A DNA stretch of 64,000 bases from Halorhabdus tiamatea SARL4B (GTDB taxonomy: Archaea; Halobacteriota; Halobacteria; Halobacteriales; Haloarculaceae). The notes below the pieces were generated by a model. That model saw only the letters and a list, made by a program, of their open reading frames with translations. It did not search any database and had not been told where the DNA came from. Below, one piece after another: positions 1-64,000 of this stretch (position 1 is its first letter; every line of letters begins with the position of its first letter). A program made the translations under genes and the position numbers. The stretch is taken from the NCBI RefSeq assembly GCF_000470655.1, contig NC_021921.1, forward strand, positions 682,001-746,000. Direction: 5' to 3'.

Positions 1-2030
1 CGGTAGAGCCAGAGGTTGGCTTCCCCGTCGGGCAACGTGTAGGGCACGTAGTCGCGTTCGAGAACGCGTCCATCGGCGAGTTCGAGACGCTCGCCGGTGA
101 CAGGGTCGCGCGCGTCGATCCGGTCGTCGATGCCGTCGAGAAAGCCCCGGGGATCGGCAAAGCGGTCCATGAGCGCCTCGGCGGCGCGCGTACAGTCCTG
201 GCCGATCAGCTCCTCGGCATCGGCAGGCACGTCGAGAAGCGACGTCAGCCGGTCGTTGACCATCAGGACGTCGCGGTCGGCGTCCTCGACGAGGACACCC
301 ATCGGCAGGTTCTCGACGATCGTCCGCAAGACAGTGTTGGTCGTCTCGAGTTCGCGCTGGCGGTGCTCGCGCTCGGTGACGTCGGTGTTGATCGCGACGA
401 AGCGCTCGATCTCGCCTGCGTCGTCGGTGACGGGCGTGATCGTCTGTTCGACGACGTACCGCTCGCCGTCGGCGTCCTCGTTGACGAGTTCGCCCTCCCA
501 CGTCTCGCCGTCGAGGATCGTCTCCCAGAGGGCGTCATAGAACGCCTCGTCGTGCTCGCCCGAGCTGAGAAGTGACGCATTCTCGCCGATCGCGTCCTCG
601 GCGACGTAACCGGTCTGGGCCTCGAAGGCCGGGTTGACGTACTCGATGGACCCCTCGGGATCCGTCCAGTAGACCGCGTGACCAGTGTGCTCGACTGCCT
701 GGCGGAACGCCCGGAGTTCCCGTTCGCGTTCGCTCCAGTCGGAGACGTCCGTATACCACACGTAGTTGCCGTCGGGAGCGTCGTCAAGTCCGAACGGGAT
801 GACGTGCATGAGGAACTCCCGAGTGCCCTCACGTGTGCACCGCTCGACGCGTTTCGTGATAGCCTCTCCGTCGGCGGATCGTTGGCGGAACTCGACGTGT
901 TCGTCGTGGTGTTCCTCGGGAACGAGCACGTCAGAGACCTCCTCGCCGACGAGGGTCTCGCGATCGAACCCGAAGACGTCCTCGAAGGCGTCGTTGATGT
1001 CGGTGACGTACTGCTCGTTGCCCGCGCCGAGCGGGCGGGACGCGGCTACCGGTGTCGGCGCGTTCGCAAACAGCGCCTCCCGACGGTCACGCTCTTCGCG
1101 GCGCTGTTCGTCGATGGCGAAGGAGTCCAACGCGTGGGCGATGTCGTCCCCGAGTTCCCCTAGCAGGTCACGCTCGTCCGCGTCGAAGGGCTGTGGTTCG
1201 TCGGCATACAGCGTGAGGACGCCGTACAGCGTCTCATCGTGGGCGAGCGGGACGGCCGCAATCGACTCGAACCCGTAGGCGGTCGCGACGTCCGCCCACC
1301 GATCGAGTTCGGGATCGGCCGCGATGTTCTCCGTGACGGCGACGCGGCGCTCGCGGGCCGCCGTCCCCGCCGGCCCCTGTCCTGTCGGGCTGTCGTCGGC
1401 CGTGATCGTGATCTCCTCGAGGTAGCCATCGGCCTCGCCAGCCCTCACCCGCGGCTCGAGTCGACCCGTCTCGGCGTCGACGTCCCCGATCCACGCGAAC
1501 GTGTACCGATCGGTGTCGACGATCCGCTCGCAGACGCGGGATTCGACCGCCTCGCGGGACTCCGCTCGCACGAGAATCTGATTGAGGTCACTCATGAGCG
1601 ACCGGATGCGATCGAATTTCGCCGCCCGCTGCTGAGAGCGATACTGGGAAACCGCGTTGTATATCCGATTTGCGAGCAGGTCGTACTGTTCGGTCCCGCC
1701 ACCTTTCTGAAGGTAATCTGTGGCCCCGGCGGTGATAGCCTCGCTCGCGACCTCCTCGCTGCCCTTGCCAGTATAGAGGATGAACGGGAGATCAGGGGAC
1801 TCCACTCTGACAGCCTCGAGGAACTCGATGCCGTCCATCCCCGGCATCGCGTAATCCGAGACCAGACAGTCGAAGTGCCCCTCCGCGAGCAAATCGAGTC
1901 CCTCGCTCGCGCTCGTGGCCGTCTCGACAGTGATCTGGCCGTCGCGTTCGAGCATTTCAGCCGTCAACGCCGCCAAATCTGGCTCGTCGTCGACGTGAAG
2001 GACGGTGATCGCCGTCGAGTCTCCCGTCAT
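1..2030 (-). CDS. REC-GAF-PAS multidomain signalling protein (C-terminus outside window)
   Basis: The reading frame is open from the ATG at 2030 to the window edge, about 676 residues, so the C-terminus is missing. Residues 1-120 form a response-regulator receiver domain: acidic pocket D14/D15, phospho-acceptor D59 in 'VSDYAMPGMDG', T87 and K109. A GAF-like domain follows (about 150-310; 'ADDSPTGQGPAGTAA' region), then three PAS domains (about 325-445, 450-570, 575 onwards). Haloarchaeal proteins of this layout usually end in a HisKA/HATPase kinase or a bacterio-opsin-activator HTH module, which would lie to the left of the window. It probably integrates a phospho-signal with redox, light or small-molecule input; the ligand cannot be told. 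It is transcribed away from the transaldolase operon and has no visible partner gene. Confidence 0.85.
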   Translation of the reverse strand, partial: MTGDSTAITVLHVDDEPDLAALTAEMLERDGQITVETATSASEGLDLLAEGHFDCLVSDYAMPGMDGIEFLEAVRVESPDLPFILYTGKGSEEVASEAITAGATDYLQKGGGTEQYDLLANRIYNAVSQYRSQQRAAKFDRIRSLMSDLNQILVRAESREAVESRVCERIVDTDRYTFAWIGDVDAETGRLEPRVRAGEADGYLEEITITADDSPTGQGPAGTAARERRVAVTENIAADPELDRWADVATAYGFESIAAVPLAHDETLYGVLTLYADEPQPFDADERDLLGELGDDIAHALDSFAIDEQRREERDRREALFANAPTPVAASRPLGAGNEQYVTDINDAFEDVFGFDRETLVGEEVSDVLVPEEHHDEHVEFRQRSADGEAITKRVERCTREGTREFLMHVIPFGLDDAPDGNYVWYTDVSDWSERERELRAFRQAVEHTGHAVYWTDPEGSIEYVNPAFEAQTGYVAEDAIGENASLLSSGEHDEAFYDALWETILDGETWEGELVNEDADGERYVVEQTITPVTDDAGEIERFVAINTDVTEREHRQRELETTNTVLRTIVENLPMGVLVEDADRDVLMVNDRLTSLLDVPADAEELIGQDCTRAAEALMDRFADPRGFLDGIDDRIDARDPVTGERLELADGRVLERDYVPYTLPDGEANLWLY

Positions 2031-2148
2031 TGAAGTCACCACACACTAAAATGGGCTCCCTCAAAAGACTGTGGTGATAGTTCGCAAGTGACGAGGTGGG
2101 CGGCGTTCGAGAAGCGAAGACGGCACAGACGGCGGATCGCAGGTTCCG

Positions 2149-2805
2149 TTACTTCAGCGCGGGACTCTCGCGGTCGCCCCAGTCGTCGAGGAAGGACTCG
2201 AGCCCGCTGTCGGTGCGGGGGTGATCGAGCATCTTCTCGGCAGTCGAGGGCGGCAGCGTCGCGATGTCCGCGCCCGCCTTGGCGACTTCCTGGACGTGGT
2301 AGGGATGGCGGATCGACGCCGCGAGGATGTCCGTCTCGAAGTCGTAGTTGTCGTAGACCTCGCGGATGTCCTCGATGAGGCCGACGCCGTCGTGGCCGTT
2401 GTCGTCGAGCCGACCGATGAACGGCGAGACCATCGTCGCGCCGTTCTTGGCGGCGACGAGGGCCTGGTTGACCGAGAACACCAGCGTGATGTTGGTCTGG
2501 ACGCCCTCCGCGGTGAGCGTCTGGAGGGCTCGCATCCCGTCGCGGGTCATCGGGAGTTTGACGGCGATGTTGTCGCCCCAGGTATCGTACTCGCGGGCCT
2601 CCTCGAGCATCTCCTCGTAGTCGGTCGCGATGACCTCGACGCTGATCGGGCCGTCGACGAACTCCGTCAGTTCGTCGATGATGTCGCGATACTCCCGGTC
2701 GGTCGAGGAGACCAGCGACGGGTTCGTCGTGACCCCGTCGACCAGTCCAAGTTCGTCGGCCTTCCGTACCTCGTCGACGAAGGCTGAATCGATGTATGTA
2801 CGCAT
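2149..2805 (-). CDS. tal: Transaldolase, small TalC/FSA-type
   Basis: A 218-residue protein of the short transaldolase/fructose-6-phosphate aldolase family (family length about 215-220), a class I aldolase of the non-oxidative pentose phosphate pathway. The Schiff-base lysine is K83 in 'NIAVKLPMT'; 'VTTNPSL' (25-31) and 'LAASIRHP' are also family hallmarks. The ATG at 2805 is preferred to an in-frame TTG two codons upstream because the family begins 'M+.YIDSA'. It lies directly downstream of the two transketolase subunit genes on the same strand (gap about 20 bp), so the three form a pentose-phosphate operon that would process xylose or arabinose carbon. Whether it acts as a transaldolase or an aldolase cannot be decided from sequence alone. 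Confidence 0.93.
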   Translation of the reverse strand: MRTYIDSAFVDEVRKADELGLVDGVTTNPSLVSSTDREYRDIIDELTEFVDGPISVEVIATDYEEMLEEAREYDTWGDNIAVKLPMTRDGMRALQTLTAEGVQTNITLVFSVNQALVAAKNGATMVSPFIGRLDDNGHDGVGLIEDIREVYDNYDFETDILAASIRHPYHVQEVAKAGADIATLPPSTAEKMLDHPRTDSGLESFLDDWGDRESPALK

Positions 2806-2825
2806 AGTCAATTGTGTTAGTGGAG

Positions 2826-3758
2826 TTAGGCAATTAGCCCTTTCGCTGCCTCGGCGATCTCCTCGCCGGTGAAGCCGTAGTACTCGTAGAGGTCCAGCCC
2901 GTTGCCGGAGGTGCCGAACTCGTCCTCGACACCGATCCGCTTCATCGGCGTCGGGTGCTGTTCGGACAGTACCTCGGCGACGGCGCTGCCCAGGCCACCG
3001 TAGATGTTGTGGTCCTCGGCGGTGAGTATCGCACCGGTCTTTTCGGCGGATTCGACGACCAGCTCCTCGTCGAGGGGCTTGATCGTCGACATGTTGATCA
3101 CGCGGGCGTCGATCCCATCGTCGGCGAGGACCTCGGCGGCCTCCTGGACGACGTGGACCATCGCGCCGTGAGCGATCAGCGTGACGTCCTCGCCCTCGCG
3201 AAGGATCTCGCCTTTGCCGATCTCGGGTTCGTACTCGTCTTCGTCGTGGATGACGGGGACGGACTCACGGATGAGTCGAAGGTAGGCGGGATCGTCGTCG
3301 TCCGCCAGGGCCGTGACGAGTGCGTTGGCCTCGACGGCGTCGGCCGGCGAGATGACGCGCAGGTTCGGCAGGCCCCGATAGGCGGAGATGTCCTCGATGG
3401 TCTGGGCGCTCGGGCCGTCCTCGCCCGTGATGACGCCGGCGTGGCTGCCGACGACGGTCACGTTGCGCTTCGGGCGGGCGATCTGCTGGCGCACCTGTTC
3501 GAAGCCGCGCTCGGAGAAGATGGCGAAGGTGTTCGCAAAGACCGGGCGGCCAGTCTCGGCGATACCGGCCGCCGTGGCGAAGAGGTCCTGCTCTGAGATA
3601 CCCGTGTTAATCCAGCGTTCGGGGTACTCGTCGCGGAACCAGCCACCCCGGGTAGATTTGGCCAGGTCGGCGTCCATGACGATGAAGTCCTCGCGCTCCT
3701 CAGCCTCGCGCAGCAGGCCGTTCCCGAAGCCGTTCCGGGTCGAAATCTTCTCGCTCAT
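2826..3758 (-). CDS. tktB: Transketolase, C-terminal subunit
   Basis: This 310-residue protein corresponds to the pyrimidine-binding and C-terminal domains of transketolase, which many archaea encode as a separate polypeptide. The cofactor-activating glutamate lies in 'NTGISEQDLFATAAG' (about residues 52-66), and the transketolase C-terminal fold begins near 'VTLIAHGAMVH' (about 190). It would join the N-terminal subunit encoded immediately upstream (the stop and start overlap at 3755-3758) to form the active thiamine-diphosphate enzyme. It transfers two-carbon ketol units between pentose and hexose phosphates. Clustering with transaldolase fits a pentose-catabolic role. Confidence 0.95.
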   Translation of the reverse strand: MSEKISTRNGFGNGLLREAEEREDFIVMDADLAKSTRGGWFRDEYPERWINTGISEQDLFATAAGIAETGRPVFANTFAIFSERGFEQVRQQIARPKRNVTVVGSHAGVITGEDGPSAQTIEDISAYRGLPNLRVISPADAVEANALVTALADDDDPAYLRLIRESVPVIHDEDEYEPEIGKGEILREGEDVTLIAHGAMVHVVQEAAEVLADDGIDARVINMSTIKPLDEELVVESAEKTGAILTAEDHNIYGGLGSAVAEVLSEQHPTPMKRIGVEDEFGTSGNGLDLYEYYGFTGEEIAEAAKGLIA

Positions 3759-4654
3759 TTGGTGGTCACCTCCACGGTCGCGGGGTCGAAGCCAAGTTCT
3801 TCCAAGGCCGTCTCGAACTCGTCGTCAGTCAACGCGCCGGCGTGGTAGCCGTTGGGCTGGGCCTCCATGAAGTCGATCGGGTGGCCCTTGACGGTATTTG
3901 CGATCAGGAGGCGTGGGCCGTCGGTCTCGTTGATCTCCTCGAAGGCCGCGGCGATCGACTCGAAGTCGTGGCCGTCGACCTCCCAGACGTCCCAGCCGAA
4001 GGCCTCGAACTTCTCGTCGAGCGGGTCGATTTCCATCGTCTCGGCGACGGGGAGATCGTTCTGTTTCTTGTTGCGGTCGACGATGGCGACGACGTCGAGT
4101 CCTTTCTCGCCCGCGGACATCGCCGCTTCCCAGATGTTGCCTTCCTGGGTCTCGCCGTCGCCCAGAATGGCGTAGACGTCGTAATCACGGTCGTCGAAGT
4201 CGGCACCCATCGACTGGCCGTTGGCGTAGGACAGCCCCTGGCCGAGCGATCCCGACGGGAATTCCACGCCCGGGACCTTCGGCGAGGAGTGGCCGGGCAG
4301 GGCCCCACCCAGCCGGCGGAACTCCTCGTTGGGGTCGACGTCGACGAAGTCGTAGCGATCCAGGAGCGCGTACAGAACCGGACACGCGTGACCTTTGCTG
4401 TAGACGAGACGGTCACGGTCCGGATCGTCCGGGTTCTCGGGATCGACGTTCAGTTCCTCGTTGTACAGCCAGAGCAGATACTCGACGGCCGAAAGCGAAC
4501 CGCCTGGATGCCCTGACTGGGCCGCATAGACCATCTCGACGATGTCCCTGCGGACCTCCGTTGCTGTCTGGCGATACTGTTCGATGCGCTCGTCCAGATC
4601 GCCGTCTGACGTACTGATTCCAGGCAAACTTTTCACCCGCTGAGAGTTTCCCAT
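3755..4654 (-). CDS. tktA: Transketolase, N-terminal (TPP-binding) subunit
   Basis: This is the thiamine-diphosphate-binding half of transketolase, about 299 residues from the ATG at 4654. 'QSGHPGGSLSAVEYL' contains the family catalytic histidine (about residue 49), and 'GDGETQEGNIWEA' is the TPP/metal motif. In-frame codons continue upstream to 4792 (further ATG at 4684), but that extension is rich in basic and uncharged residues, unlike haloarchaeal proteins, and has no counterpart in the family. The start could also be the GTG a few codons inside. The gene overlaps tktB by 4 bp, so the two are probably translationally coupled. Upstream, on the same strand, is the sugar-binding-protein gene. 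Confidence 0.9.
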   Translation of the reverse strand: MGNSQRVKSLPGISTSDGDLDERIEQYRQTATEVRRDIVEMVYAAQSGHPGGSLSAVEYLLWLYNEELNVDPENPDDPDRDRLVYSKGHACPVLYALLDRYDFVDVDPNEEFRRLGGALPGHSSPKVPGVEFPSGSLGQGLSYANGQSMGADFDDRDYDVYAILGDGETQEGNIWEAAMSAGEKGLDVVAIVDRNKKQNDLPVAETMEIDPLDEKFEAFGWDVWEVDGHDFESIAAAFEEINETDGPRLLIANTVKGHPIDFMEAQPNGYHAGALTDDEFETALEELGFDPATVEVTTK

Positions 4655-4788
4655 TTCGGCAGTAAAAAGCTTCCCATTGGGCATAGAGACCGGCGAGAGA
4701 GACGGATCGTGTCCGTTTCCAAATGGCTTTTCGCAACCACGTGAACTCGTCGAATTTTCCCGGTTCGGGACGGCCGACCGTGGGGCGT

Positions 4789-5964
4789 TCAAGCGAGAAT
4801 CTCGACGAGGCGGTCGGCGGTACTCGCGGGGTCAGGATCGGAAACGAACTCCGCCATGGTCGACTTGACCTCGATGAACTGTTCGGGATGGACCGCAAGC
4901 CCGTGGGCGATCGACGGGGGCTGTGAGGTGGCAGCATCGAAGTCGGCTCGCTGATCCTGGAGGAACGGGGTGAACTCCGAGGGATCGGTATCAGTTCGGG
5001 GCGGCATCGACCCCTTGTGACGGTTGAAGGCCGTTTGAGCCTCCCGAGAGCCGGCGTAGGCCAGGAACTCGTCGATAGCAGTCGTATCCGCCTCGGAACT
5101 CGAGGGAATGAGTGCGTCCATATTGAGCGGGTAGTCGCCGTCGGTCCCCGGAAACGGGATGGCGTCCCAGGTCTCGCCGTAGGCGTCCTGGTCGTAGGCG
5201 CTGGCCGCCCAGTCGCCCATCAGGAACAGCGCGCCCTCGTCGTCGACGAAGTGTGCGTTGGCGTCGGGCAGCGACGAGAACAGCGCGTCGTCGTTGGCGT
5301 ACTCGAGATACTGAGTCAGGACGTCGAGGGTCGTCTCGATCGCGTCACGATGGCGGCCCGGATTCCCGTCGACGACCTCGCGGTACGTCCGCGCGTCGGT
5401 CTCCCCGAGAAGGATCGTCTCCCAGACGTGAATCGTTCCCCACGGATTGCGGAGTGCCATCAGGAACGGCGCAACGTCGAGCACATCGTCGAGCTGTTCG
5501 AGGACGTCGACAAACGCCCTGGGAGAAGCGGCGTCGATATCGACGCCAGCGCGTTCAACCATCTCGACGTTGTAGAACAGATTGTTGATCCGGTGGATGT
5601 TCAACGGGATCGCGTGATACGTGCCGTCGAAGCGAACCTGTTCTTTGGCACCCTCTGTAAAGACGTCCGTGAGACCGTTGTCCTCCCAGACATGAGTGAT
5701 GTCCCGAAGGGCACCGGTATCGATGTACGGCTGGACGTGTTGGCCGGGCCACTCGATCCAGGCGTCCGGCGCCCGTTCCTGGAGAATCCGGATCTTGACC
5801 CGGATAGAGAGATCGTCGGCCGAGGTCGTCGTCTCCTCGACAGTGTAGGACGTTCGCCGCTCGTAGCCGTCGACGAGCGCGTTCAGCGCCGCGCCGCCCC
5901 ACTCAGCCCCCACTAGTTGGTGTAAGAGTTCAAACCGCGTCTGGGCCGGTTCGGTCTGTGCCAT
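4789..5964 (-). CDS. Sugar ABC-type substrate-binding protein without signal peptide
   Basis: A 391-residue protein closely matching the family 1 extracellular sugar-binding proteins of haloarchaeal CUT1 importers: 'AIPLNIHRINNLFYNVEMVE', 'LFLMGDWAASAY', 'AIPFPGTDGDYPLNMDA', 'QPPSIAHGLAVHPEQF'. The N-terminus (ATG at 5964, MAQTEPAQTRFELLHQ) starts where the mature protein of the exported relatives would start. There is no Tat motif, hydrophobic stretch or lipobox. An in-frame upstream extension to 6039 also lacks a signal. No permease or ATPase gene is nearby. It may be an intracellular sugar sensor or chaperone rather than a transport component; that is inference. It sits divergent from the GH4 glycosidase gene and upstream of the transketolase genes. 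Confidence 0.85.
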   Translation of the reverse strand: MAQTEPAQTRFELLHQLVGAEWGGAALNALVDGYERRTSYTVEETTTSADDLSIRVKIRILQERAPDAWIEWPGQHVQPYIDTGALRDITHVWEDNGLTDVFTEGAKEQVRFDGTYHAIPLNIHRINNLFYNVEMVERAGVDIDAASPRAFVDVLEQLDDVLDVAPFLMALRNPWGTIHVWETILLGETDARTYREVVDGNPGRHRDAIETTLDVLTQYLEYANDDALFSSLPDANAHFVDDEGALFLMGDWAASAYDQDAYGETWDAIPFPGTDGDYPLNMDALIPSSSEADTTAIDEFLAYAGSREAQTAFNRHKGSMPPRTDTDPSEFTPFLQDQRADFDAATSQPPSIAHGLAVHPEQFIEVKSTMAEFVSDPDPASTADRLVEILA

Positions 5965-6112
5965 ACGCCGGACGTATATCCCCGACCCCCTTAAGGGTAT
6001 GTCCATCAACGGCCGATCCATGACGGTCGCGACGGTCAATTACGTGGTATCGCGCCACAGAGCCCGTCCGCTGTCCGTCGGTTGTGTAACCATTACGAAC
6101 AATCCTTTCCGA

Positions 6113-6122
6113 TTTTCGAAAA
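6113..6122. promoter_or_regulatory. Palindrome in the SBP/GH4 divergent intergenic region
   Basis: A perfect 10-bp palindrome (TTTTCGAAAA) lies about 50 bp upstream of the GH4 start and about 150 bp upstream of the divergent binding-protein gene. It is a plausible operator, or part of a promoter element. No regulator is identified. Confidence 0.35.
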
Positions 6123-6173
6123 CACTAAGAGAGCGGATAGTCACCAGCTATCCGGAGTCCCAGGCAACACACA

Positions 6174-7631
6174 ATGACGGAATCAGTACACGGCGTACAG
6201 GCGGAGGGTATCGACACCGACGACGTGACGATCGCCTACATCGGCGGCGGGAGCCGCGAGTGGGCACCGAAGCTGTTCCGGGACCTCGCACTCTCGGACC
6301 TCTCGGGGGAGGTGCGGCTACACGACATCGACCACGAGAGCGCCGAGCGCAACGCCGAGTTCGGCAACTGGGTCCAGAATCGCGACGAAGTCCAAGCCGA
6401 CTGGGAGTACGAGGCTGTCGCGGACCGCGACGAGGCACTTGCGGGCGCTGACGTCGTGATCCTCTCGACGCAGTACAACCCGGCCGAAACCTTCGTCCAC
6501 GACCTCGACATCCCGAAGGACCACGGCATCTACGGCGCAGTCGCCGCCACCATCGGCCCGGGCGGGATCTTCCGGGCGATGCGGACGATCCCGGTCTACC
6601 GTGAGTTCGCCGCCTCGATCCGCGAGCAGTGTCCCGACGCCTGGGTGTTCAACTTCACCAATCCGGTCCACTTCGTCACCCGCGCACTGTACGACGAGTA
6701 CCCCGACATCAACGCGGTCGGCTTCTGTCACGAGGTGCTGTGGACTCGCCATCACCTCACGAAGATCGTCGAGGAAGAACTCGGCGAGGAGGCCGAGCGG
6801 TCGGACATCTCTGTCAACGTCAAGGGCATCAATCACTTCACGTGGATCGAGGAGGCCCGGTACAAGGGCCGGGACCTCTGGCCGCTGCTCGAAGACCTGG
6901 TCGACACCGACCGCGCCAACCGCGAGTTCACGCCCGAAGATCTCGAAGACGACTCGCCGTTCACCGACAAACAGCAGGTCACCTGGGAACTGTTCCGACG
7001 CTTTGGTGTCCTTCCCGCGGCGGGCGACCGCCACATCGTCGAGTACGCGACATCCTTCCTCGTTGGCGGCAAGGAGGGACTCAACCGCTGGGGCGTCAAG
7101 CGGACCACCAGCGACTACCGCGCGAAACACTGGAACCCCGCCGAGTCGGACCAGACCACCAACGTCGAGGCCTGGATGGACGGCGACCGGGAGTTCGAAC
7201 TCTACCACTCGAACGAGATCTTCGACGACATGGTCGCGGCACTCGGCGGCGAGGACACGATGGTCGCGAACGTCAACATGCCCAACGAGGGCCAGGTCAC
7301 TGACATCGAGGACGGAGCCGTCGTCGAAACGAACGCAGTCATCCGCGAGGGCGAGATCAAGCCGACCACCGCCGGCGGGTTCCCCCGCCCGGTCCGGTCG
7401 ATGATAAACGGCCACGTCGACACGATCGAGGCGATCATCGAAGCCTCCCGCACCGGCGACGTCGATGAAGCCTTCGCCGGCTTCCTGCTCGACCAGCAGG
7501 TCCGGACGCTCCAGACCGAGGAGGCCCACGAGATGTTCGCCGAACTCGTCGCCGCCGAAGAAGAGTATCTCCAGGACTGGGATCTCGAAGGATCCAGCGT
7601 GCTGGCGGAAGCCGACGCCTACGACGGGTAA
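6174..7631 (+). CDS. GH4 family glycosidase (alpha-galactosidase/alpha-glucosidase type)
   Basis: A 485-residue member of glycoside hydrolase family 4, which uses NAD+ and a divalent metal in an oxidation-elimination mechanism. The N-terminal Rossmann motif is 'IAYIGGGSREW' (20-30); 'NFTNP' is at 160-164; the metal ligands are expected at C185-H186 ('GFCHEVLW') and N220-H221 ('GINHFTW'). The length is normal and there is no signal peptide, so it acts on imported oligosaccharides or phospho-free glycosides in the cytoplasm. GH4 covers alpha-galactosidase, alpha-glucosidase and alpha-glucuronidase activities. The uronate genes nearby make alpha-glucuronidase a real alternative. The promoter region is shared with the divergent sugar-binding protein. 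Confidence 0.9.
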   Translation: MTESVHGVQAEGIDTDDVTIAYIGGGSREWAPKLFRDLALSDLSGEVRLHDIDHESAERNAEFGNWVQNRDEVQADWEYEAVADRDEALAGADVVILSTQYNPAETFVHDLDIPKDHGIYGAVAATIGPGGIFRAMRTIPVYREFAASIREQCPDAWVFNFTNPVHFVTRALYDEYPDINAVGFCHEVLWTRHHLTKIVEEELGEEAERSDISVNVKGINHFTWIEEARYKGRDLWPLLEDLVDTDRANREFTPEDLEDDSPFTDKQQVTWELFRRFGVLPAAGDRHIVEYATSFLVGGKEGLNRWGVKRTTSDYRAKHWNPAESDQTTNVEAWMDGDREFELYHSNEIFDDMVAALGGEDTMVANVNMPNEGQVTDIEDGAVVETNAVIREGEIKPTTAGGFPRPVRSMINGHVDTIEAIIEASRTGDVDEAFAGFLLDQQVRTLQTEEAHEMFAELVAAEEEYLQDWDLEGSSVLAEADAYDG

Positions 7632-7797
7632 CGAGCGCTCGCTTCGGTTTCAAGCGACGCCCCCGATCGAAGACTGGACGGCCCCCAGCGGGTCACCACG
7701 ATTTATGCCGTCAGTCCGTGATGATTCGAAACCCCGTATGAATCTCGAGGTGAGGAATGGCAGAACGAGAGGCGAGTAGAGTATAGAACTTCACCAA

Positions 7798-7810
7798 AGT
7801 ATTATTTTAC
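7798..7810 (+). promoter_or_regulatory. Probable TATA box of the winged-helix/partner pair
   Basis: An A+T block (AGTATTATTTTAC) lies about 25 bp before the ATG at 7831. That is the spacing expected for a haloarchaeal TATA box giving a nearly leaderless mRNA. Confidence 0.5.
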
Positions 7811-7830
7811 CCCAGACAGTAGCTGGTCGC

Positions 7831-8421
7831 ATGAACGATCAAAATCAGCCGGACGAATTTGCGGACGTCAACGAGGTGGTCGAAGACGAGTGGGAGGCCG
7901 AGACGACTCCCTACGAACGCATCCGGCACGTCGTCGCCCACGCGTACTCCCCTGTCTCGGCTGATGCAGTCGCCGAAGACGCGCTAACAACCCCGAAGAC
8001 GGCGCGAAAACACCTGGATGCGCTCGCCGAGGAGGGGTTCGTCGAGACGTCGCCCGGCGAGCATGGCGGAACGTTGTATCGCCGGTCCCCGGAATCACTC
8101 GTCGTCGAACAGGCCGCGGACATCCTCGAGCACAGTAGGACTGACGAACTCGCCACGCGGGTCACTGAGATGCGCGAGCGACTCAACGAGTACCGCACCG
8201 AGTACGGCGTCGATTCCCCGGAAGAACTCGCTGTCGAGCGGACGAATCAAACGCTTACCGAGTCTGATTCCCCCCAGGAGGAGGTCGATCCGGAAACAGT
8301 CCGTGACTGGAAAACCCTCCGTCGAAACCTCGCGTTCGCGAACGCTGCCCTCTCGATCGGGACCGCCGAGCGCTTCGTCGGCGAGGACGACCACACGACT
8401 GACGAGAGCAGTCCCGCCTGA
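7831..8421 (+). CDS. Winged-helix protein, upstream member of a two-gene module (antitoxin-like?)
   Basis: A 196-residue acidic protein. Residues about 28-90 form a winged-helix DNA-binding domain ('SADAVAEDALTTPKTARKHLDALAEEGFVETSP', wing near 'GGTLYRR'); residues 95-130 are helical. It resembles the haloarchaeal DUF7342-type HTH family. The next gene starts 3 bp after its stop codon, so the two are almost certainly co-transcribed. Such pairs (HTH protein followed by a small His/Pro-rich protein) recur in haloarchaea and are suspected toxin-antitoxin or regulatory modules; I know of no experimental proof. It could instead be a local transcription regulator. Confidence 0.75.
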   Translation: MNDQNQPDEFADVNEVVEDEWEAETTPYERIRHVVAHAYSPVSADAVAEDALTTPKTARKHLDALAEEGFVETSPGEHGGTLYRRSPESLVVEQAADILEHSRTDELATRVTEMRERLNEYRTEYGVDSPEELAVERTNQTLTESDSPQEEVDPETVRDWKTLRRNLAFANAALSIGTAERFVGEDDHTTDESSPA

Positions 8422-8424
8422 GAG

Positions 8425-8907
8425 ATGGCTGACCCAACCGATCAGGCGGAACACCATCGCCTTCGCGGAGCGATTGATCGCCCGGCACTGCTCACCATCC
8501 GGGATATCGTCGAGGAGATGGAACCGCTCGCGACGGCCCGACTCGACGACTACCTCGATCCAGCAGTCCTTGAAGTCACTCTCGACGACGGACTCTGTAA
8601 GGCAGACAGTGCACGGATCGATATCCGATGGACGACACGGGGAGACTATGCATTCCACTATACGGACACGGAAGGGGTGAACCTCCGCTGGGGGAAGCAC
8701 CCCCACGGGGGCGAATACAGACGTGTCGATGGACTCGAACACCATCACCCACCGCCGGATGCGAGTTCCGATCCTGACGAGGTCCAGGACTCCTGCATCA
8801 CACAGTCTTCGGAGGCACTCGTCACCCGTGCCGTCCTCAAACTCTGGCGGGTGGCCTACCACACCGACGCATACAAACCTCTCAACGCGGGGAGCAACCC
8901 GCCATAG
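8425..8907 (+). CDS. Conserved haloarchaeal small protein, partner of the winged-helix gene
   Basis: A 160-residue protein with no recognised enzymatic motif. The core has alternating beta-type segments ('LEVTLDDGLCKADSARIDIRW', 'DYAFHYTDTEGVNLRWGKHP') and a conserved-looking 'HPHGG...HHHPPPDASS' block (about residues 92-115), typical of haloarchaeal DUF6516-like or related proteins. It starts 3 bp after the upstream winged-helix gene. If the pair is a toxin-antitoxin module, this would be the effector; the clustered histidines would be consistent with a metal-dependent nuclease, but that is speculation. Confidence 0.7.
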   Translation: MADPTDQAEHHRLRGAIDRPALLTIRDIVEEMEPLATARLDDYLDPAVLEVTLDDGLCKADSARIDIRWTTRGDYAFHYTDTEGVNLRWGKHPHGGEYRRVDGLEHHHPPPDASSDPDEVQDSCITQSSEALVTRAVLKLWRVAYHTDAYKPLNAGSNPP

Positions 8908-8986
8908 GACAGTACGCAGATATCCGTCTCGTTCTTCCCCGTTAAACCAAAACGTAGAGTCGGCTTCAAGACCCGCCGAAGGCGAT

Positions 8987-11338
8987 CTATTCCACCGTAT
9001 CGACGCTCGTCTCCGTAAGATACGTCCGAGCGGACCGCGGGACGACCTTCGTGTCCGTGACCTCGAAATCAGCAGTGTCGACGATCTCGGCGGCGGATTT
9101 CCCGACGCGGAGTTCGTAGGGGCCTTCCTCGACGGCGAGGTTCATATCGAGATCGTGGTACGCGAGCTGGGTCGCGTCGAAGGAGAACGTGACGCGCTTG
9201 GTTTCGCCGGGTTCGAGGTGGACACGTTCGAAGCCGAGCAGTTCCTGGACGGGACGGGCCTGGCTCGGGTTCTCGGCGTGCTGGTAGAGCTGGACGACGT
9301 CGTCACCGGCGACGTCACCTGCATTGGTCACCGTGACGCTCGCGGTGAGCGTCCCCATCGGCGCGACCGTCTCGGCGTCGACTTCGAGATCGCCGTACTC
9401 AAAGTCGGTGTAGGAGAGCCCATAGCCGAAGGAGTACAGCGGTTCGCCGTCCATGTAGACGTGCTCCTCGTTGGCAGAGTTGGGCTTGCGGCTGTAGTAG
9501 ACCGGCTGCTGGCCGACGGATTTGGGAACCGACACCGGCAGGTGCCCGCTCGGGTTGTACTCGCCGAAGAGCACGTCCGCGATGGCGGTGCCGCCTTCCT
9601 GACCCGGCAGCCAGGCGTGCAGCAAGGCCGGGACGCTCTCGGCTATCTCCGGGATCGCGTGGGGTTTACCGCTGACCTGGACGACGATGAGTGGCGTGTC
9701 AGTCTCGGCGAGACGGTCGACCAGCGCTTCCTGAACGCCCGGTAGCTCGAGGTCCGTGACGTCACAGTTCTCGCCGCTGGTCGGGACATCGGGCAGTTCG
9801 GCCGGGTTCTCACGGTCCGCGAAGTCGATGTCCGAGCGCGCGCCGACGCAGGCGACGGCCAGGTCCGCGTCGGCGACGGTCTCCTCGGCAGCATCGAACC
9901 CGTCAGTCGAGGGGCCGGTCATCGTCGCACCCTCGACGTACTCGACGTCGAAGCCGGCCGTCTCGCCCCTTGCCTCGAGCGCATCCCGTGGCGTGACAGA
10001 CTCGAAGTCACCGGCTTCCTCGGTGTCGAAGCGGGCAGCGTGGGTGTAATCGCCGACCTGTGCCCGGCCGTCGTCGGCCTGCGGGCCGACGAGCGCGACC
10101 GAGTCCAACTCCCCACCTGCCAGCGGCAGGAGGCCATCGTTCTCCAGCAGCGTGATCGACTCGCGAGCGGCCCGAGCGGCGAGTTCGGTTTGCTCGTCAG
10201 TGTCGAAGGGCTCGGTGGCAGCATCGGGGTCGACGTAGGGGTCGTCGAACACGCCGGACTCGATCTTCGCCCGGAGCACTCGACGGACAGCGGTGTCGAC
10301 CGTCGCCTCGCTTAACTCGCCGTCCTCGACGGCCTTGCGGAGGTTCTCGTCATAACAGTCGGTCGCCGGGAGTTCGACGTCCAGACCCGCCTCCAGGGCG
10401 GCGACGCCGGCCTCGCGCTGGGTGTCGGCGATGCCGTGCTCTTCCTTGAGCAAGTCGACGCTGAAGTAGTCCGCGACGACGTGGCCGTCGAAGCCCCACT
10501 CGCCACGGAGGACGTCCGTCAGCAGCCACTCGGAACTCGCACACGGCACGCCGTCGATGTCGTGATAGGCGTTCATCACGGCCCTGGCGTCGGCTTCCTG
10601 AATCGCGACCTCGAAGGGGTAGAGGTGGACCTCCCGGAGTTCGCGCTCGCCGATCTGGACCGACGAGCGGTTCTTGCCACCCTCGCCGCTGCCGTGGGCC
10701 GCGAAGTGCTTCAGCGTCGCGTCGATCCCCTCGCCATCACTCTGGAGTCCGGCGACGTAGGCGGCACCCAGCGCCCCGACGAGCTGTGGGTCCTCGCCGT
10801 AGGTCTCCTCGACGCGGCCCCACCGCATGTCCCGGGAGACATCGAGCACGGGCGAGAGGGCTTGCACCGTTCCCACGGCATCGAGTCGGGTCCGGATCGA
10901 GTCCGTGATCGATTCGACGAGCGCCGGCGACCAGGTGCTCGCCAGCCCGATCGACTGCGGGAATATGGTGCCACCCGGGCCCCGATAGCCGGTCAGACAC
11001 TCCTCGTGTTCGATCGCTGGGATCCCCAGGCGCGTCTCCTCGACGAGGTATCGCTGGAGTTCGTTGATCGTCTCGGCCGCGTCTTCGGGGTCGAGAAGGC
11101 CCTGACTGGCGACCTGGGTCAGATGGCCGATCCCATCGCCGAGGTACTCCTCGACGACGTCCTCGACGAGTTCGCCGTCGTCGTCGAGCATCTCCTTCTC
11201 GGGAATCGTCCCGATCTGTCGTGGGGTGACCGAGCCGAGCTGGGCGGCTTTCTCCTCGAGGGTCATCTCCGCGAGCAACGCGTCGATCCGGCGCTCGGTC
11301 GGTGCCGTCGAGTCCTGAAGAATGTCAGAATCAGTCAT
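8987..11338 (-). CDS. bglX: GH3 family beta-glucosidase/beta-xylosidase
   Basis: A 783-residue family 3 glycoside hydrolase. It has the N-terminal TIM-barrel domain ('KHFAAHGSGEGGKNRS' substrate-binding Lys-His about 210-211; catalytic nucleophile D290 in 'GHVVADYFS'), the alpha/beta sandwich domain (about 380-610) and a C-terminal fibronectin-III-like domain (about 650-760, 'TVTNAGDVAGDDVVQLY'). The ATG at 11338 (MTDSDILQ) fits the family better than the in-frame codon at 11377. There is no signal peptide, so a cytoplasmic enzyme hydrolysing cellobiose- or xylobiose-type oligomers is expected. The specificity (glucose or xylose) cannot be fixed by eye. It is followed on the same strand by nothing close; a separate operator-like palindrome lies upstream. 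Confidence 0.93.
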   Translation of the reverse strand: MTDSDILQDSTAPTERRIDALLAEMTLEEKAAQLGSVTPRQIGTIPEKEMLDDDGELVEDVVEEYLGDGIGHLTQVASQGLLDPEDAAETINELQRYLVEETRLGIPAIEHEECLTGYRGPGGTIFPQSIGLASTWSPALVESITDSIRTRLDAVGTVQALSPVLDVSRDMRWGRVEETYGEDPQLVGALGAAYVAGLQSDGEGIDATLKHFAAHGSGEGGKNRSSVQIGERELREVHLYPFEVAIQEADARAVMNAYHDIDGVPCASSEWLLTDVLRGEWGFDGHVVADYFSVDLLKEEHGIADTQREAGVAALEAGLDVELPATDCYDENLRKAVEDGELSEATVDTAVRRVLRAKIESGVFDDPYVDPDAATEPFDTDEQTELAARAARESITLLENDGLLPLAGGELDSVALVGPQADDGRAQVGDYTHAARFDTEEAGDFESVTPRDALEARGETAGFDVEYVEGATMTGPSTDGFDAAEETVADADLAVACVGARSDIDFADRENPAELPDVPTSGENCDVTDLELPGVQEALVDRLAETDTPLIVVQVSGKPHAIPEIAESVPALLHAWLPGQEGGTAIADVLFGEYNPSGHLPVSVPKSVGQQPVYYSRKPNSANEEHVYMDGEPLYSFGYGLSYTDFEYGDLEVDAETVAPMGTLTASVTVTNAGDVAGDDVVQLYQHAENPSQARPVQELLGFERVHLEPGETKRVTFSFDATQLAYHDLDMNLAVEEGPYELRVGKSAAEIVDTADFEVTDTKVVPRSARTYLTETSVDTVE

Positions 11339-11376
11339 CGGAATACCGTCCAGTAGTGCTCGGGTGGAGCCATTCA

Positions 11377-11390
11377 ACGTTTCGGAACGT
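11377..11390. promoter_or_regulatory. Inverted repeat upstream of the GH3 gene
   Basis: ACGTT-TCGG-AACGT lies about 40 bp upstream of the GH3 ATG. It overlaps an 11-mer (TTTCGGAACGT) that recurs at 16259-16269 downstream of the uronate isomerase gene. It is an operator candidate. Confidence 0.35.
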
Positions 11391-11476
11391 ACACACCCAC
11401 AATCACAAGCAGCACACAGAAATCGAACAGATGTCGACGCGAAGCAGTCCGTCCGACGGGGTACTCGAACAGGTTC

Positions 11477-12271
11477 TCAGGGCTCGCGGTACCCCCAGCC
11501 GTCGGCGCTCCAGCCGCCGTCGGCGTGGAGGACTTCGCCAGTGACGAAGTGATCGTCGCGGGCAAGGAAGAGAATGTTCTCGGCCATCTCCTCGGGCGTC
11601 CCGTAGCGACCGACCGGCGTCCGTCGGCGGATGTCCTCGTTGGAGTAGTCGGCGGAGTCCTGGGTCTGTTCGGTGATGTCGGTGTAGATATATCCCGGGG
11701 CCAGCGCGTTCACGTAGATGTCCTCGCTGGCCCACTCGATCGCGAGCGTCCGCGTGAGGTTGATGACGCCGCCCTTCGAGGCGTTGTACGGCGAGCGCTT
11801 CTGGAGGCCCATCTGGCCCATCATCGACGCCATGTTGACGATCGAGCCGCCCTCCTCCTGTTCGAGCATCTGCTGACCCGCGATCTTCGAGCCGATGAAC
11901 ACGCCCGTGAGGTTGACGTCGATAACCCACCGCCAGTCGTCGATGTCCATCTCCTCGGCGGGGGCGATCTTGGTCACGCCCGCGTTGTTGACCATCACGT
12001 CCAGCGAGCCGTACTCGGAGACAGTGGCGTCGACGGCGACCTGAACGTCCTCGACCTCGGAGACGTCGGTCTCGACGTACTTGGCCTCGCCGTCGTGGTC
12101 AGCCGCGTTGATGACCTCGTGGGTCGGCGTCCCGCCGGTCTGTGGTTCCTCCTGAATGTCGGCGACGGTGACGTTCGCGCCCGCTTCCCCGAAGCGTTTC
12201 GCGATCGCGCGTCCGATTCCCGACGACGCCCCGGTGACAACGACTGCGCTGTCTGCAAACTGGTCTGTCAT
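11477..12271 (-). CDS. SDR-family oxidoreductase, probable mannonate/fructuronate step
   Basis: A 264-residue short-chain dehydrogenase/reductase. The cofactor motif TGASSGIG is at 13-20, the NNAG motif at 95-98, and the catalytic residues are N120, S149, Y162 and K166 ('SPYNASKGG'). D38 after the second strand suggests NAD(H) preference. It is divergent from mannonate dehydratase, with which it shares a 154-bp intergenic region, and it is near the uronate isomerase. The context suggests reduction of D-fructuronate to D-mannonate, a step done by UxuB in bacteria; no uxuB homologue is seen here. The substrate assignment is inference from the neighbourhood. A gluconate 5-dehydrogenase-like role is the main alternative. 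Confidence 0.88.
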   Translation of the reverse strand: MTDQFADSAVVVTGASSGIGRAIAKRFGEAGANVTVADIQEEPQTGGTPTHEVINAADHDGEAKYVETDVSEVEDVQVAVDATVSEYGSLDVMVNNAGVTKIAPAEEMDIDDWRWVIDVNLTGVFIGSKIAGQQMLEQEEGGSIVNMASMMGQMGLQKRSPYNASKGGVINLTRTLAIEWASEDIYVNALAPGYIYTDITEQTQDSADYSNEDIRRRTPVGRYGTPEEMAENILFLARDDHFVTGEVLHADGGWSADGWGYREP

Positions 12272-12338
12272 GGTTTTCCTCGTCTAATGGCAAACCAGAA
12301 GCTCACTTCAAGCCGTCGATGCGGCCTCCGTGATGGTG

Positions 12339-12355
12339 TTTCGGTCGTCCCGAAA
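12339..12355. promoter_or_regulatory. Inverted repeat in the SDR/uxuA divergent promoter region
   Basis: TTTCGG-N5-CCGAAA lies in the middle of the intergenic region between the divergent SDR and mannonate dehydratase genes. It is a candidate operator for both. A TATA-like AAAGATAAAATT at 12391-12402 sits 24 bp before the uxuA start. Confidence 0.4.
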
Positions 12356-12425
12356 ACCGGATCTCGGTGGCTGCATCGGCGGGTATAGCGAAAGATAAAA
12401 TTGTCCACGTTCGAAAGTCGCGGTC

Positions 12426-13385
12426 ATGGACACCGCACTAATGCTTCCCCCGCGTCCCGACGAGCGCTGGACTTTCGCCAAGCAGCTCGGCGTCGACACC
12501 GCAGTCGTGCGCTTCTGGGGCGTCGAGGGCGAGTGGTGGGACTACGACACCTTGATGCAGACCAAGAGTCGCTTCGAGGACCACGGCTTCGACCTCGACG
12601 TCGTCGAGGACCGCCCGCCGATGGAGAAGACAGTGCTGGGTAAGGAGGGCCGCGACGAGGAGATCGAGGCCGTCAAGCAACTCCTCCGAAACATGGGCCG
12701 GCTCGACATCGACGTCTACAGCTGGGTGTGGACGGAACTCCCCCTTGGCGTCATCCGGACCTCGGACTCGCTGCCCGGTCGCGGCGGCTCCAAGCGGATC
12801 GGCTACGATCACAAGTGGATGGAGCAGGCTGAGGATCACCCCGAGGCCGGCATCACCGAGGAAGAGCTTTGGGACAACCTGGAATACTTCCTGAACGAAG
12901 TCGTGCCCGTCGCCGAGGAAGCCGGCGTCAAGATGGCGCTGCATCCCGACGACCCGCCGCTGTCACCGATCCGCGGCGTCCCGCGAATCGTCACCTCTCT
13001 CGAAGATTACGAGCGGATTTTGGACCTCTATGACAGCCCGAACCACGGCGTCAACTTCTGTCAGGGGAACTTCGGGGCGATGGAAGTCGATACCGACGAA
13101 GCCATCGAGGCCCTCGGCGAGAAGATCCACTTCGTTCACTTCCGGGACGTCGAGGGGACGCCCGACTCCTTCGCTGAGACCTGGCACGACGACGGGCCGA
13201 CGGACATGCTCTCGACGATGCAGACCTACGCTGACGTCGGCTTTGATGGGCCGGTCCGGCCGGATCACGTCCCGCGGATGGTCGGCGAGGAGGACCGCGA
13301 GGAGACGATGGCCGGCTACACCGACATGGGCCGGCTGTTCGCCGTCGGCTACATGAAGGGGCTGCTCGAAGCCGTCGAGGAGTGA
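12426..13385 (+). CDS. uxuA: Mannonate dehydratase
   Basis: A 319-residue UxuA-type mannonate dehydratase (TIM-barrel, Mn2+/Fe2+ dependent), converting D-mannonate to 2-keto-3-deoxy-D-gluconate. Conserved segments include 'VVRFWGVEGEWWDYD' (27-41), 'MALHPDDPPLSPIRG' (about 179-193), the metal-site cysteine in 'NFCQGNFGAM' and 'FVHFRDVEG'. It is slightly shorter than many bacterial UxuA proteins (about 350-390), as is common for the archaeal branch. The ATG follows a TATA box at a leaderless distance. With the SDR and UxaC it completes the isomerase route of glucuronate breakdown; KDG kinase and aldolase are not in this window. Confidence 0.95.
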   Translation: MDTALMLPPRPDERWTFAKQLGVDTAVVRFWGVEGEWWDYDTLMQTKSRFEDHGFDLDVVEDRPPMEKTVLGKEGRDEEIEAVKQLLRNMGRLDIDVYSWVWTELPLGVIRTSDSLPGRGGSKRIGYDHKWMEQAEDHPEAGITEEELWDNLEYFLNEVVPVAEEAGVKMALHPDDPPLSPIRGVPRIVTSLEDYERILDLYDSPNHGVNFCQGNFGAMEVDTDEAIEALGEKIHFVHFRDVEGTPDSFAETWHDDGPTDMLSTMQTYADVGFDGPVRPDHVPRMVGEEDREETMAGYTDMGRLFAVGYMKGLLEAVEE

Positions 13386-13465
13386 GGAAATGCGGTTCCA
13401 CGAAAGTGCGGTGCAATGAGAGTAGCGGAGATCTGAAAAGCGAAGGACACCGCTGACTGGTCACG

Positions 13466-14053
13466 CTACAGCAGGACTGCTGAAACGCTGATAATCGACA
13501 AAATAAATCCAAAAATAACGGCGATATTCAACAATACGGACTTTTTGCTCGGTGTTCCCCGCCCCATCTTCTTCGCGTGTTCGTATGCAGTCCGGAAGTG
13601 TTTGATGCTGTCTTCGAGCGAATTCGCCTTTGTCTCTCTCCCACGGCTCATTCGATTCGATATTTTGTCCTCCCTCTCGTTGAACTCCTCGTCGCTCATG
13701 TGCTCCAGCAGAGCAATCCTATATACGCTCTCGGGTAACCTGCTGCTGTACGTCTCTTCGAGTTCCTTTTCAGTAGCAGATTGTGCGCTGTCATATGCTG
13801 CCCGTTTGATGTGGGCCTCCATCTCCCCCAAGTTCTCCCGTGCTTTCGGTATGTCCCCGTCATCAATATTCTGAAAGATTTTGCTCATATGATCTAGCGC
13901 ATCCCGGAAGTTAGTCATAGCTAACCAGTTGTGTTCGCCACGAACCTCCTCAGCCCATATGTGAGTCTTTTTCGCCTGTGTGTACGGTTCGTCTAAGATA
14001 CGTTGAACTTCAGATAGTACCTCCTCTTCGTCTTCGGGCGGATCTGCAGACAT
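13466..14053 (-). CDS. Tail-anchored helical protein of unknown function
   Basis: A 195-residue protein not recognised by family. It is highly charged and predicted helical for residues 1-170, with heptad-like stretches around 75-105 and 145-165. It ends in a single hydrophobic segment (about 172-195, 'SVLLNIAVIFGFILSII...') preceded by basic residues, i.e. a tail-anchored topology with the bulk in the cytoplasm. Base composition is clearly more A+T-rich than the flanking sugar genes, suggesting acquisition. It starts 9 bp after the stop of the 107-residue gene upstream, so the two form an operon. Function unknown; a membrane-linked effector of a small conflict module is one possibility. Confidence 0.7.
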   Translation of the reverse strand: MSADPPEDEEEVLSEVQRILDEPYTQAKKTHIWAEEVRGEHNWLAMTNFRDALDHMSKIFQNIDDGDIPKARENLGEMEAHIKRAAYDSAQSATEKELEETYSSRLPESVYRIALLEHMSDEEFNEREDKISNRMSRGRETKANSLEDSIKHFRTAYEHAKKMGRGTPSKKSVLLNIAVIFGFILSIISVSAVLL

Positions 14054-14062
14054 ACAATTGAA

Positions 14063-14386
14063 TTATAAGCCGAGTTTTTCTTCGACGACTCGCTTCCGGT
14101 GTTGCAGCTCTTCCCTACTGACTGTTTTGAGACGGTCAGAGTCTCGATACCCCTCACGTGCACCGCGTGGATGGTACGGTTTGTGAATCTCAGTGCCGAG
14201 CTGCTCGTCGATCTCGCCCATACTCATCTCTTCCAGTTCCGCTACAGAAACATTCAATTCCGATGCGGTCTCTCGGACGAGGTCGTCGAAGAACTCCTCG
14301 GAACTCATAGAATCGAAATCAATGTCCTCTGCCACCGTCTTCTCGCTGTTTTCTTCATCGGTGGCATCATCAAAGAGTAACGTCAT
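14063..14386 (-). CDS. Small acidic protein of unknown function, first gene of a two-gene operon
   Basis: A 107-residue protein, not recognised. The first half is very acidic (residues 1-60), with helix-rich 'SSEEFFDDLVRETASELNVSVAELEEMSMGEIDEQLG'. The second half is basic ('KPYHPRGAREGYRDSDRLKTVSREELQHRKRVVEEKLGL') and could bind nucleic acid or a partner. The ATG at 14386 is chosen because a TATA-like AACTATTGT/ATACAAAACTATT (minus strand, 14405-14418) lies about 25 bp upstream; an in-frame extension to 14494 would run through this promoter and is unlikely. It is followed by the tail-anchored protein gene. Confidence 0.65.
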   Translation of the reverse strand: MTLLFDDATDEENSEKTVAEDIDFDSMSSEEFFDDLVRETASELNVSVAELEEMSMGEIDEQLGTEIHKPYHPRGAREGYRDSDRLKTVSREELQHRKRVVEEKLGL

Positions 14387-14724
14387 TGTGTGAATTAAGT
14401 GGACAATAGTTTTGTATGCCTTTCGGTATCCTCCGACGCCGAGTTGCCCCTCCCTACACCCATCTTTGGGCCAAAATCCGGGGTTTCCGCACAATTCATA
14501 TACTCACGGGCACACGGCGATGACACTTAAAAATTTCCCGGGAATCGACGCGTGAGCCCTGCTGCAAGGGGACGAGCGGAGTGCAGTACGTTCACAGCAT
14601 GAGACGTTCCCGTCACTCACACTGCCAAGAGATTCCCCCGGCTTGCGTCCATTCGATCTGCGACCGCCTCGTAAGGCAATGCAGTCTCGTAACTACTTAC
14701 TTCGGGGGCATCCGAAGTGACGAC
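14387..14724. other. Intergenic region before the uronate isomerase gene
   Basis: 338 bp without a convincing gene. It holds the divergent promoters of the small acidic-protein operon (TATA near 14405-14418, minus strand) and of uxaC, plus an operator-like inverted repeat at 14699-14718. An ORF extends uxaC upstream to 14581 but has no family similarity. Confidence 0.6.
14699..14718. promoter_or_regulatory. Inverted repeat immediately upstream of uxaC
   Basis: ACTTCGG-N6-CCGAAGT ends 6 bp before the uxaC ATG. It resembles the TTTCGG-N5-CCGAAA repeat in the uxuA/SDR region, suggesting a shared regulator. It could also form a short hairpin in the 5' end of the mRNA. Confidence 0.4.
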
Positions 14725-16092
14725 ATGGCGTTCCTCGAGGACGACTACTTACTGGAGACTGACGCGGCACTCGAACTGTACGACCACATCGCCGATCGAC
14801 CGATCGTCGATCCCCACAACCACATCGATCTGGCGGAGATCCTCACAAACGACACCTGGGACGACATCTGGGCGGTCGAGGGCGCGACCGACCACTACGT
14901 CTGGCAACTCATGCGCAAGCGCGGCGTCCCCGAGGCGAAGATCACCGGCGACGCCGCCAACCGCGAGAAGTGGGACGCCCTGGCCGAGACGCTGCCGATG
15001 ATGGCCGGCAACCCGACCTACGAGTGGCTCCACCTCGACCTCAAGCGCCGCTTTGGCATCGACAAGGAGGTCACGCCGGAGACCGCCGACGAAATCTGGG
15101 AAGAAACGAAGGCCCAACTCCAGACCGACGAGATGCGCCCCCAGGCAGTCCTCCGGGAGATGGACGTCGAGATCATCTGCTCGACCGACGATCCGACCTC
15201 CCGACTTGAGGCCCACGAGCGATTCGCCGAGGAGGTCGACGGCGTCGAACTCCATCCCACGTTCCGGCCCGACCGGGGGATGAAGATCGACAACGCGGAG
15301 TGGGCGACCTTCGTCGAGGAGCTGGACGCGGTCACCGAGGCCGACGTTTCCACCTTCGATGGCTTTCTCTCCGCATTCGAGGAACAACACCACTACTTCC
15401 GCGAACACGGCTGCAAAGCCTGTGACATCGGGACGGGGACGAACCCCCATTCGAAGCCCGTCAGCCAGGAACGGGCGGCGGAGATCTACGACGCCGCCCG
15501 CCGCGGTGAGAACCTCGATCCGGCGGCCGTCGAGGACTTCTGGGCGTTCATGCTCGAGTTCATCGGCGAGTTGAACGCCGAGGCGGGGTGGGTCACCCAG
15601 CTCCACGTCGGGGCCGTCCGGGACTACCGCGAGTCGCTGTTCGAGGACGTCGGCATCAACGCCGGCGGCGATGTCGCGACCCAGGACGTCGACATCGTCG
15701 CGGACCTCGATCACTTCCTCGATGCCTTCGACGGCGAGATGGAGATCGTCCTCTACACGCTCGATCCGACCCACTACCCGAGCGCGACCGTCGTCGCCCG
15801 GGCGTACCCGAACCTCTCGATCGGCCCGGCCTGGTGGTTCCACGACTCGCCGATGGGCATCGAAGAACAACTCGAAGAAGTCGCCTCGATCGACCTGCTG
15901 GCCAACCACGCCGGGATGGTCAGCGACTCCCGGAAGCTGGTCTCCTACGGCTCCCGCTTTGAGGTGTTCCGCCGCTCGCTCGCGAACGTCGTCGGGCGGA
16001 TGGTCGACCGCGGCCAGCTGTCGATGGAACGCGGCAAGGACCTCGTCGATCACCTGGCGTACGATCGGCCGAAGGAGCTCTACGGGTTCTGA
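14725..16092 (+). CDS. uxaC: Uronate isomerase (glucuronate isomerase)
   Basis: A 455-residue UxaC-family enzyme of the amidohydrolase-like superfamily (usual length about 465-490) that interconverts D-glucuronate and D-fructuronate. The metal-binding HxH lies at 31-33 in 'IVDPHNHIDLAEIL'. 'EIICSTDDPTS' (about 152-162) and 'HEHGCKACDIGTG'-like residues around 225-235 are family features, as is the 'WWFHDSP' segment near 370. The ATG at 14725 is chosen because the family N-terminus ('FLEDDYLLETDAALELYD') begins there. With the GH67 alpha-glucuronidase, SDR and UxuA it makes a pathway for glucuronate released from xylan. Confidence 0.95.
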   Translation: MAFLEDDYLLETDAALELYDHIADRPIVDPHNHIDLAEILTNDTWDDIWAVEGATDHYVWQLMRKRGVPEAKITGDAANREKWDALAETLPMMAGNPTYEWLHLDLKRRFGIDKEVTPETADEIWEETKAQLQTDEMRPQAVLREMDVEIICSTDDPTSRLEAHERFAEEVDGVELHPTFRPDRGMKIDNAEWATFVEELDAVTEADVSTFDGFLSAFEEQHHYFREHGCKACDIGTGTNPHSKPVSQERAAEIYDAARRGENLDPAAVEDFWAFMLEFIGELNAEAGWVTQLHVGAVRDYRESLFEDVGINAGGDVATQDVDIVADLDHFLDAFDGEMEIVLYTLDPTHYPSATVVARAYPNLSIGPAWWFHDSPMGIEEQLEEVASIDLLANHAGMVSDSRKLVSYGSRFEVFRRSLANVVGRMVDRGQLSMERGKDLVDHLAYDRPKELYGF

Positions 16093-16309
16093 AGAGATTA
16101 TCCGCAGAGACTCCGAGTAGTTGTAACGATGCAATCAGTCACTGGGCTGTTTTGATTTAGGACGAAAAATACCAATAGTGGCTGGGATATTTGAGGTGAT
16201 TCCGCTGGCGGCTCCTGTTTTTCTATTTCGAATACAGTACGGGTCTTTAGGCGCCTGATTTCGGAACGTAAACGATCGCTACCGCGAAGCGGTGAAAGCC
16301 CTCACCCGC

Positions 16310-16378
16310 TCGTGGCCGCTGCGTGACATATTCTCGCTCGCTCCGCTCACTCGAATAGAGGTCACGCAGCGGCCACGA
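16310..16378. repeat. Long inverted repeat, 18-bp stem
   Basis: The arms at 16310-16327 and 16361-16378 are perfectly complementary over 18 bp and are separated by 33 nt. The arm sequence is TCGTGGCCGCTGCGTGAC. It could be a transcription terminator of uxaC, a MITE-like remnant or a structured RNA. Confidence 0.7.
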
Positions 16379-16385
16379 GACGGAT

Positions 16386-16463
16386 TCGCCCTTTCATTCC
16401 ACCAAGCAGACTATAGCCGCAGACCGGCTATGCAACCGAATTCCTGGTGGAATGAAAGGGCGA
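16386..16463. repeat. Long inverted repeat, 19-bp stem with internal stem
   Basis: The arms at 16386-16404 and 16445-16463 pair perfectly over 19 bp (TCGCCCTTTCATTCCACCA). Inside is a second inverted repeat (ATAGCCG 16413-16419 with CGGCTAT 16425-16431). The structure is consistent with a small mobile palindromic element or an RNA hairpin. Confidence 0.7.
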
Positions 16464-16659
16464 GGATCGGTCGCGAGCCGAAACGACGCAAGCACCGGAG
16501 CGACCGAACGAAGTGAGAGAGTGAGGAGCGCAGCGAGCGCGTGGCCGAGCGTAGCGAGGCCACGGTTGCTCGAACGGTGAGCGAAGCGAGCCGTGAGAGT
16601 TGCAGGCCGCGAGCGGTCCGAGGGCTTTCGACGATTTTTGAATAAAGTCACTATACCGC

Positions 16660-16667
16660 CACAAATT
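16660..16667. repeat. Target-site duplication, left copy
   Basis: CACAAATT directly abuts the left terminal inverted repeat; an identical copy is at 18114-18121. An 8-bp duplication is typical of ISH6-type elements. Confidence 0.9.
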
Positions 16668-18113
16668 GGTCGTGTCGCAAAGCGGTCTAGAGTTTGCCTC
16701 TGGTACTCTCAATTGAGAGGTCACAGCTCATTGCTGTTTTGGTCGATCGCTGGAGCAGTTCATCAAGGAACGCCTGGTAGTGCTCTGGATCAGCGTACTT
16801 CACCAGCCGAAGCTGGAGTATCGCCTCTAATCCCTCCGTTGTCCAGCGCATCCACTGGTTCTTGCATCGCTTGCTGACTTCGCCCATCAGCCGTTCGACG
16901 GGGTTCGAGGTCCACGGCACCTCGAACCCCTCGACAGCCTGCTCGGCAAACGTCACGATCGACGGCACCCACCGCCGAAGATACCCCGCAGCCTTCTCTG
17001 ACCCGTACTGATCCAACTGCCACGCTGTCTTCTCGATACGCTCGGTCGTTCGCGCGATCCGCTCGCGGATCGCCGCGAACTCCTCTTCCGGCCGGTGCTT
17101 GGCGACCGAATTCTTCAGATGGAACACCTCGTCGATCACCTCCGAGACGATCTCGTTTCGTCGATCCAAGGAGAACACGCCGTCGTCCCAGAGGTTGTAG
17201 TCCAGTGTTCGGCCGACGTGGACGAGATCAAGTTGGTGATTGCGATTTTCGTCGGTAAAGGCCGTGACCATACCCTCCTCAGCGTCACTGACGACCGTCG
17301 CGTCGTCAGTGACTGCGTCGATGTCGTCGAGGTCGGCGGCTGTCTCGTCCCAGTCAGCGTTGACCGAGAGATCCAGCAGGGAGCGGGACTCCTCGGCAGT
17401 ATCTTTGCCGAGCGTGGCTTGGACGGAGTGGTACGAGCGGTCGTCGTCTTGACTGTGACACTTCGTGGCGTCAGGAATAACCGCATCAGCGTCTGTGTCA
17501 GCGACACAGTCTGGAAGGAACTGTTTGAGCTTGCTGCCGTATTCTCTGGCGCGGCGGTTGATCGTGGTCGGCGACGGCATCTCCGAGAGGATGCCGTCGC
17601 CGTGGTCAGCGGCGTCACGATAGCTGAGCGAGGTAGCGAGATCGACGCTCTTGGCCGCAATGTCCTGCTGATAACGGTTTTCTCCGTCGAAGCTAAGAAC
17701 ATCTTCGACGGGGCGGAAGTAGCTGGGTTCGTCGTGGTCAGCGGCGGTATCTTCGACGTAGTGAAGGTCGAATTCGTGCTCACCGGCGGTTGTGACGGCC
17801 GTGCGGGTATCGGTACCGGCGCGTTGGTAGCGCTGGTCACCGTTGCCGTGGGCGTGTTTTTCACCACAGAGCGCCTCGACGCGAGCCGCGTCGAGGCTCT
17901 CGACGAGTCCTTCGAGAAGAACTGATTCGATGTTCTGATCGGTGATGAACTCGGCAAGCGTGGCCAGCGGTATCGTTTTGTCGTCGTCGATGCTAACGGT
18001 CAACCGCACGTCGATTGTGGCGTGCATGGGGCACCTCTCGGAGTGGACACCAGAGGCGTCCCCTTCCTCAGGGGAGTCAGTTACTGAACTCTAGAGGACT
18101 TTGCGACACGACC
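16668..18113 (-). mobile_element. Complete ISH6-type insertion sequence
   Basis: A 1,446-bp element with one transposase gene. The terminal inverted repeats (about 27 bp) start GGTCGTGTCGCAAAG at the left end; the right end is the complement, with three mismatches at positions 16-18 and then TCTAGAGTT again. It is flanked by perfect 8-bp direct repeats. All parts look intact, so it may be active and recently inserted. The interrupted target is non-coding. Confidence 0.93.
16687..18027 (-). CDS. ISH6 family transposase
   Basis: A 446-residue transposase starting 'MHATIDVRLTVSIDDDKT', the characteristic ISH6-family N-terminus. It belongs to a mutator-like DDE lineage; candidate acidic residues are in 'AVIPDATKCHSQ' (about 183-194) and 'TVVSDAEEGM' (about 245-254), with a C-terminal 'EVPWTSNPVERLMGEVSKRCK' block that typifies this type. 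The reading frame is uninterrupted and fills nearly the whole element. It would catalyse cut-and-paste or copy transposition of its own IS. Confidence 0.93.
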   Translation of the reverse strand: MHATIDVRLTVSIDDDKTIPLATLAEFITDQNIESVLLEGLVESLDAARVEALCGEKHAHGNGDQRYQRAGTDTRTAVTTAGEHEFDLHYVEDTAADHDEPSYFRPVEDVLSFDGENRYQQDIAAKSVDLATSLSYRDAADHGDGILSEMPSPTTINRRAREYGSKLKQFLPDCVADTDADAVIPDATKCHSQDDDRSYHSVQATLGKDTAEESRSLLDLSVNADWDETAADLDDIDAVTDDATVVSDAEEGMVTAFTDENRNHQLDLVHVGRTLDYNLWDDGVFSLDRRNEIVSEVIDEVFHLKNSVAKHRPEEEFAAIRERIARTTERIEKTAWQLDQYGSEKAAGYLRRWVPSIVTFAEQAVEGFEVPWTSNPVERLMGEVSKRCKNQWMRWTTEGLEAILQLRLVKYADPEHYQAFLDELLQRSTKTAMSCDLSIESTRGKL

Positions 18114-18121
18114 CACAAATT
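18114..18121. repeat. Target-site duplication, right copy
   Basis: CACAAATT directly after the right terminal inverted repeat, identical to the left copy at 16660-16667. Confidence 0.9.
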
Positions 18122-18259
18122 GAGCGTCTAAACAAGGCTCAGACCGAATCGCCTCATTGATTGCTCCGGTAACTGGCTGCCGTCCACGACCGTCTTGAGT
18201 TGATCTATAGCATCGATTCAACCGAATAAATTATGAGTCCGGTCTGATATTTCACTCCC

Positions 18260-18718
18260 ATGAATCTTCCAACCAGGCGTCGTTTCTTGGCGCTCAGTAC
18301 TGGTTCTATCGGGGCCCTCTCCGGGTGTTCGTTACCCACTGGCGGCCCTCCTGACGTCACGCTTGGTGGCGTCTCCCTGGTGAACACGACGTCAACAGCG
18401 GTCGCGTTCGATGTGATCGTCGAATCCGATGGCGAGATGGTATACTGGGAATCACACAAGATCGAGCCAGCACCGGACAACGGTCAAACGAACACTGAAA
18501 CCATCGTGCCCGATCTCCCCGAGGAGTCCGAGACCATAGTCGTTCACAGTCGTGTAGACGGCCAACGGAGAACAATCGACCTTGGAAGAGACGACTTCGA
18601 TGGAGAGTGTGTCCTTCCATCGTTCATCTGGCAGAAATCCGAAGACGTGTTCGGAACGACAGTGAACCTCGTTGCAGATCTTTCCGATCCACCCGAGGCA
18701 ATCAGCTGTCAGAATTGA
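18260..18718 (+). CDS. Tat-exported lipoprotein of unknown function
   Basis: A 152-residue protein. 'TRRRFLALSTGSIGALSGC' (about 5-23) is a twin-arginine signal with a lipobox, so it is expected to be exported folded and lipid-anchored outside. The mature part looks like a small beta-sandwich ('GVSLVNTTSTAVAFDVIVES'). A similar small lipoprotein is encoded at 38493-38963. A TATA-like AATAAATTATG (18223-18233) sits about 27 bp before the ATG. Its promoter begins about 100 bp from the end of the ISH6 element. Function unknown. Confidence 0.8.
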   Translation: MNLPTRRRFLALSTGSIGALSGCSLPTGGPPDVTLGGVSLVNTTSTAVAFDVIVESDGEMVYWESHKIEPAPDNGQTNTETIVPDLPEESETIVVHSRVDGQRRTIDLGRDDFDGECVLPSFIWQKSEDVFGTTVNLVADLSDPPEAISCQN

Positions 18719-18886
18719 TTCGGGACAGTACTCACTCGGCTTAGTCGTGATCAAAAGCGCACTGAAGCAGGCGTTTCGCGGCAGTGCGACAGGAAGAGAC
18801 CCCTCACTCATGATCCATGTACACTAATCGAGCGCACTGTAGGTCAACCGTCGTGCTGTCGGTGAATCACTGACTGGCAGCAGCCC

Positions 18887-20953
18887 TCAGGGAACCCGAC
18901 CCTTCTCGCCCTCGATCTCCGCGAAGTCGTAGAAGTACCCCGTGATGACGTCACGCCACTTCTCGGCCTGATGGACCTGCTCGTCGAAGCGCGTCGCGAC
19001 GTGCTCGAATCGCCGGTCGTCGATCTTGCCTTCGAGGGTCATCCATAGATCACGCAGGCGCTCGGCCTCCTCGACGCCGTCGTAGAAGTTGTCGTAGAGG
19101 CGCTGGATGACCGTGGTCCCGTCTTCCAGTTCGTGGTCCCACGGCAGGTGATGGAAGAACAGGAGATGCTTCTCGGGGCAGGTCTCGACGTCCTCGAAGC
19201 GCGAGGCGACGGGGTCGCGGAATTGCTGGGCGTAGCCGCTGCCGGTCGCGGTCCGATCGTAGCCGATGCCCTCCTCGGTGGCCCCGTGATAGCCCGGCCA
19301 CTCCTCGGGGGCGGGGTAGTAGTGATTTTCGAGGTACTCCTGACCGTTGTGCATCATGTGGATCAGGCCGAGGCCACCGGTCTCGTAGTCGATGCAGGCC
19401 TCCCAGGAGTCCAGCAGGATCTCCCGGACGGTGTCGAGGACTGCCTCGTCGGCCCCGAACGTCTGGGTGATCCACTCGTCGGTGATCGTCTCCGCGTCGA
19501 GGTCGGGATCCCAGATCAGCCGCCCGAACGCGTAGAGGTTCGATTGCATGAGATAGTGGCCCGTCCAGGTGTGATCCTCGCCGATGGAGGTGACGCCGAC
19601 GACGCCCTCGCCGTCGCCCCGGAAGAAGTCCTGGACGCGGGATCCATCCCGGTCCGCATGGGTGTCGAACTCGAAGATCTCCTTCCACATCGGGAGGTGG
19701 GAGGTCGCGTGGACGCCCTGGCCGGTGTACTCGCCGGTGATCTGGAGTTCCAGCCCGAGGTCAGTCTCGGGCATTGCGCCGAACAGCGTCGAGACGGGCT
19801 CGCGGGGCTGGAAGTCGATCGGCCCGTTCTTGATCTGGACGGTGACGTTCTCGGCGAAGTCGCCGTCCAGCGGTTCGAAGGTGTCGTAGGCCTGGATAGC
19901 ACGATCCTCGTGGGAACCGTAGACGAACGCCCGCCACCAGACGCGCCCGCCGTGCGGTTCCAAGGCCTGCGCCAGCGCGTTGGCCCCCTCGACGTGGTCG
20001 CGGTCGTAGTTGTACGGCCCGTCCTGGCCCTCGGAATCGGCCTTCACCAGGAAGCCGCCGAAGTCCGGGATGAGGTCGTAGATCTCGTCGGCCTTCTCGC
20101 GCCACCACTGCCGGACGTCTTCGTCGAGGGGATCGAAGGTGTCGAGGTCGCCGATGCGTTTGGGTGCACCGAAGTTCACCGAGAGATAGATCTGGATGCC
20201 GTAGCGCCGGAACACCGACGCGAGGCTGGTGAGGTCCTCGAGTCGACGCGATTCCAGCAGTCGCCAGCCGTCGAACTGTTGGGAGGCCTCGTTCGTGCTA
20301 CCTCGCGGATAATACTCGGTGTTGACGTTGTTGAGGACGACGCCGTTGATCCCCAGGGAGGCCAGCAGGCGGGCGTAGTCCTCGTAGCGGTCACGGAGAT
20401 CGGGCAGGCGGTCGAAGTCGAAGATCGACTCGCCGGCGTAGCCGCGTTCGACCGTCCGGCGGAACGGGTTGTCCCAGTGGTTGATCACCCGGTTGGCGTA
20501 GGCCGGTTCCTCGCGAACGTCGATCTCGTCGATCGGTTCGCCCATGTTGAGCAGGCGAAGCAGGTGAAAGGTTCCATAGACCAGCCCCTGGTCGGCCCCG
20601 CTCGTGACGACCAGGCAGTCCTGGCCCTCGTACTCGACGGAGCGAATCAGATAGCCGTCGTCGTCGAGGTCGTCGACCGCCCCGTCGGGGATCGATTCTT
20701 TGATCACTTCCATGTCGCCGGGCGTCCCGATCGCGAGGAACCCATCGACCGTCTCCGGGCGGTGTTGCCAGAGGTGGACGTCCTCGCCGAGCAGCCCGGG
20801 GATCGCCTCCCGGAGCTCGTCCCGGACAGCGCTGCATTCGGGTGATTCCTCGGCGACGTAGGCGTGCTTGATCCGTCGTCGATACGACTCGCGCCGGTCG
20901 TCGCTGACGCGGTCGTATCGGAGCCAGCAGTCGTCGTATTGATTGCGCGGCAT
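18887..20953 (-). CDS. aguA: GH67 alpha-glucuronidase
   Basis: A 688-residue family 67 glycoside hydrolase that removes (4-O-methyl)glucuronic acid from the non-reducing end of xylo-oligosaccharides. Catalytic residues expected by family alignment are present: general acid E308 ('FLVKADSEGQDG'), and D380 ('IKNGPIDFQPREP') with E408 ('ELQITGEYTGQG') as the base pair. The length is that of the family (about 680-710). There is no signal peptide, so it acts in the cytoplasm on imported aldouronic acids; no dedicated importer is visible in the window. Its product feeds uxaC, the SDR and uxuA upstream. Confidence 0.95.
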   Translation of the reverse strand: MPRNQYDDCWLRYDRVSDDRRESYRRRIKHAYVAEESPECSAVRDELREAIPGLLGEDVHLWQHRPETVDGFLAIGTPGDMEVIKESIPDGAVDDLDDDGYLIRSVEYEGQDCLVVTSGADQGLVYGTFHLLRLLNMGEPIDEIDVREEPAYANRVINHWDNPFRRTVERGYAGESIFDFDRLPDLRDRYEDYARLLASLGINGVVLNNVNTEYYPRGSTNEASQQFDGWRLLESRRLEDLTSLASVFRRYGIQIYLSVNFGAPKRIGDLDTFDPLDEDVRQWWREKADEIYDLIPDFGGFLVKADSEGQDGPYNYDRDHVEGANALAQALEPHGGRVWWRAFVYGSHEDRAIQAYDTFEPLDGDFAENVTVQIKNGPIDFQPREPVSTLFGAMPETDLGLELQITGEYTGQGVHATSHLPMWKEIFEFDTHADRDGSRVQDFFRGDGEGVVGVTSIGEDHTWTGHYLMQSNLYAFGRLIWDPDLDAETITDEWITQTFGADEAVLDTVREILLDSWEACIDYETGGLGLIHMMHNGQEYLENHYYPAPEEWPGYHGATEEGIGYDRTATGSGYAQQFRDPVASRFEDVETCPEKHLLFFHHLPWDHELEDGTTVIQRLYDNFYDGVEEAERLRDLWMTLEGKIDDRRFEHVATRFDEQVHQAEKWRDVITGYFYDFAEIEGEKGRVP

Positions 20954-21087
20954 ATGCTCGTGAAGTCAGTTCCCGCCCACAAAACTGTACTGATCAGGGG
21001 AGTACGCGGCGATGGGTTCGGACGACTGTACGCGATGGGGCGACAGCCGCGGGTCTTTTTGAGGCCGGTTTCGTAGTCACTGACGAC

Positions 21088-21537
21088 ATGGCCGACCGGC
21101 TGTTGCTGGACGCGATGCTGGGGAAACTCGCGACGTACCTGCGGATGTGCGGATACGACGCGGCCTACGCTCTCGATCGCGGCGTCGAAGCTGACGATCG
21201 GCTCCTGGCGATCGCCGACGGGGAAGATCGCGTCCTGCTGACTCGCGATCGACAGCTCGCAGCGCAGGCGACAGCAAGCCTGTTGCTCGAATCGCGAGAC
21301 GTCCGCGATCAGTTACGCGAACTCCAGACAGCAGGGTACGACCTGACGCTCGCCAGGGAACCCGTACGCTGCGGGCAGTGCAACGGTCGCCTCAACGCGG
21401 TCGATCCCGACGATCCGACACCACCGTCGGTTCCCGACCCGGACGCCGAGTCGGTCTGGAAGTGTCGGGACTGCGGCCAGTACTTCTGGCGGGGCAGCCA
21501 CTGGGACGACGTGAGGGCGACGCTCGGCGAGTTGTGA
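21088..21537 (+). CDS. Mut7-C PIN-like RNase domain protein with zinc ribbon
   Basis: A 149-residue protein of the Mut7-C family. Residues 1-90 form a PIN-like nuclease fold ('LLLDAMLGKLATYLRMCGYD', with D8; 'VLLTRDRQL', with D54). A zinc ribbon with C95/C98 and C126/C129 follows. Archaeal members are thought to be RNases in RNA processing or decay, but substrates are unknown. The ATG at 21088 gives the family start. The following gene (DUF5797-like) is 76 bp downstream on the same strand. Confidence 0.88.
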   Translation: MADRLLLDAMLGKLATYLRMCGYDAAYALDRGVEADDRLLAIADGEDRVLLTRDRQLAAQATASLLLESRDVRDQLRELQTAGYDLTLAREPVRCGQCNGRLNAVDPDDPTPPSVPDPDAESVWKCRDCGQYFWRGSHWDDVRATLGEL

Positions 21538-21613
21538 GTGGCGACGAAACGGCGTCAGCCCCCGAGGGATCGAATCCAGAAGGCTGTAGTACCACGTAGG
21601 CGAACCTCCGACG

Positions 21614-22102
21614 ATGACGCTCTCCGACGAGGCTCTCGAGCGCCTGGCTGACGTGGTCGTCCTGCAGCCGACGAAGAACGCCGAGCTGCAGGACCAGTGG
21701 GACCTCGAGAGCGGCAGCGAGGTCCACCAGGTACTCGAATCCGACCTCGGTGAGTACTACTACCGTGACGAGGACAGTCTGATCCGGGCGACGCCGGAGG
21801 CCGCCGAACTCGTCGAGCGCGAGGGGCTGGTCGAAGGAGGGACCGACGAGCAGACCGTTCACGTCTCGACGTTGCAGTGCCGTGTGCTTGACGTGATCGC
21901 CAGCCCAGATGAAGAGCCCCAGAGTGTCGTTTCGGTGCTGCAGGACGTTCGGGAGACGGGGGAAGACCCCCCTGTCGACGAGGTCCGAAGCGCGCTCGGC
22001 AGCCTGACCGACAAGGGCATCCTCGAACGCGTCCGCACGACGGTCCCGACCTACCGACTGGCGGTCGAGCGCGAGGAACTCACGGTCCAGGAGCACGAGT
22101 GA
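21614..22102 (+). CDS. DUF5797-like haloarchaeal protein
   Basis: A 162-residue conserved protein of haloarchaea ('MTLSDEALERLADVVVLQPTKN', 'WDLESGSEVHQVLESDLGEYYYRDEDSLIRAT'). The C-terminal half (about 90-150) has winged-helix character ('EVRSALGSLTDKGILERVR'), so it may be a regulator. No catalytic motif is visible. It lies tail-to-tail with the DUF5787-like gene. Confidence 0.8.
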   Translation: MTLSDEALERLADVVVLQPTKNAELQDQWDLESGSEVHQVLESDLGEYYYRDEDSLIRATPEAAELVEREGLVEGGTDEQTVHVSTLQCRVLDVIASPDEEPQSVVSVLQDVRETGEDPPVDEVRSALGSLTDKGILERVRTTVPTYRLAVEREELTVQEHE

Positions 22103-22123
22103 CGTCCGTTCTGCACCCCTGAC

Positions 22124-23170
22124 TCACTCCAGGCCGGGCCGCTGTCGTCGACGTCGCCGGGCCAGCAGCCGCTTGATCGCCCCACCGGGCCCACCCTCGA
22201 TCGGCCAGTCGTTCGTGCGCCAGACTGGCGGTTCGGGTTCGAACTCGCCACACGACCCGCGACACTCCGCGGCAGTCTGCTGTCGGTCTTTGGCGACACA
22301 GAACGGGAGCGGTCCGGACGCCTCCCAGCGTAACTCGAAGTGCCGACAGTCGGGCCGCATCGAGTCGACGTAGCTGCGCCACCCACGTTCGTAGGCCCGC
22401 TCGGCGATCTCGCGGCGTTTACTGGCCTTCCACGCCCGATCGACGTACTCGAAGCGGGCGGCCGAGGCGTCGTGGTCGCCACCCGACGGCCGGTCGAGAA
22501 TCCGTATACCGGGTGTCGACGGGTCGAGCGTCCGGGGATGCCAGGCCACCTCGGCGTCGCCTGCAAGGTCGACGACCAGAATTCCGGCCTCGACCGGGAC
22601 GTTCTCGAGTAACGCGGGTTCGATCCGCTCGCCCGTCTCGGCCGTGGCGACCCACACTTCGTCGGCCAGCCCCATCGCGACGTCGCGTTCGATCTGAGGG
22701 GCGAGGTGGCGCGCCGCGCTCGCGTCCAGATCGGGCTTGTTCTCGATGGCAACCACGCGCTCGACCCAGTCAGGGTAGACAGCCGTCCGGCGGATCTCGA
22801 TCTTCCCGCCGTTCTTTCGGACGTCTAAAATGTCGCGGTCGGCCGCCCGGTGGATCGCCTCCCGGACGTACCGCCAGGGATAGCCGGGGTCGGGGAGGGC
22901 ATCGCGGTAGTAGGTCCACTCGGCGGGCGCATGCGGGATGACGTCGAGTAGATCCGAGTCGAGGGCGCGTTCGCCGAACTCGGCACGCTGACGGAGGCCG
23001 TCAGGATCACATTCGAAGACGATCGTGTCCCAGCGGCGGCGTTTCGTGCCGAGTTGCCGGGCGACGAGAATCGGGTTCTCGCGGTCGCCGCCCGGCGGCC
23101 AGGCGCGCTCGGCCCACTGACAGACCCGCAGTTCGAAGTCGAACTCGGCGTGATAGTCCTGGCCGCTCAC
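22124..23170 (-). CDS. DUF5787-like haloarchaeal protein
   Basis: About 348 residues, recognised by 'EFDFELRVCQWAERAW', 'LVARQLGTKRRRWDTIVFEC' and an 'IENKPDLDA' block (around residue 140) resembling the acidic/lysine centre of PD-(D/E)XK nuclease folds. A C-terminal Cys-rich segment ('CRHFELRW...LPFCVAKDRQQTAAECRGSCGEF') could bind metal. A nuclease-like role is inference. The GTG at 23170 gives the family-like start; an in-frame GTG at 23239, overlapping the upstream stop, would add 23 residues with atypical composition. Confidence 0.75.
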   Translation of the reverse strand: MSGQDYHAEFDFELRVCQWAERAWPPGGDRENPILVARQLGTKRRRWDTIVFECDPDGLRQRAEFGERALDSDLLDVIPHAPAEWTYYRDALPDPGYPWRYVREAIHRAADRDILDVRKNGGKIEIRRTAVYPDWVERVVAIENKPDLDASAARHLAPQIERDVAMGLADEVWVATAETGERIEPALLENVPVEAGILVVDLAGDAEVAWHPRTLDPSTPGIRILDRPSGGDHDASAARFEYVDRAWKASKRREIAERAYERGWRSYVDSMRPDCRHFELRWEASGPLPFCVAKDRQQTAAECRGSCGEFEPEPPVWRTNDWPIEGGPGGAIKRLLARRRRRQRPGLE

Positions 23171-23235
23171 GGATCGAGCGAGGAACGGCGTTGTCGAAGG
23201 CGTTTCGATGCCCACTGGACAAGAGAGGTCCCAAG

Positions 23236-23925
23236 TCACGCAACCTGTCGGCGTTTATAAATGTAGAGTCCGCCGATCAGGTACGGGCCGACCAACAGGA
23301 CCGTCGTGAACAGCACGGACATGAAGTACGTGATCGGGTTCGGTTGCCAGTCGGTTCTCGCGTTGACGCGTTTGGCATCGTGATACACAGCCAACGCCAG
23401 TGGTGGACCCAACCCCAGCAACACGAGTGTCGCCGTGACGTCCAGGCCACCGATCCCGAAGCCGACCAGCGCCAAAAACCCCCCACTGACACAGAACATG
23501 ACGATCGGGAACCAGAGCCGGGACGATGAATTCGGCGGGAGATACTCGTAGCGCTTCCGGAGGTACGGCAGGACGACGAGCGCCGAAAGGGCAAGTCCGC
23601 CGGCGGCATAGAGGATTGGAAACGGATACCAGTCGAGTTCGGCTGCATGGAGTTTGCTGGCGTCGGCGTACAACCCGACCGCGGCGATCATGTGATACAG
23701 CACGCCGTACAGCGGCAAGGCGATCAACAGCCAGCCACTGATCGAGGCGATCGGTTCGGGAAACACGGACGTGTTGATCGTGCCGAATCCACTCGCCGCC
23801 GTGGAGGTCATCGAAACGTAGCTGAAAATGCCACCGGCGGCGATCGTCAGCACCCACAGCAGGAAAAACCCGTATTCGAGCACCCGACACCACCGATCAG
23901 ACAGTTCGTCCCCCTCCCCCGTCAT
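23236..23925 (-). CDS. Multi-spanning membrane protein, unknown function
   Basis: A 229-residue protein with about six hydrophobic segments (around 15-38, 58-85, 102-120, 135-152, 160-176, 192-215). Internal similarity is suggested by repeated 'Y.DA+.....W.P.PI.Y' motifs ('YADASKLHAAELDWYPFPILY' and 'YHDAKRVNARTDWQPNPITY'), so it may have arisen by duplication. It is probably an integral membrane protein of unknown function, a type common in haloarchaea. It is followed closely by the DUF5787-like gene. Confidence 0.75.
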   Translation of the reverse strand: MTGEGDELSDRWCRVLEYGFFLLWVLTIAAGGIFSYVSMTSTAASGFGTINTSVFPEPIASISGWLLIALPLYGVLYHMIAAVGLYADASKLHAAELDWYPFPILYAAGGLALSALVVLPYLRKRYEYLPPNSSSRLWFPIVMFCVSGGFLALVGFGIGGLDVTATLVLLGLGPPLALAVYHDAKRVNARTDWQPNPITYFMSVLFTTVLLVGPYLIGGLYIYKRRQVA

Positions 23926-24109
23926 ACAGATCGAATTTTATTAATGGCTGATAAAAATATCGGATTTTCGGATGGGGGGTCACTCGAATCGAAGAAAGAA
24001 AGAAAGAAAGCCGCTGAACCGCGCGTCCCGTCGAGAAATACCAGGAACGGATCCAAAAACGAACCCGCCCCAGCACAACGTATTTGATTGGACGAGTAAA
24101 GCTATCAAT

Positions 24110-24400
24110 ATGAACGACAAGCAGCGATTGATTGTCGGGTTCAGTGGGATCGCGCTCGGGAACACCCTGCTGGCTCTCGGCTCCTGGCTACGGGCGGACT
24201 CAACCATCTTGACCGCCGGTCAACTCGTGGTCGCCCTCAGCATGGCCATAGTGGCAGCCGGGTATCTGTTTGATTTCAGTCAGTACGAGCCGCCCAACGA
24301 CAACCGAATGTGGGAATTGTTCCCAACAACTGTCGTCCTCCTCGGGACCACCATTACGGCCATGGGTGCTGTCCTCGTCATCCTGGCGCTGATCAACTGA
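24110..24400 (+). CDS. Small three-TM membrane protein
   Basis: A 96-residue protein with three hydrophobic segments (about 8-25, 35-55, 70-95) and no recognised family. The ATG at 24110 is preferred over the upstream in-frame codon at 23972, whose extension is basic and unlike a haloarchaeal protein. It is the first of three consecutive small membrane protein genes on this strand. Confidence 0.6.
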   Translation: MNDKQRLIVGFSGIALGNTLLALGSWLRADSTILTAGQLVVALSMAIVAAGYLFDFSQYEPPNDNRMWELFPTTVVLLGTTITAMGAVLVILALIN

Positions 24401-24583
24401 TCGGTCGATGTCAGCCCTATGTCACCAACCGCTTGCATTCATCGTCGGGGACCCAAGCGCGATTGACTCAGAGACAGACCAAATCCCGAGGACGAACCCG
24501 CGGTCGTCCTCGCCCGGCGGGACGGTTCCGGCGGACAGAGCCAGACCGCCACAGTTTTGTCAACTGACAAGATTTTCTGGAAT

Positions 24584-24823
24584 ATGGTCCCTGACGACCG
24601 AGATGCCGTCCACCGGGAGTTGCGATCGATCAAACGATGGCTCGTCGTCGTTGCGATCCTGCTGGCCGGCGTGACCCTGGGCACGCTGTCCGATCTCAAT
24701 GCAGCACCCACGTGGCTGGGCGCACCGCTGCTGGTGACCGTCTTCGGGACGCTGTTGGGCGGCCCGATCTATCTCATCGTGTCGTTGTTCCGGGAGCCAC
24801 CAGATACTGAAGTGTCCCCCTGA
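24584..24823 (+). CDS. Small two-TM protein, paralogue of the next gene
   Basis: A 79-residue protein. A short charged head ('DDRDAVHRELRSIKRWL') is followed by two hydrophobic segments (about 18-37 and 46-68) and ends 'LIVSLFREPPDTEVSP'. The ATG at 24584 follows an A+T-rich promoter-like stretch. It shares the pattern 'R.+R..KRWL..+A..LA....' and '+.ISL+.EP' with the protein at 24970. Function unknown. Confidence 0.55.
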   Translation: MVPDDRDAVHRELRSIKRWLVVVAILLAGVTLGTLSDLNAAPTWLGAPLLVTVFGTLLGGPIYLIVSLFREPPDTEVSP

Positions 24824-24969
24824 TCGGGGGCGGGTTGGGCTGTCCTGATCAGTGCAGTCGCCGCAAAGAAATCGTGAACTGTTCCCCTGCAATCACGAGC
24901 AGTCCGACAGCGAGTTGCCGTAAATAGCATATCGTTGTTCATAAAACCGAACCAGTCGAGCGGAGACAT

Positions 24970-25299
24970 ATGCCCGCTGATATCGAAGTGCTTGCCCGAC
25001 ACGTCCGTGGAGTCAAGCGCTGGCTCGCCATCATCGCGACAGTCCTGGCTGCCACCGTGCTACAGGTGGATGCAATGTTTTACGAGTTCACTCTGGACCC
25101 GACGCCGGCGTTGCTACTGTTGGTGATTATGCTCGTCGGCCTGGGCTATGTCGCGATCTCGCTGCTGCTCGAACCGTTCCGTCGCCTTGAGAGCGAAGTG
25201 GACGACGATCCCACCAAGGATGATGCCGATGAGATCGAGAGCCGGCAGCTACCGACGCGACGTCGCTCGCGGACGAGGTCGCCCCGCTTCCGGGGGTGA
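24970..25299 (+). CDS. Small two-TM protein, paralogue of the previous gene
   Basis: A 109-residue protein with a charged head ('LARHVRGVKRWLAI'), two hydrophobic segments (about 18-34 and 47-66), then 'AISLLLEPFRRLESEVDDD' and an arginine-rich tail. It resembles the 79-residue protein just upstream, which suggests a tandem duplication with divergence of the tail. Its 3' end abuts the convergent Nudix gene. Function unknown. Confidence 0.55.
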   Translation: MPADIEVLARHVRGVKRWLAIIATVLAATVLQVDAMFYEFTLDPTPALLLLVIMLVGLGYVAISLLLEPFRRLESEVDDDPTKDDADEIESRQLPTRRRSRTRSPRFRG

Positions 25300-25310
25300 C
25301 GCCGGCCGCT

Positions 25311-25742
25311 TCAGACGTCTTTCTCGTCGATGAAGTCGTGGGCCTCCTCGAAGATCTCCCGGGGGCCATCCTGGGTGATGGTGTTTTTCGCCTGTTCGTA
25401 GTCGCGCCACTGGTGGTCGTGGTGCTCCGTGGAGAGTTCGGCACTCGCCTCGAAGGATTTGGCGATGAACAGGTGAACGGTCTTGTGAATGGTGTTGCCG
25501 TTCGCCTCGAACACGTAGTCGTACTCCTCACGGAAGCCGTCGATGAGCCGGAAGTCGTCGATTCCGGCCTCCTCTTTCACTTCGCGGATGGCGGTTTGCT
25601 GGAGTTCCTCCTCGCCCTCGACGCCGCCTTTGGGAAACTCCCAGTCCCCCGGGCGGCTCTTGAGCAGCAGGTACTCCCGCTGGCCACGCGTATCGCGAAA
25701 GAGGATGGCTCCCGCGCTCGTGGCCTCGATCATTACCGACAT
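25311..25742 (-). CDS. Nudix hydrolase, Ap4A-pyrophosphatase-like
   Basis: A 143-residue Nudix protein. The box at residues 39-61 follows G-x5-E-x7-REVKEEAGI exactly. Together with 'AGAILFRD', 'LLLKSRPGDWEFPKGG' and a tyrosine-containing segment 16-18 residues after the box ('EEYDYVF'), it matches the diadenosine-tetraphosphatase-like subgroup. It would hydrolyse dinucleoside polyphosphates or act as a housecleaning enzyme. The start may be M1 (25742) or M4 (25733). Confidence 0.88.
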   Translation of the reverse strand: MSVMIEATSAGAILFRDTRGQREYLLLKSRPGDWEFPKGGVEGEEELQQTAIREVKEEAGIDDFRLIDGFREEYDYVFEANGNTIHKTVHLFIAKSFEASAELSTEHHDHQWRDYEQAKNTITQDGPREIFEEAHDFIDEKDV

Positions 25743-25894
25743 CTAGTCATGCGGAACTTAAGAGCATATCGGAGCGCGGGACGGAGCGACGTGGCGACGG
25801 GTGCCACCACCGAGAGGTGGTTTGGCAGTGGTCGATCGACGTGGACACCAAAAGAACGCCTTTTTCCCCCTCGACCGCGGATCCAGAAGACGAG

Positions 25895-26221
25895 ATGCCG
25901 TTCGCCATGACGTTGACGGTCGAAAGTGGGGATCGCTACGTTCTCGAGGACGTGGTGACCGAGATCAAGGAGGCCGCCGAACAGAAAGGTGTCCAATTGA
26001 AGGGTCCGCATCCCCAGGCCCCCCAAGAGCTTCGCGTCCCGCAGTCGGCCGACCTCAGTGCGGACGGCGACCGACTCGATCCCTGGCACTACACGGTGTT
26101 CACTCGAACGATCGAGATCATCGGCCACGACGAGTTCGCCCGGGATGTCACCGAATGGGACTTCCCCGAGCGTGTCCACATCGGCGTGTCCGTCGAGCAA
26201 CGCCGCGGTGCCGGTCGCTGA
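25895..26221 (+). CDS. uS10/mL48-like small protein
   Basis: A 108-residue protein with the ribosomal-protein-S10 fold signature: 'MTLTVESGDRYVLEDVVTEIKEAAEQ', 'KGPHPQAPQELRVPQ', 'HYTVFTRTIEIIGHDE'. It differs from genuine S10 and belongs to a haloarchaeal S10-like paralogue whose role is not established. The ATG at 25895 is preferred to the in-frame codon at 25817, which runs through the promoter region. Confidence 0.8.
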   Translation: MPFAMTLTVESGDRYVLEDVVTEIKEAAEQKGVQLKGPHPQAPQELRVPQSADLSADGDRLDPWHYTVFTRTIEIIGHDEFARDVTEWDFPERVHIGVSVEQRRGAGR

Positions 26222-26282
26222 GCCGGCGGTTCCAGAGCCCTCGCGCGAGTGATTTACATACCGCCGACCGTTCTGCGGGCGT

Positions 26283-27560
26283 ATGACCGAACCGCCCGAA
26301 CATCTCAGGCAACTCCGACGAGAGTTGCATCGCCATCCCGAGCCCGGCTGGCGGGAGTTCTACACGACCGCCCGGATTCTCGAAGCGATCGAACGGATCG
26401 GCGTCGACGACATTTTCGTCGGTTCCGACGCCCTCGCGAGTGATGCCAGAATCGGTATTCCGGACGACGAGGAACTCGCTCGGTGGCGCGAACGCGCAAG
26501 CGAGGCCGGCGTTGCGAAGGCGACCCTCGAGCAACTCGACGGTGGACACACCGGGGCGATCGCGGTCCTCCGGCGCGGCGAGGGGCCGACCGTCGGTCTC
26601 CGGGTGGACATCGACGCACTGCCCCGACGGGAATCCACTGCCCCGGACCACCGGCCCGTCGCCGAAGGGTTCCGTCCCGATCACGACGACGCGATGCACG
26701 CCTGCGGACACGACGCCCACGCGACCATCGGCGTCGGCGTCCTCGAAGCGATCGGCGACAGCGACTTCGAGGGGACGCTGAAGGTCATCTTCCAGCCCGC
26801 CGAGGAGGTCATCGGCGGCGGGCGCGCCATCGCCGAGAGCGGTCACCTCGACGACGTGGACGCGCTGCTCGCGATCCACATCGGTCTCGATCATCCGACG
26901 GGCGAGGTCGTCGCCGGGATCGAGGGGATGTTCGCGGTCGCGAACTTCCGGGCGGAGTTCGCGGGGGCGTCGGCCCACGCCGGCGGCCACCCGGATCACG
27001 GCGCCAACGCCGTCCAGGCCATGACAACGGCCGTCCAGAATCTCTACGCGATCCCGCGACACACCGACGGCGCGACGCGAGTCAACGCGGGGAGCGTCGG
27101 CGGCGGGTCGGCCTCGAACGTGATCCCGGAGTCGGCGTACATCGAGGGCGAAGTTCGCGGCGGAACGACCGACCTGAGGGAGTACATGCGCGAACGCGCC
27201 GAGACGGTCATCCAATCGGCCGCGGAGATGCATGACTGCGAAGTGAGCGTAGAATGGGGGGCACAAGCGCCGAGCGCCGATCCCGACCCGGAACTTCGAC
27301 GTCTCGTCTACGACGTCGCCGGTGGTGTCGACGGCGTGGACTCCCGACTCGAGCGCGCCCAACTCGGCGGTAGCGAGGACGCCACCTTCCTGATGCGCCG
27401 CGTCCAGGAGGCGGGCGGGCAGGCGACGTTCGTCGGAATCGGGACGGACCATCCCGGCGGCCACCATACGGCGACGTTCGACGTCGACGAGACGTCGATC
27501 GGGATCGGCGTCGACGTACTGACGGAGGCGATCCTGGCGATCAGCGAGCAGGAGTTCTGA
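26283..27560 (+). CDS. M20 family amidohydrolase (AbgA/HipO-like)
   Basis: A 425-residue zinc-dependent amidohydrolase/peptidase of the M20D type. The metal-binding 'HACGHDAH' is at 139-146 and 'FQPAEE' near 170. A dimerisation domain follows (about 210-330, 'GASAHAGGHPDHGANAV'), and the last metal ligand is near 'GTDHPGGHHTATFDVDE'. The insertion around residues 45-85 is typical of the aminobenzoyl-glutamate utilisation AbgA branch. It probably removes an N-acyl or N-aminoacyl group; the substrate is unknown. Confidence 0.88.
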   Translation: MTEPPEHLRQLRRELHRHPEPGWREFYTTARILEAIERIGVDDIFVGSDALASDARIGIPDDEELARWRERASEAGVAKATLEQLDGGHTGAIAVLRRGEGPTVGLRVDIDALPRRESTAPDHRPVAEGFRPDHDDAMHACGHDAHATIGVGVLEAIGDSDFEGTLKVIFQPAEEVIGGGRAIAESGHLDDVDALLAIHIGLDHPTGEVVAGIEGMFAVANFRAEFAGASAHAGGHPDHGANAVQAMTTAVQNLYAIPRHTDGATRVNAGSVGGGSASNVIPESAYIEGEVRGGTTDLREYMRERAETVIQSAAEMHDCEVSVEWGAQAPSADPDPELRRLVYDVAGGVDGVDSRLERAQLGGSEDATFLMRRVQEAGGQATFVGIGTDHPGGHHTATFDVDETSIGIGVDVLTEAILAISEQEF

Positions 27561-27604
27561 AGCGGGGAAGAACGGTAGCAGTCGAAACGAAACGCCTCCC
27601 TCTA

Positions 27605-28972
27605 TCAGTACTTCGCCTCGGCCCCGGTCGTCTCGTAGACGCCTTCGAGGAGTTCGTCTCGACGACGTTGCCAGGTCTCGAAGCCGGCCGGCGATTCCGG
27701 ATAGGCCTCGTAGTGCTCGAGGAGTTCGTCGGCGTGGCGTTTGGTCCGATAGAGATCCAGAATCGTCCCCCAGTGGCCCCGGCTCTTCAGCGCCGTTTTG
27801 AGTTTCAGCGACCAGCTCAGATCGGCCGAGCCGGAGTACAGCGCCTCGGAGAGTTTGGTCATCGGGAGGCTGGCGAGCATGCCCGTCAGGTCGTCGATCT
27901 CGTAGGCCGTCGTGAAGATGTTGTAGACGTCCAGGGCGGCGTAGCGCCCGCCGAAGTGCTCCATGACGCGTTCGTTGTATCGCCAGAGTGTTGCTTCCGA
28001 TGGGTCGCCGTCCTCGACGGCCTCGATCGCCTGCTCGGCGGCGTACTTCCCGGCGTAGGCCGCGCCGGCGATCCCGCCACCCGTGGTCGGATTGACGTGG
28101 GCCGCGGCGTCCCCGATCGCCATGAACCCGGGGGCCGTCGCGGAGTCGTAGGGCCGACGGGTCGGGATCGCCGCGCCGAGTTTGTCCTTCACGGTCGCGT
28201 TTTTGAACTCCGCGCGGTTCTCGATGTCCCGCCGGAGTGCGTCGACGAGTTGCATCGGTTCCTCGCCCATCTGAAAGCCCAGCCCGACGTTGATCTCCGT
28301 CTCCGTCCGCGGGAAGTACCACAGATAGCCCGCCGATCGCTCGGTGGGTTTGAGCACCAGGGCGTCGTGCCACTCGACGGGTTCCTCGACCTCGATGATC
28401 TCCCGGTAGCCCGAGGAGAACTGCGAGTAGGTGACGTTGGTGTCGAAGGTCGCCCCGGAGAGATCGGCCTCGTCCTGGAGGATCGACAGCGCACCGGCGG
28501 CGTCGATCACGATCGGCGCTTCGTAGGTGATCGGGTCGCCGTCGCTAATCGCCTCGATCCCGGTGACGCGCGCGCCGTCCTGGAGGACGCTGTTGACGAC
28601 AGTGTCGTAGTGGAAGGTTACGCCCGCGTCTTCTGCCCCTTCGATGAGTAACTTGCCGAATTGCAGGCGGTCGATGACGGCGAGTTCACCCGGGACGGGG
28701 ATGTCGACGGCAGTGCCCTCACTCGGAAGTTCGAAGTGGCCGTGATCGACGACCGAGTTGGTGATCGACGGTTCGATCTGTGATCGGGGGATCGCCTCGG
28801 GGAAGTTGCTCGCGCCTTTGAGTGCGTCGCCGCAGGCGATGTGTCCGGCCTCCGATTCGGATTTGCGCTCGACGATCACCACGTCGAGGCCCTCCTGAGC
28901 GATCGTCGCCGCCGCGTAGCAACCGGATACGCCGGCTCCCACGACGACGACGTCGTACTCGGCGGTGGTCAT
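27605..28972 (-). CDS. Geranylgeranyl reductase family flavoprotein
   Basis: A 455-residue FAD-dependent oxidoreductase. The dinucleotide motif is 'VVVVGAGVSGCYAA' (8-21). 'GHIACGDALKG' (43-53) contains the family cysteine, and the FAD-binding 'GFMAIGDAAAHVNPTTGGGI' lies near 283-302. In archaea this family hydrogenates the isoprenoid chains of membrane lipids (digeranylgeranylglycerophospholipid reductase) or of other prenyl compounds such as menaquinone. The divergent 2Fe-2S ferredoxin gene next door is a plausible electron donor; that link is inference. Confidence 0.9.
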   Translation of the reverse strand: MTTAEYDVVVVGAGVSGCYAAATIAQEGLDVVIVERKSESEAGHIACGDALKGASNFPEAIPRSQIEPSITNSVVDHGHFELPSEGTAVDIPVPGELAVIDRLQFGKLLIEGAEDAGVTFHYDTVVNSVLQDGARVTGIEAISDGDPITYEAPIVIDAAGALSILQDEADLSGATFDTNVTYSQFSSGYREIIEVEEPVEWHDALVLKPTERSAGYLWYFPRTETEINVGLGFQMGEEPMQLVDALRRDIENRAEFKNATVKDKLGAAIPTRRPYDSATAPGFMAIGDAAAHVNPTTGGGIAGAAYAGKYAAEQAIEAVEDGDPSEATLWRYNERVMEHFGGRYAALDVYNIFTTAYEIDDLTGMLASLPMTKLSEALYSGSADLSWSLKLKTALKSRGHWGTILDLYRTKRHADELLEHYEAYPESPAGFETWQRRRDELLEGVYETTGAEAKY

Positions 28973-29100
28973 GAACTCCGGTCAACACTGAACGGGGTTA
29001 ACTCTTTGCGCTTGGGCAGCCGATCTCGCAGAGTCAACAACGGGTAGCGGTGCAAGCGAGCAGATAAAGAGTTTTGTCGGGGACTTGCGTACGCCATTCC

Positions 29101-29439
29101 ATGACTGCATACACCGTCGAGTTCGTCGGCACCGGCGAAACTATCGAAGTCGAAGACACCGAGACAGTCCTGAGCCGCGCGATCGAAGAGGGGATCGCCC
29201 AGGAGTACTCCTGCCGCGTGGGGATGTGTCTGGCCTGCTCGGCGAAGATCGTCGAGGGCGACGTCACCCAGCCGGCTGCCCGTGGATTGACCGACGAGGA
29301 GAAAGAGAACTACGCGCTGACCTGCATGGCCCGCCCGCAGTCGGATCTCAAACTCGACCGTGGGAAGTATCCCCCAAGCATCGAAAAGGAGGCCGCCGTC
29401 GAAGCGGGCGCGGGTGACGAAGCCACCGCGGACGACTGA
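29101..29439 (+). CDS. fdx: 2Fe-2S plant-type ferredoxin
   Basis: A 112-residue ferredoxin with cluster ligands C38, C43, C46 and C75 ('SCRVGMCLACSAKIVEG', 'YALTCMARP'). It lacks the large N-terminal acidic insertion of the classic halobacterial ferredoxin, so it is a different paralogue. It carries an acidic C-terminal tail. The ATG at 29101 (MTAYTVEFVG) is the family-like start. It lies between divergent geranylgeranyl reductase and convergent dihydrolipoamide-dehydrogenase-like genes, both redox flavoproteins. Confidence 0.9.
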   Translation: MTAYTVEFVGTGETIEVEDTETVLSRAIEEGIAQEYSCRVGMCLACSAKIVEGDVTQPAARGLTDEEKENYALTCMARPQSDLKLDRGKYPPSIEKEAAVEAGAGDEATADD

Positions 29440-29466
29440 ACGAGCGAGAGAGAGGAACCAGCCGAC

Positions 29467-30867
29467 TTACTCGAGTTTTGCTGCCGTATCACCGATGAGT
29501 CCGTCGAGAACTTCGGGCGTCGTGGGATGGTACGCCCGATCGGGGATTTCCCGGACGTCGAGTTCCATCTCGACGGCGAGTTGCATCGTCTTGGCCATCA
29601 CGTCGGCGTGGTAGTGCAGCCCCTGATATCCCAGGACCGTCCCGTCGGTGCCGACGACCAGCCGGGCAAGTCCGTCGGCGACGTCTTTGGTCTTGAAGAC
29701 GCCGTCCGAGGAAGCGTCGCGAGTCGCCGTCACGAACTCCAGGCCGGCCGCCTCGGCAGACTCGACCGAGTGGCCGACGCGGGCATAGGGGAGGACGCCG
29801 AGTCCGGAGAAGATAACGTGGTGGTGAACGTTCTCGTACTCCTCGAGGGAGTCGCCATCCCGGAGACGGCGGACGTTCTCGGCGGCAGTGAACCCTTCCT
29901 CCTTGGCGACGTGGAGGATCGGTTCGCGGCCGTTGACGTCGCCGACGACGAAGACCCGATCGTCGCCCGCGGCTTGCATCGTGTCGGAAACCCAGTCCTC
30001 GCCTGGCGAGAGTGACGTGTTCTCGATGCCGAGGCGGTCGAGCGCCGGCTCGCGGCCGGTGAAGGCGAACAGTTCGTCGGCTTCAATGGTGCGTGTGTCG
30101 CCACCGACGTCGACGGTCATCCGGACGCCACCGTCGTCGGTCTGCTCGACGGACGTTCCCTCGGCGTCGAGCAGGACGTCGACGTCGAAGTGCTCGCGGT
30201 AGTACGCGAGTAGTTCCTCGCCGAAGGGTTCGTCGGCCTCTTCGAGGACCTCGGGGAGTGCCTCGACGACGGTGAGATCCACGTCGGCGGCCTCGGTCAG
30301 GTACGGGACGAGTTCAAGCCCGATGTATCCGAGCCCCAGCGCGATCGCCGAGTCGCCGAACTCGGTCCGGTCGAGGACGTCGGCGCTCGTCTGGACGGGC
30401 ACGTCCTCGATGCCGGGGATCGGCGGGATCGCGACGTTCGAGCCCGTCGCGATGACGACGTAATCGGGTTCGATCCGGCGACCGTCGACTTCGAGGACGC
30501 GGTCGTCGACGAACCGGGCGGTGTCGTGGATGAACTCGACGTTTTCCTGCTCGGCGAGTTCGGCGATGGCGTCGCGGCGATGTTGGGCGAACCCCGAGGT
30601 GTGGTCGTTCTTGCGCTCGACGACGGCTTCGATATCGACGTCCGGAACCTCACCGACGAGTCGCTCGTCCTTTCGGGCCCCAAATCGGTGCTCGGCAGCC
30701 GAGAGTACTTCCTTCGAAGGCATACACCCGCGGAGAATACACAGGCCACCGCCGGGGTCGCCGTCGTCTATCAGTGTGAGTTCGATGTCGGGATCGTCGG
30801 CGAGATCACCGGCGACTGCCGCGCCGGCACTCCCGTATGCGCCAACGACTGCGACGTGCGTGCTCAT
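29467..30867 (-). CDS. Dihydrolipoamide-dehydrogenase-like NAD(P)/FAD oxidoreductase
   Basis: A 466-residue class I pyridine nucleotide-disulphide oxidoreductase. The redox-active pair is C43-x4-C48 ('GLCILRGCMPSKEV'), a NAD(P) Rossmann motif lies near 177-186 ('ALGLGYIGLEL'), and an FAD motif near 312 ('VFVVGDVNG'). The C-terminal 'YHPTTPE' supplies the catalytic His-Glu pair. The first FAD motif is unusual (GAYGSAG instead of GxGxxG). No 2-oxoacid dehydrogenase complex genes are adjacent, so it may be a mercuric-reductase- or glutathione/CoA-disulphide-reductase-like enzyme instead of a complex E3. Confidence 0.85.
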   Translation of the reverse strand: MSTHVAVVGAYGSAGAAVAGDLADDPDIELTLIDDGDPGGGLCILRGCMPSKEVLSAAEHRFGARKDERLVGEVPDVDIEAVVERKNDHTSGFAQHRRDAIAELAEQENVEFIHDTARFVDDRVLEVDGRRIEPDYVVIATGSNVAIPPIPGIEDVPVQTSADVLDRTEFGDSAIALGLGYIGLELVPYLTEAADVDLTVVEALPEVLEEADEPFGEELLAYYREHFDVDVLLDAEGTSVEQTDDGGVRMTVDVGGDTRTIEADELFAFTGREPALDRLGIENTSLSPGEDWVSDTMQAAGDDRVFVVGDVNGREPILHVAKEEGFTAAENVRRLRDGDSLEEYENVHHHVIFSGLGVLPYARVGHSVESAEAAGLEFVTATRDASSDGVFKTKDVADGLARLVVGTDGTVLGYQGLHYHADVMAKTMQLAVEMELDVREIPDRAYHPTTPEVLDGLIGDTAAKLE

Positions 30868-31100
30868 ACGAAATAACCGGCTCGGGCGAGTAAAAGCCGT
30901 TTGGAAACGGCACGCTGTTGGATCGAGGCGACTGATTCTGCTGGCCGGAGAGAGGGTCGGCCGTCACAATAGTCCGAGCCTGGGCGAATGTTCCCCAGTA
31001 TCCTGAAGGACAGGCCATATATGCTCGGGTCACGTATAGTCATACGAATATCGGTGTCACGAGATCGTCGCGCGAGACGGCCATATTCCCTGTTCAAACC

Positions 31101-31679
31101 ATGACGAGCCGCGTATACAGACTTCACTCGACGCTCGAACTGCCCCTCGAAGACGTCCACGATCACTTCGACGACCCGGACTTGCCCGAAGTGATCGACG
31201 ATGTCGAAATAACACGCCGGAACAATACGCTTATCTTGAGCGCGATATCCGACGACGAGTCGATCAGCAAGTACACGCCGACGGCCCAGCTCAAGGCCAG
31301 CGTCACGGAAAACCGCGTCTACGAGGAAGAACCCGAACCGCCGCGAGGGACCGGTGGTGGCGGTCAGTGGGGTGCACTCGAAGAGGAAGAGGAGGAGATC
31401 GAATCCGAACTCGTCGAGTACGCCTGCTTCAAGGGCGATCGCGAGACGGTCCTCCAGAACACGACCCTGCAGTTCCCGATGTTCGAAGTCCTCTGTGACA
31501 TCGCGGAGATCGCCGAGAAGGGGACCCTCACCGCGATCATCGCCGTCGACGGCGAGCTACAAGCCGTCCAGATCGTCGACGGCGAGCGAACGCCCGCCTC
31601 GATCACCGTCACCGAAGACCCTGCCGACGATCCGGGAGAGGACGGAGTCGACTGGCGCGACAACGAGTTTATCCACTGA
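31101..31679 (+). CDS. Conserved haloarchaeal protein (DUF7110-like)
   Basis: A 192-residue protein ('MTSRVYRLHSTLELPLEDVHDHFDDPDLPEVIDDVEITRRNN'). It has a Gly-rich linker at about 85-92 and a strongly acidic run at 95-104. The C-terminal half is predicted alpha/beta. No active-site motif is seen. It lies 84 bp upstream of the PAPS-reductase-like gene on the same strand and may be functionally linked to it. The family name is given from memory and is tentative. Confidence 0.7.
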   Translation: MTSRVYRLHSTLELPLEDVHDHFDDPDLPEVIDDVEITRRNNTLILSAISDDESISKYTPTAQLKASVTENRVYEEEPEPPRGTGGGGQWGALEEEEEEIESELVEYACFKGDRETVLQNTTLQFPMFEVLCDIAEIAEKGTLTAIIAVDGELQAVQIVDGERTPASITVTEDPADDPGEDGVDWRDNEFIH

Positions 31680-31763
31680 CCTCGCCCCGGTTGACGTGAA
31701 AGCCCCAACGAGTCGTTCGATTCGAAAGACTCATGCGATGGGTAATTATATCTAATTACACGC

Positions 31764-32741
31764 ATGCCCAGCGAAGCTGACTTCCCCGTATACGTCGACG
31801 TGGACTACACCGACGGCGACGGCGAGAACCCCGCCGATTACCCGAGTACCGAGCACAAAATCGAGAAAGCAATCGAGGTCACGAGAGAAGGTCTCGAACA
31901 GTACGACAACCCAGTCGTGATGTGGACCGGGGGCAAGGACTCGACGCTGACGCTTTACTTCGTCAAGCAAGTCGCCGACCGCTTCGACCTCGAGGTTCCG
32001 CCGGTCGTGTTCATCGACCACTACCAGCACTTCGACGAACTCATGGACTTCGTCGAGCACTGGGCCGACGAGTGGGATCTCGACGTCATCTGGGCCCGGA
32101 ACACCGACGTCGGCGAGTACGTCGACGAGCACGGCCTCGAACCTGGCGACGATATCCCGATCGAGGACCTCTCGGAGCACAACCAGCATCACGTCCGGAA
32201 CATCCTCGAGTACGAGGAGGACACCTTCCCGTTCCTGCTTGACACCTACGTCGGCAATCACCTGCTGAAGACCGTCGCACTCAACGACGCCATCGAGGAG
32301 TACGACGTCGACGGCATTCTCTCCGGTGTGCGCTGGGACGAGCAGGAGGCCCGCGCCGACGAGACGTTCTTCAGCCCCCGCCACGACCCGGACATCTACC
32401 CGCCCCACGACCGGATCCAGCCGATCCTTCAGTTCGCCGAACCCGACGTCTGGGAGACCTTCTGGCACTTCGTGGTGCCGGACACGGTGGAGGAATTCCC
32501 CGAAGAGGGCTACGTCCCGCAGGGCCAGGACGACCTGCCCGAGGGCGTCCAGAAAGAGGACGTCCCGGTCAGTCCCAAGTACTTCGCCGGCTTCCGATCG
32601 CTCGGTAGCCAGGTCAGCACTGACAAGGCCGCCGAAGAGCCCGCCTGGCTCCAGGACATGGCCAACACGACCGAACGCGCCGGCCGCGCCCAGGACAAAG
32701 AAGACCTGATGGAACGGCTGCGCGATCTCGGCTACATGTAG
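31764..32741 (+). CDS. PAPS reductase/ATP-pyrophosphatase family protein
   Basis: A 325-residue protein of the PP-loop superfamily. The PP-loop is 'MWTGGKDSTLTLYFV' (53-67), and 'VVFIDHYQHFDEL' is the following strand/helix of the PAPS-reductase fold. It lacks the C-terminal ECGLH cysteine of true PAPS reductases; the C-terminus has 'SPKYFAGFRSLGSQVS', the motif typical of CysH/CysD-like proteins that bind an adenylyl-sulphate-like substrate. The reaction (sulphur assimilation or RNA thiolation) is uncertain. Confidence 0.85.
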   Translation: MPSEADFPVYVDVDYTDGDGENPADYPSTEHKIEKAIEVTREGLEQYDNPVVMWTGGKDSTLTLYFVKQVADRFDLEVPPVVFIDHYQHFDELMDFVEHWADEWDLDVIWARNTDVGEYVDEHGLEPGDDIPIEDLSEHNQHHVRNILEYEEDTFPFLLDTYVGNHLLKTVALNDAIEEYDVDGILSGVRWDEQEARADETFFSPRHDPDIYPPHDRIQPILQFAEPDVWETFWHFVVPDTVEEFPEEGYVPQGQDDLPEGVQKEDVPVSPKYFAGFRSLGSQVSTDKAAEEPAWLQDMANTTERAGRAQDKEDLMERLRDLGYM

Positions 32742-32759
32742 AAGCGACCTTTTTACTTC

Positions 32760-32925
32760 AGGGGGTGTCCTCGCTCCGCTGCGGGCACCCGCTCTGCTCA
32801 CGGACGCGGAGCGTCCGTTCGCACGGTCAGCGGGACCTTCGGTCCCGCTCGACTCGCAAAAAGCTCGGCCAAAAAGGCCGGACGCTCCCTTCGGTCGCGT
32901 CCGGTGCGTCGGGCTCACTGGCTCG
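32760..32925. repeat. Cluster of short hairpins downstream of the PAPS-reductase-like gene
   Basis: Several perfect or near-perfect hairpins lie in a row, for example ACGGACG/CGTCCGT, AGCGGGACC/GGTCCCGCT and GGACGC/GCGTCC. The region follows the stop codon at 32741 and precedes the convergent winged-helix operon, so it may be a terminator region. No gene is seen between 32742 and 32985. Confidence 0.5.
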
Positions 32926-32985
32926 CGGCTAAGTGATCACTGGAGCTTTTGCCAGCCTTCGCCTGAAACGTGAGCGAGCAGTCGT

Positions 32986-33273
32986 TTATTCGTCCAAACT
33001 CTCGATCAGCGCCTCTAGCTGGCCAACGTGGTCCTCGAACGTCTCGCGGCCGTGATCGGTGAGTCGGTAGGTCGTCTGTGGGGAATCGTCGACGAACTGT
33101 TTTTCGACGTCGACGCAGTCGGCCTCCGCAAGTTTGTTCATGTGGCTGGCGAGGTTTCCCTCCGTCAGATCGAGTTCGTCGACGATCTCCGAGAAGGCCG
33201 CCTCGTCGTGGCGGTAGAGGTAGGCGAAGATTTGCAGGCGGGTCGGCTGGTGGACGAGTGTGTCGAAGTCCAT
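32986..33273 (-). CDS. Winged-helix transcriptional regulator
   Basis: A 95-residue HTH protein (TrmB/MarR/ArsR-like). 'PTRLQIFAYLYRHDEAAFSEIVDELDLTEGNLASHMNKLAEADCV' (10-54) contains the HTH and 'TTYRLTDHGRETF' the wing. It is the last gene of an operon with the ABC exporter ATPase, its permease and a 36-residue ORF (3-bp gap), so it probably controls that operon in response to the exported compound. There is no cysteine cluster for metal sensing. Confidence 0.85.
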   Translation of the reverse strand: MDFDTLVHQPTRLQIFAYLYRHDEAAFSEIVDELDLTEGNLASHMNKLAEADCVDVEKQFVDDSPQTTYRLTDHGRETFEDHVGQLEALIESLDE

Positions 33274-33276
33274 GAA

Positions 33277-33387
33277 TCACCGTCTCAGGTAGGCGTACGC
33301 GACGACGTGCTCGGCGAGCCCCATCGCGCCCTTGCTGTCGTCGAGTTGTCGCCGGAGATCCGCCGGATCGATGTCTTCCGCAGTCAT
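33277..33387 (-). CDS. 36-residue ORF between ABC permease and regulator
   Basis: This short ORF encodes 36 residues: a helical, amphipathic 'MTAEDIDPADLRRQLDDSKG' followed by 'AMGLAEHVVAYAYLRR'. It starts 7 bp after the permease stop codon and ends 3 bp before the regulator start, so it fits tightly into the operon. Its acidic N-terminal composition looks haloarchaeal. Its role could be a small accessory subunit or a regulatory peptide. It may also be non-functional, since such a short frame can occur by chance. Confidence 0.5.
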   Translation of the reverse strand: MTAEDIDPADLRRQLDDSKGAMGLAEHVVAYAYLRR

Positions 33388-33394
33388 GGAACGA

Positions 33395-34231
33395 TCACCC
33401 CAGTTGCGCACCCCGGAAGCGCCAGTAGCCGACGGCCAGGGGGACGACGGCCCATGCCAGCAATATCACGACGCTGAACCAGGGGTCGAGATAGACGGGC
33501 TGGCCGGCGTCCTGGGGCGGGAGTTGCGGGTACTTGCTGGGATCGAAGATGAAGTACATCGTGTTCAAGTGCGATCCCGCCGGCGTGAGGTTGAACACGA
33601 AGCTGTAGAAGTGCTCGCCGAGTTCGAGGCCGAGCGTCTCCGCGAAGAGGAACCGTAACGCGCCGACGAGCGAGAAGTCCCCGAAGACGATCAGGACGTC
33701 CGTGAGCACGTAGAACCCGGCCGCGCCGGCGATCGCCCGCGATCGGGTGTCCGTCGCTGCGGAGATGGCGATCGAGGGGCCGACGTACGCGCCGACGAAG
33801 ACGATCGACAGGACGACGAACGCCCCCGAGACGCCGGGTTCGAGGCTGGGGTACATCACGACCGCGATGGCCCCGCCGACGACGAACGCGACGAGCAGCG
33901 ACCCGACGATCAGCAGGGTCCGGGAGAGGAACTTCCCCGCCACCACCGCCGCGCGCGAAGTCGGCTGGCTCAACAGAAACGCGACCGTATTGGACTCGCG
34001 CTCGCCCGCGATAGCCAGGTAACTCCCGGCGATGGCGATCAGCGGGAGGAGCAGCGTCGTCAGGAAGAACTGGTTGAACACCGCGGTTGCGAGGTCGGGT
34101 TCGGCGGCCGTCCCCTCCGCGTAGAGGATCAGCGCCGTGAACGCGACGTAGATCCCCATCACGCCCCACAGCAGTTTCGAGCGCCGAACGTCACGGAAAT
34201 CGTTCCGGGCGACGGTGAGCGTCTGGCTCAT
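33395..34231 (-). CDS. ABC-2 type transporter permease
   Basis: A 278-residue integral membrane protein with about six hydrophobic segments: one near 22-40, three between 95 and 205, and one at the C-terminus (about 255-270). The 'ESNTVAFLLSQPTSRAAVVAGKF' loop is characteristic of the NatB/NosY-type ABC-2 family. It overlaps the ATPase gene (ATGA at 34228-34231). It would form an exporter with that ATPase; the substrate is unknown. Confidence 0.9.
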   Translation of the reverse strand: MSQTLTVARNDFRDVRRSKLLWGVMGIYVAFTALILYAEGTAAEPDLATAVFNQFFLTTLLLPLIAIAGSYLAIAGERESNTVAFLLSQPTSRAAVVAGKFLSRTLLIVGSLLVAFVVGGAIAVVMYPSLEPGVSGAFVVLSIVFVGAYVGPSIAISAATDTRSRAIAGAAGFYVLTDVLIVFGDFSLVGALRFLFAETLGLELGEHFYSFVFNLTPAGSHLNTMYFIFDPSKYPQLPPQDAGQPVYLDPWFSVVILLAWAVVPLAVGYWRFRGAQLG

Positions 34232-35184
34232 GCTGTCACCTCCGCGGACGACCCGTCCGAGTCATCTCCCGTCCGCGTCAGTGACTCCCCGTTGGCGTAG
34301 CGATCGAACAGCGCCTCGAGGGAGGCCGGCTCGGAGATGACATCCCGGATTTCGGCGACCTGATCGACGCGGCGAATGACCTCGATCTTCGCGCCGGCAT
34401 CAGTGACCAGCGTGGAGAGCGTGTTGTCCTCGACAGTCACTGACGCGACGCCGTCGAGATCACTGAGGTCGAGATTCTCCGGCACCTCGTCGACCCGGAT
34501 CGAGAGCGGCGAATGCGTCTCGGTCCCGTCTCTGAGTTCGTCGATCGTCCCCTCGGCAACCAAGGCACCATCGACCAAAATCCCGATCCGATCACAGACG
34601 GCCTCGACCTCCGAGAGGATGTGACTCGAGAAGAACACGGTCGTCCCGTCAGCGGATTCCTCGCGAATGAGATCGCGTAATTCGGCCATCCCGCGCGGAT
34701 CGAGTCCCGAGGAGGGTTCGTCGAGGATCAGTAGTTCGGGATCGCCGACCAGCGCACAGGCCAGCGCGAGGCGTTGCTCCATCCCGGTCGAGAAGCCACC
34801 GGCCGGTCGGTCCCAGGCATCCCGAGTGAGTCCCACTCTGTCGAGGAGCGCGTCCGGGTCGACCTGGACGTCCTTGAGGTCGGCCGCGTACCGGACGTGC
34901 TCGCGGGCAGTGAGCCGCTCGTACGGCGAAAACGCCTCCGGAAGGACGCCGATCCGTCGACGGAGCGCCTGCGATTCGGTCACGATGTCGTGACCCAGCA
35001 CCGTCGCTGAACCCGACGAGGGGTCGAGGAAGCCAAGCAGGAGGTTGATCGTCGTGGACTTCCCGGCCCCGTTCGGGCCGAGAAAGCCGTAGACCTCGCC
35101 GGACTCGACAGTGAGATCCAGCCCGTCGAGGGCTGTCAAATCACCGTAGTTCTTGTGCAAGCCGTCGATCTCGATGGCAGTCAT
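34228..35184 (-). CDS. ABC transporter ATPase (CcmA/NatA type)
   Basis: A 318-residue ATP-binding subunit. Walker A GPNGAGKST is at 36-44, the Q-loop follows, the signature is 'FSTGMEQRLALA' (a variant of LSGGQ), and Walker B with catalytic Glu is 'LLILDEPSSGLDP'. The C-terminal 90 residues form the DUF4162-like regulatory domain of this group. It pairs with the downstream permease; the winged-helix gene at the end of the operon is the likely regulator. Confidence 0.93.
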   Translation of the reverse strand: MTAIEIDGLHKNYGDLTALDGLDLTVESGEVYGFLGPNGAGKSTTINLLLGFLDPSSGSATVLGHDIVTESQALRRRIGVLPEAFSPYERLTAREHVRYAADLKDVQVDPDALLDRVGLTRDAWDRPAGGFSTGMEQRLALACALVGDPELLILDEPSSGLDPRGMAELRDLIREESADGTTVFFSSHILSEVEAVCDRIGILVDGALVAEGTIDELRDGTETHSPLSIRVDEVPENLDLSDLDGVASVTVEDNTLSTLVTDAGAKIEVIRRVDQVAEIRDVISEPASLEALFDRYANGESLTRTGDDSDGSSAEVTA

Positions 35185-35563
35185 CCACGGACACCTCCCG
35201 AGAGCGGCCGGCTCGAGTCTCGCCTCGATGCGACTCGACGCTCGCGACCAGCAGTACCACGTCGACTCGTGGGAAGGGCCGTCACGACAGGGGGGTTCAT
35301 GCGTGCGATTCCGTTATCTGGCCGCCGTTGAATATACTTTGGGCTGCAAATCGACTTTTCAATGCAAAGTTTGCCGGATCGAGACAGCTCGAGCTGTGTC
35401 AGTGTGCTGTGGCTCGACAAAAGTAGCAGGACACACGCAAATGTCGAAGTCGTGCCGGCTCACATCACGCAGAAACACGGAAAGGAACTTCAAACCCCTG
35501 CGTGGGGGTAATAACCGCGCTTCAGTAGCACACGGCTCGCTTCACTCGCCGTTCGATCTCTTC
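35185..35563. other. Promoter/intergenic region upstream of the ABC exporter operon
   Basis: About 380 bp without a convincing gene. It carries the ABC operon promoter (A+T-rich block around 35330-35370, GAATATACTTTG...CAATGCAAAG). Short ORFs here (plus strand) are arginine-rich and read as shadows. The hairpin array begins at 35564. Confidence 0.5.
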
Positions 35564-35739
35564 GAGGAATGCTGAACGAAGTGAAGCGTTCCTCCTATCC
35601 GTTCACGCGCGCAGAGCGCCCGTTCACGTGGTCCGAGGAGCGCTTCCCTGCGGTCAGCGCTCCTCGCTGTCCGCTCGCGGGTCGTTTCACTCCCCGCTCG
35701 CACTTTTCGAGGAACGGTTCGCTACGCTCACCGTTCCTC
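35564..35739. repeat. Tandem array of three hairpins ending in the spt5 stop codon
   Basis: Three hairpins occur at 35564-35594, 35635-35665 and 35709-35739, a period of about 71-74 bp. Each has a 9-10 bp stem beginning GAGGA(A/G) and ending TTCCTC or CTCCTC. The third overlaps the 3' end and stop codon of spt5 (35728-35730), so it probably acts as the terminator of the ftsZ1-secE-spt5 cluster. The flanks of the units (CTATCCG, CTGTCCG, CTATCCA) are also alike. Confidence 0.65.
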
Positions 35740-36165
35740 GCTATCCAGTACCCGAATCTGGTCCCCACGAACCGTCACGGGAATCGGAACCGTCGCCTCG
35801 TAGAGTTCGACAGTGACCTGGTCTTTGCCCTCGTCGATGCGCTGGACCTGGGCCTTCTCGCCCTTGAACGGGCCGGCGATGAGCTCGACGATGTCACCCT
35901 CGGCGATCCCCTCGACGTCCGGCGTCGGCGAGAGGAAGTGCTCGACCTCCTTGATCGAGGACTTGCCCTGGACGACGCCGTTGGCGTGGGGGATCTCGTC
36001 GAGAATGCGTTCGAACACCGAGGCGTCGTCGGCCTCGACCATGACGTAGGAGGTGAGGCTGTCCGGCGCGAGTGCCGCGTGAACCGAATCCTCCTCGCGG
36101 TTCATGATCATGTCGGCGACGGTGCGCTCCTGGCTGGCCGTGGTCTTGACGGCGAAGATACCCAT
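35728..36165 (-). CDS. spt5: Transcription elongation factor Spt5 (NusG-like)
   Basis: A 145-residue archaeal Spt5 with an NGN domain (1-85, 'GIFAVKTTASQERTVADMI', 'SYVMVEADDASVFERIL') and a C-terminal KOW domain (about 90-142, 'GDIVELIAGPFKGEKAQVQRID'). It binds the RNA polymerase clamp together with Spt4 to promote processivity. The ATG at 36165 overlaps the secE stop (TGATG). This secE-spt5 pairing is conserved in archaea, as is ftsZ1 upstream in haloarchaea. Confidence 0.95.
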   Translation of the reverse strand: MGIFAVKTTASQERTVADMIMNREEDSVHAALAPDSLTSYVMVEADDASVFERILDEIPHANGVVQGKSSIKEVEHFLSPTPDVEGIAEGDIVELIAGPFKGEKAQVQRIDEGKDQVTVELYEATVPIPVTVRGDQIRVLDSEER

Positions 36166-36338
36166 CACAGACCACCTGTGATCGGGGTCATGAGGACGAA
36201 GATCACGAACCCGAGCAATCCAACCAGGAGGATGCCCGCGCCCGCGATCTTCGCGATCTGGGAGAACTCCTGCCAGGAGGGGGTACTCGCGAGCTTGAGT
36301 ACCCGCACGTATGACGTGAGATCGTACGGAACGTCCAT
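36165..36338 (-). CDS. secE: Protein translocase subunit SecE (Sec61 gamma)
   Basis: A 57-residue single-spanning protein. The amphipathic 'DVPYDLTSYVRVLKLASTPSWQEFSQIAKIAG' is the conserved membrane-surface helix, followed by one transmembrane segment (about 32-52). It is an essential partner of SecY. The start at 36338 (MDVPYDLTS) fits the family; the in-frame codon at 36353 adds five unconserved residues. Confidence 0.93.
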   Translation of the reverse strand: MDVPYDLTSYVRVLKLASTPSWQEFSQIAKIAGAGILLVGLLGFVIFVLMTPITGGL

Positions 36339-36444
36339 ACCGGAGGGTTGCAACTCGGGGCTTTTCTATCTATTGATGCCTCTCGGCAGTGAGAACGGGC
36401 AATCGAGCAACCAGCGGGCAAGGAACCAACGAACGAGGGGAGCG

Positions 36445-37605
36445 CTACTCGACGTAGTCGATGTCGTCACCCATGCGCTGGGCGGCCTTCTCGCGTTCGG
36501 CCTCGCTCTTGCCGTAGATCTGTGGACTCTCGACGCCCGTGACGACGATCATTGTCTCCATCTGTCCGTCGTGTTCGTGGTTGACCGACGCGCCCCAGAT
36601 GATCCGGGCGTCGGGATCGATCCGATCGTAGATCTCCTCGACGACGCCCTCTGCCTCCTCGATGGACATGTCCGGCCCACCGACGACGTTGACCAGCGCG
36701 GAGTTCGCACCGTCGAACTCCACGTCCAGCAGCGGCGAACGCAGGGCCGAGCGAATCGAGTCCTGGGCCTTGTTCTCCGAATCGGATTCGCCGAGACCGA
36801 TCATCGCGACGCCACCGTTCTCCATGATGGTGCGAACGTCGGCGAAGTCGACGTTGACCAGACCGGGCTTGGTGATGAGTTCCGTCATGCCCTTGACCGA
36901 GCGCATGAGCACGCGGTCACAGATCTTGAAGGCGTCCTGTAGCGGCATCGACGGCGCGTAATCGAGCAGTCGATCGTTCGGCACGACGATCACGGTATCG
37001 CTGACGGCCCGAAGCCGCTCGAGACCGGCGTCGGCGTTCGCCCGACGGCGCTCACCCTCCGCAGTGAAGGGGATCGTGACGATCGAGATCGTCAGTGCCC
37101 CGGCGTCCTGGGCCGCCTGGGCGATGACCGGCGCCGAGCCGGTCCCGGTCCCGCCGCCGAGTCCGGCGGTGACGAACACCATGTCCGAGCCGTCGATGGA
37201 CTGCTGGATGTCCTCGATGTTCTCCTGGGCGGCCTCCTCGCCGATCTTCGGCACCGACCCGGCTCCGCGGCCGCCGGTGCGCTTCTTGCCGATCAGGATC
37301 TTCGTGTCGGCCTTGACCTCGTCGGCGAGGTGCTGGGCGTCGGTGTTGGCCGCGACGAGTTTCGCGCCGTGGATCCCCTCTTCCATCATGCGCGTGACGG
37401 TGTTGCCCCCGGCCCCGCCGGCCCCCACGACCGTGATCTTGGTCTCTAAGTCCTCGACGACGTCGGCGAGTTCCTCGTCGGTCATCTGGCCGGACGTCGC
37501 AGGCTCTTCGGTCGCGGTGTCTGTCGGTTCGTCGTGCTCCTCGACCGACGGCTCCTCGGGGTCGTCGTCGGTCTCCTCCATGGCGTCGTCGATGATAGAG
37601 TCCAT
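36445..37605 (-). CDS. ftsZ1: Cell division protein FtsZ1
   Basis: A 386-residue tubulin-family GTPase. The nucleotide motif '[13 protein letters not shown]' (61-73) and the tubulin signature GGGTGTG (150-156) are intact. The GTPase-activating '[11 protein letters not shown]' T7-loop lies in the C-terminal domain (around 250). The acidic N-terminal extension (about 1-55) is typical of halophilic FtsZ1. It assembles the Z-ring; haloarchaeal FtsZ1 acts with FtsZ2. It is followed on the same strand by secE and spt5. Confidence 0.97.
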
Positions 37606-37778
37606 ATTTAAATGATTCGTAGCGGGTCAGGACTAATTATCTTTCCCCTCCGGTCCGACGCACGTCAGACAGCCACACGGTTGGTTCGGCACCCAAGCGT
37701 GTCGAAATGGGGAGTTCCGTGCTGTCGGTCGCCCGCCGTTGACCGGCGATGTACACCGCAGTGATCGGGTCGAACTCC

Positions 37779-38417
37779 CTAGCCGAAGTTCTCGACTTTG
37801 GCCGCCTCGGCGTCGCCACCGGCCGTTTCGATCGCGTCGGTCGCCACGTCCAGGAAGTCCGCGAAACCGTAGACGAACACTTGCTCTGCTGGATCGCCCG
37901 TGATCGACTCACGGGCCGCATCGGCGACAGCCCCGTCGGTTTCGATGACCCGGACGAACGCCCCCCTGTCGGCGAGGGCGTCCAGCCGTTCGCGGTGGAT
38001 CGGCTCGTCGTCGCGGTAGACCAGTGCGGCCCCGCCGCCGTCATCGAGTGCTCGTTCGGCGATCCCGATCGCGGGGCCGACACCGGGGCCGCCCGCGAGG
38101 ACGACCACGCGGTCCTCGCCCTCGTAGTAGGCGCTCCCGAACGGCCCCGATATCGCCACTTCATCACCGGGTGAGAGGTCGGCGATGTGGGGACCGAGTT
38201 CACCGTCAGGATCGATCCCGACGGTGATTTCGAAGGTCGCCTCGACGTCGGGTGAGGAGACGGTGTAAAAGCGGGATTCGTCGCTCACTGCGGGCAGCGA
38301 GAACGTCACGAACTGGCCGGGGGCAGCGTCGAAGTCCGTCGGCGTCTCCAGGTCGATCGCCACCGCGTCGGAGCCGACCGAGCGAACGGCGCTGACGGTC
38401 GTGGTTGTTCGGTCCAT
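37779..38417 (-). CDS. Ferredoxin-NADP reductase-like oxidoreductase
   Basis: A 212-residue flavoprotein with the FNR module: an FAD-binding beta-barrel ('RFYTVSSP' at about 48-55; the arginine binds the FAD phosphate) and an NAD(P)-binding domain ('VVLAGGPGVGPAIGIAERAL' at about 101-120, 'VFVYGFADFLDVATDAI'). It is shorter than classical FNR because the C-terminal aromatic cap is reduced ('AAKVENFG' resembles the usual '+E.F' ending). It is probably a cytoplasmic NAD(P)H-dependent electron transfer protein. Start at 38417; the longer frame to 38486 is implausible. Confidence 0.85.
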   Translation of the reverse strand: MDRTTTTVSAVRSVGSDAVAIDLETPTDFDAAPGQFVTFSLPAVSDESRFYTVSSPDVEATFEITVGIDPDGELGPHIADLSPGDEVAISGPFGSAYYEGEDRVVVLAGGPGVGPAIGIAERALDDGGGAALVYRDDEPIHRERLDALADRGAFVRVIETDGAVADAARESITGDPAEQVFVYGFADFLDVATDAIETAGGDAEAAKVENFG

Positions 38418-38492
38418 GTGGGAGCTACGGCCGGAGTTGCCAATGCCGTTTGGTTGCGATACAGCCTCCGATTCGAGTCGGCCCACGATTCA

Positions 38493-38963
38493 TCACTCCG
38501 CGGAAGAGCTTGCACACCCGTAGAACAGTCGGAGGTCCCCCCTGCCTTGGGCAGCGTTGTCGAGTTCTCTGTCCGGCGTCGGCCCACCGACTTCGATTCG
38601 CAGACTCACATTGTTCGGTTCGCTACAACCGTCGGGATATTCGGAGGGGAATGCAGACTGTACTGGAGCCCACTCAAACTGTTTCGTCGCTCCGTCTTCG
38701 GTCGTAATGCCGATGTTTGCAGGGGATCCCGATATCCGTCTGTTCTCGTCTGCAGTGTTCGACGTAAGCTGATACTCACGATCGAAAATAGTCTCACCTT
38801 GTGAATTCTTGACGACAATGGAAATCTCTCGTGTGGTATTGGAGAGATTCAGCACGCTGATCGAGTGGCCCTCCCGCTCAGACGCATTCAGACAGCCGGT
38901 GAATCCACTAAGAACAGCCGAGATACCACCGATTATCAGAGTCCTGCGTGCTACGTCAACCAT
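38493..38963 (-). CDS. Predicted lipoprotein of unknown function
   Basis: A 156-residue protein with a signal peptide and lipobox ('ARRTLIIGGISAVLSGFTGC', about 5-24; two arginines suggest Tat export). The mature part is beta-rich ('SISVLNLSNTTREISIVVKNSQGETIFDREY'). The pattern resembles the lipoprotein at 18260-18718, so the two are probably diverged paralogues. The gene starts 23 bp downstream of the 186-residue low-GC ORF on the same strand. Function unknown. Confidence 0.75.
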   Translation of the reverse strand: MVDVARRTLIIGGISAVLSGFTGCLNASEREGHSISVLNLSNTTREISIVVKNSQGETIFDREYQLTSNTADENRRISGSPANIGITTEDGATKQFEWAPVQSAFPSEYPDGCSEPNNVSLRIEVGGPTPDRELDNAAQGRGDLRLFYGCASSSAE

Positions 38964-38985
38964 GGTAGGTTATGATCGGTTGCCA

Positions 38986-39546
38986 CTATCTCCCGTATCC
39001 GTCATCCACATCACCTTCCGTCAACTTCATAATTGTGTCCCCATCTCCTTCTGTGCTGGTCATCTCTTTTTTTGTTTCTGTTTCCCCATCATACACGATA
39101 GAGATCCCACTGGGTCCAACTCCGATTGAATAATCGACATCAGAGTCATTCCAGGTGTGAATGTATTCCCCTCTGACCCATCTTTCGTCAGGATCGTAAT
39201 CACCGACTGGTTCTACGCGTACCGATGCACTGCAGTAATCGTTTCCTGGCTGGTGATCATTGACGCTGAATCCCACACCGTGAGATAGATCATCGTCCTC
39301 GGCAGTGACATTGCCAGTAGTCGAAGTAGTCTCAGATAGACTGTTTGAATAGAAGTCCCACTTATTTGGATTATAATAAATGCCAGCAACGTCTTCTGGT
39401 TCGTACCCATTACTGTCAAACCATGCATCACCATCATATGTCCACTCCATATTTATTTGATAACTTCCATCGATAAGCCTCCATAGATAGAAGGACAAAC
39501 AGATATCGCAGTCTTCTTCAGTTCCATCAACATTGTCAAACCCCAT
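38986..39546 (-). CDS. Second part of a probably split secreted protein gene
   Basis: A 186-residue A+T-rich ORF with no signal peptide of its own. It has aromatic/Asp-rich beta-type segments ('MEWTYDGDAWFDSNG', 'GVGFSVNDHQPGNDYCSASVRVEPVGDYDPDERWVRGEYIHTWND') and two Cys near the N-terminus (CDIC). It starts inside the stop codon of the Tat-signal ORF (TAATG at 39544-39548). A single extra G in the G6 run just upstream would join the two frames into one Tat-exported protein of about 289 residues. It looks like the mature domain of haloarchaeal Tat-secreted proteins; function unknown. Confidence 0.65.
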   Translation of the reverse strand: MGFDNVDGTEEDCDICLSFYLWRLIDGSYQINMEWTYDGDAWFDSNGYEPEDVAGIYYNPNKWDFYSNSLSETTSTTGNVTAEDDDLSHGVGFSVNDHQPGNDYCSASVRVEPVGDYDPDERWVRGEYIHTWNDSDVDYSIGVGPSGISIVYDGETETKKEMTSTEGDGDTIMKLTEGDVDDGYGR

Positions 39547-39854
39547 TATTTCCCCCCTCCCATCTCGTCATCATCAAATTTAAATCCGTACGTATTACCT
39601 GCAAAGCTAATCTGCTTGTTTTTGAGGAAATTGTGAACCGCCTTTTCACCAGCATTCCGACGGATTTTCTTCGCTTGCTCCAATGTTTTTTTACCCTTCT
39701 TGTTATTTTTTTCTTTTGCCTGGGTGCTCTTTACAGCGGACACAGCAACTGGGACCCCTGCTCCGACAGTTGTGACTGACTGTAGGAATCTTCGACGATT
39801 CGTCAAAATGTCTTTTCCAGCCGCATTCCCTGATTGCATTTTTCCATCGGACAT
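39546..39854 (-). CDS. Tat-signal first part of a probably split secreted protein gene
   Basis: A 102-residue ORF (ATG at 39854) with a twin-arginine signal ('NRRRFLQSVTTVGAGVPVAVSAVKS', about 17-41) but no lipobox. It is followed by a lysine-rich helical segment ('KEKNNKKGKKTLEQAKKIRRNAGEKAVHNFLKNK'), unusual for a haloarchaeon, and ends 'DDDEMGGGK' at a stop caused by the frame of a G6 run. The lower GC and AT-ending codons set it apart from the flanking ftsZ/kor genes and suggest transfer. An in-frame extension to 39998 is AT-rich and improbable. Confidence 0.6.
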   Translation of the reverse strand: MSDGKMQSGNAAGKDILTNRRRFLQSVTTVGAGVPVAVSAVKSTQAKEKNNKKGKKTLEQAKKIRRNAGEKAVHNFLKNKQISFAGNTYGFKFDDDEMGGGK

Positions 39855-40053
39855 CTTAACCACATATTCGTATGAGTACCACAGGTAATTATATTTTTTG
39901 GTATCATATACAACCCAATGTAGTAGTGAATAGTTTACGCAAGGATTGCCGAGGAGTGACATAACATGAAATGATGTACTCCAGTCCCGATACGCCACCT
40001 GTCCTGCAGGTTGCAGAAGGCTTTTTCTCGGTGGCGGGATAGTTCGGACCTAC

Positions 40054-41826
40054 ATGGTAAACGATCTCAATTGGGCCATCGGCGGGGAGGCGGGCGACGG
40101 GATCGACTCGACGGGCAAGATCTTCGCCCGGGCGCTCTCACGAGCGGGTCGCCACGTCTTCACCTCCAAGGACTTCGCCTCGCGCATCCGGGGCGGATAC
40201 ACCGCGTATAAAGTCCGGACGGCCGTCGAGCGCGTCGAGAGCGTCGTCGATCGCCTCGACGTCCTGATCGCGCTCACCGAGCGGACCATCGACGAGAACC
40301 TCGACGAGCTCCAGGAGGGCAGCGTCATCATCTACGACGGCGAGCAGACGACGATGGCCGACGTCGAGGTTCCCGAGGGCATGATCGGCCTGGAGATCCC
40401 CCTCAACAGTCTCGCCGAGGAGGCCGGCGGGGCGATCATGCGCAACGTCGTCGCGCTGGGAGCCGCAAGCGAGGTCGCCGGGTTCCCCGTCGAATTCCTC
40501 GATGAAGCCCTCGTCAAGCGCTTCGGCGAGAAGGGCGAAGCCATCGTCGCCAACAACCGCGAGGCCGCCCGCCTGGGCCGTGATTTCGTCCGCGAGGAGA
40601 CCGATTACAGCGACGAGTTCACCCTGGAGACAACCGACGAAGACTACGTCCTGCTCAACGGCGACGAGGCCATCGGCATGGCCGCTATCGCCGCCGGGTG
40701 TCGCTTCTACGCGGGCTATCCGATCACGCCCGCGACGGACATCATGGAGTACCTCACCGGTCGGATCGAGGCCTTCGGCGGCGCGGTCGTCCAGGCCGAA
40801 GACGAGCTCTCGGCGATCAACATGGCACTCGGTGCGGCCCGGGCCGGTGCGCGGGCGATGACCGGCACCTCCGGGCCGGGGATCGACCTGATGAGCGAGA
40901 CCTTCGGCCTCGTCGCCACCAGCGAGACGCCGCTGGTCATCGCCAACGTGATGCGCTCGGGTCCCTCGACGGGGATGCCGACAAAGCAGGAGCAGGGCGA
41001 CCTGAACGCGATGCTCTACGGCGGGCACGGCGAGATCCCGCGGTTCGTCCTCGCGCCGACGACGATCGGGGAATGTTTCGACAAGACCGTCGAGGCGTTC
41101 AACCTCGCCGAAAAGTACCAGCTCCCGGTCTACCTGACTGCAGACCTCGCACTGGCAGTCACCGAACAGACCTACTCGCCCGAACGCTTCGACATGGACG
41201 CGGTTGAAATCGACCGTGGGAACGTCGTCGACCCCGACGCGGTCGAGGAGTGGCTCGACGAAAAGGGACGCTTCCGGGCCCACGCCGCGACCGAGGACGG
41301 CATCAGCCCCCGGGCACTGCCGGGAACGCCCGACGCCGCACACATGACGACTGGCCTCGAGCACGACGAACTGGGCCGCCGGACCGAGGAGGAGGATATC
41401 CGCGTCGAGCAAGTAAAGAAGCGCCAGCGGAAGGTCGAGACGGCCCGCGAACGAGAGGGCTTCGAGTATCGGGAATTCGGTGATCCCGACGCCGACACGC
41501 TCGTGATCTCCTGGGGTTCGAACGAGGGCGCGATGCGCGAGGCGCTGGGGATGCTCGACGATCGAGACGTCGACGTCCGGTTCCTCTCGGTGCCATATAT
41601 CTATCCGCGGCCTGACCTGACCGACGAGGTCGAATCGGCCGAGGACGTCATCGTCGTCGAGTGCAACGCGACGGGGCAGTTCGCGGACCTGATCGAGCAC
41701 GACACGCTGACGCGCGTCCAGCGCGTCACGAAGTACACGGGCGTCCGGTTCAAGGCCGACGAACTCGCCGACGAGATCGAGGCGGCGGTCGCTGGCGAAC
41801 GCGCCCCACAGGAGGTACGACGATGA
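40054..41826 (+). CDS. korA: 2-oxoacid:ferredoxin oxidoreductase, alpha subunit
   Basis: A 590-residue protein combining the gamma and alpha domains of 2-oxoacid:ferredoxin oxidoreductases. The N-terminal ~190 residues are the gamma-type domain ('IGGEAGDGIDSTGKIFARAL'), followed by the pyrimidine-binding alpha domain ('AGYPITPATDIMEYL' about 226-240; 'TGTSGPGIDLMSE') and the C-terminal domain. The enzyme oxidises pyruvate or 2-oxoglutarate to the acyl-CoA, passing electrons to ferredoxin. Which substrate cannot be read off. The stop overlaps the korB ATG (ATGA). Confidence 0.95.
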   Translation: MVNDLNWAIGGEAGDGIDSTGKIFARALSRAGRHVFTSKDFASRIRGGYTAYKVRTAVERVESVVDRLDVLIALTERTIDENLDELQEGSVIIYDGEQTTMADVEVPEGMIGLEIPLNSLAEEAGGAIMRNVVALGAASEVAGFPVEFLDEALVKRFGEKGEAIVANNREAARLGRDFVREETDYSDEFTLETTDEDYVLLNGDEAIGMAAIAAGCRFYAGYPITPATDIMEYLTGRIEAFGGAVVQAEDELSAINMALGAARAGARAMTGTSGPGIDLMSETFGLVATSETPLVIANVMRSGPSTGMPTKQEQGDLNAMLYGGHGEIPRFVLAPTTIGECFDKTVEAFNLAEKYQLPVYLTADLALAVTEQTYSPERFDMDAVEIDRGNVVDPDAVEEWLDEKGRFRAHAATEDGISPRALPGTPDAAHMTTGLEHDELGRRTEEEDIRVEQVKKRQRKVETAREREGFEYREFGDPDADTLVISWGSNEGAMREALGMLDDRDVDVRFLSVPYIYPRPDLTDEVESAEDVIVVECNATGQFADLIEHDTLTRVQRVTKYTGVRFKADELADEIEAAVAGERAPQEVRR

Positions 41827-42686
41827 GTTCTGACACGCACTTCACGGACTTCAAATCCGACAAGCAACCGACCTGGTGTCCCGGCTGCGGTGACTTCGGG
41901 ACGATGAACGGCATGATGAAAGCCCTCGCGGAGACCGGCAACGACCCCGACAACACGTTCCTCGTCGCCGGGATCGGCTGTTCGGGCAAGATCGGGACGT
42001 ACATGCACAGCTACGCGCTGCACGGCGTCCACGGCCGCGCCCTGCCGGTCGGGACGGGCGTGAAACTCGCCAACCCCGACCTGGAAGTGATGGTCGCCGG
42101 CGGCGACGGCGACGGCTACTCGATCGGCGTCGGCCACTTCATCCACGCCGTCCGGCGGAACATCGACATCACCTACGTCGTGATGGACAACCGGATCTAC
42201 GGCCTGACGAAGGGCCAGGCCTCGCCCACCTCGCGCCAGGGCTTCGAGACCGCGACGTCGCCGGAGGGCACCGTCGAGCCGCCGGTCAACCCGCAGGCGC
42301 TCGCACTCGCCGCCGGCGGAACCTTTATCGCCCAGTCCTTTTCCTCGGACTCCCAGCGCCACGCCGAACTGGTACAGCAAGCCATCGAACACGACGGCTT
42401 TGGCTTCGTGAACGTCTATTCGCCCTGCGTGACGTTCAACGACGTCGACACCTACGACTACTTCCGGGATGCGATCGTCGACCTCGAGGAGACCGATCAC
42501 GACCCCGGCAACTACGAGGCTGCCAAGGACCGCATCATGGACCCGGGGACCGAACACATCGGCATCCTCTATCAGAACGAGGACAGCGTCCCCTTCAGCG
42601 AGCGCGAGGGGATCGACCGGAACATGGCGGACATCCCCGACGGCGCGCCAGAGCGCGCCGATCGGCTGGTTCGGGAGTTCTACTGA
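41823..42686 (+). CDS. korB: 2-oxoacid:ferredoxin oxidoreductase, beta subunit
   Basis: A 287-residue TPP-binding beta subunit. [4Fe-4S] ligands C19 and C22 ('WCPGCGDFG') and the Cys in 'GIGCSGKIGTY' are present, as is the TPP/Mg motif 'GGDGDGYSIG' with 'MDNRIYGLTKGQ'. The start at 41823 overlaps korA by 4 bp. It forms the enzyme with KorA; haloarchaea use such enzymes instead of NAD-linked dehydrogenase complexes. Confidence 0.95.
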   Translation: MSSDTHFTDFKSDKQPTWCPGCGDFGTMNGMMKALAETGNDPDNTFLVAGIGCSGKIGTYMHSYALHGVHGRALPVGTGVKLANPDLEVMVAGGDGDGYSIGVGHFIHAVRRNIDITYVVMDNRIYGLTKGQASPTSRQGFETATSPEGTVEPPVNPQALALAAGGTFIAQSFSSDSQRHAELVQQAIEHDGFGFVNVYSPCVTFNDVDTYDYFRDAIVDLEETDHDPGNYEAAKDRIMDPGTEHIGILYQNEDSVPFSEREGIDRNMADIPDGAPERADRLVREFY

Positions 42687-42751
42687 ACGCGCGGTGTCGT
42701 CAGTGATCGCCCCAAGGTTATAAACGAGCGGCCGAAGTACCGGACGAACTG

Positions 42752-43033
42752 ATGACAGCGGACACCACACCCCCGATCACCGACGACGACCGACTCCTGC
42801 TTGGCGCGGGATTTGCCTTCGGGGTGATGACGACGCTCATCGTCCTGGTACTCGTTCTCGTGATGGACGGAACGCTCGCCACCGGCGAGCTCGTGACGAC
42901 GCCTGAGGGGCTCATCGCGATCGCGGGGATCGTCTTCGCGGGGATCCTCGGGATCGCACTGTACGTCCTCGCGTTCCCCGACAACCGCGCCAACATTCCG
43001 ATCGCAGCCGACGACGAACGGCCGCGGGAGTGA
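42752..43033 (+). CDS. Small two-TM membrane protein
   Basis: A 93-residue protein with hydrophobic segments at about 17-38 and 52-74, and acidic ends ('MTADTTPPITDDDR', 'AADDERPRE'). No family is recognised. It lies between korB and the DUF5783-like gene, on the same strand, with a TATA-like 'GGTTATAAAC' about 35 bp upstream (42715-42724). Confidence 0.65.
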   Translation: MTADTTPPITDDDRLLLGAGFAFGVMTTLIVLVLVLVMDGTLATGELVTTPEGLIAIAGIVFAGILGIALYVLAFPDNRANIPIAADDERPRE

Positions 43034-43124
43034 CGCCTGCCCGGTCGAGCGACCACGGACGCGAACTCGACGAGTAGGCTGCCGGCGACGCCGGGTTTTT
43101 GCCCGGCTTCGAGAAACACCATGC

Positions 43125-43445
43125 ATGACCGACTTCGACCCGGACCGCTTTACCGACAAGTACGAGCACTACTTCACCGAGCTCCAGCAGGCCTACCGTC
43201 AGGCGTTCGAGGCGATGTCCGAACGCCACGACTCGGATCTGATCCACGGGATCGACCAGCGGATCCTCGCCGAGAGCGAACCCTTTTATGAGGAAGACGG
43301 TCGTTTTCGGATCGAACTACCCGAGGATGCCACCGACCGACTCCCCGACGTGGACGCCGACCGGCTCGAGACGGTCCTCGGAGAGTACACCGACGAACTC
43401 GCCACCCAGCTACAGGCTGTCTTCGACGTCGAGGACAACCGGTAA
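43125..43445 (+). CDS. DUF5783-like haloarchaeal protein
   Basis: A 106-residue acidic, mostly helical protein ('MTDFDPDRFTDKYEHYFTELQQAYRQAFEAM'). It is widely conserved in haloarchaea as DUF5783 (name from memory), with no visible catalytic motif. It is followed 50 bp later by the NifU-like gene on the same strand, a neighbourhood that may be conserved. Confidence 0.78.
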   Translation: MTDFDPDRFTDKYEHYFTELQQAYRQAFEAMSERHDSDLIHGIDQRILAESEPFYEEDGRFRIELPEDATDRLPDVDADRLETVLGEYTDELATQLQAVFDVEDNR

Positions 43446-43495
43446 TTGTCACAGTCCAAAGGCCTAAACCCACAGCTAGGCAACCCAAAGATACA

Positions 43496-43858
43496 ATGAG
43501 TACAGAGTCACAGGAAGGGTCGTCCGATCTCGAACAGCGCGTCGTCAACTTCCTGCGGCGCAACTTCCCCCAGATCCAGATGCACGGTGGGAGTGCAGCC
43601 GTCCAGGATCTCGACGCGGAGGCCGGCGAGGTGACGATCATGCTCGGCGGGGCCTGCAGCGGGTGTGGCATCTCGCCGATGACGGTCCAGGCGATCAAGT
43701 CCCGCATGACCAAGGAGATCCCGGAGATCGACACCGTCCACGCCAACACCGGCATGGGCGGTGGCGGCATGGGCGGGATGGAAGAACCGTCCAGCCCCGG
43801 CGACTCCCGCGGCGGGAGTCTGGACGGCGACGACGAAGGCCCGAGCGCGCCGTTCTAA
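43496..43858 (+). CDS. NifU-like Fe-S scaffold domain protein
   Basis: A 120-residue protein with the NifU C-terminal domain (about 12-85). The cluster-binding Cys pair is C54/C57 in 'GGACSGCGISPMT'. It is likely an iron-sulphur cluster carrier. The Gly/Met-rich tail ('GMGGGGMGGMEE') and acidic C-terminus are haloarchaeal. The gene ends against the convergent ketopantoate-reductase gene (4-bp overlap at 43855). Confidence 0.92.
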   Translation: MSTESQEGSSDLEQRVVNFLRRNFPQIQMHGGSAAVQDLDAEAGEVTIMLGGACSGCGISPMTVQAIKSRMTKEIPEIDTVHANTGMGGGGMGGMEEPSSPGDSRGGSLDGDDEGPSAPF

Positions 43859-44739
43859 TCCCGCAGATTTCTCTCCCGTTCCCAGCCACCCAGGAGCGCC
43901 GCCAGCATGTCGTTGACCGGCGTGTCGACGTCGCTGTCGGCCACATACCCGTTGATCGCGTCGACCTCCGTCCGGCGTCCGGCCTGGACGTCCCGGTACA
44001 TCGACGACTCGTTGTCTGCAGTCGCCTCGACGACGGATTCGAGTGCTGCGATCGCGTCGTCCTCACTGAGATCGACGCCGCGCTCTCTCGCGACGCGGGC
44101 GGTCTCGCGGGCGGCCCGCCGCGCCACCTCCGCGAGTGGGGGGTCCGCCAGCGCACCGTTGGGCACGCGAGCCAGCGCCGTCGTCGCGTTGATCCCGGCG
44201 TTGACGGCGAGTTTCTCCCAGAGCCGTCGCGGCATGTCGGCAGCGACAGTCGTCTCGATCCCGGCTTCCCGAAAGGCGTCGCCGATCCGATCTGCCAGCG
44301 CGCTCTGCCCATCGTCTGGCGGACCCAGAACGACCTCGCCGCGGCCGGTACATCGGACACCCCCCGGTTCGGCCTGGATCGCGCCGTAGGTCGCCGTGCC
44401 GGCGAGGATGTCAGTATCGAGCGCCGCCAGCCGTTCCTCATTGCCCATCCCGTTTTGCAGCGAGAGGACGCCATCGCAATCACAGCCGGAAAGTGCCTCG
44501 ACAGCCGCGGGCGTGTCGTATGCCTTGACAGTCACGATCGCCAGGTCGGTGGCATCGGGGACCGTCGTCGAGGCCTGGGGACGGACCACGTCATCGATCT
44601 CGCCAGTAATCCGCAGGCCGTCTTCGCGCACTGCCCGGACGTGCTCCTCGCGGCCGACCAACGTGACAGCGTGTTCGCGAGCGAGCAGCCCACCCAGGAG
44701 ACTCCCGAGGCTGCCCGCGCCGAAGACGACGACGTCCAT
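43855..44739 (-). CDS. panE: Ketopantoate reductase family protein
   Basis: A 294-residue protein of the PanE/ApbA family. The N-terminal NAD(P) motif is 'VVVFGAGSLGSLLGGLLA' (3-20), and the C-terminal helical domain contains the 'KLAVNAGINATTALA' segment with catalytic Lys and Asn (about 176-190) and a Glu near 'SMYRDVQAGRRTEVDAINGYV'. It reduces 2-dehydropantoate to pantoate for coenzyme A synthesis. Start at 44739; the track extension to 44982 runs into the divergent larC promoter. Confidence 0.9.
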   Translation of the reverse strand: MDVVVFGAGSLGSLLGGLLAREHAVTLVGREEHVRAVREDGLRITGEIDDVVRPQASTTVPDATDLAIVTVKAYDTPAAVEALSGCDCDGVLSLQNGMGNEERLAALDTDILAGTATYGAIQAEPGGVRCTGRGEVVLGPPDDGQSALADRIGDAFREAGIETTVAADMPRRLWEKLAVNAGINATTALARVPNGALADPPLAEVARRAARETARVARERGVDLSEDDAIAALESVVEATADNESSMYRDVQAGRRTEVDAINGYVADSDVDTPVNDMLAALLGGWERERNLRD

Positions 44740-44839
44740 TGGTGGCGCTCGGGCCGGCGAGGACAAGTCAGTACCGACCCGGGCAACAGCCCGAGCGAAC
44801 AAACCAGCGCTTTTTGTCGCGCGTCGCCTCCGATCGGAC

Positions 44840-46123
44840 ATGCACACGCTCGCGTTCGACGGCCGAATGGGTGCCAGCGGCGACATGATTCTGGGGGCGC
44901 TGCTCGACGCCGGCGCGGACCCGGACGTCCTCACACCCGTCGAGGACGCCCTCGGGGTCGAGTACGTCGTCGAACGGACCACGACGGAAAGTATCGACGC
45001 GGCGAGTGTCGACGTGCGCTATTCGGCTGATGCTGACGTTCAGAGCCACGGTCACGAGCATGAGGGCGAACACGGCCATGACCACGGCCAGAGCGATCAC
45101 GCCACCCAGGCACACGAACCCACCGCCGAGGGACACGGCCCGACGCGGAGCTACGAGGAGGTCCGCAACGTCGTCGAAGGGATGGGACTGCCGGACGCCG
45201 TCGAGAACCGTGCACTGGCGATCTTCGAGCGCCTGGGCGAAGCCGAGTCGGCCGTCCACGGCACCGATCTCGACGCGACGCACTTCCACGAGGTCGGGGC
45301 GGACGACGCCATCGCCGACGTCGTCGGCGCGAGTCTGTTGCTCGCGGACCTCGATCCCGAGAAGGTCGTCACAACGCCACTTTCGGCCGGTGACGGCGAA
45401 GTTCGGATGGCTCACGGAACGACGACCGTTCCCGCACCGGCCGTCGTCGAGATCGCCGCCGACGCGGAGTACTCGATCAACGGTGGCCCCCTCGAGCGCG
45501 AACTCCTGACGCCGACTGGCGCGGCGATCCTCGCGGAAGTCGCCGAGGGCGTCGAGACGCTCCCCGCCATGGACGTGACGACGGTTGGCTACGGCGCGGG
45601 CGACCACGACACGGGCGAGCGGGCAAATGCACTTCGAGTGCTCGTCGGCGAGACGACCGGTGAGCTTCGGCGAGAGGAAATCGCCGTGCTGGAGACGAAC
45701 GTCGACGACGCCAGCCCGGAGATGCTCGGCGCGCTCCAGGAGACGCTAACTGCGGTCGGGGCCCGCGACGTCTCGATTCTCCCGGCGACGATGAAGAAGT
45801 CCCGACCCGGCCATCTGATCAAGGTGGTCGTCAAACCGGCGGACGCCGACCGCGTGGCCCGACGGCTCGCAGAGGAGACCGGCACGCTCGGGATTCGTGA
45901 GCACGGGGCCGGTCACCGCTGGGTCGCCGAGCGAGAGACGCGGACGGTCGATCTGGTGATCGACGGCGAAACCTACGCGGTCGACGTGAAGATCGCCAGC
46001 GACCGTGAGGGGGTGTGGCTCGATGCGAGCGCGGAGTACGAGGACGCACTGGCAGTCGCCCGTGAGACGGATCGGCCAGTCAGGGAGATCATGGCCCGGG
46101 CCGAGCGGGCGCTCGACAGCTAG
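44840..46123 (+). CDS. larC: LarC-like nickel-pincer cofactor biosynthesis protein
   Basis: A 427-residue LarC-family protein, recognised by 'MHTLAFDGRMGASGDMILGALLDAGAD' at the N-terminus, 'HFHEVGADDAIADVVGASLLL', 'TPTGAAILAEVA' and 'METNVDDASPEMLG'-type segments. LarC inserts nickel into the pyridinium-dithiolate cofactor used by lactate racemase-like enzymes. The N-terminal half carries a His-rich metal-binding insert (about 69-95, 'HGHEHEGEHGHDHGQSDH') consistent with nickel storage or delivery. larA, larB and larE are not in this window. Confidence 0.88.
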   Translation: MHTLAFDGRMGASGDMILGALLDAGADPDVLTPVEDALGVEYVVERTTTESIDAASVDVRYSADADVQSHGHEHEGEHGHDHGQSDHATQAHEPTAEGHGPTRSYEEVRNVVEGMGLPDAVENRALAIFERLGEAESAVHGTDLDATHFHEVGADDAIADVVGASLLLADLDPEKVVTTPLSAGDGEVRMAHGTTTVPAPAVVEIAADAEYSINGGPLERELLTPTGAAILAEVAEGVETLPAMDVTTVGYGAGDHDTGERANALRVLVGETTGELRREEIAVLETNVDDASPEMLGALQETLTAVGARDVSILPATMKKSRPGHLIKVVVKPADADRVARRLAEETGTLGIREHGAGHRWVAERETRTVDLVIDGETYAVDVKIASDREGVWLDASAEYEDALAVARETDRPVREIMARAERALDS

Positions 46124-46135
46124 GCCCCGAAACGG

Positions 46136-46873
46136 TCACTTCTCGTCGGAGCGATGCTCCGCGAGCGCTTCCTCGATGGTCAACTCGCCGGCGGCGACCC
46201 GGCGAGCCAGCCGTTCGTCGATCGCCCGGTTGTCCGCGCCGGCCTCCCGCGAGCGCTCTTTGATCCGCTGGAGTTCCCCCGCGGTCGGCTCGATATCGAT
46301 CGAATCGACGCGCTCGCCCTCGATCCGGGCGATGTTGACGGCCGCGAGTACGTCGCCCATGCCCCGTGTGCCAGTGCCGAGGTAGGGCGTCGTTCCAGTC
46401 TCGTCGACCACCTCGACGGGGACGTCGGCGAGGTCGTCGACGATGCGGGAACCGATCAGTCGAGCACCGTCGCCGATCCGAACCAGCGGGTCAGTTGCCT
46501 CCTCGACTTCCCGGCGAACCACCTCGCCGACCTGATCGGCCGGAACCTGGAAGGCCCCGATCACCACCTCGCCAGCGAGGACGGCAATCCCCGGTTTCTC
46601 GCCGGGGTCGACCCCGACCACGATCCGCCCGGCTTCGCCACGCATGATCGCCAGGAGATCCTCGACGGCCCGCCGCGGTTCGGCGGGATTGGCTTCGACG
46701 ACTGCGACGGCGTCGGGCACCGTAACCGCGTCGTTGGGGCCGACGACGACAGCCTCGGTCCGATCGGGGAGACTCTCGTCTGGTTCGATGGTGGTGAACG
46801 TCACGCCGCGGTCGCGCAGCTCCGTGACCACGCCGTGGTAGAGTTCGAAGTCCGCGGTAGCGACGACGATCAC
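46136..46873 (-). CDS. Conserved protein with RuvC/RNase H-like motif
   Basis: A 245-residue haloarchaeal protein (GTG start at 46873). The N-terminal ~80 residues are Rossmann-like ('IVVATADFELYHGVV', 'VVVGPNDAV'). 'GRIVVGVDPGEKPGIAVLAGEVVI' (about 87-110) matches the first strand of the RuvC/RNase H fold with its catalytic Asp, and a later Asp/Glu lies in 'DGARLIGSRIVDDLADVPVEVVDE' and 'GMGDVLAAVNIARIEG'. It may be a structure-specific nuclease or an inactive relative. A C-terminal charged helix follows. Family not firmly recognised. Confidence 0.7.
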   Translation of the reverse strand: MIVVATADFELYHGVVTELRDRGVTFTTIEPDESLPDRTEAVVVGPNDAVTVPDAVAVVEANPAEPRRAVEDLLAIMRGEAGRIVVGVDPGEKPGIAVLAGEVVIGAFQVPADQVGEVVRREVEEATDPLVRIGDGARLIGSRIVDDLADVPVEVVDETGTTPYLGTGTRGMGDVLAAVNIARIEGERVDSIDIEPTAGELQRIKERSREAGADNRAIDERLARRVAAGELTIEEALAEHRSDEK

Positions 46874-46922
46874 TGACGATCCGTTTGATGCCAGGGGAAA
46901 TAAAGCCGCCGAGGTCGGAAAC

Positions 46923-47027
46923 CGTGGCTACGAGGTATCGATCCGCGGGGTTTTGGCCCCTGACCGCCAGACGAGGACCACCCAGTATGTGATCGGTCTC
47001 AACCGGCCCTGACGCCGTCGGTCGACC
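46923..47027 (+). repeat. Decayed duplicate of the radB promoter and 5' end
   Basis: This segment aligns with 48752-48853. Common blocks are CGTGGCT, then TCGATCCGCGGGGTTTT (17 identical, 46938-46954), GACC-CCAG, a GTG, and the coding-like ACCGG...GACGCCGTC. A stop (TGA) lies in the radB frame, so it is not a functional gene. It looks like the former or duplicated upstream region of radB, now separated from radB by the FG-GAP gene. Confidence 0.6.
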
Positions 47028-47137
47028 GTCGGCCCGCATGTTGTGGGCTGCCCTCAGAGTGCCGAGAGACAAAGCAGCCGGAAGATTCGGAACGAGATCC
47101 CATTACAATTAAGGGAATGCGTTCTGAATAGCACGTC

Positions 47138-48685
47138 ATGCCAACACGACGGGGCGTGCTCACGGGCCTGGCGGGGGCCGGGGCGATCGGGATCTGTGGG
47201 ACGACGATATCGACGGCACGGGCAGCCGAGTCGGCAGGACTCCATCAACAAGCCAAGCTCGCCGCTCACGACGTCGATCCGGCCGACAGGTTCGGCGATT
47301 CAGTCGCCGTGTCGGACAATGGAACCACCGTACTCGTCGGTGTCTCGGAGGACGAGGATCCGAACGGGGAACGAGCGGGGTCGGCATACGTCTTCGAACG
47401 ATCGAACGAGACGTGGAGGCCCCAGGCGAAACTCACCGCCGAGGACGGTGACACACGCGATTACTTCGGCGATGCAGTTGCCGTATCGAGCGATGGCACG
47501 ACGGCCCTGGTCGGTGCGGCGACTGACGAGGACCCGAACGGGGAGCGAGCGGGGTCGGCATACGTCTTCGAGCGATCGAATGGCGAATGGCATCAACGGG
47601 CAAAATTCATCCCGGACGATGGAGATGGAGACGATTACTTCGGCGTCTCGGTGGCGGTTTCGGGTGACGGGACGACCGCTCTCGTCGGTGCCCAAAGTGA
47701 CGAAGATCCAAATGGCGACTATGCAGGCTCAGCGTACGTTTTTCGACGGGCAAACGACGAGTGGAGCCAGCAGACGAAACTGACCGCCGAGGACGGTGAA
47801 CCGTTTGCCTTCTTCGGTATCTCGGTCGCGATATCGAGCGACGGCACGACAGTACTCGTTGGTGGGCCGAATGGCAGAAATTCGAACGATGATAACGGAG
47901 GCGCAACGTACGTATTCGATCGGTCAGATGAGAAGTGGAATCAGCGAGCGAAGCTCACCGCTGGGGACGGCAATTTGGGCGACAGCTTTGGCGATGCAGT
48001 GGCGGTTTCGGGCGATGGCACGACCGCCATCGTTGGTGGGCGAGGAGACGAGAACCCGAGCGGCACGGAGTCCGGTTCGGTCTACGCCTTCGAGCGATCG
48101 AGCGACGAGTGGAGCCAGCGGACGAAATTCACTGCCGAGGACGGTGATTCACCCGATTTCTTCGGTAATGCAGTCGCCGTGTCGAGCGACGGGACGACCG
48201 CCCTCGTCGGTGCTATCGGAGACGATGATCCGAATGGCGAAAACGCAGGCTCGGTGTACGCCTTCAGGCGATCGAACGACGAGTGGAGCCAACAGACGAA
48301 ACTCACTGCCGAGGACGGCGATGCAAACGATTCCTTCGGCGATGCAGTCGCCGTGTCGAGCGACGGGACGACCGCCCTCGTCGGTGCCATCGGAGACGAG
48401 AATCCAAACGGCGAGGAGGCCGGCTCAGCCTACGTCTTCGAGTCGGGACTATCCTCGCCGGGGACACCAGCCGTGACTGGAGAAACGCCGGCAACTGATC
48501 CCAACGACGACGGGCGATACGAGGACGTCAACGGTGACGGGGCGTTCGACATCGCCGACGTGAGCGCGCTGTTCCGGAACTACCGGAGCGAAGCGGTCCA
48601 GAACCGCCCGGAACGGTTCGACTTCAACGGCGACGAAACCAGCGACATCGTCGACGTCATCGCACTGTTGGCCAGGTTACTGTAG
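47138..48685 (+). CDS. Secreted seven-bladed FG-GAP beta-propeller with C-terminal dockerin-like domain
   Basis: A 515-residue protein. The N-terminus 'MPTRRGVLTGLAGAGAIGICG...ARA' is a Tat signal. Seven repeats of about 57 residues follow (about 40-440; core 'YFGDAVAVSSDGTTALVGA..D.DPNG..AGSAYVFERS'), an integrin-like FG-GAP propeller. The seventh lacks its last strand, which the N-terminal 'QQAKL' strand can supply (velcro closure). Repeats 6 and 7 are nearly identical, implying recent expansion. The C-terminus (about 450-515) has two dockerin-type Ca2+ loops ('DVNGDGAFDIADVSALF', 'DFNGDETSDIVDVIALL'). It is presumably an exported binding or adhesion protein. Confidence 0.88.
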   Translation: MPTRRGVLTGLAGAGAIGICGTTISTARAAESAGLHQQAKLAAHDVDPADRFGDSVAVSDNGTTVLVGVSEDEDPNGERAGSAYVFERSNETWRPQAKLTAEDGDTRDYFGDAVAVSSDGTTALVGAATDEDPNGERAGSAYVFERSNGEWHQRAKFIPDDGDGDDYFGVSVAVSGDGTTALVGAQSDEDPNGDYAGSAYVFRRANDEWSQQTKLTAEDGEPFAFFGISVAISSDGTTVLVGGPNGRNSNDDNGGATYVFDRSDEKWNQRAKLTAGDGNLGDSFGDAVAVSGDGTTAIVGGRGDENPSGTESGSVYAFERSSDEWSQRTKFTAEDGDSPDFFGNAVAVSSDGTTALVGAIGDDDPNGENAGSVYAFRRSNDEWSQQTKLTAEDGDANDSFGDAVAVSSDGTTALVGAIGDENPNGEEAGSAYVFESGLSSPGTPAVTGETPATDPNDDGRYEDVNGDGAFDIADVSALFRNYRSEAVQNRPERFDFNGDETSDIVDVIALLARLL

Positions 48686-48751
48686 CACATCCAGCCGGCG
48701 GTGGCTCTCGTGGTCGAAGTCGGCCACCTCGCCCGATCCACTCAGACTGTT

Positions 48752-48853
48752 CGTGGCTCGGCGCTGTCGATCCGCGGGGTTTTTCCACCGACCACCAGTA
48801 CCACTGCGCAGTGAGCGAGCCAATTTCGACCGGCTGTGACGCCGTCGACGACC
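48752..48853 (+). repeat. radB promoter and 5' region (second copy of the flanking repeat)
   Basis: The functional copy of the segment also found at 46923-47027: it shares CGTGGCT, TCGATCCGCGGGGTTTT (48767-48783), GACC-CCAG and GACGCCGTCG. It spans the radB promoter and its first 14 codons. Confidence 0.6.
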
Positions 48854-49494
48854 TGCTCGGCGGGGGCCTCGAACGCGGTGCCGTCACGCAGATCTACGGC
48901 CAGCCGGCGGCGGGGAAGACCAACCTCGCGCTGGGGGCGGCCGTCGAAGTCGCTGCAGGGGGTGACTCGGCGCTCTATCTCGACACAGAGGGCGTCTCGA
49001 TCGACCGCATGGAGCAACTCGCCGACGCCCGAGGGGACGTCGACAAACTGGCCTCGCGGATCATCCTCACCGAAGCCCACACGTTCGCGGAACAACAGGA
49101 AGCGGTCAGGGACGCCGAGGAGTTCGGCAGTCAGGTCGACCTGATCGTCCTCGATAGCGCGACGGGGTTCTATCGGCTGGAACGCACCGAACAGGAAGAC
49201 GGCGAGGCGTTACGGGCTGTTGCCCGCCAGATCACCCACCTCCTGAGCCTGGCTCGGAAGCACGACCTCGCCGTCGCGTTCACCAATCAGGTGTTCAGCG
49301 ATCCCGACGGCGATCGCGCACGCCCGCTCGGCGGCCACACGCTCAACCACTGGTCGTCGATCGTCCTCCGGCTGGACCGGTTTCGTGGGGGCAAGCGACG
49401 GGCCACGCTGGAGAAACACCACGCGAAAGCCACCGGCGATACCGCCCGCTTCCAGATCACGGACGCGGGGATGAGCGCCGTCGAAGACATTTAG
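48811..49494 (+). CDS. radB: DNA repair and recombination protein RadB
   Basis: A 227-residue RecA-fold protein, the archaeal RadA paralogue without the N-terminal DNA-binding domain. Walker A GQPAAGKT is at 30-37, and Walker B is in 'VDLIVLDSATG' (about 107-117). The start is GTG. RadB assists RadA in homologous recombination by acting as a mediator. The 5' region is duplicated 1.8 kb upstream. A hairpin at 49627-49650 lies 3'. Confidence 0.93.
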   Translation: MSEPISTGCDAVDDLLGGGLERGAVTQIYGQPAAGKTNLALGAAVEVAAGGDSALYLDTEGVSIDRMEQLADARGDVDKLASRIILTEAHTFAEQQEAVRDAEEFGSQVDLIVLDSATGFYRLERTEQEDGEALRAVARQITHLLSLARKHDLAVAFTNQVFSDPDGDRARPLGGHTLNHWSSIVLRLDRFRGGKRRATLEKHHAKATGDTARFQITDAGMSAVEDI

Positions 49495-49570
49495 CGAAGA
49501 AAGGAGCGACTGACAGTGGACAGCTGTCGGCGTTACAGAGAGCATACGGCGGCCGCAGGTCGCCGTTTCA

Positions 49571-49601
49571 CTGCTGGCGAAGCCGTAGGCTGAGCCAGCA
49601 G
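49571..49601. terminator. Hairpin after radB
   Basis: CTGCTGGC (49571-49578) pairs with GCCAGCAG (49594-49601), followed by a T-rich run (GAGTTTTTGG). A possible radB terminator. Confidence 0.45.
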
Positions 49602-49626
49602 GAGTTTTTGGTCCAGCTTTTTGCGA

Positions 49627-49650
49627 GACGGGTTCGCTTGCGAACCCGTC
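49627..49650. terminator. Perfect palindrome between radB and phoU
   Basis: GACGGGTTCG-CTTG-CGAACCCGTC, a 10-bp stem with a 4-nt loop, lies between the convergent radB and phoU genes. T-rich on one side (TTTTTGCGA) and A-rich on the other (AAGTAAAAAGG), it fits a bidirectional terminator. Confidence 0.6.
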
Positions 49651-49666
49651 GAAGTAAAAAGGTGGG

Positions 49667-50347
49667 TTAGTAGATCAGGGCGTCGTCGTTGTCGACCATG
49701 TACAGCGTGCGGGCGGCGATGTTGACAGCGTGGTCGCCGACGCGTTCGAGGTCACGAATCGTCAACAGGAGCCGGGAGACATCGCGCATGAGACTCTCGA
49801 TCTCTTCTTCGGACGTCTCCTCGTCGATCTCGCGTTCGATCAGCCCGCGCATGACCGTATCGGAGGCGTCCTGACACATCGCGTCGACCTCGTCGTCACG
49901 GTCGCCGATTGCATAACAGAGGTCGCCGTCCCTCTCAGTATAGGCCGTCATGGCCTGTTCGTTCATCTCGACGACTGCCTCCCCGATCGCCTGGACGTCG
50001 ACGTCGAGAGCGAGTTCCTGTTCGGCCTCGATAGCGTACTCGCCGAGGTTGACCGCGAGATCGGCCACCCGTTCGAGGTCAGTGATGATCTTGAAGCTCG
50101 CGGCGATAAACCGGAGGTCGCCGGCGACCGGCTGCTGGAGCGCCAACAGATTGACGCATTCGCGTTCGAGATCGAGATAGAGCTGGTTGATTTCGTCGTC
50201 ACCCTCGATGACCTCACGGGCGAGTTCGTCGTCTTTCTTCTCTAAGGCGTCCAGTCCAGTCCGGAGGCGGTCGAAGACCACCTCACTCATGTAGAGGACG
50301 TCCTCCTGGAGTTCGTCGAGTTTCTCCTGATATCCTTCACGTGGCAT
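49667..50347 (-). CDS. phoU: Phosphate uptake regulator PhoU
   Basis: A 226-residue two-domain helical PhoU. It shows the repeated metal-binding motif E/DxxxD ('EVIEGDDEINQLYLDLERE', 'YAIGDRDDEVDAMCQDA') and 'RDLERVGDHAVNIAARTLY' near the C-terminus. PhoU mediates phosphate signalling between the Pst transporter and its regulators. It is the last gene of the pstSCAB-phoU operon. Confidence 0.95.
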   Translation of the reverse strand: MPREGYQEKLDELQEDVLYMSEVVFDRLRTGLDALEKKDDELAREVIEGDDEINQLYLDLERECVNLLALQQPVAGDLRFIAASFKIITDLERVADLAVNLGEYAIEAEQELALDVDVQAIGEAVVEMNEQAMTAYTERDGDLCYAIGDRDDEVDAMCQDASDTVMRGLIEREIDEETSEEEIESLMRDVSRLLLTIRDLERVGDHAVNIAARTLYMVDNDDALIY

Positions 50348-50420
50348 GTTTCCTCCTGGGTGAGTCGGTCCTAAATATGTTGTTCTTTTTTAAACGATTC
50401 GAGGGTGTGTCGCGAACGCG

Positions 50421-51344
50421 TCATCCGAACTTCCCGGTGATGTAGTCCTCGACGCGCTGGCTGTCGGGATTCTCGAAGATCTTCTCAGTGTCGTCGTACT
50501 CGACGAGTTCGCCGCCGGTGAGGAATACCGCCGTCTTATCCGAGATCCGGGCCGCCTGTTGCATATTGTGGGTGACGATGACGACCGTGTACTCCTCGGC
50601 CAACTCCTCGATGAGATCTTCGATCTTCGAGGTCGCGATCGGGTCGAGCGCACTCGCGGGTTCGTCCATCAGGATGACCTCCGGGTCGACGGCGATGGCG
50701 CGAGCGATACAGAGTCGCTGTTGCTGGCCGCCCGAGAGGTCCAGGGCCGATTCGTCGAGTTGGTCCTCGACCTCCTCGAACAGCGCCGCCCGTTTCAGCG
50801 CGGTCTCGACCTTCTCGTCCAGGTTCTCGGTCTCGTCCTGGATGCGCAGGCCGTAGGCGACGTTGTCGTAGATGCTCTTCGGGAAGGGGTTGGGATGCTG
50901 GAACACCATCCCGATTTTCCGGCGCAGCGCGACCGGATCGACGTCGTCGTCGTAGACGTTCTTGCCGCGGAATCTCAGTTCACCCTCGATGCGGGCAGCG
51001 TCGATGAGGTCGTTCATGCGGTTGATCGACCGGAGGAACGTCGACTTGCCACACCCGGACGGACCGATCAATGCCGTCACACGGTTCTTCGGGATCTCCA
51101 GGGAGATGTCCTGGAGAGCCTGGACGTCGTTGTAGTAGACGTCGAGGTTTCGCGATTCGAGAACGGTCTCGGCCGCGCCGTCGCGTGTCGTCGTGCCCTC
51201 GCGCGTGATCGAGCGAGAGAGGTGACTGTCGCTGGTCGGGTCGGCTGTATCACGCCCGGTGGAATCGTCGGTTCCGTCGCCGGAACCCACGATCGTCGAT
51301 TGATCGGTACGATCGTCCGGATCGGTTGCGTTGTCCTGTGTCAT
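50421..51344 (-). CDS. pstB: Phosphate ABC transporter ATPase PstB
   Basis: A 307-residue ATPase. Walker [10 protein letters not shown], signature '[15 protein letters not shown]' and Walker B '[17 protein letters not shown]' are intact. It has an N-terminal acidic extension of about 50 residues ('[21 protein letters not shown]...') not found in bacterial PstB. It powers phosphate import through PstC and PstA. The gene begins 4 bp after pstA. Confidence 0.97.
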
Positions 51345-51348
51345 GCGT

Positions 51349-53010
51349 TTAGGCTCGCTCGAACTTGTTTCGGAGGATGATTGCGGTTCCGTTCAGTACC
51401 AGCAATACCACCAGCAGCGTCACGACGCCGGCGGCCACCACGCCGTAGCGGAACTCGGCGGCCGGCTCGAACGCCCAGGTGTAAATCTGTCGGGGCATGG
51501 CGCTTCCCAGATCGAAGAGGCTGTTCGGGGCCAGCCGGACGGAGGCGGCGATCCCCACCAGCAACAGTGGGGCGGTCTCGCCGATCGCCCGGCCGAGGGC
51601 CAGGATCGTCCCCGTGAGGATGCCGGGGATCGCTTCGGGCAAGACGACATTGCGGACCGTCTGCCAGCGGGTCGATCCCATCCCGTAGGCGGCCTGGCGC
51701 TGAGAGTCCGGGACGGCCTCGATAGCCTCCTGGGCGGAGATGATCACGATCGGGAGGATCAACAGCCCGACCGTCAGCCCGCCGACCACGATCGACCCGT
51801 TGGGGAAATGCATGTACCGGACGAACACGGCCAACCCGAGCAGACCATAGACGACCGAGGGGACGCCCGCAAGGTTCGAGATGTTGATCTCGATCACCGT
51901 GACGATCTTCCCCATCAGTCCGCTCGAGGGGGCGTACTCCTCTAAGTAGATCGCTGCGCCGACACCGATCGGGAACGTCGCGACCACGACGACGATCAGC
52001 AGCATGACCGACCCGACCAACGCCGGGTAGATCCCGGCCGCGGCGGGATCTGTGTCCGGTACGCTGGTGAGGTACGCCCAGTCGAGCCAGGTCTCCGGTC
52101 CGGCAAATCCCAGCGCGTCGGTCAGGACGACGCCGAGGAGTCCGCCGACGACCAGGACGATCGGGAACGCAAGGCCGGCGATCCCGTCCCGTCGGCGGTA
52201 GATCCCCTCGACGTAGACCGCGATCGGGACCGCCGTCGTCGTATAGACGATGGCCCAGGTCGTCGCGGCGATCCCGGTAAGGGGTTCGAGCACGAGCGTC
52301 CCAAGCCCACCCGCGAGAACCAATCCCGCAGCGACCAGGCCGTCTCGCCGGCTCTCGCGGCGGCGACCGACGAACCAACCCGCCAGGGCCGCGACAGGCA
52401 ACGTCAGCGTCGAAAGCAACTGCAGCGACGGCAGCGGGAGGAGTGGCGACTTCAGGATCAACTCGGGAAGACTGACTACTCGCCGGGAGAGGCCAAGAAG
52501 CCGTGCGATCTGCGTCGGTGGCGTCCCGAACAGGGCGACGACCGCGAGCAGCGGCGCGAGCAGGAGGCGCTCGAGTGCGGCGGTGGACCGCAGCCTGGCG
52601 TGAGTGACCAGCCCGCCAACCAGCACGGCGACGCCGATCGCGAGCGCGAAGAATTCCCTGATCGCCAGCAACTCGGCGAAAACGACGCCCAGCCCGCCGG
52701 CGAGCAGCAGTCCGACGATCGGGAGTCCGGTCGTCGTGTAGGCGACCTCGCCCGCCGGGCCGTCGGCCCGGAAATAATAGTACGCCCCGAGGACGACGGC
52801 CGGGAGGCCGACCGTCCCGAGGAAGACGAGATGCCAGCCCGGATCGGCCGAAAGCGGCTTGAACGCGTCGTTTGCGACGTACAACAGGAGGACGAACACC
52901 GACAGGAGCCCGATCGAGGTGGCCACCAGACACAGCGCCTCGAAAAGCCGGCCGCGAGTCTGGCTCACCGCACTGTCTTCACCGTACCAGCCGGCGTCGG
53001 TCGTCCCCAT
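51349..53010 (-). CDS. pstA: Phosphate ABC transporter permease PstA (N-terminally extended)
   Basis: A 553-residue membrane protein, almost twice the usual PstA (about 280-300). The C-terminal ~290 residues hold the transport domain with the EAA-like loop ('[45 protein letters not shown]'). The N-terminal ~250 residues carry extra hydrophobic segments, including '[21 protein letters not shown]'. A long PstA is common in haloarchaea, so the extension is probably genuine and not a misassembly. Confidence 0.93.
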
Positions 53011-53047
53011 CAGGCAGTCACCTCCACGATGGTGTCTCGATAGTCCA

Positions 53048-54001
53048 TCATTCGTATTCCTCCCTGTAGCGTGCGGCGATGCGATCGCTCACGAGGTTCA
53101 TCGCAAACGTGACGACGAACAGCGTCAGGCCGATGGCGAACATACTTCGGTAGACCGGCCCGGCGGCGTTCTCGGCATTGACCAACTGAATCATCGCGGA
53201 AGTCATCGGCTGGTTCGACTCGAAAAGGTTCGCAAGCGGATCGAAGAATTCGACGAGTTGGGGGCTCTGACCCATCGCGACCGCGACGATCATCGTCTCG
53301 CCGATGGCCCGCGAGAGCGCGAGAATGAACGACGAGAAGATACCGGAGATCGCTGCCGGGATAACGATCCCCGTCGAGACTTCGTACTTGGTGGCTCCCA
53401 GTCCATAGCCGGCCTCTCGCAGCGAGTCCGGGACAGCACTCATCGCGTCCTCGCTCAGACTCGAGACCATCGGGACGATCATGATCCCGACCATGATCGA
53501 CGCGCTGAGGACGTTGAACGTTCCAAGCGGGAGGCCGAGCGTGATCAGGAACGGCGTGATGTATACCAGCGCAAAATACCCGTAGACGACCGTCGGGATG
53601 CCGGCCAGGATCTCCAGAGCAGGCTTGAGAATGGAGCGCATCCGCGGGCTCGCGTACTCGCTGAGATACGTCGCCGCGGCCAGACCGATCGGGATCGCGA
53701 CCATCGCCGAGAGGACGGTGACCAGGATCGTCCCACTGAGCAGGGGGAGCACCCCGAGCTGTCCCTGACTGATGACCCATTCCGTCCCGAGAAAGAACGC
53801 GACGGGGTCGTAGCTGGCGAAAAACGAGAGGGCACCTTCCGTCAGCACGACGACGATGCCGACCGTGACGAGAATCGAGACCGACGCACAACCAAAGAGG
53901 AGATACCGGTAAAGCCGCTCGCGACCTGCCTCATCGGGAGCGGACGTGATCGCCGTGGCAGTGTCCGCAGTCGCACTCCCTGTTGTGACGTCCGTGCTCA
54001 T
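53048..54001 (-). CDS. pstC: Phosphate ABC transporter permease PstC
   Basis: A 317-residue permease with six transmembrane segments. The EAA loop is 'EAGYGLGATKYEVSTGIVIPAAISGIFSSFILALSRAIGETMIV', and 'LAGIPTVVYGYFALVYI' is conserved in PstC. It forms the channel with PstA. It lies between pstS and pstA (37-bp gaps). Confidence 0.96.
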   Translation of the reverse strand: MSTDVTTGSATADTATAITSAPDEAGRERLYRYLLFGCASVSILVTVGIVVVLTEGALSFFASYDPVAFFLGTEWVISQGQLGVLPLLSGTILVTVLSAMVAIPIGLAAATYLSEYASPRMRSILKPALEILAGIPTVVYGYFALVYITPFLITLGLPLGTFNVLSASIMVGIMIVPMVSSLSEDAMSAVPDSLREAGYGLGATKYEVSTGIVIPAAISGIFSSFILALSRAIGETMIVAVAMGQSPQLVEFFDPLANLFESNQPMTSAMIQLVNAENAAGPVYRSMFAIGLTLFVVTFAMNLVSDRIAARYREEYE

Positions 54002-54038
54002 CGATCCCGACCCCCCGAAGGAACGCGGTAGACGCCGA

Positions 54039-55049
54039 TCATGGTGTTTCGAGCAGGAGTTTCGCGAGGTTGTCGTCCCTGGTCTCCTCGTCGATGGGCA
54101 CGTACCCGACTTCGCTCACGAGATCGGTCCCAGCCTGCTCCAGGTAAAAAGAGGTGAAATCGAAGACGGGGTCGCGAGTGAGCGACTGCCGGTTGACGTA
54201 GATGAAAAGCGGCCGAGTCATCGGGTACGAGCCGTCCGTCGCGTTCTCGATCGTCGGTGGGACACAGCCGCCGCCCGATCCGCCGTCGACTGGAACCGCC
54301 TTCACGCGATCGCTGTTCTCGGTGTAGTAGGCGAACCCGAGATAGCCCATCGCGTATTGATCGCCCGCGACACCCCTGATGATGATGTTGTCCTTTTCGT
54401 TCGGTTCGTGGTCGGTCGTGTGATCGTACTCCTCGCCGATGACGTTCCCGTGGAACCAGTCGTAGGTCCCGGAGGTCGAGGCTGGCCCGAACAGCTTGAT
54501 CGGTTCGTCGGGCCACTCGTCACGAATGTCAGACCACTGTTTGGCACCACCCTCGTCGCGCCAGATCAGCGAGAGTTCCTCGTAGGTTAGACAGTCCACC
54601 CAGTCGGCGTCGTTGTTGACTATGACAGTCAAAGCGTCCCTGCCGACCTGAAATTCGACCGGTTCGACGTCGTTATCCCGACAGGAGGCCAGCTCCTCGT
54701 CAGTGATCGGTCGTGAGGCGCCGTTGATGTCCGAGGCACCGGGACAGAAGTGGTTTTTGAATCCGCCGCCGGTCCCCGTCGAGTCGACGGTGACGTTGAC
54801 GTTGTTTTCCGTCGCGACCGTCGAGTCGGCGGTGGCGTTCTCGTCGTCTACCCCCATGAATTGCTGAGCAATCCGGTCCGAGATCAGATAGACCGTAGAC
54901 GAGCCCTTGACGATTACCTGTCCATCGTCACCGCCGCCGGGGTTCGAGCGGACGTTCTCGACGCAGCCGCTCACTGCGGCCGTTCCGACCGCCCCGGCAC
55001 CGAGGAGAAAGTCCCGCCGTGAAACGTCACGTACGGTCTTGCGTGCCAT
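54039..55049 (-). CDS. pstS: Phosphate-binding lipoprotein PstS
   Basis: A 336-residue periplasmic-type phosphate-binding protein. It has a Tat signal plus lipobox ('SRRDFLLGAGAVGTAAVSGC', about 10-29), and the PstS motifs 'VKGSSTVYLISDRIAQQFM' (phosphate-binding Ser/Thr) and 'GPASTSGTYDWFHGNVIGEE'. It is the first gene of the pst operon. Upstream sequence (55050-55120) is A+T-rich with a palindromic TATA-like block. Confidence 0.96.
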   Translation of the reverse strand: MARKTVRDVSRRDFLLGAGAVGTAAVSGCVENVRSNPGGGDDGQVIVKGSSTVYLISDRIAQQFMGVDDENATADSTVATENNVNVTVDSTGTGGGFKNHFCPGASDINGASRPITDEELASCRDNDVEPVEFQVGRDALTVIVNNDADWVDCLTYEELSLIWRDEGGAKQWSDIRDEWPDEPIKLFGPASTSGTYDWFHGNVIGEEYDHTTDHEPNEKDNIIIRGVAGDQYAMGYLGFAYYTENSDRVKAVPVDGGSGGGCVPPTIENATDGSYPMTRPLFIYVNRQSLTRDPVFDFTSFYLEQAGTDLVSEVGYVPIDEETRDDNLAKLLLETP

Positions 55050-55101
55050 TGTTCGACCAAGTTGCTGAGACGGATAAGTACCCTACTATTAGCAGTATAT
55101 A

Positions 55102-55113
55102 GACTATATAGTC
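55102..55113. promoter_or_regulatory. Palindromic A+T block upstream of pstS
   Basis: GACTATATAGTC, a perfect 12-bp palindrome embedded in TATA-rich sequence, 53-64 bp upstream of the pstS ATG. Candidate phosphate-responsive promoter/operator element. Confidence 0.45.
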
Positions 55114-55404
55114 ATATTTACTCGGATACGAAGCGCGCCTCCAGCAGCCGACTGAACCCACGAAACCGCCAGAGAAAGTGGCATGATCTGGGTTACCGCC
55201 GTGATGAGATACCTGTAGGACCGACAGAAGGATGACGTTCAGCAGGCTCCTAGCTCCTGGCTCCTGGCGACAACAAAGAGAAGAGGACGTGGACGACGCG
55301 AGAAGTCCCAAGTTCCGGTCGCACACAGTCCGAGACGCAGGACGTTCCACTCGGCGGGACCGGTGGTTGCGGATATTATATATAGATTCGAAAGCGTTTA
55401 TTGT

Positions 55405-55419
55405 GATACGGTCAGTATC
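55405..55419. promoter_or_regulatory. Inverted repeat upstream of the AbrB-PhoU gene
   Basis: GATAC-GGTCA-GTATC lies 8 bp upstream of the ATG at 55427 and overlaps the likely transcription start. It is a possible autoregulatory site for the AbrB domain. Confidence 0.4.
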
Positions 55420-55426
55420 GGATACT

Positions 55427-56431
55427 ATGGAGACCCGGAAGGTCCAGGTAACCGGTGGCTCGACGTATACAGTCTCGTTGCCCAAGGAGTGGGCGACTGA
55501 AAACGAAGTCAGTGCAGGCAGCGTCGTGGAGTTCCACTCCGAGGAAGACATGTTGTTGCTCTCGCCCCAGGACGACCGTGAGCGGGCCGAAGGCAGCCTC
55601 GACGTGAGCGGGTTGACCGACGAGACGGAGTTGACGCGGGCCGTGATGACGATGTACGTCAGCGGCTTCGACATCATCCGGCTCGAAGCGCCACGGATCA
55701 CCGCAACACAGCGCCGGCACATCAGGAACGCCACCCAGGGGCTGGTCGGCCTGGAAGTCATCGAAGAGACCGGCGAGCGCGTCGTCCTCCAGGACCTGCT
55801 TGACTCCTCGGAGCTGTCGGTCCACAACGCCATCACCCGGATGCGGCTGGTCTCGCTGACGATGTCGGCCGACGCGGTGACTGCCCTGATCGAGGACGAC
55901 GACGAACTCGCCGCCGACGTCATGGAGCGCGACGACGACGTCGACCGTCTGTGGTACATGGTCTCGCGGGTCTTCCGAACGGTACTTCGAAACCCGACCG
56001 CGGCCAACGACATGGGGTTTCCACGCGAAACGGTCTTCGATTACCAGTCGGGTGCGCGCCAGCTCGAACGCATCGCCGACCACGCCAACAAGATCGCCAA
56101 TATCGCGACCAACATCGACGACGTCCCCGGGGAGGAAGCCGATGCGCTCGATGAACTCTGTGAGATCGCCATCTCGGTCCCCGAGACGGCGATGGACGCG
56201 CTCCTGGCAGACGAACCCGACGAGGCCGTCTCGCTGGCCAACGAGGCGCGGGCGCGTATCCCGGAAGTCGACAAAAAAGCTCGGGAGGTCGACAGTCTGA
56301 TCCGGGAGTTCGACGACCCACAGCGAGCCCACCGGCTCGGTCTCGTGGTCGACTCGTTAAGTCGGACCGCCGACTACGGGAGCAACATCGCCGAGAGTGC
56401 CTTACAGAAAGCGGTTCCTCAGCCGTCCTGA
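55427..56431 (+). CDS. AbrB/SpoVT-PhoU fusion regulator
   Basis: A 334-residue protein. Residues 1-50 form a SpoVT/AbrB DNA-binding swapped-hairpin domain ('METRKVQVTGGSTYTVSLPKEWATEN'), and residues about 110-330 are two PhoU-type helical repeats ('VMERDDDVDRLWYMVSRVFRTVL', 'RIADHANKIANIATN'). It is probably a DNA-binding phosphate regulator. It is divergent from the pst operon, which it probably controls. A widespread haloarchaeal partner of pst. Confidence 0.9.
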   Translation: METRKVQVTGGSTYTVSLPKEWATENEVSAGSVVEFHSEEDMLLLSPQDDRERAEGSLDVSGLTDETELTRAVMTMYVSGFDIIRLEAPRITATQRRHIRNATQGLVGLEVIEETGERVVLQDLLDSSELSVHNAITRMRLVSLTMSADAVTALIEDDDELAADVMERDDDVDRLWYMVSRVFRTVLRNPTAANDMGFPRETVFDYQSGARQLERIADHANKIANIATNIDDVPGEEADALDELCEIAISVPETAMDALLADEPDEAVSLANEARARIPEVDKKAREVDSLIREFDDPQRAHRLGLVVDSLSRTADYGSNIAESALQKAVPQPS

Positions 56432-56443
56432 CGGCCCAGACAG

Positions 56444-56815
56444 TTACTCGAGCAGCGCGGCGTTGACCTGGCCGTCCTGGCCGGGTCGGGAGGTCACACG
56501 CGCTTCGCCCTCGCTGGTCGCGACGACCGCGCCCTTGGTGATGATGTTCCGCCGGACGTAGTTGGGGTTTGCGGGATTCTCGACGACGTTCTCGATCTCG
56601 GCAGCGACGGTTCCGTCGTCAGTGGCCACGCTGGCGATGTCGGTCGCGACGGCACGGATCTTTTCGGTCCCGCCGCGGGCATCGACGAACTTGAGTTTCT
56701 GCTCGCCGACTTCCGTCTCGGTCGGTTCGTCGCCGAGTTCGTGACGGCGCTTGTTTCGTGCGTGACGGCGTCGCCCGCCGGTTCGCTTTCGCGTCGAACG
56801 GCCCTGGAATTTCAT
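56444..56815 (-). CDS. rps8e: 30S ribosomal protein S8e
   Basis: A 123-residue eS8 ('MKFQGRSTRKRTGGRRRHARNKRRHELG', 'NPANPNYVRRNIITKGAVV'). The basic N-terminus binds rRNA. The ATG at 56815 is the family start; the in-frame codon at 56920 extends through its promoter. It is convergent with the AbrB-PhoU gene. Confidence 0.96.
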   Translation of the reverse strand: MKFQGRSTRKRTGGRRRHARNKRRHELGDEPTETEVGEQKLKFVDARGGTEKIRAVATDIASVATDDGTVAAEIENVVENPANPNYVRRNIITKGAVVATSEGEARVTSRPGQDGQVNAALLE

Positions 56816-56956
56816 GTCTGAGAGAAGTGTCACCGCGCACTTGAACCTCTCGAATCGCGATTGGATGTTTCCCGCGCTCCGGTCGACACTGCGGACGACA
56901 GGGGTGGACCGACGACTCATCGACGAGAGTGCCCGAAAAGACGGATTGGGCGGCCG

Positions 56957-57160
56957 TTATTCCTCGACGATGATCGCGTCGACGGGGCAGGCGTCCGCAG
57001 CGTCCTTCGCGGCCGCGATGAGATCGTCGTCGTCGATCTCTTCCATCCCATCGACGACGTACGCGAGGCCGTCGTCACGCATTTCGTAGATCTCCGGTTC
57101 CATCGACGCGCAAATCTGATCGCCGACACACAGGTCCTGATCGACTTCGACTGTAGCCAT
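56957..57160 (-). CDS. Small ferredoxin with a single 3Fe-4S/4Fe-4S cluster
   Basis: A 67-residue ferredoxin. Cluster ligands are C11, D14, C17 ('LCVGDQIC') and a C-terminal Cys in 'ADACPVDAIIVEE'. Because Asp replaces the second Cys, a 3Fe-4S or an Asp-ligated 4Fe-4S cluster is expected, as in Pyrococcus-type ferredoxins. It is a candidate electron carrier. Confidence 0.88.
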   Translation of the reverse strand: MATVEVDQDLCVGDQICASMEPEIYEMRDDGLAYVVDGMEEIDDDDLIAAAKDAADACPVDAIIVEE

Positions 57161-57331
57161 TATTGTAACCTCCGGCGGTACTTGCCGACTCAGACTCATA
57201 AAGGACACTGTGTTTCTCCGGACCCTGGAATCCTCACGGTGAATCGTTCGCTTCCCGTGGCTACCGAGGACTCCCCGCGCTCGCCCCATGATCGCCAGCT
57301 TTAGGCGTCTCTATCGCCCTCCTTTCGGACG

Positions 57332-57772
57332 ATGAGTCTCCGGACAGCCGTGGCCGCCCCGTTCGTCCAGGCCGGGAGCGAAACACTTCCGCGGAGCGAC
57401 TTCGTCGTCGATCTCAGCCTCGATCGCGACTGGTTCTCGCCGGAACAGGCAAAGCGACTGATCGACGTCGCCGAAGGGGAGGGACTGGTGACCGCGAGCG
57501 GCGACAGCCTCGAACTCACCTTCGACCCGGCGTCCGTGACCGTCCCCGATGGATACCAACCCGACGAGTCGATCCTGCGCGAGCGCTCGACCTTCGAGCG
57601 CGTTCTCGACGCTGTCGTGGCCGAGGGGACGGACAAACAACAAGCGGTCGCGGCGATCAACGGCCTCCAGTCCGAGCTGGGCGTCACCCTCGAGACGGCG
57701 GCGATCCTCTACGCGCGCCGGCAGGGAGTCGAGGTCGCCGACGCGATCGACCGCACGCTGGAGGCCCTGTAA
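57332..57772 (+). CDS. DUF2240 family protein
   Basis: A 146-residue protein matching archaeal DUF2240 ('VAAPFVQAGSETLPRSDFVVDLSLDRDWFSPEQAKRLIDVAEGEGL'). It has a winged-helix-like N-terminal half and a helical C-terminal half ('INGLQSELGVTLETAAILYARRQGV'). It might act in replication or repair, but the function is not established. The stop overlaps the next start (TAATG). Confidence 0.82.
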   Translation: MSLRTAVAAPFVQAGSETLPRSDFVVDLSLDRDWFSPEQAKRLIDVAEGEGLVTASGDSLELTFDPASVTVPDGYQPDESILRERSTFERVLDAVVAEGTDKQQAVAAINGLQSELGVTLETAAILYARRQGVEVADAIDRTLEAL

Positions 57773-58134
57773 TGGTCGAAAACCGTGTCACGGACGGCGA
57801 GCGCATCGCGACGCTCCTGCGGGCGGAGATCGACGGCCGCGAGACGGCGGGACTAGATCGGCTTTCGATCTTGGAGGGCGCAGATCGAGCCGAGCTTTCG
57901 GTGGACGAGGATTCGGCTGTCGTCGACGACGATGGCCGCGTTCTCGCCACGCTGGAGCCGACATCCGACGGACTTTTCCTTCACGTGCGGGCCAGCGAAT
58001 CGGCTGTGCAAGGGCACGCAGACGATGAATTTTTGAAAGTCGAGGAAGCAGATGATCAGTTTCTGGTCACTGTCCCGACCGCCGCCGCGGTCAAGCGGGC
58101 CGTCGATTTGCTCGCTGCCGCCAGTGAAAACTGA
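57772..58134 (+). CDS. Conserved haloarchaeal protein of unknown function
   Basis: A 120-residue protein with a helical N-terminus ('GERIATLLRAEIDGRETAGLDRLSI') and a beta-rich core ('VVDDDGRVLATLEPTSDGLFLHVRASESAV'), ending in a helix. It is translationally coupled to DUF2240 (1-bp overlap), so the two probably act together. Family not recognised. Confidence 0.7.
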   Translation: MVENRVTDGERIATLLRAEIDGRETAGLDRLSILEGADRAELSVDEDSAVVDDDGRVLATLEPTSDGLFLHVRASESAVQGHADDEFLKVEEADDQFLVTVPTAAAVKRAVDLLAAASEN

Positions 58135-58151
58135 GAGTCGCCCCCGCCCGC

Positions 58152-58811
58152 TCACAACTCTTCGAGAACGTCGAGCAGATCCGTCCGAAGCTTGTCCCGG
58201 TCGATCGCGGCGTCGGCCCGTGGGTGCAGTTCGGGACCACCGGGATACAGCACCTGCACCGCGGCCATCCCGGCGTCTTTTGCCCCCGCAACGTCGACCT
58301 CCGGCTTGTCGCCGACGTAGACCGCCTCCGACGGCCCCACCCCGAGGTCGTCGAGGATCGCCTCGAACGCGATCGGGTCGGGCTTTCGCGTCTCCAGTGC
58401 GCCAGTCACGACGCTGGCGTCGAGATACTCCTCCCACCCCAGTTTGTCGAGTTTACTCCGCTGGGCGCGGACCGGCCCGTCGGTCAACACGCCGACGCGA
58501 TAGCCAGCGCCGTTGGTGAGATGGGCGAGCAGGTCGGTCGCGCCCTCGACCGGGACGAGGGCGTCGTTGACCGCCTGGCGGTACGTGTCGGCCACCGCGC
58601 CAGGATCGACCGTCTCGTCGTCGATGACGGCCGCGAAAATGGGTGCCCGTGTCTCGCTCGTTACCGTCTCGTGATGGGTGTCCTGATACGTCGCGTACTC
58701 GATCGGGTCGCCGCCGGCCACGGCGGTCGCCTCCGCGATCAATGTGCCCCGATCGCGCGTGGTCACGGCCAGCGTCTCATCTAGGTCGAAGACCACCGCG
58801 TTGACGGTCAT
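58152..58811 (-). CDS. HAD superfamily hydrolase
   Basis: A 219-residue haloacid-dehalogenase-type phosphatase. Motif I is 'VVFDLDETLAVT' (D9 and D11), motif II 'VGVLTDGPV', motif III the Lys in 'ALETRKPDPIAFEAILD', and motif IV 'YVGDKPEVDVAGAKDAG'. The helical cap between motifs I and II is of C1 type. The substrate is probably a small phosphate ester (phosphoglycolate-like). It lies convergent to the unknown gene at 58134. Confidence 0.9.
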   Translation of the reverse strand: MTVNAVVFDLDETLAVTTRDRGTLIAEATAVAGGDPIEYATYQDTHHETVTSETRAPIFAAVIDDETVDPGAVADTYRQAVNDALVPVEGATDLLAHLTNGAGYRVGVLTDGPVRAQRSKLDKLGWEEYLDASVVTGALETRKPDPIAFEAILDDLGVGPSEAVYVGDKPEVDVAGAKDAGMAAVQVLYPGGPELHPRADAAIDRDKLRTDLLDVLEEL

Positions 58812-58961
58812 CGGGTGGGGATACACTGGAGGTGCAATTGAGTGTTCCGTTCGACGCAACGTCTGGGTCGCGTTGACAGACCGAGCGCAAGGGGCGCGCG
58901 ATGGCCGGGGAAGCGACAGTCGGATGGAAATACTTGAGTCGTGGGGATCCGGAGGGTGGAT

Positions 58962-59810
58962 ATGACCTTCTTCGAGCGGCTGGCCGACCGAATCGGCCAG
59001 GTCGACAGCGTCGTCTCGGTGGGCTTAGATCCGGACCCCGATCGCCTTCCCGAGCACCTCGCCGACCGGGAGTTGCCACGGTGGGCGTTCAACCGCCGGG
59101 TCATCGACGCGACCCACGAACATGCCGCCGCGTACAAACCCAACGCCGCGTTCTACGAGGACCCCGACGGCTGGCGCGCACTGGCTGAAACCATCGCCTA
59201 CGCCCACGGCAAGGGCGTCCCGGTCCTGCTCGACGCCAAACGGGGCGACATCGGCAACACGGCCCGCCAGTACGCCGAGGTACTCGACGGGGACGGCCTC
59301 GACGCCGACGCGATCACCGTCAACCCCTACATGGGCCGGGATTCTCTGGAGCCATTCCTCGCTCGCGAAGAGGCCGGCGTGTTCGTTCTCACGCGAACGT
59401 CGAACCCGGGTGGGGCGGACCTTCAGGATCTCGAACTCGCCGACGGCGAGGCGCTCTACGAACGCGTCGCGGCGCTGGCGGACCTCTGGAACCGTAACGA
59501 CAATGTCGGGCTGGTCGTCGGCGCGACCGCCCCCGAAGAACTCGAATCCCTGCGCGAGCAGGTTCCGGATCTCCCCTTCCTCGTCCCGGGCGTCGGCGCG
59601 CAGGGTGGGGACGCCGAGACCGCCGTCGAGCACGGCCTGGCTGACGTGCCGGGGGTCGATCCCAGGGTCGGCCTCGTGAACTCCTCGCGGGGGATCATCT
59701 TCGCCGGCGAGGAGGCGGGCGGCCCGGGCGACGCTGCTCCCGACGCCTACTATCGGGCGGCCGGCGAAGCCGCAAAGCGACTCAAGCGCCGGCTGAATCA
59801 GTACCGGTAG
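58962..59810 (+). CDS. pyrF: Orotidine 5'-phosphate decarboxylase
   Basis: A 282-residue OMP decarboxylase of the longer (type 2) group. The catalytic motif 'LLDAKRGDIGNTARQYAEV' is intact (about 88-106); 'SVGLDPDPDRLPEHL' (about 25-39) and 'LVPGVGAQGGD' follow. It catalyses the last step of UMP synthesis. The ATG at 58962 (MTFFERLADR) fits the family. Confidence 0.96.
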   Translation: MTFFERLADRIGQVDSVVSVGLDPDPDRLPEHLADRELPRWAFNRRVIDATHEHAAAYKPNAAFYEDPDGWRALAETIAYAHGKGVPVLLDAKRGDIGNTARQYAEVLDGDGLDADAITVNPYMGRDSLEPFLAREEAGVFVLTRTSNPGGADLQDLELADGEALYERVAALADLWNRNDNVGLVVGATAPEELESLREQVPDLPFLVPGVGAQGGDAETAVEHGLADVPGVDPRVGLVNSSRGIIFAGEEAGGPGDAAPDAYYRAAGEAAKRLKRRLNQYR

Positions 59811-59998
59811 GTGTCAGCGTCGTCGGGCCGGTCGTCCCCACTCCCACTGGGGCCGCCACCGCCGACCTCGCCGGCGCACTCGACGCAGAGCCCGACCGAC
59901 GCCTCGTAATGACGGCCACAGACGAGCGCGCCACATCGATCGCAGGTATGCTGGGCACCCGCGCGGCCACAGATGCCACAGAGACCGGAACTGCTCAT
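59798..59998 (-). CDS. Small zinc-finger protein (HIT-type/B-box-like)
   Basis: A 66-residue protein with cysteine pairs CGIC, CDRC, a CGRHYEAS segment and CVEC, arranged like the HIT or Rpn10-type double zinc finger (4 Cys + 3 Cys/His). A Gly/Asp-rich tail follows. It overlaps the 3' end of pyrF, which is on the other strand, by 13 bp. It is likely a small regulatory or RNA/protein-binding zinc finger. Confidence 0.72.
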   Translation of the reverse strand: MSSSGLCGICGRAGAQHTCDRCGALVCGRHYEASVGLCVECAGEVGGGGPSGSGDDRPDDADTYRY

Positions 59999-60118
59999 AC
60001 TCGCGGTTGGCCGGCGAGAACCTTCAGTACTGGGCTCGACTCGCCGCCGACCGGGACCGAATCGACGACGCACGGAATCACGTATCTTTAACTGGCGGCC
60101 GTCGTATCGCCGGGAAAG

Positions 60119-60664
60119 ATGTCGTGGCTCTCGGTCGTAGTCGTGGCGTTCTGGGCGATGTTACCCGCCTACCTCCCGAACAACGTCGCCGTCCTCGCCG
60201 GCGGCGGCCGACCGATCGACGGCGGGCGAACCTGGCGCGGCGGCCGCCTGCTCGGCGACGGCAAGACCTGGCGCGGCACGATCGCTGGCACCGCGGCGGG
60301 GGCCGCCCTGGCGCTCGCGCTCGACGCCGTCGCCCCCGGTGTCGGTGACGCAATCGGGGTCGACCTGCCGGGATTCCCGATCGCGGCCGCAATCGCGCTG
60401 GCGCTGGGCGCGATGGTCGGTGACATCGCCGCCTCGTTCATCAAACGCCGCCTCGACCGCCAGCGCGGCGCGCCCGTCCCCGGCCTCGATCAGCTCGACT
60501 TCGTACTCGGCGCACTGGCCCTGGCGGCACTCGCCGCGCCGACCTGGTTCGGCGAGACGTTCACGCCGGCTGTCCTCGTGGTTGTCGTCGTCCTGACTCC
60601 CATCCTGCACGTCACGACGAACGCAATCGCGTACGTCCTCGGGCTGAAGGACGAGCCGTACTGA
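60119..60664 (+). CDS. carS: CDP-archaeol synthase
   Basis: A 181-residue integral membrane enzyme that activates digeranylgeranylglycerol phosphate with CTP to CDP-archaeol, in archaeal lipid synthesis. Diagnostic segments are '[45 protein letters not shown]' (15-59), and '[32 protein letters not shown]'. About five transmembrane segments are expected. Confidence 0.95.
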
Positions 60665-60738
60665 GAGACGCGGTTCTGGAGTCACGCCGCCAACGTCGAG
60701 CGGTGAGGTTATCCCGCTCGGCCGTGGACACACGGCTA

Positions 60739-61857
60739 ATGAGCAGCCGTGCCACGACGTTCCGGTTGGCCACGCGCGGGTCGGACCTCGCGCTCCGCCA
60801 GACCGGCGCGATACGCGACGCCCTGGAGAGTCGCCGTCACGAGGTCGAACTCCTCGAAGTCGAGACGACGGGCGACGAGCTTCGCGACGAACTCATCCAT
60901 CGCCTCGGCAAGACGGGCGCGTTCGTCCACAGCCTCGACGAGCGCGTCCGGGCGGGCGAAGCCGACGCCGCCGTCCACTCGCTGAAGGACGTCCCGACGG
61001 AGGATCGCGAGGGGCTGACCGTCGCCGCGGTGCCCGAGCGCGCGCCGGCGAACGACGTCCTGGTCACACCCGACGGGACCGAACTCGACGACCTTCCGGA
61101 AGGCGCGACGGTCGGGACCTCCAGCCTTCGCAGGCGCGCCCAACTGCTCGCCGAACGCCCGGATCTCGACGTCCAGCCGCTGCGGGGTAACGTCGACACC
61201 CGCGTCGAGAAACTCCTCGCACCCACGCTGACGGCCGAGTACACAGCACGGCTGGAGGCCAAAGAGAGCGAGGACACCGCCGAAGACGGAGACGACGAGA
61301 CGAAATCGACGGGCCGGACGTTCGAGCAGTCCTTCGAGGAGTGGTTCAACGGCCTCGCCGAGATCGAACGGTCGGCCACCGAACGCGACGTCGAGACCGA
61401 ATACGACGCGATCGTCCTCGCCGAAGCCGGACTGGATCGGCTGGGACTGACCCATCACCTCGACTACCAGGCACTCCCCGACGAGCAGTTCGTTCCCGCG
61501 CCCGGGCAGGGCGTCGTCGCCGTCGTCACCGAGGAGGGCGAGACGGCAGAAACGATCCGTGATCTCGTCGACGACGCACGCACGCGCGTCGAAGCGACTG
61601 TCGAGCGCACGATCCTCGAAACGCTCGGCGGCGGATGTGTGGCCCCGATAGGCGTCCGCGCGCAATTCAGGGGTCGTGTCGTCACGACGACGGCTCGGGT
61701 CCTCGCACCCGACGGAACAGAAGAGATCACGGACCGGCGATCACTCCCCGTCGAGAGCCATCCCGAAGCCGCCCGCGAGATGGGTGAAGACCTCGCTGAG
61801 GAGGGAGCAGCTGAACTGATCGAACGCGCCCGCGAGGTCGCGGAGGACGACGAATGA
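60739..61857 (+). CDS. hemC: Hydroxymethylbilane synthase (porphobilinogen deaminase)
   Basis: A 372-residue HemC, longer than bacterial forms (about 310) because of an acidic insertion around residues 170-225 ('KESEDTAEDGDDETKSTGRT...'). 'RLATRGSDLALRQT' (about 8-21), 'VHSLKDVPTE' and 'APGQGVVAVV' are conserved, and the dipyrromethane cofactor cysteine is in 'LGGGCVAPIGVRA'. It is the third step towards haem and cobalamin. Start at 60739. Confidence 0.95.
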   Translation: MSSRATTFRLATRGSDLALRQTGAIRDALESRRHEVELLEVETTGDELRDELIHRLGKTGAFVHSLDERVRAGEADAAVHSLKDVPTEDREGLTVAAVPERAPANDVLVTPDGTELDDLPEGATVGTSSLRRRAQLLAERPDLDVQPLRGNVDTRVEKLLAPTLTAEYTARLEAKESEDTAEDGDDETKSTGRTFEQSFEEWFNGLAEIERSATERDVETEYDAIVLAEAGLDRLGLTHHLDYQALPDEQFVPAPGQGVVAVVTEEGETAETIRDLVDDARTRVEATVERTILETLGGGCVAPIGVRAQFRGRVVTTTARVLAPDGTEEITDRRSLPVESHPEAAREMGEDLAEEGAAELIERAREVAEDDE

Positions 61858-61887
61858 GACCGAGCGTTCGGTGGTCGAGGAGGACCG

Positions 61888-62622
61888 ATGACTGAGGACA
61901 GACCGACCGCCGCCGTCTTTCGCCCGGACGACGAGCGACTCGCGAGAGCGGTCGAATCACTCGAATCGCTCGGCGTGAAGCCGATCGCCGACCCGATGCT
62001 CGCCGTCGAGCCGACCGGGAACCTCCCCCGAACGGACGCCGACGCCGTCGTCTTCACGAGCAAGACCGGGGCCGAACTGGTCGCCGGCGAGTGGACCCCC
62101 GGCGACGCGACGGTGTGTGCGATCGGTGAGCCGACGGCAGACGCACTTCGAGCGAACGGCACCGAAGTCGACGTCGTCCCCGAGACGTACTCCTCGACGG
62201 GACTGGTCGAAACCCTCGGCGAGCGAGTCGACGGGTCGCGAGTCGAGGTCGCACGCAGCGACCACGGCAGCGACGTGTTGCTCGACGGGCTGGAGTCGGC
62301 CGGCGCGTACGTCCACGAGACGGTGCTCTATCGACTCGTCCGACCCGAAAGAGCGGGCGAGTCCGTCGAACTCGCTGCCGATGGCGGCCTCGACGCCGCG
62401 CTGTTCACATCGTCGTTAACTGTCGAACACTTCCTGGCGATCGCGACGGAACGGGGCCACCGGGAGAGAGTGCTCGACGGACTGGCCGACGCCGTCGTCG
62501 GTGCGATCGGCGAACCGACGCGGGAGACCGCCAGCGACCACGGAATAGAGGTCGACGTCGTCCCCGAGACGGCCGACTTCGAGTCACTGGCCGCGGCAGT
62601 CGTCGAACGGCTCGATCGGTAG
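61888..62622 (+). CDS. hemD: Uroporphyrinogen-III synthase
   Basis: A 244-residue HemD: two alternating Rossmann-like domains ('DAVVFTSKTGAELVA', 'CAIGEPTADALRANGTEVDVVPETYSSTGLVE', 'AALFTSSLTVEHFLAI'). It closes the tetrapyrrole ring. It begins 30 bp after hemC with no intervening gene, whereas many haloarchaea carry a uroporphyrinogen methyltransferase gene between the two. Confidence 0.94.
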   Translation: MTEDRPTAAVFRPDDERLARAVESLESLGVKPIADPMLAVEPTGNLPRTDADAVVFTSKTGAELVAGEWTPGDATVCAIGEPTADALRANGTEVDVVPETYSSTGLVETLGERVDGSRVEVARSDHGSDVLLDGLESAGAYVHETVLYRLVRPERAGESVELAADGGLDAALFTSSLTVEHFLAIATERGHRERVLDGLADAVVGAIGEPTRETASDHGIEVDVVPETADFESLAAAVVERLDR

Positions 62623-62681
62623 GTTCCCGAACTATCGCGAAGCCGTGGGAACAGGGCCGACCCCAACATTCATGTCTCGCG

Positions 62682-63049
62682 TGGCTACACGACCGGAAGT
62701 ATACCAACGTCGTCATCGAGGTCGCAAACGAGTGTGACATCAACTACGACCACGACATCCTCCAGCCAGAGCGCATCACTGAACTGATCGATCGCGTCCG
62801 GGAGACCGACCGCGACGGCCACCGCTACCCCGTCGGGACGAGTTTCTCGGGTGGCGTGGTCCCGACGGACGACGTGATCGACGCGTCGGATCTCGTGCTC
62901 CTCCACGGCAACAGCGTCGACGATCCCGAGCGAATCCGGGGGATGGTCGCCGAAGTTAGGTCGTCACCGGCCTACGAACCGATGCCGATCGTCTTCAACG
63001 AGGACGATCACTTCCGTTTTGGCTCCGAGGAGCGTGTCATAGAAATATT
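62682..63049 (+). pseudogene. Fragment of a haloarchaeal cellulase-like/GH-type protein gene, truncated by an IS
   Basis: The plus-strand frame from about 62682 reads 'WLHDRKYTNVVIEVANECD...', '...DHDILQPERITELIDRV', 'PVGTSFSGG', 'DLVLLHGNSVDD', 'MPIVFNEDDHFRFGS'. It resembles the central part of a family of haloarchaeal TIM-barrel glycosidase-like proteins ('NECN' and 'NEDDH' contain the likely acid residues). There is no start codon or N-terminus, and after about 63040 the frame passes into an IS end. A broken remnant, consistent with the polysaccharide theme; identity is from memory. Confidence 0.6.
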
Positions 63050-64000
63050 CTCAGGGAAGGCAGCAGGGTGTTGGAACTGTGTCTACGAGCGCCAGCACCC
63101 TGCAAGACGTAACTTCGGTAGACGACTTCTTGAATGCGGCGGCTACCGAGACAGTACCGCTGTTCGAGCATCTTGAGTTCGAGTTTCTGCTGGAGTATGA
63201 CGTGTTCGCCCCCTCGAAGCGGGGGCGAACACGAGTGCATCAGCCACCAGACCTCTTTCGCGGCTTTCTGCACTGCTACTACAAGGATGTCTACGGGACA
63301 CGCCCGGTTGCACGAGAACTTCAGCACGGCCTCGTCTGGTACTATTGCGGACTCGACAAACCGCCATCAAGAGACACGGTTGATCGCTTTCTCACTGATC
63401 TCGAACACGTTATCGACGATGTCTTCGACAGTCTCGTCGAGCAGGCCGCCGCCCGCGGCCTGCTCGACTCCACGTACTCTATCGATTCGACACACGTTGA
63501 AGCGATTCAATACAACGATGCAGCGTCATGGAACTACGATCCAACGGCTGAGGAGTACTACTACGGCTTCGGCTGTACGATCGTCTCGACCGGCGCAAAG
63601 ATCCCGATAGCAGCGGAGTTCACACAGGCCAAACAAGCAAACAAAGAGACGGCGATGCGCGTCACCCGTGACGCGCTCGCCGTCGATACACCGATCTGGA
63701 TGCTTGGAGACAGCGCCTACGACATCCTCGATTGGCACGACCTCCTGCTGGCCGCAGGGGTCGTGCCAATCGCTCCGTACAATCCGCGAAACACCGACGA
63801 CCCGAAAGACATCAAGTACAGAGTCGAAGACCGCATCAAGAAACATAGCGAGGACATCCGGCTGAAACAGTCCATCCTAGATGAGACGTACAACGACCGG
63901 ACAGGAGTCGAACGAACCAACGATGCAGTCAAGGACTGCGGCCTCGGGCACGTCTGCGCCCGAGGCCGCGTCCACGCACGAACAGAAGTATTTCTTGCGC
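63040..64000 (+). mobile_element. Insertion sequence, right end outside window
   Basis: The left boundary is about 63040-63060, where similarity to the broken gene ends. A short inverted repeat (GCAGGGTG..TGG / CCAGCACCCTGC, about 63063-63108) lies near the left end. It carries one transposase gene running off the edge. Confidence 0.65.
63079..64000 (+). CDS. DDE transposase, IS4/IS5-superfamily (partial)
   Basis: The reading frame opens at GTG 63079 ('MSTSASTLQDVTSVDDFLNAAATETV') and stays open for 307 codons to the window edge. The DDE motif is visible: 'TYSIDSTHVEAI' (first Asp), 'IWMLGDSAYDIL' (second Asp) and 'RTGVERTNDAVKDCGLGHVCARG' (Glu). The zinc-like and N-terminal 'FRGFLHCYYKDVYGTRPVARELQH' blocks match a common haloarchaeal transposase family; IS family naming is tentative. 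The C-terminus is missing. Confidence 0.85.
   Translation, partial: MSTSASTLQDVTSVDDFLNAAATETVPLFEHLEFEFLLEYDVFAPSKRGRTRVHQPPDLFRGFLHCYYKDVYGTRPVARELQHGLVWYYCGLDKPPSRDTVDRFLTDLEHVIDDVFDSLVEQAAARGLLDSTYSIDSTHVEAIQYNDAASWNYDPTAEEYYYGFGCTIVSTGAKIPIAAEFTQAKQANKETAMRVTRDALAVDTPIWMLGDSAYDILDWHDLLLAAGVVPIAPYNPRNTDDPKDIKYRVEDRIKKHSEDIRLKQSILDETYNDRTGVERTNDAVKDCGLGHVCARGRVHARTEVFLA

Follow-up and report, generated by a model that had tools for sequence, protein, structure and literature searches.

The window analyzed here, a stretch of 64,000 nucleotides of the Halorhabdus tiamatea SARL4B genome, contains two overlapping open reading frames on the minus strand. The first of these, ORF1 (39546..39854), begins with the ATG at 39854, runs for 102 codons to a TAA at 39548-39546 and represents the N-terminal part of a gene, namely a Tat signal (NRRRFL), a lysine-rich helical segment and the start of a linker. 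The Tat motif RRxxL is kept at the N-terminus of ORF1, and TIGR01409 scores 15.6 bits against it, slightly below the 16.7-bit cut-off. The second frame, ORF2 (38986..39546), begins with the ATG at 39546-39544, extends over 186 codons to a TAG at 38988-38986 and represents the C-terminal part, a beta-rich domain that lacks a signal of its own. The two frames meet in the pentanucleotide TAATG (39544..39548, minus strand), in which the stop codon of ORF1 and the start codon of ORF2 have one base in common; these coordinates confirm the original prediction of a Tat-signal ORF that ends at a TAA and a 186-residue ORF that starts at the overlapping ATG.

ORF2 is read in the -1 frame relative to ORF1, and its start is preceded by GGAGGGGGG. 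The junction string, GGAGGGGGGAAATAATGGGG, matches the earlier quotation and contains, on the minus strand, a Shine-Dalgarno-like GGAGG (39560-39556) located 9 nt upstream of the ORF2 ATG and a run of six G (39557-39552); the codons at the junction are GGA GGG GGG AAA TAA. Upstream, a TGA at 39570-39568 closes the -1 frame, and therefore the frame change is confined to about 39567-39546, a zone of approximately 22 nt in the linker that is bounded by this TGA and by the TAA of ORF1. The G6 run is the sole homopolymer of at least four bases in the zone and is likely to be the exact place of the indel.

Immediately downstream, on the same strand, lies an intact gene of 156 codons for a Tat lipoprotein (38493..38963), with a lipobox, FTGC, recognized by eye. 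Together with ORF1 and ORF2, this gene occupies an AT-rich block (38421..40053; the ends, placed from flanking matches and GC content, are approximate), with a GC fraction of 0.435 in 39001-40000 compared to about 0.60-0.67 in the windows beyond the block. The flanking DNA matches are separated by 1,633 bp in H. tiamatea but by only 123-136 bp in four genomes of the genus (G050, G144, G139 and G268), and in all six other genus genomes searched, the block is missing from this site; in the remaining two (G088 and G318), the gene that adjoins the block on the FtsZ side also gave no DNA match. The suggestion that the block was probably acquired, which had been made from base composition, is thus strengthened by its absence from the site in these relatives. 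A second AT-rich block in the window (13466-14494; GC about 0.49) contains small ORFs of unrecognized kind and is flanked by genes that, from visual inspection, resemble those for mannonate dehydratase and uronate isomerase.

When ORF2 was used as the query against 391 genomes of the class, matches were obtained in 16, the genome of H. tiamatea itself included, and at 12 of the 17 loci found, a single ORF encompasses a Tat signal, a helical stretch, a linker and the ORF2 domain. A profile (A2) built from ten intact homologues was then run against 392 Halobacteriales genomes and matched in 68 of these at E 1e-5, a count that includes weak Tat-only matches. ORF1 and ORF2 match this profile separately and in collinear order, ORF1 at positions 8-82 (E 2.4e-8) and ORF2 at positions 92-275 (E 2.4e-42). 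The same order is apparent in the alignment with an intact copy from Halostagnicola sp. A56 (L131): residues 17-85 of ORF1 align with residues 14-80 of L131 and residues 3-177 of ORF2 with residues 99-274, and the stretch between the aligned parts measures 18 residues in L131 and 19 residues across ORF1/ORF2. ORF2 is 49% identical to another intact protein of the family (L002), and all nine invariant columns of the family are retained across ORF1 and ORF2. The pair is the only copy of the family in its genome; further, weak matches there (E up to 0.1) lie near the Tat part. Judged from these alignments, ORF1 and ORF2 are two halves of one predicted exported-protein gene, with the break located in the linker, as indicated by the single-ORF relatives and by the collinearity of the halves. 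Relatives in which a single ORF contains these parts in the same order bear out the central claim of the original prediction, that a frame change has split one gene for a Tat-exported protein, as well as the layout it proposed, a Tat signal followed by a helix and a beta-rich domain. As the pair lacks the continuous reading frame, from signal to end, that characterizes an intact member of the A2 family, it was classed as a broken member.

We inspected 73 distinct copies of the family, with 16 duplicate loci left out and 21 of the 96 places matched by the profile, mostly weak Tat-only matches, left unfetched; single-ORF status was assigned from profile coverage and ORF length, with start codons chosen by a script. 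In 57 of the 73 copies, a single ORF extends from the Tat signal through the helical segment and the linker to the beta-rich domain; in two of these (L068 and L070), RR was not seen at the expected position. The other 16 copies are damaged: four have frame changes, five have in-frame stops, one has an insertion, and six are truncated. In addition to ORF1/ORF2, the frame-changed copies are L006 (about 1180-1200, where the Tat signal contains an A6 run), L031 (close to the signal; the genome is 81% complete) and L085 (about 1820-1832, at an A8 run in the linker, with a shift in the direction opposite to that in H. tiamatea). In-frame stops occur in L016, L035, L047, L063 and L066, and truncations in L003 (near a contig end), L040, L069, L076, L082 and L088. 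The insertion, in L083 (1573-4083, reverse strand coordinates), separates two parts by approximately 2 kb; a 340-codon ORF between these parts resembles, by eye, an IS200/IS605-type TnpB. The linker (profile positions 75-120) is the site of the break in 9 of the 16 damaged copies, an excess over expectation (P about 0.0015 at a 20% share of the length, with limits set post hoc); poor conservation of the linker blurs the positions of the breaks. Because damage affects 16 of the 73 copies and arose by many routes, recent decay is the explanation that fits best. The locus is quite probably what is left of a single acquired gene that encoded a Tat-exported protein and was broken by a small indel, most likely of one base in the G6 run, in the course of ordinary decay. 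The retention of all nine invariant columns suggests that the break is young, and we infer that the mutation is real and recent and that the gene is dispensable.

The clearest competitor of this reading is an error of sequencing or assembly, such that the chromosome would actually carry the gene in one frame and the shift would exist only in the deposited sequence. The likely place of the break is a homopolymer, the rest of the gene is intact, including the invariant columns, and earlier H. tiamatea assemblies used Roche data (PMC3855842). To gauge the quality of the sequence, 224 kb of the H. tiamatea genome was compared with the genome G050, which yielded 149 gene matches at identity of at least 60%; of these, 135 align over at least 90% of their length in one frame. 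Two frame-change candidates among the 14 remaining genes, at about 21.0 and 57.3 kb, are antisense or intergenic ORFs and were discarded. Thus, no confirmed frame change was found among the 149 matched nearby genes, and sequencing error is therefore unlikely. Moreover, 128 kb of intact orthologues contains 19 G/C runs of at least six bases (18 of six and one of seven), which shows that a G6 is no rarity in this genome, and by the rule of three, this sample, which is devoid of G runs in AT-rich DNA, limits the chance of an error to at most about 2% per 0.9-kb gene; damage is, in any case, common in the family.

Two further mechanisms were considered. Under programmed -1 ribosomal frameshifting, slippage at GGG GGG AAA would yield the full protein. 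ORF2 is in the required frame, a GGG glycine codon can re-pair at GGG, a Shine-Dalgarno-like sequence accompanies the candidate site, and programmed -1 frameshifting has been described in archaea (PMC8211752). The Sulfolobus fucA1 gene, as presented in that report, resembles ORF1/ORF2 in having ORFs in the 0 and -1 frames and full-length relatives; it differs in having a slippery heptamer and a stem, neither of which is found at our junction. Specifically, the junction contains no in-frame heptamer of the form X XXY YYZ, as defined in the same source, and no downstream stem at a distance of 5-9 nt (z -0.59 and +0.73); in a longer fold of 141 nt (z -2.37), the G run is itself part of the pairing. 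The candidate site is common to no homologue, and we regard frameshifting as highly improbable. The same low standing applies to phase variation, in which length changes of the G6 run, occurring at a high rate, would turn expression of the gene on or off. In three damaged copies, the break coincides with or adjoins a run, namely G6 in H. tiamatea, A6 in L006 and A8 in L085, but these runs are in different places, one of them within the signal, and the junction itself has only the G6 and no long simple repeat. Six bases is short for a contingency tract. The 57 intact copies, 48.9 kb in all, contain 33 runs of at least six bases, of which 23 consist of A, 5 of T, 3 of C and 2 of G, and no shared tract was seen. 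Among the four mechanisms that had been offered for the split, decay is the best fit; neither programmed frameshifting nor phase variation received positive support, and sequencing error is unlikely.

A different possibility is that the two polypeptides are kept as products in their own right, with ORF2 translated by termination-reinitiation coupled to ORF1, and are perhaps exported together by the Tat system as a complex. The GGAGG nine bases before TAATG is a good haloarchaeal reinitiation site by comparison with overlapping gene pairs of Haloferax volcanii, in which reinitiation is strictly coupled to termination and the Shine-Dalgarno motif contributes to a variable extent (PMC6728339); both halves are well kept; the breaks in the family cluster in the linker; and a signal-less partner can be exported by Tat (PMC10924467). 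The resemblance to the H. volcanii pairs consists in the stop-start overlap and the Shine-Dalgarno motif before the second start, whereas the difference is that ORF1 and ORF2 derive from one gene and that no homologue is paired. No TAATG gene pair was present among the 72 other copies inspected, a result that also bears on the single-gene claim: homologues encoded as two genes with this overlap had been named as evidence that would refute it, and none was seen. Furthermore, inspection by eye revealed no restart signal in those copies whose linker contains an in-frame stop, and ORF2 has no signal. We also simulated random one-base losses in the 57 intact family genes (18,900 simulations): in 2,067 of the 18,900 cases (10.9%), an ATG belonging to the original frame overlapped the first stop encountered, so that the TAATG arrangement need not have been selected. 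With the additional presence of GGAGG at most 16 nt upstream, the count drops to 16 of 18,900, a figure that is not independent if the loss occurs in a G run. All considered, a maintained two-polypeptide system appears very unlikely, although the clustering of breaks in the linker and the good state of the halves leave room for a functional split.

Under the preferred scenario of decay, the intact gene would have encoded a Tat-exported protein of about 290 residues consisting of the signal, the helical segment, the linker and the beta-rich domain. An indel, most likely of one base in G6, would have shifted the second half to the -1 frame, so that ORF1 would now give rise to a stub that is still exported and, once the signal is removed, measures roughly 55-60 residues. 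Owing to the GGAGG and the TAATG at the break, ribosomes that terminate at ORF1 would probably reinitiate on ORF2, and from the coupled reinitiation reported for H. volcanii (PMC6728339), it follows that the ORF2 product is probably made; having no signal, this domain would be kept in the cell. The neighbouring lipoprotein gene is still intact. In its intact relatives, small frame change, dispensability and location in an acquired block, the locus resembles other frame-broken accessory genes (pseudogenes) of prokaryotes and, as a broken gene, is an ordinary case. Unlike typical pseudogenes, it has halves that look well kept and a reinitiation site at the break. An indel in a purine-rich stretch can thus create a reinitiation site, which suggests one way in which two genes might arise from one.

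The association with the lipoprotein was assessed using a profile built from eight proteins. This profile recognizes a lipoprotein adjoining 20 of the 74 family loci (the 73 copies and L131), with the weakest matches at E 0.002-0.013, a count favoured by the fact that four of the eight proteins were themselves taken from family loci; at 12 loci, four of these with damaged copies, the lipoprotein is directly downstream on the same strand. In a control comprising 464 kb of DNA, the window included, the profile matched the window's own lipoprotein gene and, weakly, one ORF of 400 codons. Relatives of the lipoprotein without an adjoining exported-protein gene exist in the genus (L106 in G050 and L107 in G088). 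The notion that the lipoprotein always accompanies the family was therefore rejected, as it is recognized at only these 20 loci and its relatives stand alone elsewhere. It is possible that the lipoprotein is an immunity or anchoring partner of the exported protein; frequent damage combined with a recurrent lipoprotein neighbour is what would be expected if the exported factor is costly and its partner protects or anchors. As a guess, the protein may originally have served as an exported accessory factor, possibly an antagonistic one, whose partner was anchored in the membrane.

In this connection, HmHapP (HFX_0892) of Haloferax mediterranei deserves mention. According to the published report (PMC12893001), it is an exported precursor whose cleaved helical N-terminal part kills haloarchaea, and it is similar to the present family in that a helical N-terminal part is separable from a larger C-terminal part. 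The likeness is one of layout only, and primer and peptide patterns of HFX_0892, employed instead of the protein sequence, were found in 0 of 391, 0 of 5 and 0 of 392 genomes. Should HapP be a relative, the helical part encoded by the broken gene would already be separate, with no need for proteolytic cutting. Extending this idea, the linker might be a favoured place of fission since the parts can work apart, with ORF1 as a ready-made exported helical antagonistic peptide, ORF2 produced via coupled reinitiation and the lipoprotein as the immunity protein; we consider this elaboration a long shot.

A by-product of the analysis is a little-known family of haloarchaeal exported proteins that Pfam and NCBIfam, in which nothing was found on the family beyond the Tat signal, do not cover. 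No relatives were detected in phages, viral contigs or a first scan of genome contigs, and PDB searches by sequence profile gave weak matches only, none of which was accepted as a relative. An AlphaFold2 prediction for intact L131, made together with the ORF1 and ORF2 sequences, was too poor for a fold search (mean pLDDT 40.9), and only the order of its predicted elements was used, with helices at 41-74 and strands at 111-272. The plasmid search returned one relative, a hypothetical protein of Halosolutus gelatinilyticus, and in PHROGs, only a single member out of ten had a match, to one unnamed family (E 3.4e-4).
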